Source: Synechococcus sp. MIT S9220 (GTDB lineage: Bacteria; Cyanobacteriota; Cyanobacteriia; PCC-6307; Cyanobiaceae). From it: 64,000 bases of DNA. Location: positions 1,302,001-1,366,000 of the forward strand of contig NZ_CP047958.1 of NCBI RefSeq assembly GCF_014304815.1. Reading direction: 5' to 3'. Shown piece after piece: positions 1-64,000 of this stretch (the stretch's first letter is position 1; the number at the start of each line of letters is the position of its first letter). The translations under genes were made by a program, and so were the position numbers. Below the pieces are notes generated by a model. The model had not been told where the DNA came from, ran no database searches, and saw only the letters and a list, made by a program, of their open reading frames with translations.

Positions 1-686
<686 letters not shown>

Positions 687-734
687 CCTCTAAGGCCAGG
701 ACACCACTGGTTGCAACGGGTTTCAGCTTTCAAC

Positions 735-755
735 TGGATAGACAAGTGGATAGAG
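735..755 (+). repeat. Left arm-type repeat of the integrative element
   Basis: This 21-bp tract is itself two near-copies of tggataga. It recurs at 7350-7370 with two differences, in the same orientation. Its place between the att core and the recombinase start, with a partner inside the other end, fits arm-type binding sites for the recombinase. That role is inferred. Confidence 0.65.
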
Positions 756-783
756 TATCGGTATTACAGCCGGTGCTCTATCT

Positions 784-1998
784 ATGGGGTACATACATCA
801 GAGGAAGGGACGAAGCGGCTACTACGGCCAGCGGAAGGTTCCACCAGCCCTAAGGGAGCGCATAGGCACGAGCTGCTGGATGCGGAAACTTGGGGCGTCT
901 CTGGTTGAGGCCAGACGCAACCTGCCTCAGTTCTTGGCGGAAACAGATCTTCTTATTGCAGAGGCGAGGAGAGAGCTTGATCCAGTCCGGAAAATCAGGT
1001 CACTGCTGCCTGACTCTCTGAACCAAGGGGGAGCATTTGACGTGGTGGAGGAGTACACGAGGGTGCCTGCTCATATCGAGGTGGGTCCTGGTGAATGGAC
1101 AGAGAACCCTGAGTTCATCAAGTTGATGGAGCTGGTCCAGGCCAGACGAGATGGCAGTGACAAGCAACCCAGGAGCAAGGACGAGCTACTGCAGCTAGCA
1201 GCGTCACTGAAGCAACCAGCAAGGGCCACAGCAGACCTCTGGAACAGGCATCTCAGTGCATTGATGGAGAGCTGCGGGAAGGAGTCAATCACTGACATCA
1301 CAGAGGACGATGTCCTGAACTTCAGGGCACAGCAGCTAGAGCACATCACCATCAACAGCCTGAAGACCAAGCTCCGCTACATCAGGGCTCTTCTGGAGAT
1401 CGCCAAAGACCAACGGTGGATCGATAGCAACCCAGCCGACGGAGCCACAAAGCACATGGTCTCCAAGGTCAAGATCAAAGAGGTTGTTCGCCTGGACCAG
1501 GCAGACAGTCATTGGCAGGAACTACCCGAGCCTCAGCACCTGCTGTGGCATCTCTGCCGGTGGACTGGTGCCCATATCTCAGAGGTTGCGGGCCTGAAGG
1601 GAGATGACATTGACCTGAAGGAAGGTGTGATCAACATCAGACCCAATGAGTGCAGAGACCTGAAGAATCCATATCGACAGAGGCTTGTTCCAATCCACTC
1701 AAAGCTGCTGCCATATCTGAAGCAGTCGAAGGCAGACATAGACACCAAGGATGGCCTGGTCTTCCCTTGGGCTTACAACGCAGAGCGTGGACGCTGGTGT
1801 GAGGGGATCTCTTGGAAAAGGAAGCTCGGAGTCACACCCAAGGCGACAAGAGATTGGGCAGCATCCTGTCTCAGGGATCAGGGAGTAAATGAGTTCGTGA
1901 TTGGCAGGCTCTTCGGGCACTCACCCAAGACCATCACTGGTCAGTACGGAAGCGTTAGCCAGCAAGCATTAGCCGAAGCCTTAGAACTACTGTCCTGA
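784..1998 (+). CDS. Tyrosine recombinase / integrase, divergent active site
   Basis: A 404-residue site-specific recombinase that presumably integrates and excises the element at glnA. The N-terminus (YIHQRKGRSGYYGQRKVP) looks like the short arm-binding module of phage-type integrases. Residues about 145-225 are helical and fit the core-binding SAM-like domain. The catalytic domain is about 245-395. TGAHISEVAGL is the first Arg box, but the Arg is His264 (codon CAT at 1573-1575). RDLKNPYRQRLVPI holds the beta-strand Lys. PKATRDWAAS is the second Arg box, with Lys353 in place of the usual His and Arg356 kept. LFGHS supplies the second His, and Tyr388 in ITGQYGS is the likely nucleophile. It could be a diverged active enzyme or one inactivated by CGT to CAT. 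The family call is secure; activity is not. Confidence 0.92.
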   Translation: MGYIHQRKGRSGYYGQRKVPPALRERIGTSCWMRKLGASLVEARRNLPQFLAETDLLIAEARRELDPVRKIRSLLPDSLNQGGAFDVVEEYTRVPAHIEVGPGEWTENPEFIKLMELVQARRDGSDKQPRSKDELLQLAASLKQPARATADLWNRHLSALMESCGKESITDITEDDVLNFRAQQLEHITINSLKTKLRYIRALLEIAKDQRWIDSNPADGATKHMVSKVKIKEVVRLDQADSHWQELPEPQHLLWHLCRWTGAHISEVAGLKGDDIDLKEGVINIRPNECRDLKNPYRQRLVPIHSKLLPYLKQSKADIDTKDGLVFPWAYNAERGRWCEGISWKRKLGVTPKATRDWAASCLRDQGVNEFVIGRLFGHSPKTITGQYGSVSQQALAEALELLS

Positions 1999-2202
1999 TC
2001 TAAATAATGCTTGGACCAAGCCATTAGGTCCACTCAGGATGACCTACAAGGGGCCTTAAATCTTCTTTTGATGTCGATATACCTAACAGCTAGTTAAGAC
2101 CTATTGCAGAGCCTTGCAGACGCCTTAGAGAGAACTCTAGGAGACAATCGCCAACGCAGGGTTACATCAAAGCCCTGTTAATACACAAACACTAAACCAA
2201 CC

Positions 2203-2349
2203 ATGAAGTACATGCAACAGGCTCTCATCGAGGGCATGATCCAGAGACGAATGAAGAACACCAAGGAAGACAGATCAACAGCTTGCTTTGAGATCAAGAA
2301 GATCCTGGTCCAAAGGCTGGCTGATATCGAAGACAGCAGACGAGGCTGA
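2203..2349 (+). CDS. Small hypothetical protein, 48 aa
   Basis: A short frame beginning MKYMQQALIEGMIQRRMKN and ending EDSRRG. It is charged and predicted helical, with no recognised domain. It is the first open frame downstream of the recombinase, and its size and charge would suit a small DNA-binding accessory protein such as an excisionase, but no helix-turn-helix can be claimed. No strong ribosome site precedes it. Confidence 0.4.
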   Translation: MKYMQQALIEGMIQRRMKNTKEDRSTACFEIKKILVQRLADIEDSRRG

Positions 2350-2956
2350 TCGATCTCGAAAAAAGTTCCTTGCCCGCGCACATAGAATCACTGGGACAGT
2401 CAGAGGAAAAGGTTCAGGCTGATACAAAGCAGCTCTGAGAGGGTGAAAAAGAGACCCTTGATCTCCCCCTATCTTCCTCCCCTTCCTCCCCCTCTTCTCC
2501 TCCTCTTCTCCCCCCTAAAAAAGAGAGAAGAAAGAAAGTGACATAAAGAAAGAAAGAAAGAAGAGAGAAAAAACACCCCCCTCATCACCTCCTCATCACC
2601 CCCTCCGAACCCCTCCATCTGACCCCCTCTGTTTATTGTTATTTCATGTTTGTTTTTTTATTTGGATTGAAGGTCTTTTGGATTGGTCCCAATGACGGCT
2701 TGTGCATGGACGCCGAAGGCATAGAGCACAGACAGTCTTAACTCAATGATCTTGATGAGAGAAATAAAAACAATCATCATCATCATGTCTTTGGTCTCCC
2801 GTGTCTCCTGTGTCAGAGCACGTACCGTGCCTGAACACAACGAACACAACTAGCGATGGGAACAGACAAACAAGAAACTAAGAACCACCATCACGATTCA
2901 AGGGACCACGAAGGCAAGGGGAAGTGTTCTCCTGCAGAAGCATCTAGAGTGACTAG
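2350..2956. repeat. Non-coding stretch with alternating pyrimidine and purine tracts
   Basis: No convincing gene is seen here. At 2462-2515 the plus strand is almost purely C/T. At 2517-2572 it is almost purely A/G, built on repeated aaag and gagaa units. From 2573 to about 2635 it is C/T-rich again. Adjacent mirror-like pyrimidine and purine tracts can fold as an imperfect hairpin or as triplex DNA. The rest, 2640-2956, is ordinary AT-rich intergenic sequence leading to the next gene. Confidence 0.6.
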
Positions 2957-3253
2957 ATGAAAAATCAATCAATCAAGACCCTTGTCTTGCTAAGCGGTCT
3001 ATTGCTAACCACAGCACCTGCCAAGGCTCAGGACAGAAGCCAAGAGGCGTTTTGGTACGCATACAACATTGGGGCGGGAACCTCTATTTGCATGGCAGCC
3101 AGAGAAGGAAAGGTTCCCAAAACCTATCCAGCGGAGTACATGCAAGCCTTTTATAGGGATGCAGAAGCAGACCCAGATCTACTGCCGTACAAAGAAAGTT
3201 TTATCAAGGCCTCTTTGGAGCTAAAGAAGATCTGGCCCGGCTGCTACGAATAA
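2957..3253 (+). CDS. Small exported protein, 98 aa
   Basis: An N-terminal signal peptide is clear: a Lys-containing start, a hydrophobic core TLVLLSGLLLTTAP and an AKAQD cleavage site near residue 24. The mature part is about 74 residues with two Cys (CMAAREG and the terminal GCYE), which could form a disulphide. It resembles the small secreted or periplasmic unknowns common in marine picocyanobacteria, but no domain is recognised. It stands alone, with more than 200 bases of non-coding sequence on each side. Confidence 0.75.
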   Translation: MKNQSIKTLVLLSGLLLTTAPAKAQDRSQEAFWYAYNIGAGTSICMAAREGKVPKTYPAEYMQAFYRDAEADPDLLPYKESFIKASLELKKIWPGCYE

Positions 3254-3466
3254 GTCCATGTTCTGTCCTAAAGCTAAATAAATCAAAAGAACATCATTCA
3301 GCTCAATCAGCTTGTGTCTCTGATGTCTTCTCTACGGTGTCTCTGTGGCCCTACAACATGCCTTGACTAGGTGTCAGGTAGTCTGACATCTAAAGGATAT
3401 TTAAGACACCTTATAGGCGATCCTGAGAGGAGTGGACCAGGCTTAATAAGCTAGACCTGATCATAT

Positions 3467-4278
3467 CTAAGAGGATAGCAGTAGAGTCAATTGATACTGC
3501 TCACCTAAATCCATATTCGCCTCGAACTCCTTCATCCAATTAACAACCTTCTCCAGTTCGTTAGTAGTGGCATTGTGTTTCAGCCTGTTGGTCGCCAGTT
3601 AATAACGGCGATATTTCCAGGCACATAACCGAGTTCGGGAATAAATTTATCTAGCGACGGACTGTTGTCTTCGATGCCTTTACCTTTTCCCTGTCGGCCA
3701 GGTTCAATCTTGATACCAAGCACCGGACAAAACTCAGGAACCACCACGTCCTCGATTGAGATGGTAAATGGAACGCCTTGTTTCTTTGCCTCTAATCTCC
3801 GTTGAACAAACAACTTTCCTGAAGGCGTCTGTGATTTACCATGACAACCAGAATTAATCTTCTGTAGACATCCGCAAGACTTAGTCAAGCCTCTTATCAA
3901 GTTGTAGACAGGTACATCCCTTTTGGTTCCACAACTACACCGACACTCAGCGACATAGTAGGAATTACCACCTGGAGTCATAAGTCTACGGGTATAACCA
4001 ATGACTTTCCACTCACCAAAGGTCTTGCCTTTAATATCAACGGCTCTCCTATGAAGTCTGTTCATGCACTTAGTGCATTGAGTTGAGTCTTTTACTTTAT
4101 TGATAGAGCTGATGCCATTTGAACCGACGTATCCGCAGGTGAGGCATTCGTTTAAGTAGTACGGCTCTCTCATATGACCGTCAGAATTGACGCCACGATT
4201 CAGATCCCTTTTAAGCAGCTTGCGGTTGCCGATTGTCTCTCCTGATCGATCTTTAAATTGACCTCTCCTTGGCATCAA
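3467..4278 (-). pseudogene. HNH-type endonuclease, frameshifted near its C-terminus
   Basis: The main frame (4278 to 3580) encodes 232 residues. It has a Cys pair at 45/48 with another at 68/71, then a phage-type zinc segment (GKTFGEWKVIGY, CRCSCG at 112-117, SCGCLQ at 135-140). The HNH core follows: FCPVLGIKIEPG, SPSLDKFIPELGYVPGNIAVINWR. In phage HNH enzymes this motif continues WRANRLKxxAT. Here the frame ends after WRPTG, but a shift of one base at about 3589-3594 reads TNRLKHNATTNELEKVV and on to a stop at 3467. A one-base deletion, or less likely a programmed frameshift, splits the gene. Such genes are typical of phages and islands and may act in homing. Confidence 0.8.
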
Positions 4279-4330
4279 TCCTCCTGTTCGTATTACGAGG
4301 TGCTGTCACATGCCTTTCATGCTCGGTCTA

Positions 4331-4363
4331 TAGAGCTCATTGGGTCATCACCCAGTTGAGCTA
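4331..4363. promoter_or_regulatory. Hairpin between divergent genes
   Basis: An imperfect inverted repeat: agctcattgggt pairs with acccagttgagct (one bulge, one wobble) around a catc loop. It lies between the start of the minus-strand nuclease (4278) and the plus-strand gene at 4429, so it could be an operator or a 5' leader structure. It lacks a T-tract on either strand, so it is not a normal terminator. Confidence 0.35.
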
Positions 4364-4428
4364 TTTCCTCACGTGCTCTTTGGTCCCAATGGGGGATCAC
4401 CTAGAGCAGCGGCCAGTTCTATTCATGG

Positions 4429-4869
4429 ATGCAAGAGCTGTTCGATGTGGGGCCTATGGCCGAGATGTATCTGGTCACGTTGAGCGAAGGGTTTGGCAAC
4501 GACATAGAGAAGCAACGATGGATGTTGGATCAGATGTGCAATCGAGCTGAGTATCTGGGTAAGGCAACCTGCACCACCATGAACAGCACTTGGGGGGAGA
4601 AGTCGAGTCTTATTTCAATGCTGGTCAGGCTTTATGGCGCTACGGGCAGGGACTATCACGGACTGAAGGAACTACTGGAAGAGAAGATCAAAGAGGCAGA
4701 GGCAAACCGCTCAGAGGAAGAAGTGGCTCATGCCGATCAGCACTTCAAGGACAGGAGGACCTTCCTTGAAACTGAGGCCATCGCCCTAGAGGAAAGGTTC
4801 GAGAAGAATCCAGAAAGGGTTCAGCTCAAGGACATGAAGGCTCGGAGGTTCTTCAAGCCACGGAGGTGA
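4429..4869 (+). CDS. Hypothetical protein, 146 aa
   Basis: A soluble, highly charged protein. The first 70 residues (MQELFDVGPMAEMYLVTLSE onward) hold Met/Leu-rich helices. Residues about 75-140 are a long Glu/Lys/Arg helix likely to form a coiled coil, and the end is basic (ARRFFKPRR). No family is recognised. Internal ATG codons (PMAEMY) are possible alternative starts, since no clear ribosome site precedes 4429. It lies inside the glnA element and is oriented with the recombinase. Confidence 0.6.
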   Translation: MQELFDVGPMAEMYLVTLSEGFGNDIEKQRWMLDQMCNRAEYLGKATCTTMNSTWGEKSSLISMLVRLYGATGRDYHGLKELLEEKIKEAEANRSEEEVAHADQHFKDRRTFLETEAIALEERFEKNPERVQLKDMKARRFFKPRR

Positions 4870-4966
4870 GCAATGGAGAACTGACAGAAGTTCTTGATTC
4901 TATTTATTTGTTCAATTGACAGAACGTTTGTCTTGAATAGAGTCAAGCACTACTCGGCTTACAAGA

Positions 4967-5326
4967 ATGAGTAAATCCAATACATTGCTTTCCACCAAGC
5001 AATTATCAATCATTACTTTTTTTGCAGCAGTATTGGCACTTGTGTTGTCATCGTCAAGCTCGCATCCCCTTATTAGTTTTATTATTTGGATCATTCTGCT
5101 CTTTAGCTTTTTCTCTATCTCTGTTTTGGTGATTACTCTGATGGCAAGAGGTGCAAAAGGCATTCCTTCTAAATCACCAACAACAAAAAGAAGAAACTCA
5201 TATATGGACGAGAGCGATAGATTGAATTATGAGATGTATGAGTATGAGCAAGACAGTCAGGATGATCGATGCGACTCAGGCAGTAGTGATTCAGGCAGCA
5301 GCAGTTGTGACTCAAGCTCTGACTGA
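4967..5326 (+). CDS. Small membrane protein with Ser/Asp/Cys-rich tail, 119 aa
   Basis: Two hydrophobic segments (about residues 14-29 and 34-58) form a probable helical hairpin in the membrane. A short basic stretch (TKRRNSY) and an acidic, low-complexity tail follow, the tail built of Asp, Ser and Cys with DSGSSDSGSS near the end. Tails of this sort occur in small cyanobacterial membrane proteins without a settled function. Codon use is AT-richer than in the genomic core, in line with acquisition on the element. Confidence 0.65.
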   Translation: MSKSNTLLSTKQLSIITFFAAVLALVLSSSSSHPLISFIIWIILLFSFFSISVLVITLMARGAKGIPSKSPTTKRRNSYMDESDRLNYEMYEYEQDSQDDRCDSGSSDSGSSSCDSSSD

Positions 5327-5548
5327 ACCTGGATGGGAACAGGCACAAATTCACTAGCTGAAAACCCTAGTGTTTGTGTTCTTTTTCCGTGAGAATTGGG
5401 CTTAATTCTGTCTGGCATTAACTGCATCGTAACGGTCTAACTAAATTTGACTGACCATGCAATAGTGATGCACAGATTTAAGGCCATTTAGATCTAACTG
5501 CCGAATCCAATTTGTCGCCTACGCTGGCGCTCCGGCGAGCCTTAAGCG

Positions 5549-5585
5549 GACTGCTCCACTCAAGGAATAGCCGGCATAAGCAGTC
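5549..5585. other. Hairpin 5' of the structured element
   Basis: Perfect 7-bp arms, gactgct at 5549-5555 and agcagtc at 5579-5585, enclose a 23-base loop that contains gccggc. It sits directly upstream of the larger branched fold at 5598-5770 and may be part of the same transcript or DNA structure. Confidence 0.45.
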
Positions 5586-5597
5586 ATCTCGCTCCGG

Positions 5598-5770
5598 TGT
5601 GTGTTGGTTGGGGCGTCAGATGGTGGGGTGTCCGCATTTCTCCCAACGAACCAGACGCCGCTAAAGCTGCTTGGTTCAGTTGGACCGAATGACGCCAACA
5701 ACAAGCAAGCTTGTGTTGTCGGGACACTTATGGAACCCACCATCATCTTCCGCCAAGCCAACCAAACACA
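5598..5770 (+). ncRNA. Candidate branched structured RNA or folded DNA element
   Basis: A closing stem is built from tgtgttggttgg near 5600 with ccaaccaaacaca (5758-5770), ggcg with cgcc, gatggtggg (5619-5627) with cccaccatc (5736-5744), and gtgtcc (5628-5633) with ggacac (5722-5727). It encloses two hairpins. One is ccaacgaacca (5643-5653) with tggttcagttgg (5672-5683). The other is acaacaagc (5698-5706) with gcttgtgttgt (5709-5719). Together this is a three-way junction about 170 nt long in an otherwise AT-rich intergenic region. Open frames cross it on both strands but have no domain, and the GC and pairing pattern argue for structure rather than coding. Strand and transcription are unknown. 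It does not match tmRNA, RNase P RNA or 6S RNA as I know them. Confidence 0.5.
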
Positions 5771-5929
5771 ACAACTTCGCTATGACGGAGTAATGATAGA
5801 TCCGCTTCATTGTCCAAAGCAAGCTACAAAGAAGAATTGCTTTGTACGGTTTTGTAAATAAATATTGACCCAAAAAGCATCGCCTGAAGTCGTGGCTATG
5901 CGTGTAAATGATTCGCCAAATATGGAATC

Positions 5930-6325
5930 ATGCATCAGCACTCGACTTCAGCAAAGAAAGCTCTTTGTACTGCTCTAGCTTTTGCGCCTATAAGTCTTTT
6001 GGGTAGCGCCTCTATCGTAATGGGTACTGCGAGTCCTTCTTTTGCCGACTCACAAAATCTCAACACAAATACCTATGAAAACTTGAATTACGCCAACCCT
6101 ACAAAGTGGGAAAGGCCCAGTTCTGCTGACACAGCAGGCGCTAATTCACAAAACCTCAACACAACAACCTACGAAAACTTAAACTATGCCAATCCCGCCA
6201 AGTGGGAAAGGCCCAGTTCTGCTGACACAGCAGGCGCTAATTCACAAAACCTCAACACAACAACCTACGAAAACTTAAACTACGCCAATCCTGCCAAGTG
6301 GGAAAGGCCTAGTCAAGTCAATTAA
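5930..6325 (+). CDS. Exported tandem-repeat protein, 131 aa
   Basis: A signal peptide (hydrophobic core ALAFAPISLLGSASIVMG, cleavage after SPSFA near residue 39) is followed by three tandem copies of a 32-residue unit. Each unit begins SQNLNTxTYENLNYANP and continues KWERPSSADTAGAN; the third copy is cut short and ends WERPSQVN. The Asn/Tyr-rich repeats have no known domain to me. The last two units are nearly identical at DNA level, which points to recent duplication. It has its own tandem terminators downstream and lies inside the glnA element. A surface or periplasmic location is inferred from the signal. Confidence 0.75.
   Translation: MHQHSTSAKKALCTALAFAPISLLGSASIVMGTASPSFADSQNLNTNTYENLNYANPTKWERPSSADTAGANSQNLNTTTYENLNYANPAKWERPSSADTAGANSQNLNTTTYENLNYANPAKWERPSQVN
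6050..6316 (+). repeat. Three-copy 96-bp tandem repeat inside a gene
   Basis: Units start at 6050, 6146 and 6242, an exact 96-base period that keeps the reading frame. Units 2 and 3 differ at only a few positions over their shared length, so copy number may vary among strains. Confidence 0.9.
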
Positions 6326-6370
6326 CGATAGAGCGGAACTTATTCGTCTATTTCGAGGGATAAATTTTTA

Positions 6371-6432
6371 GCCTTGTCATGTATTTACAAGGCTTTCCCC
6401 TCTGCAAAGAAGGCCTATGAGGCCTTCTTTTT
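6371..6432 (+). terminator. Tandem intrinsic terminators after the repeat protein
   Basis: Two hairpins follow the stop codon. In the first, gccttgt (6371-6377) pairs with acaaggc (6387-6393), followed by ttt. In the second, aagaaggcc (6407-6415) pairs with ggccttctt (6421-6429), followed by more T. The second is a strong Rho-independent terminator. Confidence 0.85.
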
Positions 6433-6581
6433 GTATTATTAACCCATCGATCCAAGAATTCATAGGTTAAAAACTATTGCCTGGATCTGCAAAGACATAA
6501 GGATTTAGCCATTCCTTCACCAATGAACTTTTAAGGACTTTTCAGCACACAATGAAGCAAGTCACGCCAGTTCCTTCGGAC

Positions 6582-6788
6582 CTATGACTTCATCCTTCCT
6601 CTACGTGATCGGGTTTTGGCTATTGCCTCATAGCCCTTGATGACTTCTCCAGATCGATAGAGCACTTCGTTGTGTCTTTCCTCGCTGGGTATCTGGTGAG
6701 CTTCCCACTTATGACGGGCAAGGACCAGCCCTGACAATGCATGAGCCCCAGGATCGAACTCACAGCACGGGCATCGGAAACCGGACAT
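6582..6788 (-). CDS. Small Cys/His protein, possible zinc finger, 68 aa
   Basis: From the ATG at 6788 the product begins MSGFRCPCCEFDPGAHALSG and continues LARHKWEAHQIPSEERH. Cys6, Cys8, Cys9 and the His residues near 26 and 30 could bind one zinc ion in a C2H2-like way. The C-terminus is basic (KTRSRRGRMKS). The frame stays open upstream to 7043 with other ATG codons (for example 6860), but the upstream residues look less protein-like, so I prefer the short form. Small zinc-binding proteins of this type are common in phages and islands. It is transcribed toward the element centre. Confidence 0.5.
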   Translation of the reverse strand: MSGFRCPCCEFDPGAHALSGLVLARHKWEAHQIPSEERHNEVLYRSGEVIKGYEAIAKTRSRRGRMKS

Positions 6789-7349
6789 TGAATATCTCCT
6801 CTGGGTGGCTGTACTGAAGAGGTAGATCCCCACTTGAGCAGGGTCTTGCCTTTGGGACATAACCCATCCGAGTGACTTCTCAGATCGTTTGCACTTCTCT
6901 TGACAGACAGACCCTAAAGAATTGGAAATAAATTTTTGAATGGGTACGTGTACCTGCCGCTGGCTGAGCTTCCCCCATAGGCGCCAGCCACTAAAAAAAG
7001 AAGAGGGCACTGGCACCACCATCAAGGAGCAAGGTAGAGCCACCCTTTGAGGTCATTAGGGGAGGGCCAAGGCTGCCACTTGCAGGCTCAGCAGGCGCTG
7101 GGACCAGTCATACCAATGGTGTTCACAAGAGAACGGATCTAAAGCACGTCAGGAATACAGTCAGTACCACTGAAATTGAGCAGATATGCCTACCAATCAG
7201 GAGTGGTCTGGCATACCCACGGCGACAAGCCAGTGATGGCCTGGGTTTCGAGGCATTCAACAGGCTCCAGCCGCTGTCTTCATTCCTATTTTTGTGCCCA
7301 TCTGTCTGCCGAAATCCTTGGATATTGACTGGTCCAGACCCACTGAAAG
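6789..7349. other. No recognised gene at the right end of the element
   Basis: Apart from an in-frame upstream extension of the 6582-6788 gene (to 7043), I see no credible coding sequence, RNA or repeat here. The tract ends at the right arm-type repeat. Confidence 0.4.
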
Positions 7350-7370
7350 TGGATAGACAGGTGGATAGAT
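7350..7370 (+). repeat. Right arm-type repeat of the integrative element
   Basis: It is the same double tggataga tract as at 735-755, with two differences and the same orientation. It lies 83 bases before the right att core. See the left copy for the proposed role. Confidence 0.65.
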
Positions 7371-7432
7371 AATCCGTATCGAGCTTACTCCAAATCCCTT
7401 TCCACCACTCAATCTCACGCTGTCGAAGACTA

Positions 7433-7454
7433 CGTGATGTACTACGACGCTTGA
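7433..7454 (+). other. attR, right attachment site (displaced glnA 3' end)
   Basis: A second copy of the glnA C-terminal codons. Read in frame, the sequence before and through it gives EDYVMYYDA and then a stop. The bases after the core should be the original chromosomal glnA end, because the native glnA terminator follows 31 bases later. Confidence 0.8.
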
Positions 7455-7484
7455 TTGATCATTTATCGACAGTTTCTGTTGTTC

Positions 7485-7511
7485 AAAAAGGAGCTACGGC
7501 TCCTTTTTTTT
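7485..7511 (+). terminator. Intrinsic terminator, original glnA terminator
   Basis: aaggagc pairs with gctcctt around a tac-g loop, and eight T residues follow. Its place directly after the displaced glnA end shows where glnA transcription stopped before the insertion. Confidence 0.85.
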
Positions 7512-7543
7512 GGGCCATCGTGAGCACTTAGCGACAGGGCACT

Positions 7544-7816
7544 TCAGGCGTGCCTTAACTGAGCCATGGCGCTGTCATGCAGTTGCTTGGCATGCAGACG
7601 GCGTCGAGCACACACCTGTTGCTGAGCTAGAGCGCTGCGTTGATCAAGCCGATCAGGATGGCCTTCAACTTGAGCATGGGCTGCTTGCTGCCTCAGCACG
7701 TCATGGGCATGGTGCTCCGCCCAGGCCAGGAATTCTGCGGCCGCACGCTGCCGGCGCTCCAGCACATTGCCCGAATACATCGCCATGGTCCCGGCGGTGG
7801 TGATCTCAACGGCCAT
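7544..7816 (-). CDS. Hypothetical protein, 90 aa
   Basis: The ATG at 7816 is preceded by aggag at good spacing. The product begins MAVEITTAGTMAMYSGNVLE and is rich in Ala, Gln, Arg and His in long helices (RRQRAAAEFLAWAEHHAHD). No family is recognised. The helical, His-rich composition suggests a small soluble protein. A longer frame reaches 7933, but its N-terminal part (CERCCGVLPHRSRK) does not look like a protein. Confidence 0.6.
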   Translation of the reverse strand: MAVEITTAGTMAMYSGNVLERRQRAAAEFLAWAEHHAHDVLRQQAAHAQVEGHPDRLDQRSALAQQQVCARRRLHAKQLHDSAMAQLRHA

Positions 7817-7966
7817 CGAGAGCTCCTGAAGTACCTGAGTCAATTCTGTAGCAACGGCTACCGTTTTTACAGGGGCTTCACATAACTTTCGTGATCGGTG
7901 GGGCAAAACCCCACAACAACGTTCGCAATCCATTGAAATAAGGCGGCTTGGATCTCAATCCTTTTC

Positions 7967-9052
7967 ATGGCGCCCAGCTTCACTGAAATCGCTTACCGGA
8001 CCATGCAACAGGGCCGCAGCCTTGCTGGCCTGGTCCACAAGGAACTGAGCACCAAAGTCATGGAAGTGGTGGCGCCTGATGTGGTGCCTAAAACGGAACC
8101 TGTTCCCAGCGAAATGATGGACGCGCTGCGTCAGTCGCTGGATGAGCTGCATCAGCGTGACTGGCAGGATTCTGAATCAGGGATTTACCCCCAGTCCCTG
8201 CTGTTTGATATCCCTTGGTTGGAATGGGCTGAACGCTATCCACGCGTGTGGCTGGACCTGCCTTCCAACTGGGCCAGAAGGCGTGCCAGAGACGTCAAGG
8301 ACATTCCTGATCTGGCCAATCGCGATCTCTATCCCGACTATTACCTCCAGAATTTTCACCATCAAACCGATGGTTACCTCAGCGATCACTCCGCCGAGCT
8401 GTACGACCTTCAGGTCGACATCCTGTTCAATGGCGCAGCTGATGCCATGCGGCGCCGGATCCTCCCTTCACTGCAAAAAGGGTTGAAGCGATTTGCAGAT
8501 CGTGCACCGGGAAGTCTGCGCATCCTTGATGTCGCAACCGGCACGGGCAGAACATTGCATCAGATTCGTGCTGCGCTGCCGCACGCCACTCTCGTGGGAG
8601 TGGACCTTTCCGAGGCCTATCTGCGCCAGGCCAATCGCTGGTTGAACCAATCCAACAAACCGCTGGTGCAGCTGGTTCAGGGAAACGCAGAGCGGATGCC
8701 TTTCGATGACGCTGGCTTCCAGGCCATCACCTGCGTGTTCCTGTTTCACGAACTGCCAGCCGATGCCCGGCAGGCAGTGCTTCAGGACTGTTACCGCCTG
8801 CTTGAGCCTGGCGGGGTTCTGGTTTTGGCCGATTCAGTGCAATTGAAGGATTCGCCACAGTTCGACGTTGCCATGGACAATTTCAGACGCGTTTTTCACG
8901 AGCCCTACTACCGCAATTTCATCAGCGATGACATTGACCAGCGCCTCAAAGATGCTGGCTTCAGTGATGTGCAAGCCGAATCTCATTTCATGACCAGGGT
9001 GTGGACAGCCACGAAGATTGCATCGCCTCAACACAGTGATTCCCTGACATAG
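7967..9052 (+). CDS. Class I SAM-dependent methyltransferase, 361 aa
   Basis: The Rossmann-fold SAM site is plain: ILDVATGTGRTLHQI (motif I, about residues 185-200), LVGVDLSEAYL, GNAERMPFDD (motif III region), and LEPGGVLVLADS (motif IV/VI). This layout is typical of UbiE/type 11 methyltransferases acting on small hydrophobic molecules. The N-terminal 160 residues are a cyanobacterium-specific extension (SLLFDIPWLEWAERYPRVW). The substrate cannot be told from the sequence. It begins after a short divergent region shared with the small gene on the other strand. Confidence 0.9.
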   Translation: MAPSFTEIAYRTMQQGRSLAGLVHKELSTKVMEVVAPDVVPKTEPVPSEMMDALRQSLDELHQRDWQDSESGIYPQSLLFDIPWLEWAERYPRVWLDLPSNWARRRARDVKDIPDLANRDLYPDYYLQNFHHQTDGYLSDHSAELYDLQVDILFNGAADAMRRRILPSLQKGLKRFADRAPGSLRILDVATGTGRTLHQIRAALPHATLVGVDLSEAYLRQANRWLNQSNKPLVQLVQGNAERMPFDDAGFQAITCVFLFHELPADARQAVLQDCYRLLEPGGVLVLADSVQLKDSPQFDVAMDNFRRVFHEPYYRNFISDDIDQRLKDAGFSDVQAESHFMTRVWTATKIASPQHSDSLT

Positions 9053-9107
9053 ACGCTTGCAGGGGCACAGCAAACCCATAGGGTGCAAGCACTCAGGGAC
9101 TCCGTCC

Positions 9108-9422
9108 ATGTCGAATCCTTTTCGGATCCGCTGGTTGCGGGGATGGACCTTTCAGATCGTGTTCATGGAAGGCAAGGTTCAAGTTGAAGCTCAAGGTTTT
9201 GGGATCTGTCTGCGAACAGCACTGAATCCCGGTGAAAGCCCAACTGCTGCTGCGGATCGTCTAGTGCTCGCGGAGGATCGCCGTCGTCGTGCCCTTTATC
9301 AGGCCTGGATCAAAGGTCAAGCCCTGCCTTCCGCCAACGAAGGCCAGCCTCACCCAGAAGAGCGGCTTCAGGATGCACCGGATTCCCTTGTTGTGGTCGA
9401 TAGCGCAGCAGTGGCAGCCTGA
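9108..9422 (+). CDS. Hypothetical cyanobacterial protein, 104 aa
   Basis: The start MSNPFRIRWLRGWTFQIVFM is chosen over an upstream ATG because it begins the region with protein-like composition. The first half looks like a small beta domain (FQIVFMEGKVQVEAQGFGI), followed by an Ala/Asp/Arg helix (PTAAADRLVLAEDRRRRALY) and a loose acidic tail. No domain name is recognised. It follows the methyltransferase by 55 bases on the same strand. Confidence 0.7.
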   Translation: MSNPFRIRWLRGWTFQIVFMEGKVQVEAQGFGICLRTALNPGESPTAAADRLVLAEDRRRRALYQAWIKGQALPSANEGQPHPEERLQDAPDSLVVVDSAAVAA

Positions 9423-9425
9423 GGC

Positions 9426-9686
9426 TCAGCGAGTCAGCCACCACCCCAACACCAAAGCTGGTCCTCCCCAACGCAGAGCCCTCCAGAAACGCTGACCACG
9501 CTCTGGTGTGAGCAGCCAGTTGAGAGCTTCAGGGTCCGCCTCCACTAATTGACGAAGCAGTCGACGCTGTTGAATTCGACGGATCGAGCGTCGATCCCTC
9601 GCCTCCCAAGATCTGGGCTGATAGCGGAGAAGAGAGCGCAGTCCTTGCAAACCTCCCCGACTGTGAAGCTGCCTGTTCACCACCAC
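9426..9686 (-). CDS. Small basic membrane-anchored protein, 86 aa
   Basis: Starts at one of three successive GTG codons near 9686. The body is strongly basic (DRRSIRRIQQRRLLRQLVE), with a short hydrophobic C-terminus (GGPALVLGWWLTR) that may sit at the membrane. No family is recognised. It is convergent with the preceding gene, with a three-base gap. Confidence 0.6.
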   Translation of the reverse strand: MVVNRQLHSRGGLQGLRSLLRYQPRSWEARDRRSIRRIQQRRLLRQLVEADPEALNWLLTPERGQRFWRALRWGGPALVLGWWLTR

Positions 9687-9736
9687 CAGCGATCACAGCA
9701 GTCAGGATAGAGAGGCCCCGCTGATCCAACGCCAAC

Positions 9737-9985
9737 GTGTCCGCGAAAAAATGGCCAGAACAGGCGATTGAACAGGCCTTGTCTCTGCATCAGAGCCTCA
9801 GTATCAGTGATCGTGAATGGCACAGACTCAAAGCCGATGCGGATCGACGCGGAGCAGAATTGCTGGCTGCGGCACTGGCGCAGCTGCTGCAAAACGGACG
9901 AAATCATGATGTGGAAGCCTTGACTCAGCAGGCTCTGGGCTGGATCAGGGGAGAGCTGAAAGACCCTGGCTGCCCTCGGCACTGA
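9737..9985 (+). CDS. Small conserved-looking protein, 82 aa
   Basis: GTG start. The helical product contains LSISDREWHRLKADADRRGA, then ELLAAALAQLL and a terminal ELKDPGCPRH. The Asp/Arg-rich helices and compact size look like a conserved cyanobacterial unknown (I believe of the DUF6439 type, not verified). Its 3' end overlaps the convergent kinase gene by 41 bases. Confidence 0.65.
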   Translation: MSAKKWPEQAIEQALSLHQSLSISDREWHRLKADADRRGAELLAAALAQLLQNGRNHDVEALTQQALGWIRGELKDPGCPRH

Positions 9986-10415
9986 TGGCCCGTTGACTGG
10001 ATCCAGGCCGGCGGCAGGCCAACTGCACCCTGTTGCCTCGACGGCTCCAGCGGATGTCGTCAAAACACTGATGCATCAGAAACAGACCACGCCCTTGATT
10101 GGCATCGACTTGATCCGGCAAACAACCCTGCCTGGCATCACTCGAGAGACCATCGCCTTCATCCTGGATCTGCCAAATCAACCAATTCGGCGTGAGAATC
10201 CGACGGATCCGCAGGCACTTGCGAGGGTCTCCCGCGTTGCCGTGACGCACGGCATTGACCAAGGCTTCCTGAAGACCCAGTTGCAAGCGACACGAGGTCT
10301 CATTGCAGTCAACAGGTTCCAGCAACAGCTCCATCAATGGACTGAGCTGAAAGGTTGACGGAAGGATGAAATCAGCCCACCGAAACGAAGGTAGAAATCG
10401 GCTGAACATCAGCAC
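9945..10415 (-). CDS. RsbW-like ATP-binding protein (anti-sigma kinase type)
   Basis: A stand-alone GHKL ATPase of 156 residues. LQEALVNAVRHGNAGDP is the N box, IQDEGDGL the G1 box, and NQGRGLFLMHQCFDDI the G2/ATP-lid region. Proteins of this kind bind and phosphorylate STAS-domain antagonists and hold sigma factors or other partners in partner-switching. A STAS protein is present in this window at 50208-50507, but there is no operon link. The first 25 residues (MLMFSRFLPSFRWAD) look atypical, so the start may be internal. Confidence 0.85.
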   Translation of the reverse strand: MLMFSRFLPSFRWADFILPSTFQLSPLMELLLEPVDCNETSCRLQLGLQEALVNAVRHGNAGDPRKCLRIRRILTPNWLIWQIQDEGDGLSSDARQGCLPDQVDANQGRGLFLMHQCFDDIRWSRRGNRVQLACRRPGSSQRAISAEGSQGLSALP

Positions 10416-10475
10416 TGTTTCATCCTTTTCGACCTTAACGGCCTGCTGAAGTTCTGCCAGAGGAATCCGACGGTG

Positions 10476-11189
10476 TCAGGACCTGCTCGCCAGACCGGGA
10501 TGCTGAAGAAGCGCATCCATCAAGCGGACACCCCTGAGCTGGTTCACCAATGGCATGTGTCCTTCTGGTGCATCCATGCACCACTGAAAACTGCCGGGAT
10601 AACGGGTCCAGACACCCTCGTTCTTCCAGCCGATCTTCGGCCAGAGCCTGTCGTAACGACCGCCGAGTGCACTGAGCAGTCGAGATTGCACCGTAAATCC
10701 GAAACGTCCCTGGGAGTAGGCGATCCAGAGCCTATCGATGGTGGTCAGATCCAGCGGTTTGATCGAAGGGACTTCGCTGAAATACACGTATCCCCGTTCC
10801 ACCGCCTGCTCACCGGCCAGCTGACGCAGTGCGCAACTGGTGAGGCGATCAGCCTCCTCAAACTCTTCCTTCAGCAAGGCACGTTGGAGATCTGAGTAGT
10901 CGATCCCGCAGGACGACGGCATCTGGAACCAACCGCCGGAGACACCTGGAATGGCGTCCAGAGTCTCGGGGTGGTGACGCTGAAGAATCTGCAAGATCCA
11001 GCCCGCTCCCCAGTCATCACCCTCTGGGGAGTAGGCCTTGAGGGCAACATCTGCTTGTCCTGAGAGCTGCTCTGAGACCTTTTCCAGCGCTGAAGCCGTG
11101 GAACGCTTCTGACGCGATGATCCCGAAACCAGTCGGTCCAGCAACTGATCAATGCCGAGTTGTGTGGAGGGAGGTCGTCCGGAAAGCAT
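10476..11189 (-). CDS. gun4: GUN4 tetrapyrrole-binding protein
   Basis: GUN4 binds protoporphyrin IX and Mg-protoporphyrin and stimulates magnesium chelatase in chlorophyll synthesis. The 237-residue protein has an N-terminal helical bundle (SSRQKRSTASALEKVSEQL) and a C-terminal GUN4 domain. That domain includes DYSDLQRALLKEEFEEADRL, PLDLTTIDRLWIAYSQGRFG and WKNEGVWTRYPGSFQW, the usual conserved blocks. It is divergent from mnmH, with a 40-base gap between starts. Confidence 0.93.
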   Translation of the reverse strand: MLSGRPPSTQLGIDQLLDRLVSGSSRQKRSTASALEKVSEQLSGQADVALKAYSPEGDDWGAGWILQILQRHHPETLDAIPGVSGGWFQMPSSCGIDYSDLQRALLKEEFEEADRLTSCALRQLAGEQAVERGYVYFSEVPSIKPLDLTTIDRLWIAYSQGRFGFTVQSRLLSALGGRYDRLWPKIGWKNEGVWTRYPGSFQWCMDAPEGHMPLVNQLRGVRLMDALLQHPGLASRS

Positions 11190-11229
11190 GGCGATGTGCC
11201 GGCACCGACTGGCTCAGCATTGGCCCACT

Positions 11230-12285
11230 ATGTCAGGCATGGGCAACTGCATCGTGACCGGTCTCAACAGCTTCCGCACGGCGCAGGGAACCATCGTGGA
11301 TGTGAGAACACCCTCGGAATTTGCTCAAGGTCACTGGCCAGGCGCTGTCAACATCCCCCTGTTCACCGATGAACAGCGTCATCTGGTGGGCCTGAACTAC
11401 AAGCAAGAGGGTCGACTCGCAGCGATCCAACTCGGTTTAAAGCTCTGCGGTCCCTCTCTGGCCGAGTTATCGATTGCACTCACAACGGCAGCTGCTGGAC
11501 CCGCAAATCCCTTGAGGATCTACTGCTGGCGTGGAGGAATGCGGTCCAACAGCATGGGATGGCTGGCTGGCCTGAGCGATCACCCCGTCATGGTGCTGGA
11601 GGGGGGTTACAAGAGTTATCGCCGATGGGTGCTGGAGTGCTTCGAGCAGACTTGGCCCTTGCGGGTGCTCGGGGGCAGAACAGGGACTGGCAAAACGGAC
11701 CTGCTGCTGGAGCTGAACCAACAGGGCGTTGGTGTGATCGATCTTGAGGGTCTCGCCAATCACCGCGGCAGCAGTTTCGGCAATCTGGGGCTGCCGCCTC
11801 AACCGACCAGCGAGCACTACGAAAACAAACTGGCGGAATGCCTGGAGGTTTTGCGCCACACAGGAGTGCAGGAGATCTGGCTAGAGGCCGAAAGCATCCA
11901 GGTCGGCCGCTGCAGGATTCCCAAAGGGCTGTTTGATCAGATGCAAACGTCTCCAGTCCTGGAAATCCAGCGCAGTGACCAAGAACGCGTGGAGCGACTT
12001 GTGAAGGTTTACTCGTGTCATCAGCGGGCCGAACTGCGGCAAGCCACAGAACGGATCCAGAAACGCCTTGGTCCTCAGCGCACACGACAGGCGATTGAAG
12101 CGATCGACTCCCAGAACTGGGCTGTGGCCTGTGAAGCCATGCTCGATTACTACGACAGCTGTTATGACCGTGAACTTGAGCGTTCACCAGCGAGATCCTC
12201 GGTGAATCTGCAGGGACTCACCAGCGAGCAAGCAGCCAGACTGCTTCTGGATCAAGGGCACGTCATCCCTGGGATCTCCAACTAA
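11230..12285 (+). CDS. mnmH: tRNA 2-selenouridine/geranylthiouridine synthase MnmH
   Basis: MnmH (SelU, YbbB) modifies 2-thiouridine at the wobble position of some tRNAs to 2-selenouridine by way of a geranylated intermediate. An N-terminal rhodanese domain carries VDVRTPSEFAQGHWPGA and the active-site loop YCWRGGMRS. A P-loop ATPase-like domain follows, with GGRTGTGKTDLLLEL and NHRGSSFG. I chose the start MSGMGNCIVTGLNSF because the family begins just ahead of the rhodanese fold. The open frame extends upstream to 11152, into the gun4 region. The protein is 351 residues long, normal for the family. Confidence 0.92.
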   Translation: MSGMGNCIVTGLNSFRTAQGTIVDVRTPSEFAQGHWPGAVNIPLFTDEQRHLVGLNYKQEGRLAAIQLGLKLCGPSLAELSIALTTAAAGPANPLRIYCWRGGMRSNSMGWLAGLSDHPVMVLEGGYKSYRRWVLECFEQTWPLRVLGGRTGTGKTDLLLELNQQGVGVIDLEGLANHRGSSFGNLGLPPQPTSEHYENKLAECLEVLRHTGVQEIWLEAESIQVGRCRIPKGLFDQMQTSPVLEIQRSDQERVERLVKVYSCHQRAELRQATERIQKRLGPQRTRQAIEAIDSQNWAVACEAMLDYYDSCYDRELERSPARSSVNLQGLTSEQAARLLLDQGHVIPGISN

Positions 12286-12311
12286 GATCCACACCTCCAA
12301 GTTGATGAACC

Positions 12312-12701
12312 ATGGCTGAAGGCGACAAGGCGGCGATTCAGTTCTTCCGCGGCACAGACGAGCCCGTGGTTCCCGATATCCGCATGACGCGCAGCCGAGA
12401 TGGTCGCACCGGGCAAGCCATCTTCGTCTTCGAAGAACCTCAGGCACTCGCACCGGAAACGATGGAAGCAATCGCCGGAATGTGGATGGTGGATGAAGAG
12501 GGTGAAATGGTGACCCGTGAAGTGAATGGCCGTTTCGTGAATGGCAAACCTTTTGCCCTGGAAGCGACCTACACCTGGAAAAGCGAAGCGGATTTCGAAC
12601 GCTTCATGCGCTTTGCGCAACGTTATGCGGATTCCAACGGAATGGGTTATTCGCAGAACTCCGGCGACAATGACTCCAGCGAGGAAGGAACAGACGGGTG
12701 A
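12312..12701 (+). CDS. psb28: Photosystem II assembly protein Psb28
   Basis: Psb28 binds the cytosolic side of photosystem II assembly intermediates near CP47. The 129-residue product begins with [19 protein letters not shown] and contains [22 protein letters not shown] and [20 protein letters not shown], all typical of the family. The last 20 residues are an acidic tail ([12 protein letters not shown]). The stop overlaps the GTG start of the next gene, so the two are probably co-transcribed. Confidence 0.95.
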
Positions 12702-13777
12702 AATTTCAGCACTGGCTCGGACTTGCGGCGTTGCTGACGTCCGGGCTGTTGCTCTGGAGCCTCCGGGAAGTCCTGATTCATCTGTTCGCGGCTGTGGTTC
12801 TCGCCATGGCGGTCTGCACCTTGGTGGGTGCCCTGCGCAGGCGATGGACGATTCAGAGGCCGTTGGCCCTGTTGATCTGTCTGCTCGGTCTGATGTTGAT
12901 CGTGGCCCTTGCAGTGGCCGTGATCATTCCGCCGTTCTTTAGCCAGTTTCAACAGCTGCTCCAACAGCTTCCTGCTGCGGCACGCGAGCTCCAACAGATC
13001 GTGATGGGCTGGGTCAACCATGCCTCATCACTTGTTTATGGAGCAGGTGAGGCAACGAATGGCGGAGCAAGGCTCGTTCCCGGCGACCTTTCATCACTCC
13101 CCAACAGCACGGCTCTAGCCTCCGGCGTGAGTGGTGGAATCAAGGGTTTGCTGGGTCTGGCCAGCAATCTCGGCAGCGGACTCGTTCAGCTGGTGTTCGT
13201 GTTCGCGGTGGCGCTGATGGTGGCGATCCAACCTGAGTCCTATCGCAATGTGGCCATTCAGTTAGTGCCTTCCTTCTACAGGAGGCGCGCCAAAACCATT
13301 CTTCTGCAGTGTGGAGAAGCTCTGAGCAGCTGGATGATCGGCGTGCTGATCAGTTCGCTTTGCGTGGGCTTACTGGCAGGGATCGGACTCTCTCTGCTTG
13401 GCGTGAAATTGGTGATGGCCAATGCCTTGCTGGCTGGCTTGCTCAACGTCATCCCCAATGTGGGGCCCACTCTCAGCACTGTGTTCCCGATGGCGGTGGC
13501 TCTGCTGGACGATCCCTGGAAGGCCGTTGCCGTGCTTGGGCTTTACGTAGTGATCCAGAACGTTGAAAGCTATGTGATCACTCCTTCAGTGATGCAACAG
13601 CAGGTGAACCTGCTTCCTGGACTCACACTGACGGCACAGTTCATTTTCACAGTTCTATTTGGACCCCTGGGTCTGTTGATGGCCCTGCCTCTGGCAGTGG
13701 TGATCCAAGTGCTGATCAGGGAAATCGTGATCCACGACCTATTGGATCCCTGGAAGAAACGTCGCGCGGCCGCATGA
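12698..13777 (+). CDS. AI-2E family permease, first copy
   Basis: A 359-residue integral membrane protein with about seven to eight hydrophobic segments. It begins GTG, overlapping the psb28 stop by four bases. The fold follows the AI-2E/PerM family: paired N-terminal helices, a long amphipathic middle ([20 protein letters not shown]), and the conserved C-terminal block [19 protein letters not shown]. Family members export small molecules or act as Na+/H+ antiporters, and the substrate here is unknown. The C-terminus (WKKRRAAA) is cytoplasmic and basic. Confidence 0.88.
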
Positions 13778-14775
13778 ACCCAAGCAATCTGCTGGCAGCT
13801 CTCACCCTTGTGGTGCTTGCTCTGCTGACCTGGCAGCTGCGCTGGGTGCTGCTGGTGCTGTTCGGTGCGGTTGTACTGGCGGTGGCGCTTGATGTGCCCG
13901 TTCACCATTTGATCAAGCGCTACCGACTACCACGTCCGATTGCGCTGCTGGCAGTGCTGCTGATCACAATCGTGGGAGGAGTGCTGGTTTTGCAACTGCT
14001 GCTGCCTCAGCTGATCAACCAGTTCGAACAGCTCACAACCCTGTTGCCTGTTCTTTTCAGCCAGGTCCAGGCGCTGCTGTCCAATCAACCCCTGCTTGGA
14101 GAACTGGCACGAAGCCTGCCCGACCAGTTCAGCTGGGACCGCATCCAACCTTTCGGAGCTCAATTGCTCGGCGTTGCCGGAGGAGCAGCGAACGGTCTGG
14201 TTCAGGTGCTGCTGATGAGCTTGCTGGCGGTGTTGCTCGCCCTGGACCCCTCAGCACACAGACGCATCCTTGTCGCTGCGACACCGCGTCCTGCACGCGC
14301 ATCGATGGAGGATCTCCTGGACCAGTGCCGGACTGCTCTTGGTGGCTGGCTGGCTGGCATGACTCTCTCCGCCCTGGCGATGTTTCTTTGCACCTGGGCA
14401 GGTCTGGCAATTCTGCGCATTCCTCTGGCTCTGCTGTCTGCTCTGGTCTGTGGACTTCTGACCTTCGTGCCGACAATCGGGCCCACAGCGGCAACGCTTC
14501 TACCTCTCAGCCTGGCGCTGATGATTTCACCGGGAACGATGCTTCAGGTGTTGGTGCTGCGGCTGACACTGCAGAACCTGGAAGCCTTCGTGCTCACACC
14601 GCTGTTGCTCAGGCGGACCGTGAATCTGCTTCCCACAGTGGCTCTCACCTCCCAGCTGAGCCTGGGTGCTCTGCTGGGACTACCTGGCGTGTTGCTGGCG
14701 CTGCCACTGGTTGTGGTGCTTCAGGTGGGGATGGAGCAGGTCGTGGTCAAGCAGATCATGGACCGCTGGAGCTAA
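13774..14775 (+). CDS. AI-2E family permease, second copy
   Basis: A 333-residue paralogue of the preceding gene that overlaps it by ATGA, so translation is probably coupled. It shows the same layout: [20 protein letters not shown], a middle amphipathic region (LINQFEQLTTLLPVLFSQ) and the C-terminal signature VCGLLTFVPTIGPTAATLLP. Tandem duplication followed by divergence is likely. The pair could work together, but nothing in the sequence shows a complex. Confidence 0.88.
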   Translation: MNPSNLLAALTLVVLALLTWQLRWVLLVLFGAVVLAVALDVPVHHLIKRYRLPRPIALLAVLLITIVGGVLVLQLLLPQLINQFEQLTTLLPVLFSQVQALLSNQPLLGELARSLPDQFSWDRIQPFGAQLLGVAGGAANGLVQVLLMSLLAVLLALDPSAHRRILVAATPRPARASMEDLLDQCRTALGGWLAGMTLSALAMFLCTWAGLAILRIPLALLSALVCGLLTFVPTIGPTAATLLPLSLALMISPGTMLQVLVLRLTLQNLEAFVLTPLLLRRTVNLLPTVALTSQLSLGALLGLPGVLLALPLVVVLQVGMEQVVVKQIMDRWS

Positions 14776-14784
14776 CACAATCCG

Positions 14785-15267
14785 TTAACCGCCGTACTGC
14801 CAGCCGGTGGTGCTCAGCTCCAGGGCGTCTCCATCACGGTGGAGCACTGCTGATTTCACCTCTCCGATGAACACGGTGTGATCACCGTGGGCCAGCTCAC
14901 CCACCAGTTCGCACTCAACACCACCCAGTGCATCCTTCAAAATCGGCAGACCTAGGGAGCCAAGCTCAAAGGGCGCAACCTCAAAACGGCCGCCCACTGC
15001 CGACTGGGGCTTGAAGAATGTCGCAGCCAGATTCTTCTGGTCGGCGGCCAGCACGTTCAGAGAAAAACGACGTGTGCGCTGGATCATGCCGTTGCTGGTG
15101 CTGTCGGCACGGACACCCATCACCACCAGAGGCGGCTCGAACGATCCCTGGGTGACCCAGCTGGCCGTAAATCCGTTCACCTCATCACCCTCGGCGACGC
15201 CGCAGATGAACAGGCCATGGGGAATTTTCCGCAACAGTGTCTTCTTGGCGTCCAGATCGAGCGACAT
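14785..15267 (-). CDS. Flavin reductase-like FMN-binding protein
   Basis: A 160-residue protein of the flavin reductase/NADH-FMN oxidoreductase fold. KIPHGLFICGVAEGDEVNGF, TASWVTQGSFEPPLVVMGV and SLNVLAADQKNLAATFF are the usual FMN-contacting blocks, and GDHTVFIGEV is the late strand. In many cyanobacteria this module is fused to flavodiiron proteins; here it is free-standing. Its electron partner is not shown by the context. It converges on the second permease with a nine-base gap. Confidence 0.88.
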   Translation of the reverse strand: MSLDLDAKKTLLRKIPHGLFICGVAEGDEVNGFTASWVTQGSFEPPLVVMGVRADSTSNGMIQRTRRFSLNVLAADQKNLAATFFKPQSAVGGRFEVAPFELGSLGLPILKDALGGVECELVGELAHGDHTVFIGEVKSAVLHRDGDALELSTTGWQYGG

Positions 15268-15406
15268 GGCGGTTCGTACTCACGATGCGAGCAGAATAGG
15301 CAAAACGGTGACAGCACAACGTCTCAGCGCTGCAGACACCAGAAAGAGACTGCTAGTTTTCGACGGCTTCTGAGCAGGATCCCTGGATCGGCCCTCCTCC
15401 CTGAGT

Positions 15407-16000
15407 GTGTTCGCAACGGTGGCCGGAAGCGGAGTACTGGGCCTGCTGATCTACGCCGGCTTTTTTTACGCCAACCTGCGTCGAACCAGTTCCATAGAGG
15501 AGCCCCAGGAGCTTCGCCCCTCCTATTCATCGCAAGCGCAGGCCAAGCAGGAAGCCGAACGCTGGATCACGGAGGGGGGCACCTTCACCGTCACGACCAC
15601 ACAACGCGTTCGCAAGACCATCCCCCTCACCCGCCAGGAACGACGCAAACTCGAGCTTTTGGCGGATGAAAAGCGCAGAGGCCAGATCGAGGCGGACTTT
15701 GAAGCCTGTCTCGATCAAGCGGCAACCGATCTCGCTAAAGAGCTCTGTTCCTTTCAGCAATTACCGCCCAACGCGACTTCGACGGCAACCGGGGCCGATG
15801 GGCTCAGCGATCTACCCACCACCAAAGTGATCGAGGACGTTCGTGTTGAGACCAGTCAACGCCCGCGCCGAACATGCACCCCTGTGAGCTCTTATCGACG
15901 CTTCAACTGCATTGAATTCGACGTTGCCAGAGATGAACAATTGACAGCTGCACAGCAGAACTCTCTGGACATCAAGGGTTATCGACAGTTTCGTTACTGA
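15407..16000 (+). CDS. Membrane-anchored protein of unknown function, 197 aa
   Basis: GTG start, then a transmembrane or signal-anchor segment (VAGSGVLGLLIYAGFFYANL). A large soluble domain follows with a charged helix (RQERRKLELLADEKRRGQIE) and four Cys in the later part, two of them in CTPVSSYRRFNC. The topology suggests a periplasmic or lumenal domain with possible disulphides. No family name is recognised. Confidence 0.7.
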   Translation: MFATVAGSGVLGLLIYAGFFYANLRRTSSIEEPQELRPSYSSQAQAKQEAERWITEGGTFTVTTTQRVRKTIPLTRQERRKLELLADEKRRGQIEADFEACLDQAATDLAKELCSFQQLPPNATSTATGADGLSDLPTTKVIEDVRVETSQRPRRTCTPVSSYRRFNCIEFDVARDEQLTAAQQNSLDIKGYRQFRY

Positions 16001-16235
16001 CGCGCCGACGGCGCGGGCCGTAGCGGCTCCAGAGTGAAGGTTGAAACACCAGCACCACCACGGCGAGCAGGTGATGTCGCACAGCAAAGATCAGAGCCGT
16101 CAGGGTCACCTGATCCGCTAGCAGTCGCAATTCCGTTCTGAGATCAATCAGAGCCAGGATCAGCAACAACAGCGGTATCCAGCGCTGAGAGCGAACTGAT
16201 GCTGTTGCTGCGCGATCAGGCACTAGCAGCTGCAC
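15972..16235 (-). CDS. Small membrane protein downstream of secF, 87 aa
   Basis: It overlaps the secF 3' end by 20 bases on the same strand. Two hydrophobic stretches (WIPLLLLILALIDL and HLLAVVVLVFQPSLW) are separated by a charged turn, and the tail is basic (RYGPRRRRV). It resembles the DUF-type two-helix proteins that often trail operons in cyanobacteria. The overlap and the convergent overlap with the previous gene make the call moderate. Confidence 0.5.
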   Translation of the reverse strand: MQLLVPDRAATASVRSQRWIPLLLLILALIDLRTELRLLADQVTLTALIFAVRHHLLAVVVLVFQPSLWSRYGPRRRRVSNETVDNP

Positions 16236-17211
16236 CAGATCGGGATGGCCAGATGCTCAACAGAGAAGGGGCCAGGGCAATGCTGGACCAGCTGCCAACG
16301 ATCACTCCCAGTGCCAGAGCAATGGCGAACCAGTAGAGCGTTGAACCACCGAAGAGGATGAGGGCAACCAGGGGCAGAAGTGTGGTGCCGCTGGTGTAAA
16401 TGGTTCTGGTCAATGTGGCTGACACAGCACGGTCAACCTGCACGGAGAGAGGAAGGTCACCATCCATGCGCTGGCGCTCGCGAATTCTGTCGAAAACGAC
16501 AACGGTGTCGTTGACGGAATATCCAGCGATGGTCAGTAGAGCCACGGCAAACAAGCTGTCAACCTCCAGCCCTGTGGTGAGGCCGAGCCAGGCGAAGACG
16601 CCGCAAACAATCACAATGTCGTGAGCCAAGGCCACTAGGGCCAGAAAGGCATAGCGAGGGTCGTAGCGAACGGTGATGTACAGCGCAATTCCCGTAAAGG
16701 CGACCAGCAGGGAAATCAGACTGCTGCGCAGCAACTGTCCACCAAGGCTGGGACCGATGGTGTCAACGGACTGACCTCCAGGCTCAAAGGGGCCAGCCAC
16801 CGTTTCAAGTGCTTCGATCACAGCCTGCCCCTGGCCTGCGGAGAGGGCTGGCATCCGCACAACAATCGACTGACCACCATCAAGAAGCTGAACGCGAGCG
16901 TTGTCCAACTTGGGCAGTGCTTTCCCATCCTGAACCGGAAGCTTGATCTGCTGAAGCTCAGATTCAACAGCGACGGTGCTGAGCTGATCGCAGGTGTCAG
17001 CGCAGCTGCGCTCCAGCTGGATCTGAGTTCCACCGGTGAAGTCGAGACCTGGCCTTAGGGGCAATCCGATCTGAGGATCAGTCCAGCTGAGCACAATCCC
17101 GATCAGGCTCAGCAGCAGGCAGACAGCAGACACCAACCAGACCTGCCGTCGACGACTGGTCAGGGGAAAGCGCAGAGGTCGCTCATCAGTTGCGGGTGAT
17201 GTGAAAGCCAT
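16216..17211 (-). CDS. secF: Protein translocase subunit SecF
   Basis: SecF works with SecD to pull exported proteins across the membrane using the ion gradient. Six transmembrane helices surround a periplasmic loop. LPLRPGLDFTGGTQIQLE is the first-loop signature, and AGYSVNDTVVVFDRIRERQR is the hallmark of SecF helix 4 to 5. At 331 residues it has full length. It starts three bases after secD ends, so the pair is one transcription unit. Confidence 0.96.
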   Translation of the reverse strand: MAFTSPATDERPLRFPLTSRRRQVWLVSAVCLLLSLIGIVLSWTDPQIGLPLRPGLDFTGGTQIQLERSCADTCDQLSTVAVESELQQIKLPVQDGKALPKLDNARVQLLDGGQSIVVRMPALSAGQGQAVIEALETVAGPFEPGGQSVDTIGPSLGGQLLRSSLISLLVAFTGIALYITVRYDPRYAFLALVALAHDIVIVCGVFAWLGLTTGLEVDSLFAVALLTIAGYSVNDTVVVFDRIRERQRMDGDLPLSVQVDRAVSATLTRTIYTSGTTLLPLVALILFGGSTLYWFAIALALGVIVGSWSSIALAPSLLSIWPSRSGAAASA

Positions 17212-17214
17212 GGC

Positions 17215-18690
17215 TCAGGACGCTGTCGTGGGAAGTTGCCTTGCCGGCAGGAAGTTCGTCGGACGCCGCAAGCCCTGATAGCTCATCAGGAAACGCAGCA
17301 GCGTGCGTGTACAGGTCAGAGCAGTGAACAGACTCAGCAGAACACCAATGCCGAGAGTCGCCGCGAAGCCCTTCACCAGTCCGGTGCCGAGGAAGAAGAG
17401 GGCTGCACAACTGATCAAGGTGGTCAGGTGACCATCAACAATCGATGAAAACGCCTGGGAGAATCCCGTTTCAATGGAGCGGATCAGGGTGTTGCCTCGC
17501 CGGAGTTCGTCCTTGATGCGCTCGAAGATCAGCACGTTGGCATCCACTGCCATGCCGATGCTCAAGATGAAACCAGCGATACCCGGTAGCGTCAACGTGA
17601 CAGGAATCAGGGCATAGACCGCGAGATTGAACAGGGCATAGAGGCTGAGGGCCATCACCGCCACAGCACCTGCAAGCCGGTAGATCAGCAGCATGAAAAT
17701 GCCGACCAACACAAGTCCGGAAAGGGCGGCGATCAGGCTGCGACGGACGTTCTCCGCACCAAGAGACGGTCCGATGGTGCGCACCTCAAGGATTTCCACC
17801 GGCAAGGGCAACGAACCACCCCGCAGTTGAACCTCGAGATCGCGGGCGTCTTCAGCTGTGAAGTTGCCGGAGATTGACGCCGTGCCTCCTGAAATTCCAG
17901 CAGCTTTGTACTGGGGACCGACACTGGCTTCACTGATGAGTTCGCCATCAAGAGCGATTCCCAGCAGGCGGCCTGTGCCGGCGATCGACTGGGTGAGTTC
18001 GGCGAATTTCTCGCCACCCTCAGCGTTGAAATTCAGGGTCACCTCCCAGCCAGAGCCGTTCTGTTGTTGCTGACGACCTGCACTGACCAGTTGCTTACCC
18101 GTGAAGGCCGTGGGCTCGAACCGATCAAGAATTTCCTGATTGGTGCGCGCGAGCAACTGCTCCAGCTGCTCCGTCTCCGTTGTTGCCGTTCCATCAAGAC
18201 CCAGTTCTTTCTGGCGTCTGGCGAGCTCGTCCTGCTCAACGGGATCAAGCTCGGGCGCATCATCGTCCGAACGCGTGGCCAGAACGCTCTGCAGCTGGCC
18301 TCTCAGCTGTCGAAGGCTTTGCACTTCCTCCTGCGTGCCTTCCTTCTGAGCCTTGAACTCGAGCAAGGCTGTGCTTCCGAGAACGTCTGCGGCGCGAGTC
18401 GGATCGGTCACGCCCGGCAGCTGCAGCACGAGCTGATCATCACCAACGGTCTGCAGCGTGGATTCAGCCACACCAAGACCGTTGACGCGGCGATCGAGCA
18501 CCGCCTTCACCGCTTCCATCTGCTCGGCGCCGATGGTGGTGATCTCTCCGGCCGGCTGGACCTCCAGTGTGAGCTGACTGCCCCCACGCAAATCAAGTCC
18601 GAGCTGCAGCGGGAAGCTGGAAAGAACTGCAGCTGCAGCGATGGCAAGCGCAAGGATGAGGGCAAACCAGCCCTGTTGACGGGCCATCAA
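17215..18690 (-). CDS. secD: Protein translocase subunit SecD
   Basis: A 491-residue partner of SecF. An N-terminal helix leads into LGLDLRGGSQLTLEVQPA, the D1 signature. A large periplasmic P1 domain with a Gln/Glu-rich insert follows (residues about 120-230), then the C-terminal membrane block with GFILSIGMAVDANVLIFERI. The stop is one base before the next gene's coding sequence begins on the minus strand (pdhB ends at 18691), so pdhB, secD and secF run as an operon. Confidence 0.96.
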   Translation of the reverse strand: MMARQQGWFALILALAIAAAAVLSSFPLQLGLDLRGGSQLTLEVQPAGEITTIGAEQMEAVKAVLDRRVNGLGVAESTLQTVGDDQLVLQLPGVTDPTRAADVLGSTALLEFKAQKEGTQEEVQSLRQLRGQLQSVLATRSDDDAPELDPVEQDELARRQKELGLDGTATTETEQLEQLLARTNQEILDRFEPTAFTGKQLVSAGRQQQQNGSGWEVTLNFNAEGGEKFAELTQSIAGTGRLLGIALDGELISEASVGPQYKAAGISGGTASISGNFTAEDARDLEVQLRGGSLPLPVEILEVRTIGPSLGAENVRRSLIAALSGLVLVGIFMLLIYRLAGAVAVMALSLYALFNLAVYALIPVTLTLPGIAGFILSIGMAVDANVLIFERIKDELRRGNTLIRSIETGFSQAFSSIVDGHLTTLISCAALFFLGTGLVKGFAATLGIGVLLSLFTALTCTRTLLRFLMSYQGLRRPTNFLPARQLPTTAS

Positions 18691-19674
18691 TCAGAGCCCC
18701 TGACGAACAATGGTCTGAGCCGCTTCGACGATCTGATGCGGCTGAATGATGGTCAGATTCTCGAGATTGCCGTTGTAGGGGGTGGGGATGTCCTGGCTGG
18801 ACAGCCGGATCGGCCGGGCATCGAGCTCATCGAAACAGTGTTCGGTGATCAGAGCGATCAACTCGGCACCGATACCACCGGTCTTCATGCACTCCTCCAC
18901 CACGATCACCTTGTGGGTCTTGCGGATCGAGCGGGCAATGGTCTCCATATCAAAGGGCTTGAGGCTGATCAGGTCGATCAGTTCGGCGTTGATCCCATCG
19001 GCCTCGAGCTGCTCCACAGCCTTGAGGCAGTGATGACGCATGCGTGAGTAGGTCAGGATCGTGATGTCACTGCCCTCCTTGACCAGATCCGCCTGATCGA
19101 GGGCACAGGTGTAGTCGCCGTCTGGCAGTTCTTCCGTGAGGTTGTAGAGCAGCACGTGCTCAAAGAACAGAACCGGATTGTTGTCGCGGATGGCGGCCTT
19201 CATCAGGCCCTTCGCATTGGTCGGCGTGCTGCAGGCCACAATCTTGATGCCGGGCACAGCATGGAAATAAGCCTCGAGCCGCTGACTGTGCTCGGCGCCA
19301 AGTTGTCGACCGACACCACCCGGGCCACGCACAACCGTGGGGATCGTGAAATTGCCGCCACTTGTGTAGCGCAGCATCCCCATGTTGTTGGAGATCTGAT
19401 TGAAGGCCAGCAGCAGGAATCCCATATTCATGCCCTCCACGATCGGCCTCAGGCCTGTCATCGCGGCACCCACAGCCATGCCGGTGAAACTGTTCTCGGC
19501 AATCGGGGTATCGAGGACCCTCAGTTCCCCGTATTTCTCGTACAGATCCTTGGTGACTTTGTAAGAGCCGCCGTAATGGCCGACGTCCTCTCCCATTACA
19601 CAAACATGGGGATCACGGGCCATTTCCTCATCGATGGCTTCGCGAAGTGCGTTGAAGAGAAGCGTCCCTGCCAC
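18691..19674 (-). CDS. pdhB: Pyruvate dehydrogenase E1 component, beta subunit
   Basis: The beta subunit of the alpha2beta2 E1 enzyme, which decarboxylates pyruvate with thiamin diphosphate to feed acetyl-CoA synthesis. Blocks seen are [58 protein letters not shown], and the transketolase C-domain [18 protein letters not shown]. Its 327 residues match the family. It lies between ispE/DUF3082 and secDF in one minus-strand run. Confidence 0.96.
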
Positions 19675-19736
19675 GGCGTTGCTGCAATCCCGGCAATGCC
19701 GGCGTCAGCGGCCAAGCTATCTCAGTCCAGGGGTGT

Positions 19737-19832
19737 TCAGCCTCCGGCAGCAAAGGTCGCCAGCAACAGCACCGACAGAAGCAGACCTGGAGACAGCAGC
19801 AACACGAGCTGACCGAGATCGTGGGGGGTCAT
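19737..19832 (-). CDS. 31-residue single-helix membrane peptide
   Basis: The product starts MTPHDLGQLVLLLSPGLLLS and ends LATFAAGG. It is almost entirely one hydrophobic helix, like the small subunits of photosystems and cytochrome b6f. It fills the gap between the DUF3082 gene and pdhB, and all are on the minus strand with short spacing. It cannot be matched to PetN, PsaM or PsaI with confidence, so I leave it unnamed. The translation is clean and the context fits, but such short frames can arise by chance. Confidence 0.5.
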   Translation of the reverse strand: MTPHDLGQLVLLLSPGLLLSVLLLATFAAGG

Positions 19833-19856
19833 GGTTGCGAATGCTCTGCGCTGAGG

Positions 19857-20162
19857 CTAGGCAGCGTCAACGGTGTCTTTCATGAAAAGACTGCGAAGAA
19901 ACACCAGGAACAAGCCAATCCCGATGAAGGCAAAGCTGAATGTGGCCAGAAAACACATTCCGATGAACAGCGTTTTCATGGCAGACGCGATGTTCTGCGC
20001 TGTGGTGCTGCTGAAATTTGACGAGTGCGTCGAGAGATAGATCACGACTTTTTTGCTCAAGCCGAAACTCAACCAGGCCAGAACCAGACTGGTGATCGAT
20101 CCGGACAGGAAACTGAGGGGTCCTTTGCGGGGTTTGGCTGTGGCTGCGTTGCTGTCACTCAT
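19857..20162 (-). CDS. DUF3082 family membrane protein, 101 aa
   Basis: The start [20 protein letters not shown] overlaps the ispE stop by ATGA, which supports it over an upstream ATG in the same frame. Two transmembrane helices (residues about 20-42 and 60-92, with [16 protein letters not shown]) follow a basic N-terminus, the layout of the cyanobacterial DUF3082 family. No function is established. Confidence 0.8.
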
Positions 20163-21091
20163 GCCGCCAGCTTGACGCCATAGGGGAGCAGGGAACAACT
20201 CCAGGATTGCAGGCCCTCCGCTTCGAACTGCCCAGAAGCATGCAGACGGGCTTGTTCAGCAGCGCTGAAGTCTGGGAACAGAGCAAAGCAGCTCGGGCCG
20301 GAGCCACTCATGGCCACTCGCAATTGCCCTGGCAATGCGTTCAAGAGCGCCAGCGCAGTGCGGACCGAGGGCGTCTGCGGAGCCACTACGGCCTGAAGGT
20401 CGTTGCGCAAGGGCGGAGGCAATTCGCTTCGTAGGGGGCGCAGCCATGCAGAAGTACGAAGCAGCTCACGACGTTGTTCAAAGGCTGCCTCACCCTCGAG
20501 ATAGTGATGGAAACGTTCTCGCTTGCATTCGCCATAGGCCCACGGCGTCGACACGCTGATGGATGGATCCTTCACCAGCAGAACGCCAAGCGGCGCAGAC
20601 ACTTCAGGCAGAACCTCAAGCCGTTCTCCGCGTCCGAAACAGAGCTGGGTGCCGCCGGCAATGCAGAACGGCATGTCGGATCCGAGATCAGCAGCCAGCG
20701 TCTCGAGCTGAGAGGCACTGAGGCCGAGGCCCCAGAGCGTATTCAAGCCAACCAGTGCTGCTGCCCCATCACTGGAGCCGCCAGCAAGACCGGCGCCGAT
20801 GGGAATGCGCTTGCGCAGATGCATCCGTGCACCCAACTCCCCGAATCCGGATCGCTCACGCAGCAGCCTGGCCGCCCGCATGATCAGGTTGTCGTCTCCG
20901 CAACTGAGTCCGGGCTGATCACAGCTGAGTGAAAGACTGCCATCCGCAGTGTTCTCACACTCGAGCTGATCAGCGAGATCAATGCTCTGCATCACCATCG
21001 CGAGTTCATGGAACCCGTCGTTGCGCAGGCCCAGCACCTCGAGATGCAGATTGATCTTGGCCGGAGCGCTGACGCAGACCGGTGCCGTCAT
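20159..21091 (-). CDS. ispE: 4-diphosphocytidyl-2-C-methyl-D-erythritol kinase
   Basis: IspE phosphorylates CDP-methylerythritol in the non-mevalonate (MEP) pathway that supplies isoprenoids for carotenoids, quinones and the chlorophyll tail. [20 protein letters not shown] is the substrate-binding start. [20 protein letters not shown] is the GHMP ATP-binding loop, and [14 protein letters not shown] is the third GHMP motif. Its 310 residues are normal. It lies downstream of rsmA, a common pairing. Confidence 0.96.
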
Positions 21092-21163
21092 GAACAGGAC
21101 GCCGCGAAGTTGACCGGACTCCGCCCGGAATGAGGAGGCTAGACCACGGGCAGATCCCAGTGC

Positions 21164-22015
21164 TCAACGGGGATCGAGGGTCTGAGCAGACGGTTCCGCC
21201 TCACGCAAGCCCCTGGCCAAGGCCACCCAGTGTTCTGGTGCCACGTCCTGAGGCCGCTGCTGCAGATCAATGCCGGCCTGCTGTGCCAGCGCCTGGAGCT
21301 GATCCGGCGGTTTGACACCGGCAAGGGTGTTACGCAGCATCTTGCGTCGAGCCAGAAACGCCTGTTTGAGCAATCGTTCCACCCCACGGCAGAGCTCGGG
21401 ATCTGGGCGCTGATCCGCCGGCAGGGGGTCAAGTCTGATCACCTCGGATTGAACCTTCGGAGGCGGCTGAAAGCAACGCGGCGGCACAGGGCAAACGGTT
21501 TGGCAACGGGCCAGAAGCTGCAAACGCACACTGAGAGCACTGAAACTGCTGTGTCCGGCACGGGCTCGAATGCGCTCTGCCACCTCTTTCTGGACGAGCA
21601 GGATGAGCCTTTCGTAAGGCGGATCCACGGGCCGATCCAGACGACCAATCAGCCGATCGAGCAGCGGGCCAGTGATGTTGTACGGAATGTTCGCCACCAC
21701 CTTGGAAGCCGGAGAACCGTCAGGAAGTGTCAGAGGAACGTTGAGAACATCGCCCTCACAGAGTGAAAACCGCGATTGGGCTCCATAGCGCTCGGTCAGA
21801 CCTGACACCAGATCTCGGTCCAGCTCGATCGCATGCACCATCGCGGCAGGACTCCTGAGCAGTCGTTCGGTCAGAGCACCCCGTCCTGGTCCCACCTCGA
21901 GAACACGGTCCCCCTCCACGAGTTCTGCCGACTCGAGAATCCGATCAAGAACCCGTTCATCCCGCAGCCAGTGCTGTCCAAACCGTTTGCGGGCCGTATG
22001 TCCTGCGAAGCTCAT
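21164..22015 (-). CDS. rsmA: 16S rRNA dimethyladenosine transferase RsmA (KsgA)
   Basis: RsmA dimethylates two adjacent adenosines near the 3' end of 16S rRNA late in small-subunit assembly. FGQHWLRDERVLDRILESA is the N-terminal lid, VLEVGPGRGALTERLL the SAM-binding motif I, and VVANIPYNITGPLL the catalytic NxPY motif. QKEVAERIRARAGHSSFSAL is the conserved mid-region. The length of 283 is standard. ispE follows 73 bases downstream. Confidence 0.96.
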   Translation of the reverse strand: MSFAGHTARKRFGQHWLRDERVLDRILESAELVEGDRVLEVGPGRGALTERLLRSPAAMVHAIELDRDLVSGLTERYGAQSRFSLCEGDVLNVPLTLPDGSPASKVVANIPYNITGPLLDRLIGRLDRPVDPPYERLILLVQKEVAERIRARAGHSSFSALSVRLQLLARCQTVCPVPPRCFQPPPKVQSEVIRLDPLPADQRPDPELCRGVERLLKQAFLARRKMLRNTLAGVKPPDQLQALAQQAGIDLQQRPQDVAPEHWVALARGLREAEPSAQTLDPR

Positions 22016-22098
22016 GTCATGCGGGCCATGGGTTCACTGTGCACCAGAGCAGAGGGCGCGGAACGCAATGATGAGGGTGTTGAGATCTGGCGCGTTTG

Positions 22099-22707
22099 AT
22101 GAACAGATCTGCCCTGCTGATCTGTATCGCCGGCCCCTCCGCAGCAGGCAAGACCCACTTCAGTGAGGAGCTGAAAACGTCGCTCGCGCAAAGCGGGATT
22201 GCTGCTGTGGTGATCGGCTTCGACGATTACTACCGCGAGCACTGGACACCGGATTCGATCTATGGATTCGACACGGTCGATGCCATCGACAGGGATGCAC
22301 TGATCGACGATGTTCAGGCCCTGCTCGAACGCCGTCTGCAGCATCGACGCCGTTACGACATGAGCACCAGGGACGTCAGCTGGGAGTCTTTCAACGAGAT
22401 CTGGGATGTTGTGCTCCTGGAGGGTGCGTTCGGCCCCCAACTGCTGATGGATCATCTCGATCCTGATCTTCTGATTTATCTGAGCGCACCCCTACCGATC
22501 AGGGTGATTCGCCGCCTGCGCCGTGACGTCCGCGAACGCCAGCGAAGCCCACTGTCGGTCTTGCGTCAGTCAGTGATGCAGATGCTGCCGGGAGAGCGGC
22601 GGTTCATCCATCCGCTGAGACGTTCGGCTGATCTGGTGATCCGCGATCTTCCAACGGGTCTTTCGCTGGCTGTGAAACGGATTGAAGGTCTGATCAAGAG
22701 ATCCTGA
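22099..22707 (+). CDS. Uridine kinase / phosphoribulokinase-family P-loop kinase
   Basis: CIAGPSAAGKTHFSEEL is the Walker A loop at residues 9-25. VVIGFDDYYREHW is the conserved aspartate block after strand 2, and WDVVLLEGAFGPQLL matches the Walker B-like strand of uridine kinases. At 203 residues it fits udk-type enzymes, but the nucleoside specificity is not certain, so no symbol is given. ATG at 22099 is preferred to the TTG just before it. It converges on yraN, overlapping by 14 bases. Confidence 0.85.
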   Translation: MNRSALLICIAGPSAAGKTHFSEELKTSLAQSGIAAVVIGFDDYYREHWTPDSIYGFDTVDAIDRDALIDDVQALLERRLQHRRRYDMSTRDVSWESFNEIWDVVLLEGAFGPQLLMDHLDPDLLIYLSAPLPIRVIRRLRRDVRERQRSPLSVLRQSVMQMLPGERRFIHPLRRSADLVIRDLPTGLSLAVKRIEGLIKRS

Positions 22708-23086
22708 GCTCCGGCACCCTGATCCAGCGCACAGGCCTGGAGCTGGGTGGCAGCGGCACCAGCGCTAGCACCACCTCGAGATGCCCCTGATCACACCAGG
22801 GATGACAGGACTGCCAACAGGCAAGCGTTCGAGCCAGTCGTCGGCGCTTGGACCTGGCAAAAGCTCTCATTCCCCAACCATCAAGACCACATCGACGCCT
22901 GGCTTTGACCTCCACCAGCAGCAGACGCAGACCTGAGCGGCCCGATTTGACCATCATCAGATCCAGTTCCCCGTAACGACAGCTCCAGCGCTCAGCCAGG
23001 CAACGCCAGCCACGGCGTTTCAACAGATTGAGAGCACGACGTTCTGCCCAGCGACCTGGATCGCTCTTCGCATCAACAGCGCACAA
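22694..23086 (-). CDS. yraN: YraN family (UPF0102) nuclease-fold protein
   Basis: A 130-residue protein of the Holliday-junction-resolvase-like fold. GRWAERRALNLLKRRGW is the helix 1 motif, CRYGELDLMMVKSGR carries the GEIDL-type catalytic Glu and Asp, and LLLVEVKARRRCGL carries the ExK motif. The central insertion is unusually Arg-rich (FARSKRRRLARTL). The family's role is unsettled. Confidence 0.9.
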   Translation of the reverse strand: MCAVDAKSDPGRWAERRALNLLKRRGWRCLAERWSCRYGELDLMMVKSGRSGLRLLLVEVKARRRCGLDGWGMRAFARSKRRRLARTLACWQSCHPWCDQGHLEVVLALVPLPPSSRPVRWIRVPELRIS

Positions 23087-23172
23087 GACTCGTCTCCCTG
23101 GATTCTCGAAGTGTTCCCCCCTGAAGCCAGCAATCAGGCCCCCTAGGCTTGGGCCACGCTTTTGATCCGCTG

Positions 23173-23652
23173 ATGCAACGACATCTGCTGGCCTTCCTGC
23201 TTGCTCTCGTCCTGCTGATTGGTCTGCCTCTGCAGCCGGTGCAGGCCGCGATGGACTACGCCAAACAGGTGCTGATCGGTGCTGATTTCTCCAACCGGGA
23301 GATGCAGGGGGTGACCTTCAACCTCACCAACCTGCGAGAAGCTGATCTGTCTGGCAGCGACCTGCAAGGCGCCAGCCTCTATGGAGCCAAGCTTCAGGAC
23401 GCGAACCTCACAGGAACCAATCTGCGTGATGCCACGTTGGATTCAGCAGTGCTTGATGGCACCAACCTCACAGATGCCGTTCTGGAGGATGCTTTTGCCT
23501 TCAACACCCGATTCATCAATGTGACGATCACCGGTGCCGACTTCACCAACGTGCCGTTTCGCGGTGACGCACTGAAAACACTCTGTGCCGCTGCTGATGG
23601 CACCAACCCTGTGACCGGACGCGACACCCGTGACACCCTCGGCTGCCCATGA
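23173..23652 (+). CDS. Exported pentapeptide-repeat protein
   Basis: Signal peptide LLAFLLALVLLIGLPLQPVQA with cleavage near residue 26. About 17 tandem pentapeptides A(D/N)LxX follow (ADLSG, SDLQG, ASLYG, ANLTG and so on, residues about 36-125), forming a right-handed beta-helix. The C-terminal segment has two Cys (LKTLCAAADG and TLGCP). Similar proteins are lumenal in cyanobacteria. I take the ATG at 23173 as the start because the signal follows at once. The next gene overlaps by ATGA. Confidence 0.9.
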   Translation: MQRHLLAFLLALVLLIGLPLQPVQAAMDYAKQVLIGADFSNREMQGVTFNLTNLREADLSGSDLQGASLYGAKLQDANLTGTNLRDATLDSAVLDGTNLTDAVLEDAFAFNTRFINVTITGADFTNVPFRGDALKTLCAAADGTNPVTGRDTRDTLGCP

Positions 23653-24092
23653 GCTTCGACCCCCGCAGTCTTGAGCGGCTCAGGCAACTGGGACGGCAGC
23701 TTCCTGAGCCCATCCCTGCACCAGAAGCCGAAACTCAACGCTCTGCAAAAACCAGCCGACCGCGCCACAGAGTCGAAACCGAGCAGGACCCCAAAGCGCT
23801 GTTTCATGAACTGATGCAGGTGAGCCAGGACGGCACCGTCCCTGAGCATCTGATGGCGAGATTGCGGGATGCAGAAGAGCGGGTCGACAGTGAGCGACGC
23901 CAGAAGCTGAATGCGCCATCCCCCTTGACGCAGGATTCGCCCTCCCAAACAGCGGTCCCCACCCGCTCGACCGGCAAGGGCAAGAACACCCGCCCTCAAC
24001 GCCGTGATGTGGTGCCTGGCAGCGAAGAGGACAGCCTGTATGTGGCTTTCGGGCAGATGTTTCTCGAGGAACAAGACGACGAGACGGAGTAA
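23649..24092 (+). CDS. Hypothetical protein, 147 aa
   Basis: Soluble, with a charged start (MSFDPRSLERLRQLGRQLPE), a helical middle (HELMQVSQDGTVPEHLMARL) and a low-complexity basic linker. The acidic end contains DSLYVAFGQMFLEEQDDETE. The C-terminal block is the most protein-like part and is probably the conserved piece. It sits between the pentapeptide protein and rlmH and looks co-transcribed with both. Function is unknown. Confidence 0.75.
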   Translation: MSFDPRSLERLRQLGRQLPEPIPAPEAETQRSAKTSRPRHRVETEQDPKALFHELMQVSQDGTVPEHLMARLRDAEERVDSERRQKLNAPSPLTQDSPSQTAVPTRSTGKGKNTRPQRRDVVPGSEEDSLYVAFGQMFLEEQDDETE

Positions 24093-24104
24093 CGCCGCTG
24101 TGCC

Positions 24105-24539
24105 ATGAACATCTCCCGATACCGGATCATCGCGGTCGGAAAAGTGCGCAAGCGATGGGTTCAGGACGGTGTGGAGCTCTACCTCAAGCGCCTGCCTGGG
24201 CTAACCATCACTGAACTGCGAGACAGCAGCCGTGACAAGGAGGTCGAAGCGATCCGTCAGGCCTTGCGTTCCGATGAGTTGCCGGTGCTGCTGATGGAGC
24301 AGGGCAACACCCTGACCTCGGTGGACTTCGCTGATCGTTTACGGGACTTTGGCTCCGAGCGTCTGGCCTTTGTGATCGGTGGCGCTGACGGCTTCACCGA
24401 TGCATTCAAGAGCTCGGCCCGATGGCAACTGAGCCTTTCACCCCTGACCTTTCCCCATGAGCTGGCGCGATTGCTGCTGGTTGAGCAGCTCTACAGAGCG
24501 CAGTCGATCCTGCAGGGGAGTCCTTATCACCGGGCCTAA
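24105..24539 (+). CDS. rlmH: 23S rRNA (pseudouridine-1915 N3) methyltransferase
   Basis: RlmH methylates pseudouridine 1915 in helix 69 of 23S rRNA on assembled ribosomes and is a SPOUT-fold enzyme. [20 protein letters not shown] is the N-terminal block, [15 protein letters not shown] is the SAM-binding trefoil-knot motif, and [20 protein letters not shown] and GSPYHRA form the C-terminal knot. Length 144 is slightly shorter than usual (about 155). Confidence 0.95.
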
Positions 24540-24559
24540 AACCAACACCAATACGAGGT

Positions 24560-24988
24560 TCAGGCTGGCCAGGCGCTGAGTGCGACAGCTTCGAATTTGG
24601 CGATGCTGATGGTCCAGGCGCGCCCACAGATGGCTTGAAGACTCGCCTGGAAGGCCTCGGTGTCGCCACTGTTGAGCCAGTCGGCTTTGAGCCTGGGGAG
24701 GTCTTCCGGCAGACACTCCATCGGCAATTCTACCAGCAGCAGACTCTCCACGCCGCAGGCGCGACGTAACGGCCCCCCATCACTGCGCTGCCACAAACGC
24801 AGCAGCAATTCCAGGGCCAGCGAATGGGCCACCTGCGTGGGCTGCTCCGCAGCAGCGGCTTCTGCACTGAGGGAACGCCCGGCCAGCGGCAGAGCCCTCT
24901 TCCCCTCCTGCTCGATCAGGGCGAGGGCAACGAGATAGGGGGCAGCAGCCATCACGACAACGTCAGTGAGCGCATCCTCTCCGGTCAA
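24560..24988 (-). CDS. Hypothetical protein, 142 aa
   Basis: An alpha-helical, Ala/Leu-rich soluble protein (VVVMAAAPYLVALALIEQEG, VAHSLALELLLRLWQRSD), ending ISIAKFEAVALSAWPA. No domain is recognised. It converges on rlmH with a 20-base gap and is divergent from the SGNH hydrolase at 25052. Confidence 0.65.
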   Translation of the reverse strand: MTGEDALTDVVVMAAAPYLVALALIEQEGKRALPLAGRSLSAEAAAAEQPTQVAHSLALELLLRLWQRSDGGPLRRACGVESLLLVELPMECLPEDLPRLKADWLNSGDTEAFQASLQAICGRAWTISIAKFEAVALSAWPA

Positions 24989-25051
24989 GGCCGCGATGGC
25001 GCCGAATGCGGATCATGGCTGAACTGGATTTGCGCAGACAACCTGCCGTTC

Positions 25052-25744
25052 ATGACAGCACCAGCTCAGGAGCCGAGGACCATTCTCTGCTTCGGCGACT
25101 CCAACACCTGGGGATTCAACCCCGACGGTGGTGGGCGACTGCCCCACGACACACGCTGGCCAAATCAGTTGGAGCAGCAGCTCAACCGGCGTGCGTCCGG
25201 CCAGGCCTGGCGAACGATTGAGGACGGTCTCAATTCCCGCACCTGGCTGCTCGACGATCCCATCGGCGCAGCCAGGTATGGCGCGCAATACAGCTGCAGC
25301 GGCCGCTCAGGCCTGATGACGTCGTTGCACAGTCACAAACCCATCAACATGGTGATCCTGGCGCTGGGCTGCAACGACTGCAAGGACTATCTCAACCTGT
25401 CCGCCGAGCAGATCGCTGATGGCGCCCGCATCCTGATGCATGACATCCGCAGCGCGCTCAACTGTGGCCCGCGCGAGCGGCCCGACCGGCCCCCCAACAT
25501 CGTGCTGATGACACCACCGTTGGTGAAGATCACGGCACAGTCGCTGGCCTGGGGATTCGATGGCGCCGACACGAAATCCCAGGCATTAGCCAGCTGCTAT
25601 CTCCAGCTCGCCGACGAACTGGAGGTGCTGGCGTTCGACGTGCAGACCGTGGCCAGCCCCTCACCCCTTGATGGCATCCATTTCGATAGCCAGGCCCAGT
25701 CCGCAATCGCTTCAGGCCTGGCGGATCTCATCGCCCCAACCTGA
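25052..25744 (+). CDS. SGNH/GDSL-family hydrolase
   Basis: A 230-residue esterase-like protein. ILCFGDSNTWGFNP carries the GDS nucleophile serine (block I), VILALGCNDCKDYL carries the block III GxND, and SPLDGIHFDSQAQ carries the DxxH pair. This set matches the SGNH type that includes arylesterase/acyl-CoA thioesterase-like enzymes. No signal peptide is seen, so it is cytoplasmic. The ATG at 25052 is chosen because the GDSL core begins 15 residues later. Confidence 0.9.
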   Translation: MTAPAQEPRTILCFGDSNTWGFNPDGGGRLPHDTRWPNQLEQQLNRRASGQAWRTIEDGLNSRTWLLDDPIGAARYGAQYSCSGRSGLMTSLHSHKPINMVILALGCNDCKDYLNLSAEQIADGARILMHDIRSALNCGPRERPDRPPNIVLMTPPLVKITAQSLAWGFDGADTKSQALASCYLQLADELEVLAFDVQTVASPSPLDGIHFDSQAQSAIASGLADLIAPT

Positions 25745-25778
25745 ACGCAGAGCACAACCAATCACCAGCCACCTGAAT

Positions 25779-25792
25779 AGAACGCCTGTACT
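25779..25792 (+). promoter_or_regulatory. Probable LexA (SOS) box upstream of umuDC
   Basis: agaacgcctgtact differs at one position from the reverse complement of the cyanobacterial LexA consensus (RGTAC-N3-DGTWCB). It ends 28 bases before the umuD start. A second gtac lies six bases further on at 25797-25800 (ctgtac), so two operators may overlap. Site recognition is from known consensus; binding is inferred. Confidence 0.65.
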
Positions 25793-25820
25793 ATTCTGTA
25801 CGTGTCGACCTGTTGAACCC

Positions 25821-26270
25821 ATGGCAATGGAGATCGATCGCTCCTTTCTCCAGCCACCGCAACCCCTAAGCCCCCAACGAACGTCAAGGCAGCTGCCACT
25901 GGCCGGAGAGCGTGTGGCCGCAGGCTTCCCTTCTCCGGCAGAGGACTACGTGGACGTGGGGATTGACCTCAACGACCAACTGATCCGGCATCCCACCAGC
26001 ACCTTTTTCCTGCGTGTTAGCGGCGACTCCATGACCGGTGACGGCATTCACGACGGCGACCTTCTGGTTGTGGACCGCAGCCTTGACCCCCACCCCGGAC
26101 GCGTGGTGGTGGCTGTTCTCGATGGCGGCTTCACCCTCAAGCGCTTGGTCCGCCATCACGGCCGGCTGCGCCTGGAAGCAGCCAATCCCAACTATCCACC
26201 TCTTGATCTGCGGTCCTGCAACGACGTGCAGATCTGGGGGGTTGCCATTCATGTGATTCATCCCCTCTGA
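25821..26270 (+). CDS. umuD: UmuD-type SOS mutagenesis protein (S24 peptidase)
   Basis: UmuD cleaves itself when RecA filaments form, and the short form joins UmuC as DNA polymerase V. The likely cleavage site is the Ala-Gly in RVAAGFPSPAEDY. FLRVSGDSMTGDGIHDGDLL carries the catalytic Ser, and GGFTLKRLVRH the catalytic Lys. The 149-residue length matches UmuD. The start MAMEIDRSFL follows the SOS-like box. umuC begins five bases after the stop. Confidence 0.92.
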   Translation: MAMEIDRSFLQPPQPLSPQRTSRQLPLAGERVAAGFPSPAEDYVDVGIDLNDQLIRHPTSTFFLRVSGDSMTGDGIHDGDLLVVDRSLDPHPGRVVVAVLDGGFTLKRLVRHHGRLRLEAANPNYPPLDLRSCNDVQIWGVAIHVIHPL

Positions 26271-26275
26271 ACGCC

Positions 26276-27550
26276 ATGGCTCAGGTCACCGCGCTCATCG
26301 ACGCCAACAACTTCTATGCCTCCTGCGAGCAGAGCCTGGATCCTGCCCTGATCGGCCGCCCAGTGGTGGTGCTCTCCAACAACGACGGCTGCATCGTGGC
26401 CCGCAGCGCCGAAGCCCGTGCACTCGGCATTGCCATGGGCACTCCGTATTTCAAGGCCAAGCAGACACTGGAACGGTGCGGAGTGGTGGTGCGCAGTTCC
26501 AACTACGCCCTTTACGCCGACATGAGCCAGCGACTGATGAGCCTTCTCGAGAGTCAGGTGGAGGAGCTGGAGGTGTATTCCATTGATGAAGCCTTCGCTC
26601 GCATCAGTCGTCCAGCGGCGGTAGATCTACGGCCCTGGGGCCGGCAGCTGCGTGCCCTGGTCCGTCGCAATCTGGGACTGCCAATCGCCATCGGCCTGGG
26701 AGCCAGCAAAGGCCAGGCGAAGCTGGCGAACCGTCTCGCCAAGGTGGAGGCCAGCCATGCAGGCCTATTCGATCTCGGGCACTGCAGCCATCGGGACCAT
26801 TGGCTGGAAACGATCGCCATCGAAGACGTGTGGGGAATCGGTCGCAAACTCGCTGCCTGGTGCCGACTGCGTGGTGTGCGCAACGCCAGGGAACTGCGAG
26901 ACATGGCCAGCGGCCCCCTGCGGGCCAAAGCGGGTGTGGTCGGCCTGCGCTTGCAGAGGGAACTCCAGGGGCATGCCTGTCTTCCCCTCGATCTGGCCCC
27001 ATCCCCGAAGCAGGAAACCTGTGTCAGCAGAAGCTTCAGTCGACCCATCACGTCTCTGGCGGAGCTGCAAGAAGCTGTGGCGACCTACGTGGTGCGTGCC
27101 GCGGAAAAGCTGCGCAAACAGCAGCAACGCGCCGCCTCTCTAAGCGTGTACACCCGCACCAGTCCGTTCGCGCCTGGCTTCTACAGCCGCAGCGCCAGCA
27201 CCCATCTGGACCTGCCCAGCAACGACACCCAGATGCTGCTGAACGCCGCGCTGCCACTGGTGGAACGGATCTTCCAGCCCCACCGTCAGCTTGCCAAGGC
27301 CGGGGTGCTGATGGAGCACCTGCAGGACACGGAACAACTGCAGCATCACCTGCTGGTGCCTTGCAGTGCAGCACACCTGCAACGGCGAGACACGCTGATG
27401 AACACCATCGACGGTCTCAACCGCCGTTATGGACGCGGCACCGTGCAGTGGGCCGCCTGCGGCCTGCATTCCGGCTGGTCGATGCGACGGGAACGGCTGG
27501 GCCGGGCAGCCACCACACGACTGAGCGATGTACCCGTGGTCCAGGCCTGA
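26276..27550 (+). CDS. umuC: Translesion DNA polymerase UmuC (Y family)
   Basis: The catalytic subunit of Pol V. ALIDANNFYASCEQSLDP carries the first metal-binding Asp. VLSNNDGCIVARSAEARALG is the fingers block, and VYSIDEAFARI the SIDE-type palm motif with the other acidic residues. LAKVEASHAGLFDL and EDVWGIGRKLAAW begin the thumb HhH. The little-finger domain follows and includes TCVSRSFSRPITSLAELQEA. The 424-residue length is full. It forms an operon with umuD. Confidence 0.95.
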   Translation: MAQVTALIDANNFYASCEQSLDPALIGRPVVVLSNNDGCIVARSAEARALGIAMGTPYFKAKQTLERCGVVVRSSNYALYADMSQRLMSLLESQVEELEVYSIDEAFARISRPAAVDLRPWGRQLRALVRRNLGLPIAIGLGASKGQAKLANRLAKVEASHAGLFDLGHCSHRDHWLETIAIEDVWGIGRKLAAWCRLRGVRNARELRDMASGPLRAKAGVVGLRLQRELQGHACLPLDLAPSPKQETCVSRSFSRPITSLAELQEAVATYVVRAAEKLRKQQQRAASLSVYTRTSPFAPGFYSRSASTHLDLPSNDTQMLLNAALPLVERIFQPHRQLAKAGVLMEHLQDTEQLQHHLLVPCSAAHLQRRDTLMNTIDGLNRRYGRGTVQWAACGLHSGWSMRRERLGRAATTRLSDVPVVQA

Positions 27551-27603
27551 ACAACAGCAACAGGGTTCTATGAAAAAATCTGGCCTCTATCGATGGAAGG
27601 GTT

Positions 27604-28509
27604 GTGTTGCGGCGAATCCCGATCATTGCTGCGGGTGCTGTCCTGCTTGGGGCCACAGCGACTGTCGCCGAGCAGGTCACCCTCAAGCTGAGCAACGGCG
27701 ACACCCTGCACGGGGAGCTGATCCCTTCCGAAAGCACAGACACCACAACGGTGCTGCAGCACCCAGTGCTGGGAAAGCTGAGCATCCCGAAAACGGCGCT
27801 GATGCCCGAACCCAAACCGAAACCATGGAAGCTGAGTCTCTCCGGGGGAGTGACGGGATCCAATACCGACAACGATCTCGACGCCGGGGGAACAGCACAG
27901 CTCGACACGAGCTACACCTCAGGCGCCGACAAAGTCTCGTTGAAAGTGAATGCCCAGTACGAGGTCTCCCGTGACGAGGGAGAGACCAGCAACTCAACAG
28001 ACACCAATGAAGGCGACGCTGAACTGCGCTACATCCGCAGCTTGAACAGTCGTTTGCACGCCTATGCAGGTGCACACTTCAACTACGACACACTGAACTT
28101 CAGCGGAACCGACGCATTTGAAAGCTCAATTGGCCTCGGTTACGACCTGATCAAGACCTCAAAAACACGGCTCACCGTGTCCCTCGGTCCCTCCATTGAA
28201 CAAATCTGGGGAGGGGATGGATGCAACGCAGACCCAGTCTGTGGACAGACCTTCGCAGCAACAACAGCGAGAGCTGAACTGGAATGGAAGCCCAGCTCTG
28301 CCACCAGCCTCACGCTGACCAATACCTATACCGGGGCATACGTGAACGGAATCTCAACCAACAACATCTTTTCGATCGCGCTGAAAGTCTTCCCCATGAA
28401 CAATCAGCGCCTGTTCACATCCCTGAACGGCCAAACGATCTACAACGAACTGCGCAGTCCAAAGGTCAACAACAACATCTCCATCCAGGTGGGGGTGAAG
28501 CTGGACTGA
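27604..28509 (+). CDS. DUF481 outer-membrane beta-barrel protein
   Basis: GTG start, then a signal peptide (RIPIIAAGAVLLGATATVAEQ). An SH3-like segment follows (VTLKLSNGDTLHGELIPSES), then from about residue 75 an alternating amphipathic pattern typical of DUF481 barrels (LSLSGGVTGSNTDNDL, KVSLKVNAQYEVSRDEG, NISIQVGVKLD at the end). An upstream ATG at 27570 starts an unrelated frame, so GTG is preferred. The function of DUF481 proteins is not settled. It may share read-through from umuC. Confidence 0.85.
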   Translation: MLRRIPIIAAGAVLLGATATVAEQVTLKLSNGDTLHGELIPSESTDTTTVLQHPVLGKLSIPKTALMPEPKPKPWKLSLSGGVTGSNTDNDLDAGGTAQLDTSYTSGADKVSLKVNAQYEVSRDEGETSNSTDTNEGDAELRYIRSLNSRLHAYAGAHFNYDTLNFSGTDAFESSIGLGYDLIKTSKTRLTVSLGPSIEQIWGGDGCNADPVCGQTFAATTARAELEWKPSSATSLTLTNTYTGAYVNGISTNNIFSIALKVFPMNNQRLFTSLNGQTIYNELRSPKVNNNISIQVGVKLD

Positions 28510-28522
28510 GCCTGAGCGGACG

Positions 28523-28828
28523 TCATGGAGATGACTCAGGCCAGATGGCTTTGCATTGCGGATCTCTCGACAGTGCAGCGGATTTCGCGCGTTCCGTTTC
28601 TTCTGGATCGAGGTAGTGCGCCGCCAACAGCAACATCAGACGCTTCAAGGCCTTTGATCCCTGATCGGCAGTGAGCCAACCCAATCCGTAATAGGTGCAA
28701 GTGGCATCAAGCCAACCCTTGGCTTCACCCTGCAATCTGAGCTCCAGATCATCCATGGCCGGAATGGCCATCACCGGAGAAGCACAAAGACAAGAAGCAG
28801 CAGTGAGAGCAATCAAAAAACGATGCAT
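28523..28828 (-). CDS. Small exported protein, 101 aa
   Basis: The ATG at 28828 gives a clean signal peptide (MHRFLIALTAASCLCASPVM, cleavage near 22). The mature region has helices with two Cys (DATCTYYGLGW and DPQCKAIWPESSP). This size and pattern is frequent among marine Synechococcus periplasmic unknowns. It converges on the DUF481 gene. Confidence 0.75.
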   Translation of the reverse strand: MHRFLIALTAASCLCASPVMAIPAMDDLELRLQGEAKGWLDATCTYYGLGWLTADQGSKALKRLMLLLAAHYLDPEETERAKSAALSRDPQCKAIWPESSP

Positions 28829-28990
28829 TGAACAACAACGTCTGAGGACATGTTGCAGTAACCACAATTGAGTGAACCGAACGATGGCCAACGCGGAAAG
28901 CAATGCAAGAGCCTTCAATATCGCAACAGACCCAAGCAGCGATCGAGCCAGGAGCTTCGACTCCTTCCTGCCACAACACGTGCTAAGTGC

Positions 28991-29173
28991 TTAAACCGTG
29001 AGCTGCAGTGACTGCTCGGCCAAGGCCCGGAAAATCTCCTGCTTCTTGCATTCAAGGAAATCCTGCTCGTTGGGATCGCCGCCCGGCCAATGACGCAGTG
29101 CATCGCAGGTTGTCTTGTATTCCAACCTCAGAGCGTTCAAGTCGTACGAGAAGGTGGCAACAGGCTCGTTCAT
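28991..29173 (-). CDS. Small soluble protein, 60 aa
   Basis: Begins MNEPVATFSYDLNALRLEYK and ends ALAEQSLQLTV, helical and charged, with a C-x-GGDPNEQDFLECKKQE stretch in the middle. A second ATG three codons upstream is possible. It looks like a lineage-specific small protein, with no function assigned. Confidence 0.6.
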   Translation of the reverse strand: MNEPVATFSYDLNALRLEYKTTCDALRHWPGGDPNEQDFLECKKQEIFRALAEQSLQLTV

Positions 29174-29370
29174 GGGACACACGAGATGATGAAGAGATTA
29201 TTACAAGTTTTCATGCTGTCTTGACGTAGCAGCAGCAACAGTATCCATTTTTCGCAAGGGACATTAAGTAGCCGTTGAGCTTTTCGCGAGCCGCAGCTGT
29301 GCGGATATCTCCGTCACGGACAACAACAGGATTTCGCGATGGTTTCGCTGTTCTTTCTTCGCTTGTTCGA

Positions 29371-29535
29371 ATGACTTACGAAATCCGCAACTGGGCCGTC
29401 ATTGCTGCCGCCATGGAGAAGCAAGGCGCCACTGATAGCCAGATGTATCGACGCGCAAAGGCTATGGCCAACGGCAGCGTTGATCCGATGCCGACAAGCC
29501 ATCCCGCCGCTCCTTACAGCATTTCAGTGGCCTGA
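29371..29535 (+). CDS. Small soluble protein, 54 aa
   Basis: Begins MTYEIRNWAVIAAAMEKQGA and continues DSQMYRRAKAMANG. It is compact and helical, with a short Pro-rich end (DPMPTSHPAAPYS). The coding pattern and the strong terminator 25 bases downstream make it a likely real gene. It resembles small unknowns of marine Synechococcus. Confidence 0.65.
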   Translation: MTYEIRNWAVIAAAMEKQGATDSQMYRRAKAMANGSVDPMPTSHPAAPYSISVA

Positions 29536-29560
29536 GCCTTTCAAGGTCGGTTCAAATCCT

Positions 29561-29590
29561 GGGGAGGCCAACGAACAAGCCTCCCTTTTT
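29561..29590 (+). terminator. Intrinsic terminator
   Basis: gggaggc pairs perfectly with gcctccc across a ten-base loop, and five T residues follow. It ends the small gene at 29371-29535. Confidence 0.85.
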
Positions 29591-29820
29591 GATGCGTTGC
29601 AATAACCAGGGGCTTCACCAAGGTGCGCGAAAGGGTCGACCTGGGTTACACCTGAAAGAACCGCTTTTGGTGCTATGCCGTCAATCGACAAGAACGCAAC
29701 GCAACAGAAGAAATCTGAGGCCTCAAAACCGCTCACTCTGCTGGCCCGTCCCGTGTATCCGGGGACACGCGGAACACCCCACACCAACAACTGAAGAACG
29801 ATTGCCGGACTTCAAAGCGC

Positions 29821-29861
29821 TGGCATCCAAGGGGCTACATACAACAGCCCCTTGGATGCCA
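29821..29861. repeat. Perfect 16-bp inverted repeat
   Basis: tggcatccaaggggct (29821-29836) and agccccttggatgcca (29846-29861) are exact complements around a nine-base loop. No T-tract follows on either strand. It lies in a gene-free stretch (29591-29905), 44 bases before the next start. It could be an operator, a 5' leader hairpin or a short repeat element. Nothing else is seen in that stretch. Confidence 0.75.
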
Positions 29862-29905
29862 TCAACGTGGACTGAAGCCATCCTTAAACGAGAAAGAGTC
29901 GCGGC

Positions 29906-30154
29906 ATGAACGAGAAGAACACGACTGACTCCTGGATCCATATCGAAACATTCAACGAGACGCATTCCTGGAAGCAAACCTGGATGTTTCTCGGAGGTGC
30001 GGTGGTGCTGTTTGCATTCGCACTGCTTTATGAGATCGACAAAGGCTTGCATTGCAAGCCCAGCGAGGCCTCAACCAACTCGCAAATTCTCACCAGCCCT
30101 AGCCCTGCACAAGACAGACTCACAACGATCAATTCAGACATCTTGTTGGGATAA
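29906..30154 (+). CDS. Small single-TM protein, 82 aa
   Basis: An N-terminal polar region (MNEKNTTDSWIHIETFNETH) and one transmembrane helix (WMFLGGAVVLFAFALLYEI) are followed by a Ser/Thr-rich soluble tail. No family is recognised. The preceding perfect inverted repeat may belong to its leader. Confidence 0.55.
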   Translation: MNEKNTTDSWIHIETFNETHSWKQTWMFLGGAVVLFAFALLYEIDKGLHCKPSEASTNSQILTSPSPAQDRLTTINSDILLG

Positions 30155-30501
30155 ACCAAATCTGTAAGCTCACAAATCTGGCAGCCAAGACGACGAACAA
30201 TCAAAACATGAACAAGTGATCAACACTTACAATTGAAGGCCATAAATCAATCACTGCAGTACGTCTTCAACCACTCTTAAAATGGCTTTTTGAATTTTCG
30301 AAGCATCGTTCAGATTAACAGTAATTGTATCCTTCATCATCTGAACTTCAACTTCATCAGTTGCTAATAACAGTTGTCCTAACGAAGCTGATGGATCAAG
30401 CCGAGCTGATCAGTGCTTGAAATCTCGGCGTAGAACTTGATGCAATCCTGCTCAACCACACTTCAATTGAACATCTGATCAACAGCACGCATAACGGCCA
30501 C
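30155..30501. other. Gene-free stretch with decayed minus-strand coding traces
   Basis: No intact gene is seen. On the minus strand, 30492 to about 30380 reads MRAVDQMFN, stop, then SVVEQDCIKFYAEISSTDQL. In another frame 30403 to 30251 reads SLGQLLLATDEVEVQMMKDT and ends IQKAILRVVEDVLQ. The residue usage is protein-like, but stops and a frame change break it, so this may be a pseudogene of a small protein. Confidence 0.3.
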
Positions 30502-30708
30502 CTACAGACGTTGACGAACAGCCAGCAAAAGACTTCCCGCTCCCGCTCTAAGGCCAGTTTGCGGCCCTAAATCACGTCCCAGCAAGAAACGTTCTTCCGC
30601 CTGTTGGCAACGCATCACATCCTGAATGCGACGGTCCTGTTCCCTCTCCAGACACGGATGGTGCGTACAACCTGATTCAGACAAGCAATCACAAATGACA
30701 CGACACAC
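30502..30708 (-). CDS. Possible small Cys-rich protein, 68 aa
   Basis: Begins MCRVICDCLSESGCTHHPCL, with five Cys and two His in the first 20 residues, a possible metal site. A charged helix follows (EREQDRRIQDVMRCQQAEER). No family is recognised and no ribosome site stands out. The Cys clustering argues for a real protein. Confidence 0.35.
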   Translation of the reverse strand: MCRVICDCLSESGCTHHPCLEREQDRRIQDVMRCQQAEERFLLGRDLGPQTGLRAGAGSLLLAVRQRL

Positions 30709-30775
30709 GCTTTTGGCACAACAAACAACAGATCGCCGTCCTTAAGGTTTGCTCAATAATTGATCAGCACGTTTT

Positions 30776-30949
30776 TTGTTAACCCCAAATTCACCACTGG
30801 GTCCAAGGCAGACAACTGCTGACCCTGTCAATCTCTACACCGAACGTCTCAATGGACGTATGGCCATGCTGGGGCTGGCCATCGGAGTAACCGTGGAAGC
30901 ACTCACCGGCAAAGGCATCCTCAACCAGGTGTTTGGTCTGTTCAGCTGA
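30776..30949 (+). CDS. High-light-inducible protein (HLIP), 57 aa
   Basis: HLIPs are single-helix relatives of light-harvesting proteins that bind chlorophyll and carotenoid and protect photosystem II under stress. LYTERLNGRMAMLGLAIGVT holds the ExxNGRxAMxGF-like chlorophyll-binding helix, and EALTGKGILNQVFGLFS is the usual tail. No ATG is available between the upstream in-frame stop (30761-30763 region) and the helix. TTG at 30776 is therefore the most likely start and gives LTPNSPLGPRQTTADPVN as leader. It may have been missed by gene finders because of this start and its size. Confidence 0.8.
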   Translation: MLTPNSPLGPRQTTADPVNLYTERLNGRMAMLGLAIGVTVEALTGKGILNQVFGLFS

Positions 30950-31020
30950 CCCGATTGGGTTGAAGTTCCGATGCTCTTCAACGGTCCATGAGCTACGACT
31001 GAAGGATCGGTACGTTGACC

Positions 31021-31233
31021 ATGACCGAACTCTTCAACAGACCATCTGCAAGTCGCGATTCAAAGGTGTTGATTCATCTTTCCGAATGGCTTGAGAAGAT
31101 CTGCATGCAGATGCTGTTGACCCTGGCGTTATGGCCGCTGAAGTTGATGTACAAGCGTCCGAGGCCAGAAGAGTCATGGCCGGCCTGGCATGCCAATCAA
31201 AAACTCTGCATGGCAGACCAGCGTTACTGCTGA
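31021..31233 (+). CDS. Small membrane-associated protein, about 70 aa
   Basis: Begins MTELFNRPSASRDSKVLIHL. A hydrophobic helix follows (ICMQMLLTLALWPLKLMY), and the tail is polar (KRPRPEESWPAWHANQKLC). An ATG two codons upstream is possible. No family is recognised. Composition favours a real small protein in this island-like region. Confidence 0.5.
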   Translation: MTELFNRPSASRDSKVLIHLSEWLEKICMQMLLTLALWPLKLMYKRPRPEESWPAWHANQKLCMADQRYC

Positions 31234-31332
31234 AGGGACATCAACCGAGATCCCAACAACTCTCCAAGGTGAGCTGCTCCAACGTCTTCTGCTTGAAACA
31301 GCGCACATCACCCAAACGAGGGAAGCCGCCGT

Positions 31333-31737
31333 TCAAACCGTGGGAGTTGTCTTGGCTTGAATTGCACAGGTTGCGGTCAGAGGAGGAGCGGCCAAACCCC
31401 GAATATCACTGGTTAAAGCACCGGTTGAACGATCCAAAACATTGGAAAGGTATGACCCCGTGTAGGGCAGCTCTTTCCCAAACCTCACGTGCTCAGGTGT
31501 AAACGAGGCTGGATATTCCGTACTGCTGCGGAATTCAGGCTTGTAAACCCAAGCTTTGCCAGCCTTCTCATCAAGCGTGATTTCCCAGATGGTTCCATCC
31601 AATCCGAAGACATCACAACGCAGATACACCAGATCGGCTTGGGCAGGGTTGAACCATCCCTCCATTGCTGCAAGCGCAACCACCCCAATCAGGCCGGCAA
31701 CAGCAGAACCCATAACCACCCGAACGCGACTGTCCAT
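31333..31737 (-). CDS. Exported protein of unknown function, 134 aa
   Basis: The N-terminal signal peptide (MGSAVAGLIGVVALAAMEGW, cleavage after NPAQA) leads into a beta-rich domain. This has two distant Cys (LVYLRCDVFGLDG and LTATCAIQ) and the strands TIWEITLDEKAGKAWVY. The pattern suggests a small periplasmic beta-barrel or lipocalin-like fold with one disulphide. I cannot name a family. Confidence 0.75.
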   Translation of the reverse strand: MDSRVRVVMGSAVAGLIGVVALAAMEGWFNPAQADLVYLRCDVFGLDGTIWEITLDEKAGKAWVYKPEFRSSTEYPASFTPEHVRFGKELPYTGSYLSNVLDRSTGALTSDIRGLAAPPLTATCAIQAKTTPTV

Positions 31738-32252
31738 TCACCAAAACAAGTTGGTGAAAGGGTGCTCGATCTCGATGCAGAACACATCCCCCCAGCGAGT
31801 GATCGTGCCTCCTGGCGATCAGTAGAAATCCTGAACAGCCTCAACAGCCAACGCGCGCTAGCACCAGGGTCGGTGGCCTCTGCACTGAGCTGAAGCATGG
31901 GAGAAGAACACCCACTTGGGGGATGAGCCTCAACACAACCTGTCCTAGAAAGGCATGAGTGATGAGGTCTGCCCATGGCGATCCCAACCCCAACCTGTGC
32001 CTGTGAGCCCTGCGATTGCACGATTGCTCCAGACTCTGCAGTCGAAAAAGATGGAAAGCTGTTCTGTTCTCAGCCTTGCGCTGATGGTCATGCCGGTGGA
32101 GATCAATGCTGCACCAGCTGCGAGTGCTGTTGATTCCTGAACACAGTCCATAAAGAAAAGCCCCACCCGGCAAGAACCAACGGGATGGGGCCCTGAGTGC
32201 TGCTGGCGTTGCTGATGGTCATGGCCAAGTCTTCTGGAAGGGTCCATCAGCC
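31738..32252. other. Gene-poor stretch with one doubtful frame
   Basis: A plus-strand frame at 31955-32140 (begins MSDEVCPWRSQPQPVPVSPA, 61 aa) has a fair ribosome site (aaagg six bases before ATG) but no domain, and competing minus-strand frames cover the same bases. I treat it as unproven. The hairpin at 32160-32191 is listed separately. Nothing else is recognised. Confidence 0.3.
32150..32191 (-). terminator. Intrinsic terminator on the minus strand
   Basis: gccccacccg pairs with cgggatggggc with one bulge. On the minus strand the hairpin is followed by a T-rich run (complement of aaagaaaag). It would end a transcript coming from the right, although no intact minus-strand gene lies directly upstream. 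It may be left over from a lost gene. Confidence 0.6.
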
Positions 32253-32319
32253 ATGGCAGAAGAACAACTCAAAGCCTTTCTTGAAAAAGTCACCCGAAGA
32301 TGTTGTGAGTAACGCCTGA
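32253..32319 (+). pseudogene. Deleted Nif11-type leader peptide remnant
   Basis: The frame at 32253 reads MAEEQLKAFLEKV and stops after 19 codons (RRCCE). The first 13 residues match the opening of Nif11 leaders (MSEEQLKAFLEKV), which in marine Synechococcus and Prochlorococcus precede lanthipeptide (prochlorosin) cores. Shifting one frame at 32287 gives KSPEDVVSNA, which matches a later part of the same leader (KSPEDVVSIA). An internal deletion of about 15 codons with a frameshift is the simplest reading. No core peptide or modification enzyme is seen nearby. Confidence 0.65.
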
Positions 32320-32474
32320 TGCGAGGCTCCAGTCCTGCCGTTCCGGCCTCCTATTGAAGATCAATACCCCCTTTGAATCGTCAAGTGGCTGAACTATCAG
32401 AATCAAGGCAGGCCCATGCTGAATGATCGACGTTTCATGGCTCACCGAACGATTTTCACTGAGGTTCTCTTATC

Positions 32475-32630
32475 TCATGAAAAACTCTCCACAACTGAGC
32501 CAATCGTCGATGCAAGGATAAAAAATGTGCTCACAGCGATAAAAACACCAATGAGAACTGTGGGATTAACATCGCTGACCGCTTCTTCACTCAGAGCCTG
32601 AGTGTTGCCATTAGCAAGCTTGTCTTCCAT
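32475..32630 (-). CDS. Small single-TM protein, 51 aa
   Basis: Begins MEDKLANGNTQALSEEAVSD. One transmembrane helix follows (PTVLIGVFIAVSTFFILAST), and the end is IGSVVESFS. The polar acidic N-terminus and single helix are typical of small thylakoid or plasma-membrane proteins of marine cyanobacteria. No family name is claimed. Confidence 0.65.
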   Translation of the reverse strand: MEDKLANGNTQALSEEAVSDVNPTVLIGVFIAVSTFFILASTIGSVVESFS

Positions 32631-32786
32631 ACAAATCGTTCATACTCTCCTCAGCTTATGAGACAAAACCGTTGGATCTTTAAAGCGGCAATCAAGATAC
32701 CCAAAAGGCATGGCCGCCGTTAAGATTGATCGAGCCAAAAGAAGCATTCGCGATCGATCAACGTTGGATTGTGTAAGTTGCTTCAT

Positions 32787-32824
32787 AAAACAACAACAAC
32801 AAGACTGCCAGTTGTTGTTGTTTT
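32787..32824. terminator. Bidirectional hairpin terminator
   Basis: aaaacaacaacaac and gttgttgttgtttt are perfect 14-bp complements around a ten-base loop. The arms end in A4 and T4, so the hairpin can act on both strands. It lies beyond the 3' end of the minus-strand nuclease/TM pair. Confidence 0.75.
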
Positions 32825-32965
32825 GACTGACTGATTGAGAGGCAAAACGGCTTTAGGGTTGATCAGAACACCCTTTCACTGCCTGAGTGCATCTTGAGGC
32901 TTCAGTGATCACTCCATGGGGGGATCTGCCTGACCAGAGTCAGTGGTTGGAGCAATTGCGGCAGG

Positions 32966-33160
32966 TCAAAACTTGCGGAGCTCACGCTGCCGTCCAGTTC
33001 TCGACGGGCGCTGCATTGAATCCTGCTGACCAGTTGTCGTTTGTGCTGATGGCATGTCGTTGTCGCAGTCGCAGCGTGGTTCTTTGATTGCCAGAAAAAT
33101 GACAGCAACGGCAAGCAGCGCAACAGCGATCGAGTGAATCGGCGCAGTTTTGTTGTTCAT
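32966..33160 (-). CDS. Small single-TM protein coupled to the nuclease gene, 64 aa
   Basis: The ATG overlaps the nuclease stop by ATGA. The product has a transmembrane segment at the start (IHSIAVALLAVAVIFLAIKE), then a CDCDN cluster and a polar, basic tail (RPSRTGRQRELRKF). Translational coupling suggests a shared role at the membrane or simply operon order. No family is recognised. Confidence 0.6.
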   Translation of the reverse strand: MNNKTAPIHSIAVALLAVAVIFLAIKEPRCDCDNDMPSAQTTTGQQDSMQRPSRTGRQRELRKF

Positions 33161-33552
33161 GAGGCCCAAGAACATTGGTCTGCGTAACGCCAATCGATCC
33201 GGGCATATCCACTGGCAAGCATGGCCAACTGCACATTCATCTCGTCGACAAACAGCTCAGCGACAGTCCGGCCATAACGGTCGATCGAGATGCGTCGAAG
33301 CCCGACGGATCGTCCCACAACCATCCCGCGAAGGTGATCCCGGGCAGCCCTCGCGGGAAGAGGGGCAGCCCGTTTTCCCCTCAGTTCAGGGGTATCGATG
33401 CAAGCCAGCCGAATCCTCTCGCCATCGGTTGTTCGGCAGGTATCACCGTCGTAGCAATCGCTGATGGTCACACTCTCAGGAGCTGCCGTTTGAGCCGGCG
33501 CTGCAAGCATCGCCGTCGCCAGCAACTGGATTGCCATCGATCGAAGCTGCAT
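33157..33552 (-). CDS. Exported thermonuclease-like (SNase) protein, short form
   Basis: Signal peptide MQLRSMAIQLLATAMLAAPA, then the staphylococcal-nuclease OB fold. CYDGDTCRTTDGERIRLACI carries the metal-binding Asp, IDTPELRGK the DTPE motif, and ISIDRYGRTVAELFV the catalytic Arg and strand. The chain ends YADQCSWAS and lacks the last helix (the AExxAxxxxxGLW block) of full SNases, so it is either a short family variant or truncated. Start choice: the frame runs upstream to 33807, but the signal begins here. Confidence 0.8.
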   Translation of the reverse strand: MQLRSMAIQLLATAMLAAPAQTAAPESVTISDCYDGDTCRTTDGERIRLACIDTPELRGKRAAPLPARAARDHLRGMVVGRSVGLRRISIDRYGRTVAELFVDEMNVQLAMLASGYARIDWRYADQCSWAS

Positions 33553-34044
33553 CAGATCTGGCCTGCATCTGAGCTTGGGCAAGCCATTTCCACTATTGGA
33601 GGTTTTGCCATCCAAGGCAATGCGCCATTCGACCGATGCCAAAAACGCCTCTGCGGGTGGAGAGTGAGGCCACGCAATCGGAGGAACCAAGCTTGGTCGA
33701 CACTCCACCTGAGCAGATCGCAGAAGCAGACTGACTTCTGGCCCCTGCTCCAACAGTCTCAACAATGACCTGGGTTGGTCCTTTGGTCGGCAGACCTTGT
33801 GCGCCACGCCAATCGACGCTCCACTCGCACCGCCCTAGGTGCCCTCGGAGACAACGACCCGACACCTAGAGCGCATGGCCCCAGGGCGCCTCTAGCCAGA
33901 AGCTTCGACCCCTTCCTTTCTCGACAAGCGATGGGTTGAACAATGCACAAACGAGCGACTTAGGCCGTCTTTCCACCAGGAAGGGCGGCCTTCCTCTTTG
34001 CGCCCATCACTCGAGGTGAGGCATCAGATTCAGAGCTGGTCAAT
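33553..34044. other. No recognised gene
   Basis: Open frames on the minus strand across 33590-33865 have no domain and compete with each other. The part nearest the nuclease may hold remnants of an older gene. The right end carries the hairpin listed at 33962-33990. Confidence 0.3.
33962..33990 (+). terminator. Intrinsic terminator
   Basis: aggccg and ttcc pair with ggaa and cggcct in an imperfect stem around an acca loop, followed by tcctcttt. No plus-strand gene directly precedes it, so the transcript it ends is not identified. Confidence 0.5.
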
Positions 34045-34068
34045 AAAAAAGCCTCGCCAAAGCGAGGC
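34045..34068 (-). terminator. Terminator of the DUF4278 gene
   Basis: gcctcgc pairs perfectly with gcgaggc around a four-base loop. On the minus strand a run of six T follows. It lies 21 bases past the stop of the gene at 34090-34260. Confidence 0.85.
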
Positions 34069-34089
34069 ATCTCATCAATCGTCGCTCGA

Positions 34090-34260
34090 TCATCTGGCGT
34101 AGGAGACACCGCGATAAGCAAGCTGGGGGTGAAGCTCACGAGCTGCCTGCTGGCGACGAGCGTTGTAGTGCTCGCGTCGGTAGGTGAGTTCAACACTCTG
34201 CTTTTGCACCGCAGTGTGATGAGGGGTGTAGGTCTGACCTCTGTAAATAAGAGCTGTCAT
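34090..34260 (-). CDS. DUF4278 small protein, 56 aa
   Basis: Begins MTALIYRGQTYTPHHTAVQK and contains two copies of the LxYRGxxY motif (LIYRGQTY and LAYRGVSYAR), with LTYRREHYNARRQ between them. This is the mark of DUF4278, a family of short cyanobacterial proteins of unknown role. It has a strong terminator. The gene is too short for most frame surveys. Confidence 0.8.
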   Translation of the reverse strand: MTALIYRGQTYTPHHTAVQKQSVELTYRREHYNARRQQAARELHPQLAYRGVSYAR

Positions 34261-34450
34261 GGATGGTTCCTCGAAGCAAGTTCAGGTCCCCGTTCCTTGG
34301 CCTGAATCGAACTGCGCCTCTCCGAAAAGAGGTGAACGTGTTGGTAGCTGTTGCTACAGACGTTTTATAAGACAACTCTCAAGGGGTTGGTCGTTCGAGT
34401 GGATACAAAACGGACCAATTCCCCCTGCACCGGCAGCTCCACTGGTCTGC

Positions 34451-34582
34451 TCAGAGATGGGGATAGGCATTCGCCAAACCCCAAACCGCCAAAGCTGTAA
34501 TCGAGGCAAAGGTCATGGCCGCCCAGGCCGCTGTACTCGAGCTGGAGCTTTTCGACAGTGGCAGTTGGATTTTGCGGGCCAT
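34451..34582 (-). CDS. Small single-TM protein, 43 aa
   Basis: Begins MARKIQLPLSKSSSSSTAAW. A basic, Ser-rich N-terminus is followed by one helix (AMTFASITALAVWGLANAY). It stands alone between DUF4278 and the next minus-strand pair. The length and shape fit small thylakoid proteins. No name is claimed. Confidence 0.55.
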   Translation of the reverse strand: MARKIQLPLSKSSSSSTAAWAAMTFASITALAVWGLANAYPHL

Positions 34583-34711
34583 CAAATCACAGTTCAATCA
34601 TCTCCGTAGTGGCTCATTCCATCCCCGATCGCCAGTGATATCAGTGAGCCCTAACCATTGAGGCTTTCAATCCAGAGAACAGCTGGTTTTTAGAAAGCTT
34701 CAGGTCTTTGA

Positions 34712-35008
34712 TCAGACAGGGCAAACCAACTGCACCGCATTGGATCTTGAGGAGAACAAGAGCACAAAATTGTCGCCATGGCCATTTAATCCAGTTTGCT
34801 CACGCAGCAAATCAGTACTGGCCAGAGCCAGGCCACAGGTCTCGCAAAACAACACCGGCAATGTTGCAGCACTGCCCTGCATGGCCTGAAGGTCTAAAGC
34901 CTGCCGGACTGCACGCTGCGATCGTTCAAGACCGAGTCGCTCCACCAGAGCAGGCCAGAGATCGTTCACCGGTGCGCTGGCCGCGAAATCAACGGATGGA
35001 TGAGACAT
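34712..35008 (-). CDS. Hypothetical protein, 98 aa
   Basis: Soluble. The first half is helical (PVNDLWPALVERLGLERSQR) and the second half carries VLFCETCGLALASTDLL, a CxxC pair that could bind metal or form a disulphide. It shares bases with the stop of the gene before it, so the two are translated from one message. Confidence 0.7.
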   Translation of the reverse strand: MSHPSVDFAASAPVNDLWPALVERLGLERSQRAVRQALDLQAMQGSAATLPVLFCETCGLALASTDLLREQTGLNGHGDNFVLLFSSRSNAVQLVCPV

Positions 35009-35265
35009 CAGACAGGCAGCTGTTCGATCGCCACCACAATCATCTGCGGTGAGACCTCAATCACATCCAGAGGATCCTGGTTATCGAGATAAGCCTCGAA
35101 TGACGAAAAACGTTCAATCCGGGGAGCCGCCTCCTTCACGGCACAGGCCGCAATCCAGTCGTTGTCGTCAGGCTTGACGGTCACATAGGCCTGCAAAGCC
35201 TCCTCCAGGTCACCGCCATCACCGATGCCCTCCCCATGCCAGAACGCTTCGAAGAATTCAGACAT
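35008..35265 (-). CDS. Hypothetical acidic protein, 85 aa
   Basis: Begins MSEFFEAFWHGEGIGDGGDL, helical and acidic, with EEALQAYVTVKPDDNDWIAA in the middle and SPQMIVVAIEQLPV at the end. No family is recognised. It is the first gene of a two-gene unit with 34712-35008 and is divergent from the dehydrogenase at 35362. Confidence 0.7.
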   Translation of the reverse strand: MSEFFEAFWHGEGIGDGGDLEEALQAYVTVKPDDNDWIAACAVKEAAPRIERFSSFEAYLDNQDPLDVIEVSPQMIVVAIEQLPV

Positions 35266-35361
35266 CGGACACGGGGAACGACCGTTTTGATCATGACTCC
35301 GACCCGAGCCGCTGCCCAGTGCCTAGACGCTCAAGAATGGGGATAAGGGACGCGCAGAACG

Positions 35362-36129
35362 ATGCAGGATTCGCTGTTCAGGCTTGATGGTCAGGTGGCA
35401 CTGGTCACGGGATGCCGCAGAGGCATTGGCCAAGCCATGGCGGATGCACTGGCTGAAGCAGGAGCCGACATTGTTGGAATCAGCGCCTCACTCAACCCTG
35501 ACAGCAGTGAGGTGGGAGACGTGATTCGCAGGCGTGGCCGCCGCTTTTCTGGTTTTCGCTGCGACCTCAGCGACCGCAATGCTGTTGACCACGTGCTTGA
35601 ACAGGTTCTGAGCCAACATCCAGTCATCGACGTGCTGGTGAACAATGCCGGCATCGTGCGTCGGGCTCCGGCAGAGAAACACAGCGATGAGCTCTGGGAC
35701 ACGGTGCTGGAGGTCAACCTCAGTGCACAGTTCAGAGTGAGTCGCCGAATCGGGACGCTGATGCTGGAGCGAGGCAAGGGCAGCATCATTTCCACCGCCT
35801 CGATCCTTAGTGATCAGGGTGGATTGAATGTGGCCAGCTACGCCGCCAGCAAAGCGGGCCTGGCCAACCTCACGCGCTCACTGGCCAATGAATGGGCAGG
35901 ACGCGGCGTAAGGGTGAACGCCATTGCACCCGGATACGTGAAAACAGAGATGACCGAAGCGCTGCAGTCGGATCCACTGAGATCCAGACAGATTCTGGAA
36001 CGCATCCCCGCTGGTCGCCTGGGATCACCTGATGACCTGCGCGGCCCGGTGGTGTTTCTCGCCAGTGATGCCTCGCGCTACGTGCATGGAGAGACATTGG
36101 TCGTGGATGGCGGTTGGATGGGTCGTTAA
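35362..36129 (+). CDS. Short-chain dehydrogenase, KduD-like
   Basis: A 255-residue NAD(P)-dependent oxidoreductase. VTGCRRGIGQAMADAL is the TGxxxGIG cofactor loop, VLVNNAGIVRR the NNAG motif, the catalytic Ser lies in IISTASILS, and YAASKAGLANLTRSLA gives the YxxxK pair. Overall it is closest to 2-deoxy-D-gluconate 3-dehydrogenase (KduD) and related sugar-acid SDRs (for example DSLFRLDGQVALVTG). The actual substrate is not proven by context. Confidence 0.9.
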   Translation: MQDSLFRLDGQVALVTGCRRGIGQAMADALAEAGADIVGISASLNPDSSEVGDVIRRRGRRFSGFRCDLSDRNAVDHVLEQVLSQHPVIDVLVNNAGIVRRAPAEKHSDELWDTVLEVNLSAQFRVSRRIGTLMLERGKGSIISTASILSDQGGLNVASYAASKAGLANLTRSLANEWAGRGVRVNAIAPGYVKTEMTEALQSDPLRSRQILERIPAGRLGSPDDLRGPVVFLASDASRYVHGETLVVDGGWMGR

Positions 36130-36130
36130 C

Positions 36131-38218
36131 TCAACCGTTGACGGATGCTGCAGGTTCGGAGCTGGTGTCCGAGGTATAGCCGGCACAGCGCTGTTGATCG
36201 AGATGTTGGATGTGTCGACGTTCGGTGTAATACAGCTCCTGAAAACGCAGGGCTTCAGCGTTGAGGTCGTCGAACATGGTGTGGATGCGCTGCTCCATAT
36301 CGACTTCCAACTCAACAGCAGGAGCTGACTGCTCCTCTTTCTCCTGCTCGATTAAGACGGCAATGCAACGCTCCAGAGTTTGCAGACGCTGGCCAGTCCA
36401 GGCTTCCAGCAAATGCCGGCAACGTTTATTGCTCTTCTGACGTTCAAGCATCGCTGCCGTTCCACGCAGCTGATCCATTGGCCGGGCCAAGGCAACACGC
36501 TGCAGTTCATCCGGTTCGAGCAGTGGCGTCAGACGCGTCACCAGATCACTGTTGTCCAGGAGGAGCTGATCTGTGAGCAGTCGGGGCAGATCGAGGTCTG
36601 CCAATTCGTCGCCGCGATCCTCACCGCGACAGATCGCTTCCAGCCGCACACTGCCGAGATTGCCTTCCTCCAGATCCGTGATGCCAGACCACAGCAGACG
36701 GTGATGCTGCAGCGCGAAATCCTCGAGCTCCCGACTCCTCAGTTCCTGGCGGATGCCAGCCCGATGGGACGGGCAATGCAAATAGAGCAGAAGGATCTCA
36801 GCTTCTGAACGTTCACGCTGGGAAGCTTCGCCAGCCTTCTCATGTCGGCTGGAGCGGCCGTGCCAGCGCTGACCTTGAACCTGCTGGCGGAGATCGTCTT
36901 CAAGCTGCAGAGCCAGACGGCCCTGCCCACCGCTGAGGCGCTCGGCCACCTGCTGGATGTAGTGGGTGCGGATGGCGGATTGGGGAAGCTTGCCCAGCAA
37001 CGCAACCAGCGAAGCCACCGAACGTTGAAACTGATCTGCCTTACTGAGATCCCTTCCCTCAAGGACCTGTTCGATCTGCCAGTCGAGCCAGAGCGGCGCC
37101 TGATCCAGCAGAGCCCGATAGTCACCGGCGCCATGCTCCTTGAGAAATTCATCGGGGTCCTTGCCGGATGGAAGGTGAAGGACCCTCAACTCCAGTTGTC
37201 CCTGGAGTGCCAGCTGCTCCACCTCACCGATCGCTCGGTTGGCGGCTCGCACGCCGGCGCCATCGGCATCGAAATTCAGAACAATCCGCTTGCCATCGCT
37301 GCATCGGCACAGCTGGGTGATCTGTTGACTGCTGAGAGCGGTGCCCAGAGAGGCCACCGCATTGGTGACACCTGCAGCATGCAGGGCAATCACATCGAAA
37401 TAGCCCTCCACAACAACAGCACGATCGTCCTTGCGGATTGCGGATGAGGCCCGGTCAAGTCCGAATAGGTGCTTGCCCTTCTCGAACACCTCCGTTTCAG
37501 GTGAGTTGAGGTACTTGGGCTCACTGCCATCGAGGCTGCGGCCACCAAAGCCGATCACCCGCCCCTGACGATCACGAATGGGAACAATCACCCGATGGCG
37601 GAAGCGGTCATAAAAACCGTTCCCTCCTTTACGGGGAACCACCAGTCCTGCTGCCTCGAGCAGTTCTGGAGACAATCCCTCCACTTGCTGCAGATGCTTC
37701 AGCAGGCCATCCCACTGATCAGGTGCATAACCCAGCTCGAACTGATCGAGGGTGGTTTCGCTCAGGCCGCGGGTCTCACGCAGATAGCGAAGTGCATCAG
37801 CACCTGCGTCTGTTCTGAGCTGTGCACGAAACCAGCCGGAGGCCAATGCAAGCGCTCGGTGCAGCTTGTCGCGGCGAGACAGCTGTTGTTTGAGTTTCTC
37901 CTGCTGCGGACCATCGACGGTCTCCACCGGCAGTTGATATCGGCGGGCAAGGTCAAGCACCACCTCGCTGAAACTCTGACGTTGAAACTCCATCAGGAAC
38001 TTGATGGAGTTTCCTCCTGCGCCGCAGGAGAAGCAGTAATAGAACTGCTTGGCGGGAGACACCGTCATTGACGGCTTGCTGTCGTCGTGGAACGGACAGA
38101 TTCCGACGAACTCACGACCCTTTTTCTTGAGCACCACGTGCTCACCAACAACGTCCACGATGTCGGCGCGTTCCTTAACGGCCTCGATGGTGCGTGGGTG
38201 TAGTCGGGGACTGACCAT
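36131..38218 (-). CDS. dnaG: DNA primase
   Basis: DnaG makes the RNA primers for replication. The N-terminal zinc-ribbon reads CPFHDDSKPSMTVSP and YYCFSCGAGGN (CHCC ligands). The catalytic core has the primase block DRFRHRVIVPIRDRQG and the TOPRIM region (VVVEGYFDVIALHAAG, and NFDADGAGVRAANR with the acidic metal ligands). The C-terminal helicase-binding region is longer and divergent, as in other cyanobacteria. The start MVSPRLHPRTIEAVKER is chosen because it leads straight into the zinc domain; the frame extends upstream to 38341. Confidence 0.95.
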   Translation of the reverse strand: MVSPRLHPRTIEAVKERADIVDVVGEHVVLKKKGREFVGICPFHDDSKPSMTVSPAKQFYYCFSCGAGGNSIKFLMEFQRQSFSEVVLDLARRYQLPVETVDGPQQEKLKQQLSRRDKLHRALALASGWFRAQLRTDAGADALRYLRETRGLSETTLDQFELGYAPDQWDGLLKHLQQVEGLSPELLEAAGLVVPRKGGNGFYDRFRHRVIVPIRDRQGRVIGFGGRSLDGSEPKYLNSPETEVFEKGKHLFGLDRASSAIRKDDRAVVVEGYFDVIALHAAGVTNAVASLGTALSSQQITQLCRCSDGKRIVLNFDADGAGVRAANRAIGEVEQLALQGQLELRVLHLPSGKDPDEFLKEHGAGDYRALLDQAPLWLDWQIEQVLEGRDLSKADQFQRSVASLVALLGKLPQSAIRTHYIQQVAERLSGGQGRLALQLEDDLRQQVQGQRWHGRSSRHEKAGEASQRERSEAEILLLYLHCPSHRAGIRQELRSRELEDFALQHHRLLWSGITDLEEGNLGSVRLEAICRGEDRGDELADLDLPRLLTDQLLLDNSDLVTRLTPLLEPDELQRVALARPMDQLRGTAAMLERQKSNKRCRHLLEAWTGQRLQTLERCIAVLIEQEKEEQSAPAVELEVDMEQRIHTMFDDLNAEALRFQELYYTERRHIQHLDQQRCAGYTSDTSSEPAASVNG

Positions 38219-38369
38219 CGAACCATTCTGCGAGAAACCGCGCGTCCCGTCGATCGCAATTGCTGCTTCGAGCTCAAGACGATCCAAACAACGGTCGGTA
38301 ACCATGAACCAGGGCTCGATCAGGAACAGCTCCGGTGACATCGTTGAGAACTAGCGTGCAGACCGATGA

Positions 38370-39290
38370 ATGCGAGGCCTGCTGACAACCATCCGCGGAT
38401 CGCAGTCCCCTGAGGAATGGAAGGCCTGCGTGAGTCTGGTCGGAGCGGCTTTGGCCTTCAGCCTGATGACCGTCTGCGTCAAGCACCTCGGAGGACGCTT
38501 ACCCGTGGCTGAGGTGGTTCTGATTCGATCGTTGATCAGCCTCGCGATCACGCTCACCATGTTGAAGCGACTGGGAGTCTCCCCTTGGGGTCATCAGAGG
38601 GGTTTGCTGCTGGTGAGAGGTGTGCTCGGCACTGGCGCACTGCTGATGTTTTTCCAGGCCATTTCCAGCCTGCCTCTGGCCGCAGCCACCCTCCTTCAAT
38701 ACACCTACCCGACCCTCACGACCGTTTGCGCCTGGGCCTTGCTGCGGGAACCGATCCGCAAGCGCATCAGCCTGGCGGTCCTGCTGGGGCTGTTCGGTGT
38801 CCTGCTTGTTGTGCAGCCCGAATGGGCAGGACAGTCGATGGCAGGACTTCCACCCTTTTCAGCACTGATCGGACTTGGTGGAGCCCTGTTGACGGCACTC
38901 GCTTACGTAAGCGTCCGCCAACTTTCTGTGAGGGAGCATCCTCTGGTGATCGTGTTCTATTTCCCGCTCGTCTCCGTGCCAGCGACGTTGCCATTGCTGG
39001 TGAACAATCTGGTGCTACCGACGGGAAGCGACTGGCTGTGGTTACTGGGTGTCGGCCTGCTCACACAGATTGGGCAGGTTTGGCTGACCGAAGGCCTGGC
39101 GATGCTCCCTGCGGCGCGCGCAACCTCAATCAATTACGTCCAGGTGGTGTTCGCCACTCTCTGGGGAGTGTTGATCTTTGCTGAACCGGTGACCGCCACC
39201 GTCATCGTCGGTGCACTTTGCGTGCTCGGAGCCACTCTGATCAGCCTTAGCGCAAAACAACGTCAGGCCGGATCGATCGCCAGTGGATAA
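38370..39290 (+). CDS. DMT/EamA family transporter
   Basis: A ten-helix permease made of two EamA repeats (residues about 20-150 and 165-295). Typical stretches are EVVLIRSLISLAITLTML, LLQYTYPTLTTVCAWALL and ARATSINYVQVVFATLWGVL. Family members export or import amino acids and small metabolites, and this one's substrate cannot be told. It begins soon after the dnaG region on the opposite strand. Confidence 0.9.
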   Translation: MRGLLTTIRGSQSPEEWKACVSLVGAALAFSLMTVCVKHLGGRLPVAEVVLIRSLISLAITLTMLKRLGVSPWGHQRGLLLVRGVLGTGALLMFFQAISSLPLAAATLLQYTYPTLTTVCAWALLREPIRKRISLAVLLGLFGVLLVVQPEWAGQSMAGLPPFSALIGLGGALLTALAYVSVRQLSVREHPLVIVFYFPLVSVPATLPLLVNNLVLPTGSDWLWLLGVGLLTQIGQVWLTEGLAMLPAARATSINYVQVVFATLWGVLIFAEPVTATVIVGALCVLGATLISLSAKQRQAGSIASG

Positions 39291-39706
39291 GTGATCCAGG
39301 TCTGCGAACTGCCGTCATCGGAACCACTCGGCAATGCCAGACGCCAGCTCTGGCCGCGTTCCCCCCGCTCAAGAAACAGCTCAAAGGGACTATCAACCTT
39401 GATCGCATCTCCAGGCAGTCGCCAATCGAAGCGTCCGATGAGATGCACGCCTTTCTGATCACCAATGCTCAGACTCTCTTGCTCCTCAAGGCGGACCCTG
39501 GTGACCTCTGGAGCCCCGGAGGCCTCAAGATCCAACGACTGGGCGATTGCACTCTGGGTGAGATGAATTTGCTGACCAAGAGCGCTGAGGATCACAGCGC
39601 GAGGCGGACGATCGCCAAGTGAACAGGAGGTCAAGCCGAGACTGATCAGACACACCAGCAACAAGGACAGAAGCGCCCTGCGCGCGCTGCGTAGAGATTG
39701 AATCAC
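39263..39706 (-). CDS. Putative lipoprotein, 147 aa
   Basis: A GTG start at 39706 gives a lipoprotein signal (ALLSLLLVCLISLGLTSCSL), with lipobox LTSC at about residue 28. The mature part is beta-rich (RVRLEEQESLSIGDQKGVHL, GRFDWRLPGDAIKVDSP). The frame extends to 39772, but that upstream part adds a hydrophilic, unlikely N-terminus. The function is unknown. It overlaps the permease 3' end by 28 bases, convergent. Confidence 0.7.
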   Translation of the reverse strand: MIQSLRSARRALLSLLLVCLISLGLTSCSLGDRPPRAVILSALGQQIHLTQSAIAQSLDLEASGAPEVTRVRLEEQESLSIGDQKGVHLIGRFDWRLPGDAIKVDSPFELFLERGERGQSWRLALPSGSDDGSSQTWITYPLAIDPA

Positions 39707-39891
39707 TGCAAAACGGAGTGGACAATCAGACGCATGGACATCTGAAATCTCGCTGACCTGGATACCAATCATTGGTGGTGTTTGGAGCCATCACCCGGAG
39801 TTACAGGTTCAGGCTAACGGCAGCCCGAATCCTGAAACCACGCTGGTCAGACTGAGGGTGAGAAAGCCCTGCCTCTGCGCTCCAGCAACGA

Positions 39892-40248
39892 CTATTCAGA
39901 CGCAGAAGCCATGTTCCGCTCCCTGTTGAACATGAACAGACCGAACGAAAAAGCAAAGGAAATAGCAAACGTTACGGCGATATAGAGATACCAAAATTTC
40001 ATTTTCAGCCGGATCCCTTCCGCTGCATAAAAAACAAACGATGCAATCAGCACAAGCGTGAGGTCAGCTGCAATAAAGCCCGCAGAGGCATTGGCCCAGA
40101 CGCCCTGGGAGAACAAATTAACGATTTCAATTGGATCCGTTAAACCCAGCTCTTCCGTTTCCTGAATGAATTGATAAATGCAATACCAAGGCCACGCAAT
40201 ACCAGCCAACGCAGTAGCCCCATAAAGGCCAAGCCTTAATTTAGCCAT
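39892..40248 (-). CDS. DUF2834 family membrane protein, 118 aa
   Basis: Four hydrophobic segments. The order of motifs (GIAWPWYCIYQFI, NASAGFIAADLTLVLIASFV, AEGIRLKMKFWYLYIAVTF, then FSFGLFMFNRE) matches DUF2834, a small family of integral membrane proteins with no known role. It is AT-richer than its neighbours. Confidence 0.85.
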   Translation of the reverse strand: MAKLRLGLYGATALAGIAWPWYCIYQFIQETEELGLTDPIEIVNLFSQGVWANASAGFIAADLTLVLIASFVFYAAEGIRLKMKFWYLYIAVTFAISFAFSFGLFMFNRERNMASASE

Positions 40249-40436
40249 GTTTTAAAATCTAAATGACCACAATCTCACATAACAAGAACCATTCAGGTGA
40301 CCAAAGCTACAAAGGTACAGAAAGACTTTGATTCGGCAATTAATTCAAAAGCGAATTCGCGAAGGGATCAAAAAGTCAATTCATTAACATAATCATCAAA
40401 AAGGTGATTCAGAAAACCACATCAATCACAAACAAA

Positions 40437-40616
40437 TCAACGCTCTGAGCCGGCCCAAAGACCCTCATGAGAACCATGCAAGGGATGTCCAGGATGCTGC
40501 CGCCCCTCGGCGTAATACAGCTTTTCAGCCATAAGATCTCCGACCATCGGCCTTGCCGTCGACTTGGCAGGGATGACCATCAGGGCAAGAGCAGCAAGAG
40601 ATGCTAAAAATTTCAT
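40437..40616 (-). CDS. Small exported protein, 59 aa
   Basis: Begins MKFLASLAALALMVIPAKST, a clear signal peptide with cleavage near 22. The mature peptide is only about 37 residues (from RPMVGDLMAEKLYYAEGRQH) and is His/Gly-rich toward the end (PGHPLHGSHEGLW). It could bind metal, but that is speculation. It stands alone in a non-coding region. Confidence 0.65.
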   Translation of the reverse strand: MKFLASLAALALMVIPAKSTARPMVGDLMAEKLYYAEGRQHPGHPLHGSHEGLWAGSER

Positions 40617-41027
40617 GTGTCATCACCGGAAAAGACTCTGGAAAAACAAATTCGCGGATCATTGGAACAATCCAAACTTTCGATCCACGTCATGCTCAAA
40701 AAGTGGGATTTATGTCATTCAAATCAGACCAGAACCGACTGATTCGGTGTAATCCCGACTCAAGTCAACGTGAAGTGTGGAGAGCCGCCATCAGAGGTAC
40801 GGTCGACCACCCGAAACATTATCAAGACCCGGCAATTTGCATTGCTTGATACCGTTCAAGCATGTATTTCATGAAATAATTAGAAATATCATTGAATTTT
40901 TAGAAATTGACTAATTAACAGCAATAACGCCAACTCCAGCATGAACAGACCCACCTCATCATCAGGGAAAAAGAAGATTCAAACCAAATCGAGTCCACCG
41001 CACCACAGTCTTTGGACTGGCGACGAA

Positions 41028-41123
41028 TCACCCCAACGCCGCCGCTATTTGCGCAGCCTGACTGACCAGGAGCACTGCGCAAAGAATCAGCCCAGCTGAA
41101 GCCGTCTTGATCCAAGCCGACAT
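41028..41123 (-). CDS. 31-residue single-helix membrane peptide
   Basis: The frame reads MSAWIKTASAGLILCAVLLV and ends AAQIAAALG. It has one hydrophobic helix with a short basic start, the shape of small photosystem or cytochrome subunits. No direct match is known to me. It is upstream of, and divergent from, ruvA. Confidence 0.45.
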   Translation of the reverse strand: MSAWIKTASAGLILCAVLLVSQAAQIAAALG

Positions 41124-41282
41124 CAATTAATGCCTTCACCCTGGCAACACACGCTGGATCACCACTGCTTCTCAGCCAGGCCGCCGAGCTTCAATCTGGC
41201 ATTGATCAACCTGAGTGGCTCTGAATTCAGTTTTTACCGGCATCATTGGTGACGGCCAGAATTCAACAGACAGGGGCATTTC

Positions 41283-41930
41283 ATGATCGGCTGGCTTCGG
41301 GGTGAACGGATCCAGACCTGGGAGCAGGGCGGCCGCCGGGGCGTCGTGATCGCCTGTTCAGGGGTCGGTTATGAAGTGCAGCTGACCAAACGCGACCAGC
41401 AGGCTCAGATCGGTAACAGCTGCACCGTCTGGATCCATCAGGTTCAGCGAGACGACGGTTCGACGCTCTTTGGATTCCCCCAGCAACAGGACCGTGATTT
41501 GTTCCGAACCCTGATTGCGGTGAATGGCGTTGGTCCCCAGATGGCTCTCTCGCTGCTCGATTGCTACGCAGCACCTGAACTCGTGATGGCGATCATTGAA
41601 GGGGACCTGAAGCGGCTGACGCAGGCTCAGGGGGTCGGCAAACGCACTGCTGAACGCATCGCGGTGGAACTCCGAGATCGCCTTGGCTCTTGGGCGCCTG
41701 AGGCCAACGAGGCGTCTCTATCGCTTGTTGATCGCAGCGACGTGAAAGCTCTGCCAATCCAGCCTGATTCCCTGCAGGAACTTCAACTCACCCTCGAGAC
41801 TCTCGGCTATGAGGACCTCGAGATCCGACGGGCCATGCGAGCTGTCGCTAGCAGTTCCGAGGTGCCTGAAGACAACGACAATGAAGGATGGCTGCGTGCC
41901 AGTTTGCGTTGGCTCAGCGAATCGGCTTAA
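41283..41930 (+). CDS. ruvA: Holliday junction DNA helicase subunit RuvA
   Basis: RuvA binds four-way junctions and loads the RuvB motor. MIGWLRGERIQTWEQGGRRG is the OB-fold domain I, and FGFPQQQDRDLFRTLIAVNG leads into the HhH domain II with GVGPQMALSLL and AQGVGKRTAERIAVEL. Domain III follows a short linker (SLQELQLTLETLGYEDLEIR). The length of 215 is normal. rpsO lies 55 bases downstream. Confidence 0.95.
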   Translation: MIGWLRGERIQTWEQGGRRGVVIACSGVGYEVQLTKRDQQAQIGNSCTVWIHQVQRDDGSTLFGFPQQQDRDLFRTLIAVNGVGPQMALSLLDCYAAPELVMAIIEGDLKRLTQAQGVGKRTAERIAVELRDRLGSWAPEANEASLSLVDRSDVKALPIQPDSLQELQLTLETLGYEDLEIRRAMRAVASSSEVPEDNDNEGWLRASLRWLSESA

Positions 41931-41985
41931 CGGGACCGCGGGAAGGTAAGTTGGTTCTTTGCACTGTCAGGGCCAGACGCCGCGC

Positions 41986-42255
41986 ATGTCGCTCGATACC
42001 ACCGAAAAGCAGCAACTGATCAACACCCACCAGACCCATGCCACCGATACCGGATCGGCTGAGGTTCAAGTGGCCATGCTGAGCGAGCGCATCTCGAAGC
42101 TCAGCAGCCACCTGCAGCAGAACAATCACGACTACTCCTCGCGTCAGGGGCTGTTGAAGATGATTGGTCGCCGCAAGCGCCTGCTCAGCTATGTGCGGGG
42201 CAAGAGTGAGCAGCGTTACAGCAGCCTGATCGCCAAACTGGGTATCCGCGGCTGA
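41986..42255 (+). CDS. rpsO: 30S ribosomal protein S15
   Basis: S15 binds 16S rRNA helices 20-22 and forms a bridge to the large subunit. The 89-residue product begins [20 protein letters not shown]. It contains [20 protein letters not shown], the [23 protein letters not shown]-binding loop, and [17 protein letters not shown]. The ATG at 41986 gives the exact family start. Confidence 0.97.
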
Positions 42256-42281
42256 ACCGCATCCCAGAATCTGCATGAGTC

Positions 42282-42659
42282 ATGGCTGAAAAGCGCGATC
42301 CTCTTCCTTTTGAACCGCGTCGTTCAGCTGCAGAGACAACCCGGAATCAAGCGATTCCTAGAGAAGTGGCCAACCGCATGGCCCGACGCGTCGCCATTGC
42401 CACAGGGGTTCCTTCCCTGATGGGAATGGCCGTTTTTGTGATCAGTTACCTCGTGGTGAGTCGAGGCATTCTTGATGTCCCGCCAAGCATCACCCTTCTG
42501 GGATCGGGCTTCTTCTTCCTTTTGGGTCTGGTCGGCCTGAGCTACGGAGTGCTGTCGGCAAGCTGGGAACCTCAGCCAGGAACGTTTCTGGGCCTGGAGC
42601 ACCTAAAGCCCAACCTTCAACGTTTGCGCAGCTCGATCAAAGCTCAGAAGCAGGCTTAA
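42282..42659 (+). CDS. PAM68-like photosystem II assembly protein
   Basis: A cyanobacterial homologue of plant PAM68, which assists early photosystem II assembly (CP47 insertion). The N-terminal half is basic and soluble (EVANRMARRVAIATGVPSLM), and two transmembrane helices follow (GMAVFVISYLVVSRGIL and LLGSGFFFLLGLVGLSYGVL). The C-terminus carries SASWEPQPGTFLGLEHLKPN, the strongest family mark. It lies 26 bases after rpsO on the same strand. Confidence 0.88.
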   Translation: MAEKRDPLPFEPRRSAAETTRNQAIPREVANRMARRVAIATGVPSLMGMAVFVISYLVVSRGILDVPPSITLLGSGFFFLLGLVGLSYGVLSASWEPQPGTFLGLEHLKPNLQRLRSSIKAQKQA

Positions 42660-42671
42660 TCGGACTCAGCG

Positions 42672-45600
42672 CTAACGCATCAACGGGTCGCTGCAGCTGA
42701 CAGTGAAAGCACTGTTCTGCAGATGTTGCTGAGCCGCGGCCGCATCCTTGACGCAGAACTGGGGGCCAAGACGCACATAACGCACGTCGGGCCCTCGACG
42801 CACCGCTGCCACCACGGGAACGCGCACACCCAGCTCATCCTGGTCAGGACGATGGGCTTGGAGACATTCCCTCAGCTTGTGCTGAACCGCCACATCAGAG
42901 GCCTGATCGGGGTCGAGTTCCACCAAAAGCAAACGCAAATCATCAATCGCGCGGCAGTCATCCACGATCAACTGCACCCGTTCGTCGCGTCGATCCACAG
43001 CGGCCCAGACCAGAAGCCTGGCCTCGGCCATCAGATGATCGGAGAGTCGCGCATAACTTTTCGGGAACACCACAGCTTCACAGGAACCAGTTAGGTCCTC
43101 GAGCTGAAGAATCGCCATGCGGTCACCTTTGCGCGTCGTGACCTGACGCATCTCACTCACCATCGCGATGGCGCTGACCTTCGCCTTGTCTGCTTGTTCT
43201 TCCAAGCTGGCCAGTCCAATCGGTGCCAGCAGACGGGCGGGTGCGGTGAGCTGCTTGAGCGGATGATCGGAGAGATAGAACCCCACCAGGTCCTTTTCCA
43301 GCTTCAGTTTTTCGCTGGGGTGATAGTCCTTCACAGGAGCTGCCTTGGGAGCAAGGCTCAGGTCCGTGCTGGCGTCAGCTTCATCCTCAGCAGGAGCCGC
43401 CATCAGATCAAACAGATTGCCCTGACCGCTGGCACGATCCCTTGCACGGGATCCGGCCCAGTCGATCAGAAGATCAAGATCGGCAATCAGTTGGGCGCGG
43501 TTGGCCTCAGGCTCCAGCGCGTCGAGTGCTCCGCAGTGAATCAACGATTCAAGGCTGCGCCGGTTGACCACACTGGAGGGAACCCGGTCACAGAGATCAG
43601 CGAGTGACTGGAACACGCCATCGGTTTGTCTAGAGCGAATCAGGGCACGGATCGCACCGTCGCCAAGATTGCGCACCGCCGATAGCCCGAAGAGGATTCG
43701 GCTGTCCCTCGGGGTGAAATCGGTACCGGAGGCATTTACATCCGGCGGCATCACCTCGATGCCCATGGCGTTGCAGTTAGAGATGTAGCGCTGAACCTTG
43801 TCGCTGGCTCCGGCATTCACTGTGAGCAGCGCTGCCATGTACGCCACTGGATAGTGAGCCTTGAGATAAGCGGTTTGATATGTCACCGCTCCATAGGCCG
43901 TGGAATGGCTCTTGTTGAAGCAGTACTCAGCGAACAAGACCATCTGGTCGAACAACTCGTCGGCGACCTTGGTGTCAACGCCACGCTCCGTTGCTCCCTT
44001 CACAAAGATGCCGCGATGCTTTTGCATCTCCGAGACTTTTTTCTTGCCCATGGCGCGACGCAGCAGATCCGCCTCGCCAAGGGAGTAGCCGGCCAAATCC
44101 TGCGCGATGCGCATGATCTGCTCCTGGTACACCATGATTCCGTAGGTCTCGCTCAGAATCGGCTCCAGCGTGCTGTGGGCGAAGTCGATCGCTTCACGGC
44201 CGTGCTTGCGGTTGATGAACTTGGGAATCAGGCCAGCATCCAGTGGACCTGGCCGATAAAGCGCCAGGATCGAGGAGATGTCTTCCAGGGATGAGGGCTT
44301 CAGATCACGCACGATCTGGCGCATGCCTGTGGACTCGAGCTGGAAAATACCCTCGAGGTCACCGCGGGCCAGAAGATCGAAGGTCCCCTGATCTTCAGGG
44401 GGCAACTGATCGGGGTCGATCCGTTGGCCACTGGTCTGCTCGACAAGCTCGAGGGTCTTGTCGATCATCGTGAGGTTTTTGAGGCCAAGGAAGTCCATCT
44501 TCAGCAGACCCATCGACTCGACGTCTTCCATGAAGTACTGCGTGATCACCTGGCCGTCGTTATTGCGCTGAAGAGGGACCAGTTCGTCGAGGGGATCAGC
44601 GGCAATCACCACGCCCGCAGCATGAACGCCGAATGTTTTGTTGGTTCCTTCGATGCGCATGGCCATGTCGACCCACCGCTTCACGATGGGATCCTTCTCG
44701 TAGCGCTCCTTGAAGTCGGGATTCGGCGACTCATCGCCGATCATGGCTTTGAGTTTGGCGGGCTTGCCCCTGACAACAGGGATCAGCTTGGCCAGACGGT
44801 CCGCATCTCCGTAAGGAATATCGAGCACGCGGGCCACATCCTTCAACACGGCCTTCGAGGTCATGCGGTTGAACGTGATGATCTGAGCCACCTTTTCATC
44901 GCCGTAGCGGCGCGTGACGTAATCGATCACCTCGCCCCGGCGCTCAATGCAGAAGTCGGTGTCGATATCAGGCATCGACTTGCGTTCCGGATTGAGAAAA
45001 CGCTCGAACAACAGACCGTTGCTCACAGGATCAATGTTGGTGATCCCAAGGGCGTAGGCCACCAGTGAGCCTGCAGCCGAACCACGACCCGGACCCACAG
45101 GGATGCTCTGTTCACGAGCGAAACGGATGTAATCCCAGACAACCAGGAAATAGGTGGGAAAGCCCATCTGCTCCATGATCTTGAGTTCGTGCACCATCCG
45201 CTCGGCGTACACCTCCTCGATGGTGTCTGCAGCTGTCAGGCCAAGACGGTCACGCAAGCCCTGCTCTGTGACCTCACGCAGATAGGTGACCGGGGTATGG
45301 CCATCAGGAATCGGAAAACGGGGCATCTGATAGCGGCCCAGGATGTCGTAGTCCTCGACTTTTTCTGCGACGGCAACGGTGTTGGCAATCGCTTCCTGCA
45401 CCACCTCAGGCTCGAGATGATCTGCGAAGAGATGGCCCATCTCCTCCTCAGATTTGAGGTATTCAGTGCCGGTGTAGCGAAGACGTTTTTCGTCGCTGAT
45501 CAGTTTGCCCGTGAGCACGCACAACAGTGCGTCATGGGCCTCCACATCATTACGAGTGAGGTAGTGAGCGTCGTTGGTGGCAACAACCTTGATGCCCAGT

Positions 45601-46193
45601 TCACGGGCGATCTTGACGATCTCCACATTGACGATGCGATCTTCCGGCGAACCGTGGTCTTGAATCTCCAGGTAAAAGTCGTCACCGAAAACGCTCTGGT
45701 ACCAGCGGGCAACCTCGCGGGCCACATCAGGTCGTTCGCGCATGATGGCCTGCGGAATCTCACCGCCCAGGCAGGCTGTGGCAACGATCAGGCCTTCGGA
45801 ATACCGCGCAAGCAGATGCTTATCAACACAGGCACGTGAAAAAATTCCACGGCCGCGCATGCCACGCAGGTGACTGATGCTGGTGAGCTTGACGAGATTG
45901 CGATATCCGACGGCATTTTTGGCAAGCACCACCAGGTGGTATCGACGCTCCTTCTTGGGCTGTGGGTCATCAATTGAACCGTTGATGACATACATCTCGT
46001 TGCCGATGATCGGCTTCACACCACTGCTCTTGCAGAGCTTGAGCAGCTCCACAGCGCCGTACATCACCCCATGATCGGTGAGTGCCAATGCCGGCATTCC
46101 CAGCTCCTTGGCACGCTCCACCATCTGAGGCAGCTGCGAAGCACCATCCAGCAGGCTGTAGTCGCTGTGGTTGTGAAGGGGGACGAATGCCAT
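42672..46193 (-). CDS. dnaE: DNA polymerase III alpha subunit
   Basis: The replicative polymerase, 1173 residues. The N-terminal PHP domain begins [20 protein letters not shown]. The catalytic palm has [20 protein letters not shown] and [15 protein letters not shown] with the three metal-binding Asp. Fingers and the tandem HhH follow ([36 protein letters not shown]-like block), then the OB fold ([20 protein letters not shown]). The gene is intact: there is no split intein as in many freshwater cyanobacteria, in line with the marine picocyanobacterial lineage. Confidence 0.97.
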
Positions 46194-46282
46194 GCACCCA
46201 GCCTAGGGGCATGCGCAAGATGCAGTGCACAGGCACCCCAGGCAACACCAGATGCAGTGCCGACCAGGCGAAAAGCCTCGTT

Positions 46283-47746
46283 TCAGGCAGGTACCAGCCC
46301 CGCTTTCGGCCTGGACTTCATCACGTCCGCCGCCTGCTCGTACTGATGAGCCACCTGCAGCAGACGGGGCTCTTCCAGCACATTGCCGATGAGCTGAACC
46401 CCGATCGGCAGACCGCCGGCATCAAAGCCGCAGGGCACGCTGATGGCCGGCAGGCCGGCGAGATTGGCCGGAATGGTGAGCAGATCCGCCAAGTACATGG
46501 ACAGGGGATCATCCGCATGGGCACCGTTTTTGAAGGCGGTGCTGGGAGCCGTGGGCGTCAACAGCACATCAACCGACTGAAAGGCCGCGTCAAAGTCGCG
46601 CCGGATCAGCGTTCTCACCTGCTGCGCTTTCTTGTAGTAGGCATCGACGTAACCGGCTGATAGGGCATAGGTACCGATCAGAATTCGGCGTTGCACCTCA
46701 CTGCCGAAACCCTCCGCACGACTTCTGGCAGTCATGGCGGCCAGAGATGTTGCATCCTCGGCCCGATAGCCATATTTGACGCCGTCGTAGCGGGCGAGAT
46801 TGGCCGATGCCTCCGACGGCGCGATCACGTAATACGTGGCGATGCCATCGTTGAAGCGGGGGCAACTCACGTCCACCAGTTCGGCGCCAAGAGCTTTGAG
46901 CTGATCTGCTGCCGCCAGCACCGACGCCTTCACCTGCGAGTCCAACCCCTCCTGGTCAAAGCACTCGGTGACCAGACCGACCCGCAAACCCTTGATCGGA
47001 GCGGCAAGGGCAGCGGTGTAGTCAGGAACAGCAACATTCAGACAGGTCGAATCGCGAGGATCAACTCCTGCCATGACCTGCAGCAGTTCTGCAGCATCCG
47101 CCACCGATGAGGTGAACGGTCCTACCTGATCCAGGGAGCTAGCAAAAGCCACCAGGCCATAGCGACTCACCCGCCCGTAGGTGGGCTTGAGACCAACCAC
47201 CCCGCAGAAGGATGCGGGCTGACGAATCGAACCACCAGTGTCGGAGCCGATGGAGGCCAGACACTCGCCAGCGGCAACAGCAGCGGCACTGCCGCCGGAG
47301 CTCCCACCGGGCACATGCTCAGGATTCCAGGGATTGGCGGTGGCACCAAACGCGGACGTTTCGGTTGAACCACCCATGGCGAATTCATCCAGGTTGGTCT
47401 TACCGAGAAGAACCGCTCCGGAGGCCCACAGCCGGTCGGTCACCGTGGATTCATAGGGAGGCACAAACTGCTCGAGCATGCGACTGGAGCAGGTGGTGCG
47501 AACGCCCCTGGTGCAGAGATTGTCCTTGATACCGAGAGGGATCCCAGCCAGGGGCGGCAGATCATCGCCGGCACGACGAGCCTCATCAATGCGATCGGCA
47601 TCAGCACGGGCACGCTCTGCCGTGACTTCAAGAAAAGCATGCACGTCTGGGTCGACCGCATCAATCCTGGCCAGGTGATGGTCGGTGAGTTCCCTCGCGG
47701 ACACCTCCCCGTTTGCCAGTTGCTGACGCCATTCGGCGATCGCCAT
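46283..47746 (-). CDS. gatA: Glutamyl-tRNA(Gln) amidotransferase subunit A
   Basis: GatA hydrolyses glutamine and passes ammonia to GatB, which amidates misacylated Glu-tRNA(Gln). [20 protein letters not shown] carries the catalytic Lys of the amidase Lys-Ser-Ser triad. [20 protein letters not shown] and [20 protein letters not shown] carry the two Ser. At 487 residues it has family length. It lies upstream of dnaE on the same strand (90-base gap). Confidence 0.96.
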
Positions 47747-47805
47747 GGTCAGGATTTGCGTGCAGCTGAGACGCTATCAGTCAGATGCGTTCGCATCGGG
47801 CTAAC

Positions 47806-48051
47806 TCAGCCCTGGGATTCGATCGTGAACGGTTCGGAACGACGACAGCGCACCAATGAATGATCGAGTGAAGCGGGCGATTCCGAGGACACATCACTCA
47901 GAAAAGCCGGGAGCTCCTGCTCCAGGGTGGAGCGGCGCACGAAAGGACCGAACCAGTAGGTGACGTCTGGGCCATGGGTCTGAACCCTGGCCCACCAAGC
48001 CATGCCTAGACCGTTGGCAAGTGAGCGCATCGGTCGGTTCAGAGGGCCCAT
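47806..48051 (-). CDS. DUF1816 small protein, about 81 aa
   Basis: MAWWARVQTHGPDVTYWFGP, then FVRRSTLEQELPAFLSDVSS, matches the DUF1816 pattern (a WWV-x-I-T segment followed by YxFGPF), a cyanobacterial family often linked with phycobilisome-related genes. The start may be seven codons further in (MRSLANGLG). It ends at 47806, 60 bases from the gatA start. Confidence 0.8.
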   Translation of the reverse strand: MGPLNRPMRSLANGLGMAWWARVQTHGPDVTYWFGPFVRRSTLEQELPAFLSDVSSESPASLDHSLVRCRRSEPFTIESQG

Positions 48052-48151
48052 GGCGGAGCGATAAAGACAAGGTCATTGTGCACTGATTCAACGCTGGCGG
48101 AAGGATTCCAACCATCGCTGTTCGGAGTCCCTGAAGTTCACCGCAGCGCGG

Positions 48152-49789
48152 TCAGAGATCGATGCTGCCTTCAAAGGGTGCCTCGACTGTCTGCGGAAGA
48201 CGTTCGAGTTGCAAATCAATGCCTGGGTTCTCGGGCGGCACGGGGGAAGCGTCAGGTTCGCTGGAGGGCTGCATCCCAGCGATATCGGATGCTTCCGCCG
48301 GTGATGAAGTCCCGTTCTGTGAGGCTTCAATCTGCTCTGATGGCTCTGATGGCAGTGCGGGGAGCTGGGGACGCACGATGCGGGGAGATGGGTTCTGACC
48401 CTTCAGACCCTTCATCCAGCCTCGACGCGCCACCTCATAGAGACAGAGAGCGGTCGCAACCGAGGCATTCAGGCTTGGCGTGACACCCCGCAGTGGGATG
48501 CGAATCAACTGATCGCAATGGCGACGGGTGAGCATGGACAGTCCTTGGCCCTCAGAACCCGTGACCACCACCAGAGGACCTTCCAGATCAACTTCTTCAA
48601 GGGTCTGATCACCTTCCTCGGCAAGGCCGACCACGCGATAGCCAGCATCTTTGAGGGTTTCCAAGGAGCGGTTGAGATTGACCACCCGCGCCACAGGCAG
48701 ATGTTCCAGTGCACCAGCCGCCACCTTGGCGACGGATCCCGTTAGACCTGCGCTGCGGCGCTGAGGCAGAACCACGCCGTGGGCTCCTAAGGCTTCAGCG
48801 GAACGAACGATCGCACCGAGATTGTGGGGATCGGTGAGGCCATCGAGGGCCAACAGCAGCGGAGGTTCATTGAGCTCGCCGCAGCCATCGATCAAATCAG
48901 GAAGATTCAGCGTGTCTGCTGCAGCGGTCTGCAGAGCGATGCCCTGGTGGACGGCACCACCGGTCATCTGAGCCAGACGAGCCCAGGTGACTTCCTCCAC
49001 AAGAACTCCGGAGGCCTTGGCATCCCGGAGAAGCTGCATGAATTTGGGAGCACTCCTCATCTCACTGGTGCACCAGATGCGATGGATCGGACGACCGGCT
49101 TCCAGTGCAGCCTGAGTGGCATGCCGGCCCCAGAGCAGATCATCAGCCACAGGATCAGCAGCATGGGGAGTGGCTTCTCCACGGGGCTGATCATCAACCT
49201 GACGATCTCGACGCTCGCCACGGCCGGGGCGAATGCTGCGGGCCTCGCCATCACTGAAGCGACGAGCTCCAGGACGGCGGTCTGGGAACCGCCTGTCATC
49301 AGAACGACGCCCCTTAAAGCGTTGATCACCATCCCGGCGCTCTTCAGGGCGGCGTCCTTCGAAACGCCGGTCACCTTCACGCCGGTCACCATCGCGGCGG
49401 TCTTCAAAGCGCCTTGAATTGAAACGCCGATCATCCGAACGACGGTCTTCAAAGCGTCGGTCCCCATCACGGCGATCACCCTGACGGCGGTCTTCAAAGC
49501 GTCGGTCCCCTTCACGACGGTCGCCTCGGCCAGGAGGTCTTGATGCGTCTCTGGGACCGCCGCGAAATGCACCATTGCGGGACGGTCCGCGTCCTCGAAA
49601 CTCACCATCGCGGGATCCACGCCAGGGCGTATCACCCCTGCTGTCGTCTCCATCCCGCCGGCGGGATCCTGTCGGGCTGCCATCCACTCTTGGGCGACGA
49701 CCACGGGGCCCGCCACGAGGCGGTCGACCGCCTGCGGAATCACCACCACGGGAGGGGCGAGCGGGGCGGCGATCAAAACGGGAGCTCAT
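48152..49789 (-). CDS. rlmB: RlmB-type 23S rRNA 2'-O-ribose methyltransferase with Arg/Asp-repeat N-terminus
   Basis: A SpoU/TrmH-family enzyme that methylates a ribose in 23S rRNA (G2251 in E. coli). The SPOUT domain lies at residues about 218-465: LLWGRHATQAALEAGRPIHR is the substrate-binding N-domain, DPHNLGAIVRSAEALGAHGV motif 1, VVVTGSEGQGLSMLTRRHCD motif 2, and IRIPLRGVTPSLNASVATAL motif 3 of the knot. The first 200 residues are a disordered, very basic tail with many copies of DRRFEDRR/GDRRDGDRR-like units, probably an RNA-binding extension. The C-terminal 80 residues are an unrelated acidic, Pro/Ser-rich tail. Confidence 0.93.
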   Translation of the reverse strand: MSSRFDRRPARPSRGGDSAGGRPPRGGPRGRRPRVDGSPTGSRRRDGDDSRGDTPWRGSRDGEFRGRGPSRNGAFRGGPRDASRPPGRGDRREGDRRFEDRRQGDRRDGDRRFEDRRSDDRRFNSRRFEDRRDGDRREGDRRFEGRRPEERRDGDQRFKGRRSDDRRFPDRRPGARRFSDGEARSIRPGRGERRDRQVDDQPRGEATPHAADPVADDLLWGRHATQAALEAGRPIHRIWCTSEMRSAPKFMQLLRDAKASGVLVEEVTWARLAQMTGGAVHQGIALQTAAADTLNLPDLIDGCGELNEPPLLLALDGLTDPHNLGAIVRSAEALGAHGVVLPQRRSAGLTGSVAKVAAGALEHLPVARVVNLNRSLETLKDAGYRVVGLAEEGDQTLEEVDLEGPLVVVTGSEGQGLSMLTRRHCDQLIRIPLRGVTPSLNASVATALCLYEVARRGWMKGLKGQNPSPRIVRPQLPALPSEPSEQIEASQNGTSSPAEASDIAGMQPSSEPDASPVPPENPGIDLQLERLPQTVEAPFEGSIDL

Positions 49790-49800
49790 GGGATCGATGG

Positions 49801-50211
49801 TTATGACAGGGCGGATTCGGTCTCCTCGAGTCGATCCAGAAGCTGGGCAAGCCGCGTCGGATTCTGCAGAAAGAGCCAGCCAACCATTGTCTCAAACCCC
49901 GTGGCCTTTCCATAGGCTGCAGGGTCTGAACCTCGTGGTCCGCGGCCGGCACGATTGCGGCCACGACGCACAAGATCCTTCTCCTCATCAGTGAGCCAGG
50001 GCTCGAGCCGTTTCAAGGCAGCCGCCTGAGCATCGGCCCGAACCTCGGCCACCACCGCTTGGTGCAGATCCTTGGAACGACCTGCCTGCCGGCAGTGCCG
50101 CAAACGTTGATGGAGCTCCCAGACAGCATCTCCGAGCCAGGCGAGCTGCAAGGGCCCGAGATCAGTGGAGCCTGGCGGCAGAGCGTGTTGAAGCCGAATC
50201 CAGTCGCTCAA
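49801..50211 (-). CDS. mrnC: Mini-ribonuclease 3
   Basis: Mini-III cuts the ends of 23S rRNA precursor and lacks the double-stranded-RNA-binding domain of RNase III. LGPLQLAWLGDAVWELHQRL carries the catalytic-core helix with the conserved Asp, KDLHQAVVAEVRADAQAAAL the second block, and YGKATGFETMVGWLFLQNPT the last, with the acidic ligand. The 136-residue length is normal. It lies 12 bases before rlmB and overlaps the STAS gene by ATGA, so rRNA maturation genes share a transcript. Confidence 0.93.
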   Translation of the reverse strand: MSDWIRLQHALPPGSTDLGPLQLAWLGDAVWELHQRLRHCRQAGRSKDLHQAVVAEVRADAQAAALKRLEPWLTDEEKDLVRRGRNRAGRGPRGSDPAAYGKATGFETMVGWLFLQNPTRLAQLLDRLEETESALS

Positions 50212-50507
50212 GCAGCCAGCTGGGTGTAAGCCGTCTCAAGATCATTCACCAGATGGAGGAACGATTCCAGTCGGACCAGTTTCACGGTTTGGGTCACACG
50301 GGCATTGCCAACCACCACGAAGCTGCGCTTGGCGTCTTTGCATTGTTTGGCGAGCTGCACCAGGGCGCCGAGACCGGAGGAATCGAGAAAGTCGATTTTG
50401 CTCAGATCAAAGACAGCCGGAAAGGCATTGGCCTTCAAAACATCCATCACGTAAGTGATGAACTGCTTTTCGGAGTAGGCATCCAACTGGCCGGTGAAAT
50501 GAAACAC
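50208..50507 (-). CDS. STAS-domain (anti-sigma-factor antagonist) protein
   Basis: A single STAS domain: HFTGQLDAYSEKQFITYVMD is the first strand and helix, and VFDLSKIDFLDSSGLGALVQ carries the Ser that is phosphorylated in the family. The end is helical (LETAYTQLAA). Such proteins bind GHKL kinases like the one at 9945-10415. GTG at 50507 is the first start available. The frame stays open upstream, with protein-like residues (SLRGGFEQKDGCLV) but no usual start codon, so the true start is uncertain. Confidence 0.85.
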   Translation of the reverse strand: MFHFTGQLDAYSEKQFITYVMDVLKANAFPAVFDLSKIDFLDSSGLGALVQLAKQCKDAKRSFVVVGNARVTQTVKLVRLESFLHLVNDLETAYTQLAA

Positions 50508-50643
50508 CAGGCAGCCATCCTTCTGCTCAAAGCCTCCACGGAGCGAAACCGTCAGTCGCTGCAGTTCAGTGATGGGACCAGACCCCCCATGTTGCGTCGT
50601 CGTCGTGCGAAGTGTAGTGATGCTCCAACAGACAGACCACGCA

Positions 50644-51786
50644 TCAACGTCGATCTGACATCAGCGAAACGAAACGGGCGAAATGATGGTCGGCATCGTG
50701 GGGTCCAGGACTTGCCTCAGGGTGATATTGCACGCCAAATAGCGGCTGCTGCCGATGGGCCATCGCTGCAACGGTGCGGTCGTTGAGATTGAGATGGGTC
50801 ACCTCGATGCTGTCAGCAGGAAGGCTGGCCGCATCCAGGGCAAAACCATGGTTCTGACTGGTGATCTCAACCTGACCCGTGGTGCCGCAAGGATGGTTGA
50901 GACCACGATGCCCATAGCCAAGCTTGAAAGTGGTGCCCCCCATGGCCAGTCCGAGAATCTGGTGGCCGAGGCAGATGCCGAACAATGGGAGATCCCGCTG
51001 CTGAATCAGACCACGAGCCAGAGCGATCCCATCACTGACGGCCGCCGGATCACCCGGTCCGTTGGACAGAAACACACCCTCAGGCTTGCAATCCAGCACG
51101 CTCTGTAGGTCCGTCGATGCCGGCATGACGGTCACATCACAACCATGACTGACCAATCGATCGAGGATGGCGCGCTTTATGCCGAAATCGATCGCGACAA
51201 CGCGATACGGACTCTGCGGTCGGCCGCTCTGCAAGCGTCGATCGAAATCAACAGCACAGGAAGTGCTCCAGGCGTAGGAGGTGCTTGTCGAAACCCTGTC
51301 GGCGAGATTCAAGCCTTCCATCGACGGTGCTGAACGCACCAGCTCAAGCAGCTCAGCCGGCGAGCGTCCATCGGAGCTGATCACACCATTCATGGCGCCT
51401 GTTTCACGCAGATGGCGAACCAGAGCGCGGGTATCGATGCCTTGAATGCCGACAACTCCATGGGCCGCCAACCAGTCCTGGAGGCTCTGACGGGAGCGCC
51501 AATTGCTTGCCACCGGGGACAACTGCCGGGCGATCAGACCTTGAGCATGCGGCTGATCCGCCTCCTGATCATCAGGATTGACCCCTGTGTTTCCCAGTTC
51601 CGGGTAGGTGAACGTGACCAGCTGTCCTGAATAGCTGGGGTCGGTCATCACCTCCTGGTACCCGGTCATGCCGGTGTTGAAAACAACCTCACCGACCACG
51701 CTGCCGCCAGCGCCACAGGGCAGACCGGAGAAGACAGTGCCATCGGCCAGCACTAGCCATGCCGACTCACTGGATGAAGCAGTCAT
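50644..51786 (-). CDS. carA: Carbamoyl-phosphate synthase small subunit
   Basis: CarA supplies ammonia from glutamine to CarB for arginine and pyrimidine synthesis. The N-terminal domain begins [20 protein letters not shown]. The class I glutamine amidotransferase domain carries [20 protein letters not shown] (nucleophile Cys) and [20 protein letters not shown] (His and Glu). The length of 380 is normal. It lies just beyond the end of trpD on the same strand. Confidence 0.96.
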
Positions 51787-51820
51787 CAGCAGACGAATCC
51801 CCTCAACAACGCTGGAGCCC

Positions 51821-52867
51821 TCATCCTCCCTCGGCGGGGGTCAGGCCCTGGCGCAATTGCTCAAGACGCTTCCAGGCAAGGCCATCGCCAAGAGCCGAAA
51901 GAGCTCGCTGCGCACCAGATTTCAGATCCATCTCCACACCCGCCACCCAAAGCACCAGCGCACAGTTGAAAGCAACGACGTCGGCCTGGGCTTGAGTGCC
52001 ACGCCCCTGGAGTAGATCACTGAGGATCGCCTGATTGCAGGCAAGATCACCACCACGCAGCGCTTCGAGTGGTGCCTCCTGAAGTCCGAGATCACCAGGT
52101 GAAATGGACTCTGAACGCAACGCGCCATTTTCCAGAATGCGCAGGGCGTTGGGTCCGGCCAGCGACGCTTCATCCAGACCACCAGCACCGTGAACAACAA
52201 CGGCTCGCTCCTGGCGAAGACTCTGCAGTGCCTCGGCCATCGGATTCAGCAGGTCTTCAGTGGCGACGCCAAGCACCTGACCATTGGGTCGCAGAGGGTT
52301 CACAAGGGGGCCCAGCAGATTGAACACCGTGCGCACGCCCAGACTGCGGCGAAGTGGAGCCAGGTTCACCAGTGCTGGATGCCATGCCGGCGCAAAGAGA
52401 AAGGTCACTCCGGCCTGAGAGAGAGCATCCACCACCTGAGCCGCAGGTGCCTGCAAATGCAAGCCGAGCCCTTCGAGCACATCCGCTGAGCCCACCTTGC
52501 CGCTGGCACTGCGATTGCCGTGCTTCGCCACGTTGGCACCGCAGGCTGCAGCTGTAAAAGCCACGGCTGTGGAGATATTGAAGGTGTCCGCACCGTCACC
52601 CCCTGTTCCACAGGTATCCACCATCAACAAGTCCGGCCGTGCCCCCGGCAGAGGACAGGCTTCACGCAACACCGCTGCCATGGCACCGAGTTCTCCGCCG
52701 TTGACACCACGTGCCCGAATGGCGGCTAAAAACGCCCCTGTTTGCACTGGCGTGAGCTCCTCCGAGAGCCACGCCCTCATTAATGCCGCTGCCTGATCAG
52801 GAACGAGCACTCCGCCGTTGAGCAGAAGTTCCAGTGTCTGAGGCCAGGAAACAGTTGCGGAGACCAT
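51821..52867 (-). CDS. trpD: Anthranilate phosphoribosyltransferase
   Basis: TrpD joins anthranilate to phosphoribosyl pyrophosphate in tryptophan synthesis. [20 protein letters not shown] is the PRPP loop, [20 protein letters not shown] the catalytic Lys/Asn block, and [20 protein letters not shown] and [13 protein letters not shown] complete the active site. I take [20 protein letters not shown] (ATG at 52867) as the start; the frame runs upstream into the leader with its terminator, which is unlikely to be coding. The 348-residue length is right. Confidence 0.95.
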
Positions 52868-52905
52868 GGGGAAAAGAGGCCTGGAGCCTTGGAGATCGAC
52901 GGACA

Positions 52906-52937
52906 GAAAAAAGCCCGGGTGCAGATGCACTCCGGGC
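52906..52937 (-). terminator. Intrinsic terminator in the trpD leader
   Basis: On the minus strand gcccgg and gtgc pair with gcac and ccgggc around an agat-type loop with one bulge, and six T follow. It lies between the trpD start (52867) and any upstream promoter, and no minus-strand gene precedes it. It is either an attenuator that controls trpD or the end of a short RNA. Confidence 0.75.
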
Positions 52938-53075
52938 CGGGTGATGGGGACATCAACACTATCCCTTAAAAAGGATGCGATGGCCAGCTCAAGGCCAATC
53001 GCAACCCTTCCTGCCGCTTATCGCTCTCCTGAGCACCAGCTCAATGCCTAGGTTGTTCGTTGTTCAGGGTTCGCG

Positions 53076-54827
53076 ATGGCCGCTTTTCGCCTCGATCTGA
53101 TCGGCCGCTACCTGAAGCCCCATCGCCGCACGGTGCTGATGGGTGCGATCGCTCTGGTGATCGTGAACATCCTCAGCGTCACCATCCCCCTCGAAGTTCG
53201 GAGGGTGATTGATGACCTTCAGGAGGGTTTCGCCTTCTCCGATGTGCTTGCACAGGCGGGCTGGATCGTGTTGCTCGCCACGAGCATGGGAGTGGCGAGG
53301 CTGATCTCACGTCAGCTGGTCTTCGGAGTCGGGCGTCAGGTGGAGGTTGAGCTTCGGCAGAAGCTGTTTGATCAGATGCTGCAACAGGAGCCCGGATGGG
53401 TTCAGCAAACGGGCAGCGGGGAGGTGATCAGCCGTGCAACCAGCGATGTTGAAAACGTGCGCCGGCTCCTGGGTTTTGCAGTGCTCAGCCTGACGAACAC
53501 CGTTCTGGCCTACACCTTCACACTGCCGGCCATGCTGGCGATTGATCCCGGTCTCACGGTTGCCGCAATCTCCCTCTATCCGGTGATGCTCGGCGCCGTT
53601 CGCCTGTTCGGAGGGCGAATGATGCGCGAACAGCGTCGCCAGCAGGAAGCACTGGCAGGTCTGAGTGAACTCATTCAGGAAGACCTGTCAGGGATCGCCG
53701 CCATCAAGATCTACAGCCAGGAACAACAGGAACTGAATGCCTTCAGTTCTCGCAACCGCGGTTATCGCGACACCGCCATTCAGCTGGCACGCACACGCAG
53801 CACCCTTTTCCCCCTACTAGAGGGGATCTCCTCGATCTCGCTGCTGTTGCTGCTTGCACTTGGAAGCGGGCAACTCCAGCAGGGCACCCTGTCGATCGGC
53901 GGCCTGGTCGCCCTGATTCTTTACGTGGAGCGGCTGGTGTTTCCCACAGCTTTACTTGGCTTCACGCTCAATACATTCCAAACCGGACAGGTCAGCCTGG
54001 AACGTGTCGAGGAACTGTTATCGCGACAACCGCTGATCCGAGATCCGATCGAACCAGAGCATCTCAAACTGCCTGTACGCGGTGAGTTGGAGGCTCGCAA
54101 CTTGCACATCCGCTACGACGGATCCGATTGCGACACCCTTAACGGACTGAGTTTCCAAATTCACTCAGGCGAACTGGTGGCCGTTGTTGGTCCAGTCGGA
54201 TGTGGCAAAACCACGCTGGCCCGCGCGCTGGGTCGCATGGTGGAAGTGCCCGCCAATCAACTGTTCCTGGATGGGCATGACCTCACTAACGTGCGCCTGA
54301 ATGACCTGCGCGAACAGATCGCCCTCGTTCCCCAGGAGGGCTATTTATTCACCAGCAGCCTGGCGGACAACCTGCGCTATGGCGAACCCGAAGCCGACAT
54401 CGAACGGGTTGAGGCAGCCGCTGAACAGGCCCGCCTGTTGGCAGATGTGCGCGGATTTCCCGATGGCATGAACACGCTTGTCGGAGAACGGGGAATCACG
54501 CTCAGTGGAGGCCAGAGGCAGCGGACCGCACTGGGTAGGGCTTTGCTGATGAAGGCTCCTGTTCTGGTCCTGGACGATGCACTGGCGAGCGTTGACAACA
54601 ACACCGCAGCCGAGATTCTCGCTTCGGTCCGACGCCAGACACAACGCACGATTGTGATGATCAGCCATCAACTCTCGGCAGCCGCGGCATGCGACCGGAT
54701 CTTGGTGCTGGATCAGGGACGGTTGGTGCAGCAGGGACACCACTCCGATCTGATTCAGGAACAGGGTCTTTACCGCAGTTTGTGGGAACGGGAGCAGGCC
54801 GCAGAACGGCTGGAATCGGTGGCCTGA
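53076..54827 (+). CDS. ABC exporter, half-transporter
   Basis: A 583-residue MsbA-like exporter. Six transmembrane helices (residues about 15-310) precede the ATPase domain, which has Walker A GPVGCGKTTLARAL, Q-loop VPQEGYLF, signature TLSGGQRQRTALGRALLM and Walker B VLVLDDALASVD. The residue after Walker B is Asp, not the usual Glu, as in the degenerate sites of heterodimeric exporters, so it may pair with a second half. Substrate (lipid or peptide) is unknown. Confidence 0.93.
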   Translation: MAAFRLDLIGRYLKPHRRTVLMGAIALVIVNILSVTIPLEVRRVIDDLQEGFAFSDVLAQAGWIVLLATSMGVARLISRQLVFGVGRQVEVELRQKLFDQMLQQEPGWVQQTGSGEVISRATSDVENVRRLLGFAVLSLTNTVLAYTFTLPAMLAIDPGLTVAAISLYPVMLGAVRLFGGRMMREQRRQQEALAGLSELIQEDLSGIAAIKIYSQEQQELNAFSSRNRGYRDTAIQLARTRSTLFPLLEGISSISLLLLLALGSGQLQQGTLSIGGLVALILYVERLVFPTALLGFTLNTFQTGQVSLERVEELLSRQPLIRDPIEPEHLKLPVRGELEARNLHIRYDGSDCDTLNGLSFQIHSGELVAVVGPVGCGKTTLARALGRMVEVPANQLFLDGHDLTNVRLNDLREQIALVPQEGYLFTSSLADNLRYGEPEADIERVEAAAEQARLLADVRGFPDGMNTLVGERGITLSGGQRQRTALGRALLMKAPVLVLDDALASVDNNTAAEILASVRRQTQRTIVMISHQLSAAAACDRILVLDQGRLVQQGHHSDLIQEQGLYRSLWEREQAAERLESVA

Positions 54828-54899
54828 CGCAAAGGTTGCGCAACGAACGGGCGACAAAACCTGGTGCCTCGGCTTAGCTGGAGTCTCTGCTGCCGAACC

Positions 54900-55151
54900 A
54901 TGACGTCAGGTACCCCTTTCTCGGTCCGCTGCACCCTGACGTTCGGGGATATCTACGGACAGATCCTGGCCTGGATGGCTGTGATTTTTGTGAGCCTTGC
55001 AGCAGGGCTAGCCCTCATGGGGTCTTCACGACCGGTGTTTGCCCTGGTGGGAGTCGGCTTGATTCTTGTGCTCAGCGTGCCGTTTCTGCTATTCGCCTTC
55101 GTCACCACTCTGCTCAATCACATCCGCCTGGATCCGATGACATCTGCCTAG
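54900..55151 (+). CDS. Small two-TM protein, 83 aa
   Basis: The start MTSGTPFSVRCTLTFGDIYG is taken from the ATG at 54900. Two helices follow (ILAWMAVIFVSLAAGLALMG and PVFALVGVGLILVLSVPFLL). No family is recognised. It follows the ABC exporter and precedes msrA, probably co-transcribed. Confidence 0.7.
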   Translation: MTSGTPFSVRCTLTFGDIYGQILAWMAVIFVSLAAGLALMGSSRPVFALVGVGLILVLSVPFLLFAFVTTLLNHIRLDPMTSA

Positions 55152-55175
55152 GGTTGCGACACAGACAAGGATGTG

Positions 55176-55898
55176 ATGCTGCCCAACTGGCTCACGGGTT
55201 CTCAGCAAGGACAATCAGACGGCAACGCTGACGAACGTCACGTTGTTCTCGGAACGCCACTCAAGGCGCCTCTGATGGAAGACCAGGAAGAAATTGTTTT
55301 TGGCTGCGGATGCTTCTGGGGCGCTGAAAAAGGTTTTTGGCGGTTACCCGGTGTTGTCTCCACAGCCGTGGGCTATGCAGGCGGCCAGACTCCATCTCCG
55401 AGCTATGAACAGGTCTGCAGCGGACGGACTGGTCACACCGAAGTGGTGCGCGTGGTTTACAGCACCCCAGCCATCGACGTCAGCGACCTGCTCAAACTGT
55501 TCTGGGAATGTCATGACCCCACGCAAGGGGACCGCCAGGGCAATGACCAGGGCAGTCAGTATCGATCTGCGATTTACACCACCACCCCTCGGCAGATGCA
55601 ACTGGCCCTGGCCAGTCGCGACTGGTACCAACAGGCTCTGACTCAGGCCGAACGGGACAGCATCACGACCGAAATCGCAGCCGACCGAACCTTCCATTTC
55701 GCCGAGTCTTACCACCAGCAATATCTGGCGCGTCCCGGCAGCAGGCCCTACTGCTCCGCCATGCCCACAGGGATCAGCCTCGATGCCTTTGAAGGATCCG
55801 ACTATCGCTTACCCACTCAGGTCTGGAACCATTACGACTGGAGCATCAGTCACTGCGTCTTGCGTGGTGACAACAATCCGATCCAGCTCCAGACATGA
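55176..55898 (+). CDS. msrA: Peptide methionine-S-sulfoxide reductase
   Basis: MsrA repairs oxidised methionine in proteins. VFGCGCFWGAEKGFWRLPGV carries the catalytic Cys in the GCFW motif, and AVGYAGGQTPSPSYEQVCSG and GDRQGNDQGSQYRSAIYT are the other signatures. An N-terminal extension of about 40 residues precedes the domain, so an internal start (MEDQEEIVFG) is possible. The stop overlaps the next start by ATGA. Confidence 0.94.
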   Translation: MLPNWLTGSQQGQSDGNADERHVVLGTPLKAPLMEDQEEIVFGCGCFWGAEKGFWRLPGVVSTAVGYAGGQTPSPSYEQVCSGRTGHTEVVRVVYSTPAIDVSDLLKLFWECHDPTQGDRQGNDQGSQYRSAIYTTTPRQMQLALASRDWYQQALTQAERDSITTEIAADRTFHFAESYHQQYLARPGSRPYCSAMPTGISLDAFEGSDYRLPTQVWNHYDWSISHCVLRGDNNPIQLQT

Positions 55899-56083
55899 AT
55901 GACTCCCTTCCCGACAGGGTGGTGATCGCTGTGATCGCTCTGACGGTGATCCTGGTCTTCGCGATGGCCTTTGCTCTAAGACCAAGGTCGGATCATGAGC
56001 GTCCATTTCTGTGGCGTGATCCTTCTCCTAGCCCTCCAGCACAGGTGAGCGCTCCCCTTCTGAGGGGAACCCTGGCGATCTGA
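55895..56083 (+). CDS. Small single-TM protein, 62 aa
   Basis: Overlaps msrA by ATGA. One transmembrane helix (VVIAVIALTVILVFAMAFAL) follows a short start and is followed by a polar Pro/Ser-rich tail (DPSPSPPAQVSAPLLRG). No family is recognised. Confidence 0.65.
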   Translation: MNDSLPDRVVIAVIALTVILVFAMAFALRPRSDHERPFLWRDPSPSPPAQVSAPLLRGTLAI

Positions 56084-56130
56084 CCACTCCCTCCCCTCTG
56101 GTCAAACCGACCTGGCAAGGTTGGAAGTGA

Positions 56131-56496
56131 TTGGACTCCTCGCGCGGCGTGCCCACCATTCCCGAGCCGAAGCCCCCTCGTCGTTTGCATCCACTGCCGA
56201 GTGGTCTGGTGGAGCTCTATGGCCTGATTGCTGTGCTGGTGGTGCTGATTCCGGAGTGGATCGCGGATGGCACCCTGAGTCTTGGCGACAACAAACGACG
56301 CTCCAATCTGCCGATTGCCTCCAGAGCCTGGAGAACGCTGCCGGAGCTGCAGCTGGCCTCGATGAATCTGGCGGCGTTGCGTCAGCTGGGCAGACAACTG
56401 CGACTTTGGGGGTATGCGGGCGACAGCCGTGACAGGCTCACAACAAGACTGCTGACACGCATCAAGCGACACACCAAGAGCGGGAATGCCTTGTGA
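56131..56496 (+). CDS. Hypothetical protein with one TM helix, 121 aa
   Basis: A Pro-rich start (VPTIPEPKPPRRLHPLPSGL) is followed by a hydrophobic helix (LYGLIAVLVVLIPEWIADGT). The C-terminal half is basic and helical (ELQLASMNLAALRQLGRQLR), ending RIKRHTKSGNAL. No domain is recognised. It is the last protein gene before the tRNA. Confidence 0.7.
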   Translation: MDSSRGVPTIPEPKPPRRLHPLPSGLVELYGLIAVLVVLIPEWIADGTLSLGDNKRRSNLPIASRAWRTLPELQLASMNLAALRQLGRQLRLWGYAGDSRDRLTTRLLTRIKRHTKSGNAL

Positions 56497-56513
56497 TAGC
56501 TTGCATCTGCCGT

Positions 56514-56587
56514 CGGGGCGTGGCGCAGCTTGGTAGCGCACTACTTTGGGGTAGTAGGGGTCGTGGGTTCAAATCCCGCCGCTCCGA
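56514..56587 (+). tRNA. tRNA-Pro (anticodon TGG)
   Basis: A 74-base cloverleaf. The acceptor stem is cggggcg with cgctccg (one G-T pair) and discriminator A. The D arm is gcgcagcttggtagcgc, the anticodon stem is actac with gtagt, and the loop tttgggg places TGG at 34-36. The T arm is cgtgggttcaaatcccgc. CCA is not encoded. It reads codons CCA and CCG/CCN. Confidence 0.96.
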
Positions 56588-56610
56588 TGTCACAGTCCAA
56601 TCGATTGAAT

Positions 56611-56637
56611 AGGCCCCTTATTTGAGGGGTCTTTTTT
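56611..56637 (+). terminator. Terminator of tRNA-Pro
   Basis: gcccct pairs with aggggt/c around a tattt loop, followed by six T, 24 bases past the tRNA end. Confidence 0.85.
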
Positions 56638-56718
56638 ATGCAATTCTCTGTAATCTGCGCAAGGCCAAGAACAGCAACGCCGAAGGAAAGAAGCGAGAGT
56701 TAATCTCTCAATGCTCAT

Positions 56719-57399
56719 TCATTTGCAGGGCAAATGGGTGATCACAAGGTGACGTTGGCCGTCGATCTTGAGCCATCCTTCGTCTCTGAGCAAACCGATC
56801 ACCCTGGTCACCGTGACACGGGTGGTGCTCAGAGCACTCGCCATCTCCTGATGGGTCAGACGCAGATTGAGACGCAATCCCTGCTCACAGGGCTGCCCAT
56901 AATCCTGGGCAAGCAACTCCAGAAAACCTCTGACACGCTCTTCAACACGACGCAAACCAAGCAGAGAGAGCAGATACTCAGACTGCCGATGACGGAGCAC
57001 AACCGCTCCCAACAGATCGTTGGCGAGGTCCTGTGACTCACGCACCTCACCCATCGTCATGCAAAGAAGGTCCGAGTCGGTGAGCGTCACAGCCTCATAG
57101 GCCTGCACCGTGCTCAATGGCTCGCCGAACGTCTCGTTAGGACCAGCCAAGCCCAGCAACAGCTCATCTCCATGGACAGAAACCGCCCCGAGCTTCACCA
57201 TGCCATTCACGACAAGCCAAAGCCTGTTTTTGTGCAATGGCACCACATTTCCCGCAGCAAGGTGCAAGCGATTTCGATTTTGAATACTGGAGTCCAGAAG
57301 GCGGGGCCTTGCTTTTTGTGTTTTTGATTCTGGAGGAAATTCGACAGCACCGACTGACGATTCCCTACCGACGAGTGTATGGAGCGCAACATCACACAC
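56719..57399 (-). CDS. Crp/Fnr-family transcription regulator
   Basis: A 226-residue regulator. The N-terminal beta-roll sensor domain (residues about 40-130) includes VNGMVKLGAVSVHGDELLLG and GPNETFGEPLS, the long dimer helix is EYLLSLLGLRRVEERVRGFL, and the HTH is LTHQEMASALSTTRVTVTRV followed by IGLLRDEGWLKI. It is not NtcA: the HTH resembles NtcA's, but the sensor differs. The neighbour upstream is a PstS-like gene. In marine Synechococcus a Crp-type regulator, PtrA, controls phosphate-stress genes, so this may be PtrA or a relative. That identity is an inference. Confidence 0.88.
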   Translation of the reverse strand: MCDVALHTLVGRESSVGAVEFPPESKTQKARPRLLDSSIQNRNRLHLAAGNVVPLHKNRLWLVVNGMVKLGAVSVHGDELLLGLAGPNETFGEPLSTVQAYEAVTLTDSDLLCMTMGEVRESQDLANDLLGAVVLRHRQSEYLLSLLGLRRVEERVRGFLELLAQDYGQPCEQGLRLNLRLTHQEMASALSTTRVTVTRVIGLLRDEGWLKIDGQRHLVITHLPCK

Positions 57400-57518
57400 C
57401 CAGACGAAGAGCCCGCAATCGAATCAATAAGGAGTGGTCAAAAGTATCGAAAGATCAGGGCAAAAATGATCAATCGATGGTTGTCAAACTGGGCAATGAT
57501 CGATCAGCAGGCCTGCAA

Positions 57519-58499
57519 TTACTGAGCAATCCGTTCAACGACCGGCCGCGACTTGCTGAGCATTTCAGCCTCCAGCGGAATCAAGCCAAGCTCAGCAACC
57601 TGGCTCTGTGCCTGGCTGCTGAGCATGAAGTCAAGCGCCGCTCTGATCGCCGGCGTGTTCTGGCCGTTCCCAGACCTGTAGGCCAGAACCCAGATCAGCG
57701 TGACGATCGGATAGGCACCCTCAACCGAAGGGTTGGGGCTGCTGCCGGCAAGATTGAAGTCCAGTTCGATGGCCTTGAGGGCCTTGGCCGCTGAGATCAA
57801 ATTGGGTCGCTGAAACTCTCCGGCCTTGTTCTGCAAGGCAGCAGCCCTGACACTGCCGCTGAGATGGGACAAACCGAGGTAGCCGATCGCTCCCCTCCTT
57901 TTTTCAATGGCGGCAGCAACTCCGGAGTTCCCCTCCGCAGCGATCGCATGATCTGCTGGCCAGCGAATCGAAGCGCCAGTTCCCAACTGCCATTGCGAAG
58001 AAAACGCCTGCATGGATTGAGTGAAGGCATCAGTGATCCCAGAGACATCAGATCGATACACCCAGGTCAGAGAGCCGGACTCACAGCCGAGCTGCTTCCA
58101 GTCGGTGATCCTGCCGCTGGCCAGCTGAACAGCCTGCTGCTGGGTGAGTTTCAGATCGCACCCAGGCTGGTTGTATCCGAAAGCGATGGCGCTGCCAGCG
58201 ATGGGGATCTGAACGACACCACGCCTCACCTTGGCCAAATCCTTCGGTTGCATTGGAGCATCGGACACCGCGAAATCAACGGTCTGCCTGATCAAGGCCC
58301 ATTGAGCCGAAGCTGAACCCACGGAGCGATAGCTGACCTCAGGACCGCCTGAGCTGGCCATCTGGGCAAACCAGTTTCGGTAGAGCCTCGCGGGGAGTGA
58401 GACACCGACACTGGTCAGAGACGACTCTGCAAAAGCGGAGACACCGCTTGCAACGGCAAGCAGAGAAAACAGGGTGAGAGCCTGCCTGACAAAGCTCAT
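57519..58499 (-). CDS. PstS/SphX-like phosphate-binding protein
   Basis: A periplasmic solute-binding protein with signal peptide FVRQALTLFSLLAVASGVSA and a mature part of about 300 residues. VGSASAQWALIRQTVDFAVS is the phosphate-site loop with Ser. RITDWKQLGCESGSLTWVYR and AAEGNSGVAAAIEKRRGAIG match the PstS domains. It lacks neighbouring pstCAB genes, as in SphX-type lone receptors. The start MSFVRQAL (ATG at 58499) begins the signal. It lies directly upstream of the Crp-family gene. Confidence 0.87.
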   Translation of the reverse strand: MSFVRQALTLFSLLAVASGVSAFAESSLTSVGVSLPARLYRNWFAQMASSGGPEVSYRSVGSASAQWALIRQTVDFAVSDAPMQPKDLAKVRRGVVQIPIAGSAIAFGYNQPGCDLKLTQQQAVQLASGRITDWKQLGCESGSLTWVYRSDVSGITDAFTQSMQAFSSQWQLGTGASIRWPADHAIAAEGNSGVAAAIEKRRGAIGYLGLSHLSGSVRAAALQNKAGEFQRPNLISAAKALKAIELDFNLAGSSPNPSVEGAYPIVTLIWVLAYRSGNGQNTPAIRAALDFMLSSQAQSQVAELGLIPLEAEMLSKSRPVVERIAQ

Positions 58500-58558
58500 G
58501 GGTGGCCTGAGGGGAAGCGACCTACCCCTAGCGGAGAGCAGACCCAGGCAGCACTGAA

Positions 58559-58819
58559 TCAATGCTCATGAGTGGATGCACCTGAAGGCAACCGCGTCGA
58601 TGCCGAATAACGCGTCAGCCATCGATTCACTCGCGACCGCTGACAGGACGGAACTTCCTCCAGCAAATGCGAGAGCTCCAACGCACCGAGACGCTTCAGT
58701 TCACGCACATCCACATGCCAGAGGCACTCCGCCTCGCGAATCAGGCGCGCCCAAGTCCTGACCTGCTGCCAACGCTGCAGGCGAGAACGAATGGAAGGCG
58801 GATGCCTGGGAAGATCCAT
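58559..58819 (-). CDS. Hypothetical basic protein, 86 aa
   Basis: Rich in Arg, Trp and His, and helical (SIRSRLQRWQQVRTWARLIR, CLWHVDVRELKRLGALELSH). No domain is recognised. Composition and helices suggest a small soluble nucleic-acid- or protein-binding factor. It lies upstream of the PstS-like gene on the same strand with a 59-base gap. Confidence 0.6.
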   Translation of the reverse strand: MDLPRHPPSIRSRLQRWQQVRTWARLIREAECLWHVDVRELKRLGALELSHLLEEVPSCQRSRVNRWLTRYSASTRLPSGASTHEH

Positions 58820-58889
58820 GACGTCAGCCTGGCTGTCTGAGCAGCAGCATTGGCAAACCCACTACGAGGCTTCCGACTGATGAAGCAAA

Positions 58890-59717
58890 TCAGGATGCCA
58901 GGGGCAATTCAGGATCAACAGGCACAACAGGGAAATCGAGTGTGCTGGCTTCCCTCACCGATAGACGCCTAGCCCAGGCTCCTTTCACCGGTTCGTTCCA
59001 GCGGAAACCGGCATCCCGGGCGAGATGGCGTTGGTCGTAAGACACCTGGGCGCGCATCAGCTGACGCGGCTCCAGACCACACTCGATCAACTGCTCAAGG
59101 TCATCACAGCGACGGAAGACCTCCGCCAAGTAAATGCAATCGGTGAGAGCACGATGGGCGGCCCAAACGGGGATTTCATAGGCCAGGGCCAGATCACGCA
59201 CCGATGGCCTTGACCTGAGCTGACGATCCGCAGGCCAACGCATGTCCTCCATGCTGCAGAGCCAGCGTTTCTCAGTGGACGGCAGGTGACCACGCCCGAA
59301 CCACTGGCGATCGAAGGCCGCGTTGTGGGCCACCAACACATCGGCAGCATCCAGCAACGACTGCAGATAGTCGAGGGCGGGTCGCCAGGGTTGAGGCAGG
59401 GTGGTCGCGGAGGCGGGAATGCGATTGATCGCCTCTGCGGCATTCGCCTCCACCGGCAACAAAAACGATTGCTGCGCCAGCACCTGACGACTGGACACGT
59501 CGAAGAGAATCACCCCCACCTCAAGGCAGTGGTCCAGCTGCGGATCGAGCCCTGTGGTTTCAGTGTCAACAATCAACAGCGTGCGTGCTGCAGAGGCGCG
59601 ATCAGCAGCTAACTGCGGCAAGGATTGAGATGTGACATGAGGCGGCGAGACAGGAGACGGTGGGCCACCGCCTAACGACAGCAAATCGAGCTGACCTGGT
59701 ACGGATTGGTTCTCCAT
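58890..59717 (-). CDS. DEDDh 3'-5' exonuclease (DnaQ-like)
   Basis: A 275-residue protein with the exonuclease of the proofreading-subunit type. TLLIVDTETTGLDPQLDHCL is Exo I (DxE), VLVAHNAAFDRQWFGRG Exo II (Asp), and VWAAHRALTDCIYLAEVF Exo III (HxAxxD). A 45-residue extension precedes the domain, and about 70 residues follow, with Arg/Trp-rich FRWNEPVKGAWARRLSVREA, as in cyanobacterial PolC-type stand-alone exonucleases. It may proofread or repair; the partner is unknown. Confidence 0.9.
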   Translation of the reverse strand: MENQSVPGQLDLLSLGGGPPSPVSPPHVTSQSLPQLAADRASAARTLLIVDTETTGLDPQLDHCLEVGVILFDVSSRQVLAQQSFLLPVEANAAEAINRIPASATTLPQPWRPALDYLQSLLDAADVLVAHNAAFDRQWFGRGHLPSTEKRWLCSMEDMRWPADRQLRSRPSVRDLALAYEIPVWAAHRALTDCIYLAEVFRRCDDLEQLIECGLEPRQLMRAQVSYDQRHLARDAGFRWNEPVKGAWARRLSVREASTLDFPVVPVDPELPLAS

Positions 59718-59801
59718 GCGCTGACCTCCCTCCTGGATCGCTCCATTCTCCGTCTTTTATCCACGCTTCCTAAGGTTTCGCCACCAATTCGATTGCTTGG
59801 C

Positions 59802-60263
59802 ATGGCCCTCACCGTTGGTGACAACGTTCCGTCCATCAACCTGGAGGATCAAGAAGGCAACAGCTGCGCCATCAGCGAGCGCAACGGCACGCCCCTGGTG
59901 TTGTTCTTCTATCCCAAAGACGAGACCCCGGGCTGCACCGCAGAAGCCTGCGGATTCCGGGATTCCCACCAGGAGCTGCAACAGCTTGGTGCTCAGGTCT
60001 GGGGCGTCAGCGGTGACGATCTGGTGAGCCATCGCCGCTTCGCGGAACGCCATCAGCTGCCGTTTCCCCTGTTGAGCGACAGTGACCAACGCCTGCGCCG
60101 AGCATTCGGTGTTCCGAAAACACTTGGCCTGCTGCCATCCAGGGTCACCTACGTGATTGATGGCCAAGGTGTGATCCAGCACGTGTTCAACAACCTGCTC
60201 GATGGCCCGGCCCATGTGCGCGAAGCCATGCAGGTGCTGCGTTCGCTGCAACCCAGTCAATGA
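59802..60263 (+). CDS. bcp: Thiol peroxidase of the BCP/PrxQ type
   Basis: Reduces hydroperoxides with thioredoxin. LVLFFYPKDETPGCTAEACG carries the peroxidatic Cys and, five residues later, the resolving Cys, which marks the BCP/PrxQ class. GVSGDDLVSHRRFAERHQLP is the conserved middle. The ATG at 59802 is chosen because the fold starts at once. The DUF1350 gene overlaps by ATGA. Confidence 0.94.
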   Translation: MALTVGDNVPSINLEDQEGNSCAISERNGTPLVLFFYPKDETPGCTAEACGFRDSHQELQQLGAQVWGVSGDDLVSHRRFAERHQLPFPLLSDSDQRLRRAFGVPKTLGLLPSRVTYVIDGQGVIQHVFNNLLDGPAHVREAMQVLRSLQPSQ

Positions 60264-61006
60264 GCAACTGGGTTCGCTTCCGTGACTGCTGGACCCTGTA
60301 CCCGCGTCAGCCACGCGGGTTAGTCGAATTCGTGGGAGGCAGCTACCTCGCGGCGACACCACAGATCAGTTATCGGCGTCTGCTCGAAGGAGTGGCAGCC
60401 CGTGGGATCGCCATCCACGCCTGGAGCTATGTGCCAGGTTTCGACCACCAGCTCCAGGCACGCGAAGCCTGGAGTGCCATGCGCGCCTGTCGCTCCCGAC
60501 ATCAGGACCGGCGAGGACAACTGCCATTACCTCTGCGCCTCGGTCACAGCTTGGGTTGCAAACTGCATCTGCTGGCTCCCGACGGCGGGAGGAACTGCAA
60601 CGGCCTTGTGGCGCTCAGCTTCAACAACTTCACCGCAGATCAGTCGATTCCCCTGCTCGACGTGGTGGCGCCAAGCCTGGGGGTGAGCACCGAATTCAGT
60701 CCAAGCCCAAAGGAAACCCTGCGCTTGATCGAACGTCAGTATCTGCAGCCACGCAATCAGGTGGTGCGATTCAACAAAGACAAGATCGACCAGAGTCTTG
60801 ATTTGATCACGGCACTGCAGGCGCGCAAAGGAGACTGCAGCGAACTGCTGAAGTTGCCTGGAGATCACCTCACACCCGCCAGTGCCGGTCTGCGCAGACA
60901 GTTTCTGGGCGACTGGGCGGAAGGCAGCGACCGGCAGCAACAGGTGAACCGCCTGCAGGACCTGATCACCTCCTGGGCCTTGGGAGGCTCCCCCTGCTCT
61001 CATTAG
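60260..61006 (+). CDS. DUF1350 alpha/beta-hydrolase-like protein
   Basis: A 248-residue member of DUF1350, found in cyanobacteria and plastids. LVEFVGGSYLAATPQISYRR is the first strand and nucleophile-elbow-like loop, LPLRLGHSLGCKLHLLAPDG is the GHSxG motif region of hydrolases, and GLVALSFNNFTADQSIPLLD follows. No activity is established. It is the last gene before the AT-rich insert. Confidence 0.88.
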   Translation: MSNWVRFRDCWTLYPRQPRGLVEFVGGSYLAATPQISYRRLLEGVAARGIAIHAWSYVPGFDHQLQAREAWSAMRACRSRHQDRRGQLPLPLRLGHSLGCKLHLLAPDGGRNCNGLVALSFNNFTADQSIPLLDVVAPSLGVSTEFSPSPKETLRLIERQYLQPRNQVVRFNKDKIDQSLDLITALQARKGDCSELLKLPGDHLTPASAGLRRQFLGDWAEGSDRQQQVNRLQDLITSWALGGSPCSH

Positions 61007-61100
61007 CCACTGAACGCTAAACCCACCAATGCTGCGAGTCAGCCAAATCAGCAAGTGCCATTCAAAGACAATTCATAGACAAACAGAATCGAATCTCAAG

Positions 61101-61244
61101 ATGACATGCATGCCATCCCCCCCACACTGCCAATATGAACAGGATATAAATACCGTCGGCCAATCAACAATCAAAGAACCAATCCAAGAAATCACGCTTG
61201 AGGCCGCTGCCACAGCCACTCCAATAGTAAACCAAGTATTGTAA
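61101..61244 (+). CDS. Possible small peptide gene, 47 aa
   Basis: A frame beginning MTCMPSPPHCQYEQDINTVG and ending AATATPIVNQVL. It is acidic, with two Cys in the first ten residues, and its stop is 20 bases before the SET gene. It could be a leader or substrate-type peptide, or a chance frame in AT-rich DNA. No ribosome site is strong. Confidence 0.35.
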   Translation: MTCMPSPPHCQYEQDINTVGQSTIKEPIQEITLEAAATATPIVNQVL

Positions 61245-61264
61245 ACATCTTCTCAAGCACAGGA

Positions 61265-62296
61265 ATGCAAAACAAAGAATGGGATTACCTCTTAAAAAAT
61301 TTTAGAAGGCTTGGTGGCAAGGCTGACAACATCGAATTAAAGGAAGGCAAAAATGGCCGGGGAATTTTTTCAATCAACCCAAGCGACAGGTCAAAAATAA
61401 TGACACCTAAAAATATACTCATCAGGCGTAGTGACATTCAACTTTGCGACAACAATATATCGGTCAAAACGAATTCCAAAACAGCGAAAGCCGAAAAAGA
61501 ATTTATCGAACACTATTACAATGAACTCTCATGGGGTAAAGGGGGGAGGAGGGATTCCCAAACATTCCTAAGCCAAATCACGTCAATGCCAATACCAATC
61601 AAAACCGACCTGGCAAGATATCGTTTTATAGACAAAGGAATATTGGGTTACCAGGACAATACGGAGACACTTCTAGAAAGATTTATTGACGAAAGAGCAT
61701 TTCAATTCAAGGGAGAAAGCGTTTTAGTTCCAATGCTCGAACTCGTGAATCACAGCAACTATGCACCACCATTCCGGGCCACCAAAGCCGGCCTAGAAAC
61801 CCCACCATTACCCCCCACACACTCAGAACTATTGCATAAGTACAGCGGTAAAAATAGCCCAATGAGCTTATGGAGAACCTATGGATTCTCATCAAAAGGC
61901 ATAGCCGCCTACAGCATTCCCTTTGAGATCAGAATCAATCAACTATCAATTATTTTTAGATGCTTCGGACAACAAGAAGCGGGAAACGAGAGAAGCAACA
62001 CAGGAACTATTGATTCGAAAATATTGTCGATCGACTCTTTTCCCGCTGGGTGCCAATCCCACAAACTGCCATTCGCCAAACTTATTTCAATTATTTCTCC
62101 CATGGGAGCAAAGCCTGATCTCGCCAAAAACCTGATTGCATTCATTCAAAACATAAATATCCAAGCCAGGAAAAAATTATTGGATGCCATTCAAGCACAA
62201 GCGAAATACCAAGCACCTGAGCTCTGCGCAGCCTTAAGATACGAAATCGAGATGATTCAAGCCTCTCTAGAGGCCACAGAATTATCTGAACCTTGA
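61265..62296 (+). CDS. SET-domain lysine methyltransferase-like protein
   Basis: A 343-residue protein of the Rubisco large-subunit/SETD3-type SET family. KEGKNGRGIFSINPSDRSKI is the SET start (GRGIF), ERAFQFKGESVLVPMLELVN and HSNYAPP form the conserved xVPxxDxxNH-like SAM and lysine site, and YGFSSKGIAAYSIPFEIRIN stands in for the later Tyr block. Two further helical segments follow, including SPMGAKPDLAKNLIAFIQNI. The gene is strongly AT-rich compared with its neighbours and lies in a small insert, so horizontal acquisition is likely. The target protein is unknown. Confidence 0.8.
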   Translation: MQNKEWDYLLKNFRRLGGKADNIELKEGKNGRGIFSINPSDRSKIMTPKNILIRRSDIQLCDNNISVKTNSKTAKAEKEFIEHYYNELSWGKGGRRDSQTFLSQITSMPIPIKTDLARYRFIDKGILGYQDNTETLLERFIDERAFQFKGESVLVPMLELVNHSNYAPPFRATKAGLETPPLPPTHSELLHKYSGKNSPMSLWRTYGFSSKGIAAYSIPFEIRINQLSIIFRCFGQQEAGNERSNTGTIDSKILSIDSFPAGCQSHKLPFAKLISIISPMGAKPDLAKNLIAFIQNINIQARKKLLDAIQAQAKYQAPELCAALRYEIEMIQASLEATELSEP

Positions 62297-62838
62297 AGAA
62301 CATCCTCACAAAAGCTGGCACCTAGCGATGACACAAACTCGACAAAATTTAAATCATTAATGACATCGCTATTTCTAGCGACTAAACTCAAAGCATGCGA
62401 TTTCAGTCCTGCAATATCATCTACTCTGTAAACGCTCATGACATTCAAAAGAGCATGAGGGCTATTAGCGTCAAGCGAAAGGGCACACATAATTTCATTT
62501 CTCGACTGGTCAAGATCACCAATATCTTTATAGAGAGAACCTAATTTCATACGCGCATCAAACAGATCAGGGCTAAGCGATACAGCCTGCTTACAGTGAC
62601 TAATGGCTTTTTTTAAACGACCAGTTTCCTGGCAGATATCAGCCAAATTCAAAAATACTGCGAAATGCAAGTGCCCTGATTTAAGGATCTTCTCATAGGC
62701 TGCTTCAGCGCTAAGCAAATGACCATTCTGCTGATGCCTCAAAGCCTCCTGGAACAGCAAATCTACATCTATACGCACTTGTTTCTTAAAAGCAGACTTT
62801 TGAGCCTCAGGATTCTTTGATGGCCCGAACCCAGTCAT
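62257..62838 (-). CDS. TPR-repeat protein, 193 aa
   Basis: Three to four tetratricopeptide repeats: FQEALRHQQNGHLLSAEAAY, FAVFLNLADICQETGRLKKA and ARMKLGSLYKDIGDLDQSRN (residues about 28-135). The last 50 residues have no repeat. Related marine cyanobacterial proteins carry a C-terminal glycosyl- or sulfotransferase domain, absent here, so this may be shortened. It converges on the SET gene with a 40-base overlap and is similarly AT-rich. Confidence 0.78.
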   Translation of the reverse strand: MTGFGPSKNPEAQKSAFKKQVRIDVDLLFQEALRHQQNGHLLSAEAAYEKILKSGHLHFAVFLNLADICQETGRLKKAISHCKQAVSLSPDLFDARMKLGSLYKDIGDLDQSRNEIMCALSLDANSPHALLNVMSVYRVDDIAGLKSHALSLVARNSDVINDLNFVEFVSSLGASFCEDVLQGSDNSVASREA

Positions 62839-62924
62839 GGAGAGATCAAATCAAGAACCCAACAATAAGCCACTACACATCACCACCAGCCAGACACACA
62901 GACAAAGAATTCAAACCAGAAAGC

Positions 62925-63029
62925 ATGCCAAGCGAATCAACAACGTTAGAAATCAATGAATGCATAAAACAAGGTGTTATTGAAATTCAGACAAAAGACT
63001 ACTCAGCTGCGAAGCCGATCAAGCACTGA
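62925..63029 (+). pseudogene. Truncated TPR-protein 5' end
   Basis: From the ATG at 62925 the frame reads MPSESTTLEINECIKQGVIE, then [14 protein letters not shown]. The first part looks like the opening of a TPR-type protein, but at about 63000 it runs into antisense acs sequence and stops. The rest of the gene is missing, which marks the right edge of the insert. Confidence 0.45.
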
Positions 63030-64000
63030 GCGATCCTCCAAAGTACTGGTATCACCAGTGATTTCCTGGCCGGCGGCGAGGGCGCGCAGAATCCGGCGCA
63101 TGATCTTGCCGCTTCGGGTCTTGGGCAACGCATCGCTGCATCGAATCTCATCGGGCCTGGCAATGGGACCGATCTCCTGACCCACGTGAGCCCGCAATTC
63201 TGCTACCAAGGCATCCTCCGGTTCACGTCCTGCCTCAAGGGTGACGAAGGCGACAATGCCTTCACCTTTGAGGTCATCGGGACGACCGACAACCGCGGCC
63301 TCCGCCACGGCCGGATGACTGACCAAAGCAGACTCAATCTCCATGGTGCCGAGGCGGTGACCGGAGACGTTGATCACGTCATCCACACGCCCCATCACCC
63401 AGAAGTAGCCATCAGCATCACGACGAGCGCCATCACCAGCGAAGTAGATGTGACTGCCGTCAGCGGGACGAATGTGTTCCCAGTAACTTTCACGGAAGCG
63501 CTGAGGATTGCCATGCACAGTGCGCATCATCCCCGGCCAGGGACGACGCACGACGAGGTATCCGCCTTCATCGGCTCCAACCGTGTTGCCATCCGAATCG
63601 ACAACGTCGGCTTCAATGCCAGGCAACGGCAGTGTGGCTGAACCGGGCTTGGTAGGGGTTGCTCCAGGGAGAGGGCTGATCATCACGCCACCGGTCTCGG
63701 TCTGCCACCAGGTATCGATGATCGGGCAACGACCGGAACCGATCACATCGCGGTACCACATCCAGGCTTCAGGATTGATCGGTTCCCCCACGGTGCCCAA
63801 CAACCGCAGGCTGCTCATGTCGTACTGATCGGGCACCTCACGGCCGTTTTTCATAAACGCCCGGATTGCGGTGGGAGCGGTGTAGAAGATCGTGATGCCA
63901 TGCTTCTGGATCAGCTCCCAGAACGCTCCGGGCTTGGAGGGACGCGGCGCCCCCTCATACATCACTGTGGTCGCACCGTTGGACAGCGGGCCATAAACGA
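63003..64000 (-). CDS. acs: Acetyl-CoA synthetase, C-terminal part
   Basis: Acs makes acetyl-CoA from acetate and ATP. The gene runs off the right edge of the window (frame open to 64000). [20 protein letters not shown] is the adenylation A5-like motif, [20 protein letters not shown] the A7/A8 hinge, [20 protein letters not shown] the late loop, and [20 protein letters not shown] carries the acetylatable catalytic Lys. The stop at 63003 marks the boundary with the insert. Confidence 0.96.

Follow-up and report, generated by a model that had tools for sequence, protein, structure and literature searches.

A stable branched fold in a glnA-inserted element of Synechococcus sp. MIT S9220: perhaps the leader of the next gene, perhaps without function

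Introduction

What is a long, highly paired sequence doing inside an integrative element? The question is raised by a stretch of 64,000 nucleotides from Synechococcus sp. MIT S9220 (here called the window, part of a single-contig genome of 2,424,175 bases, with genes that suggest a marine picocyanobacterium), in which an element inserted in the 3' end of glnA contains such a sequence at 5599-5769. An initial annotation suggested that it could be a regulatory or silencing RNA, or a folded single-stranded DNA recognised by a transfer or recombination enzyme. The branched fold is real and rare, not unique. Its function is unproven: it is perhaps the leader of the next gene, and perhaps it has none. 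Among the titles and abstracts listed in searches on tycheposons, glnA integrase islands and structured RNA in cyanobacterial integrative elements, none describes either the element or the structure. The features discussed below are collected in Table 1.

Table 1. Features of the glnA element and of the region around the branched fold, in positions of the window.
Feature	Position	Strand	Evidence or remark
Integrative element, 6.8 kb, in 3' end of glnA	665-7450	+	A copy of the glnA tail at each end, 665-682 and 7433-7450, 17 of 18 bases identical
Tyrosine integrase, 404 aa	784-1998	+	Pfam PF00589, E 1.3e-8; PHROG 1, E 5.1e-33
HNH-type endonuclease	3580-4278	-	PHROGs 3322 and 374
Element ORF	4429-4869		46% identical relative near integrase genes of another genome
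Terminator-like hairpin with T-run, after ORF 4967-5326	5335-5388	+	Fold of 5335-5400, z -2.11, 6/200 shuffles as stable; inverted repeat I1
Upstream hairpin, 7-bp stem, 23-nt loop	5549-5585	unstranded	Not above chance
Outer bulged stem of branched fold	5599-5633 with 5722-5769	unstranded	32 pairs, MFE fold
Internal hairpin 1	5635-5691	unstranded	MFE fold
Internal hairpin 2	5693-5721	unstranded	MFE fold
Tiny side hairpin within outer stem	5731-5739		MFE fold
Hairpin pairing start codon of ORF 5930-6325	5884-5951	+	68 nt, z -5.37 with 0/200 shuffles as stable, z -4.82 in another run
ORF of 131 aa with a signal-peptide-like start followed by three repeats, each about 32 aa long	5930-6325	+	ORF list; 96-nt repeats
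Terminator-like site after ORF 5930-6325	6406-6430	+	Terminator scan, 1 found against 2.3 expected in shuffles

The glnA element and its integrase

In two close relatives the insertion site is empty: the end of glnA (98% identical in G303, 94% in G300) runs straight into the sequence that here follows position 7433 (96% identical in both). Immediately within each end, the element carries GTGGATAGA-type repeats in tandem with a spacing of 12 bases, at 734 and 746 on one side and at 7349 and 7361 on the other. Besides the integrase, the HNH-type endonuclease and the ORF at 4429-4869, the element ORFs are without a clear family. No relaxase, replication initiator or packaging protein was named among the nine of them scanned with Pfam and PHROGs.

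The 3' end of glnA is a hot spot for insertions. In genome G289 the site is occupied by another, different element about 17 kb long (L071-L072), whose ORFs match Terminase_6C, DUF3854 and an integrase domain. At 7385-7412, just within the right end of the element studied here, 28 bases resemble the end of a tRNA gene, and 26 of the 28 are identical to a stretch of G028.

Relatives of the integrase give some match in 55 of 300 genomes, the closest (46-49% identical) being found in G216, G225, G256, G101 and G222. These closest integrases are not beside glnA, as judged from flanks of 1.5 kb.

Structure and stability of the branched fold

The minimum free energy (MFE) fold bears out the branched structure first described, with 171 nt in which a bulged stem closes two hairpins. 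As plus-strand RNA it reaches -75.5 kcal/mol (z -5.39), as minus-strand RNA z -5.18, and with DNA parameters z -5.52; in each case none of 200 shuffles (dinucleotide shuffles for the plus strand) is as stable. The outer arms alone, with a neutral linker between them, give z -4.82, and hairpin 1 alone (5634-5692) gives z -3.74 (0/200 shuffles as stable). Hairpin 2 alone (5692-5723) is weak and not significant (z -1.5, 15/200). The stretch that adjoins the fold upstream has z -0.03 when taken as 5480-5600 and z -0.33 when taken as 5480-5598. The "perfect" hairpin described just upstream of the fold is at chance level (z -1.66, 12/200). G-U pairs make up 4 of 67 pairs on one strand and 4 of 65 on the other, and both strands fold equally well, so the sequence is silent on the strand and on RNA versus DNA. 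The higher G+C content ascribed to the region holds locally but not more widely: 5599-5775 (0.537) exceeds 5330-5548 (0.452) and 5776-5930 (0.394), while the host flank at 7455-12000 is richer still (0.573).

How unusual the fold is within the window was ranked over 3192 windows of 177 nt each. It comes third after correction for G+C, and first after correction for dinucleotides, the latter in a practical tie (-4.85 versus -4.81) with a window at 37981. It is absent from the 12 best of a coarser first scan in 60-nt steps. The competitor sits in a 736-aa ORF (36131-38341), a DnaG-like primase to judge from its sequence. Within this ORF, 37921-38097, which overlaps the competitor, has z -6.41, and the segment 37921-38160 folds as strongly as 5599-5769. 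Folding stability alone therefore proves no function for 5599-5769, since a coding stretch can equal it.

The strongest minus-strand outlier of the coarse scan is a different place, 2401-2630, where a polypyrimidine tract is followed by a purine tract. Its positions 2609-2627 are 89% complementary to 5611-5629 of the branched fold.

Protein-coding potential

The statement that the region holds no credible protein stood up to Pfam and PHROGs, both empty for the two longest ORFs through the fold, 5601-5861 (plus strand) and 5519-5761 (minus strand). Codon scores of three ORFs through the fold (z 2.6, 1.4 and 2.6) fall within the range of 1.35-5.22 of 24 ORFs picked as unlikely genes; this score separates genes poorly and is thus a weak test. 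At E up to 0.1, ORF 5601-5861 had matches in 7 of 111 family genomes and ORF 5519-5761 in 17 of 111, the own genome included each time. The other six (E 0.01-0.09) and the other sixteen (E 0.011-0.095) were taken as chance, and both ORFs were rejected as hidden proteins. ORF 5601-5861 had zero matches in phages and viral contigs.

Search for relatives and known RNA classes

A covariance model, R1, was built from one sequence (two identical rows) and hence finds near relatives only. It matched the own genome alone, both among 31 genomes of the genus (1/31) and, with stricter filters, among 400 of the family (1/400). Within the own genome it found one place, matched on its two strands; a miniature inverted-repeat transposable element, which requires several copies, was rejected on this ground. 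The suggestion that the structure might recur beside other recombinases failed when R1 was run on seven loci with related integrases in six genomes, where the best match (E 0.05) was a short plain hairpin. Since it is absent from all seven, the fold does not generally accompany integrases of this type. Scanning L036-L040, L042 and L048, but not L041, for stable folds yielded outliers, two of which were inspected closely and rejected: that of L038 is a pair of terminator-like hairpins, and that of L040 is a stretch within a long ORF.

Searches with blastn in 300 family genomes matched three, the own genome and two with 31 bases each. The match in G227 (to 5697-5726) covers hairpin 2 only, and its surroundings fail the model (E 0.97); that in G261 (to 5816-5846) is a bare run of about 31 bases. 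Both were judged to be chance. When the query was lengthened to 4280-7440, matches appeared in 5 of 400 genomes; those in the four besides the own one are short pieces outside 5599-5775. The fold stretch had no match in phages at E 1e-5 and none in plasmids at E 0.01, where six records appeared at E 10, all near E 9. Hairpin 2 alone gave 38 phage records, all at E 0.2 or worse, with pieces of 20-24 bases in the best 20 of the 38. Pattern searches of viral contigs returned 0, 1 and 0 stretches, the single one a bare 19-base match, and a pattern search of genome contigs returned 0. Apart from the two matches of about 31 bases, these genomes and collections yielded no homologue of the branched fold.

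The initial annotation could not assign the structure to a known RNA class, and Rfam agrees. At the gathering score, Rfam 15 has two matches in the whole window, both elsewhere, and it has none in 5350-6000 at E up to 5. An Rfam match places a glutamine-II riboswitch at 34281-34341 on the minus strand.

The downstream gene and a candidate 5' leader

The gene that follows the fold at 5930-6325 probably encodes a real protein, because its repeats differ mostly at synonymous positions. Synonymous and non-synonymous changes number 7 and 4 between repeats 1 and 2, and 6 and 4 and 3 and 0 in the other comparisons; the expected synonymous share is 0.21. No relative of the protein was found: of 300 family genomes 1 matched, the own genome, and phages and viral contigs gave none. 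A Pfam match to TiaS_FLD (E 3.1e-6) was taken as a repeat artefact, as no single stretch passes alone.

Structured 5' leaders of the thermosensor or riboswitch type hide start codons. On the coding strand, the significant hairpin at 5884-5951 likewise pairs the start codon of the gene. The explanation tentatively preferred here, possible rather than probable, is that 5599-5769 forms the upstream portion of a leader RNA, long and folded, that spans about 5590-5930 on the 5' side of the gene at 5930-6325, whose product would be a secreted repeat protein. A single transcript would cover 5590-6430, and the leader would keep the start codon closed, or protect the message, until some signal or partner opens the start codon. 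Several observations are consistent with such a leader. The branched fold is more stable than its shuffles, as is the whole of 5590-5965 (z -5.33, 0/100 shuffles as stable), in which the final 45 nt upstream of the gene contribute to the second significant hairpin, and the gene itself looks real. Terminator-like features on the plus strand bracket the region and the gene: the site at 6406-6430 lies downstream, and the weak hairpin at 5335-5388 would set the region apart from the preceding gene. The latter is not listed by the terminator scan, which has a loop limit of 8.

Against a leader, the promoter scan found no promoter-like site in 5390-5598, and the scans for promoters and terminators do not exceed shuffles in the number of sites. 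A distance of 155 nt separates the fold from the start codon, the equal folding of both strands leaves nothing to mark the plus strand as a functional RNA, and equally strong folding is seen within an ordinary protein gene. Neither a homologue of the fold nor a relative of the downstream protein was found beyond the own genome. The arrangement resembles start-codon-hiding leaders in two respects, a hairpin at the start codon and a branched fold upstream of it, both on the coding strand of a gene that is likely real. It differs from them in the missing Rfam match and conservation, in the distance of the fold and in being known here from sequence alone. A regulatory RNA role of the fold is possible, though unproven.

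Alternative explanations

Almost as likely as the leader is a fold without function, which would be an inverted duplication in decay, or a self-complementary run arisen by chance, within an unconserved part of the island and under no selection. The DnaG-like coding segment of the same 64 kb speaks for this, as do the few G-U pairs and the missing strand preference, which would be expected of a DNA inverted repeat, and the lack of conservation in the 31 genus and 400 family genomes. Chance fits less well with arms and a hairpin 1 that are each significant alone beside a stretch (5480-5598) at z -0.33, or with the first rank among 3192 windows after dinucleotide correction.

It is unlikely that the fold is an independent small RNA encoded by the island, on either strand, and acting on other transcripts. 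A branched fold without a protein would suit such an RNA, and in Prochlorococcus MED4, 9 of 21 ncRNAs are located in genomic islands, according to PMC2518516. Like 5599-5769, these island-borne ncRNAs (Yfr series) are intergenic and folded. They were detected by expression, however, whereas 5599-5769 is a sequence prediction with no relatives. Its ends also lack promoter-like or terminator-like sites, Rfam is silent even at the loosest threshold, and the searches gave no homologue.

Quite unlikely, too, is a single-stranded DNA site of the element itself, such as a start of replication, transfer or packaging. The position within a mobile element, the symmetry of the strands and a fold equally strong with DNA parameters would all agree with it. 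Yet the nine scanned ORFs name no relaxase, replication initiator or packaging protein that would use such a site, and the fold is absent at the seven loci with related integrases. A recombination site of the element's own integrase is itself unlikely because both the glnA core and the GTGGATAGA flank repeats are missing from the fold. The core, sought in 600-7600 with up to 5 mismatches, occurs at 665 and 7433 only, and the arm repeat, sought in 5549-5775 with up to 2 mismatches, does not occur.

Recombination sites that work as folded single-stranded DNA are among the closest known systems. In integron attC sites, the half sites RYYYAAC and GTTRRRY flank a hairpin. Like attC and the attP of CTX phage, the fold has a long bulged branched stem and lies in a mobile element with a tyrosine recombinase gene; unlike them, it has neither a pair of attC half sites nor Xer-type arms, and it lacks the sites of its own element's integrase. 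In 5501-5800 a single half site was found (GTTGGAC at 5679) and no pair, and XerC and XerD arms had 0 matches in 5549-5775 with up to 3 mismatches in 11 each, so both candidates were rejected. Nothing positive was found in favour of the silencing RNA or the transfer site proposed at the outset. An intrinsic terminator, that is, a hairpin followed by a T-run, was dismissed, as the scan of 4800-6500 lists only 6406-6430.

Conclusions

If the fold is incidental, it is a useful caution that the folding of a single sequence says little about function, a coding stretch in the same 64 kb being its equal. It is very improbable that the locus represents a new class of branched leader RNA which, in a glnA-inserted satellite-like element, controls a secreted tandem-repeat peptide as a signal-gated island product of picocyanobacteria. 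Should the leader explanation hold, the fold would be a control switch for a secreted product of a mobile island, in a group in which, according to PMC2518516, roughly half of one strain's ncRNAs are in islands.
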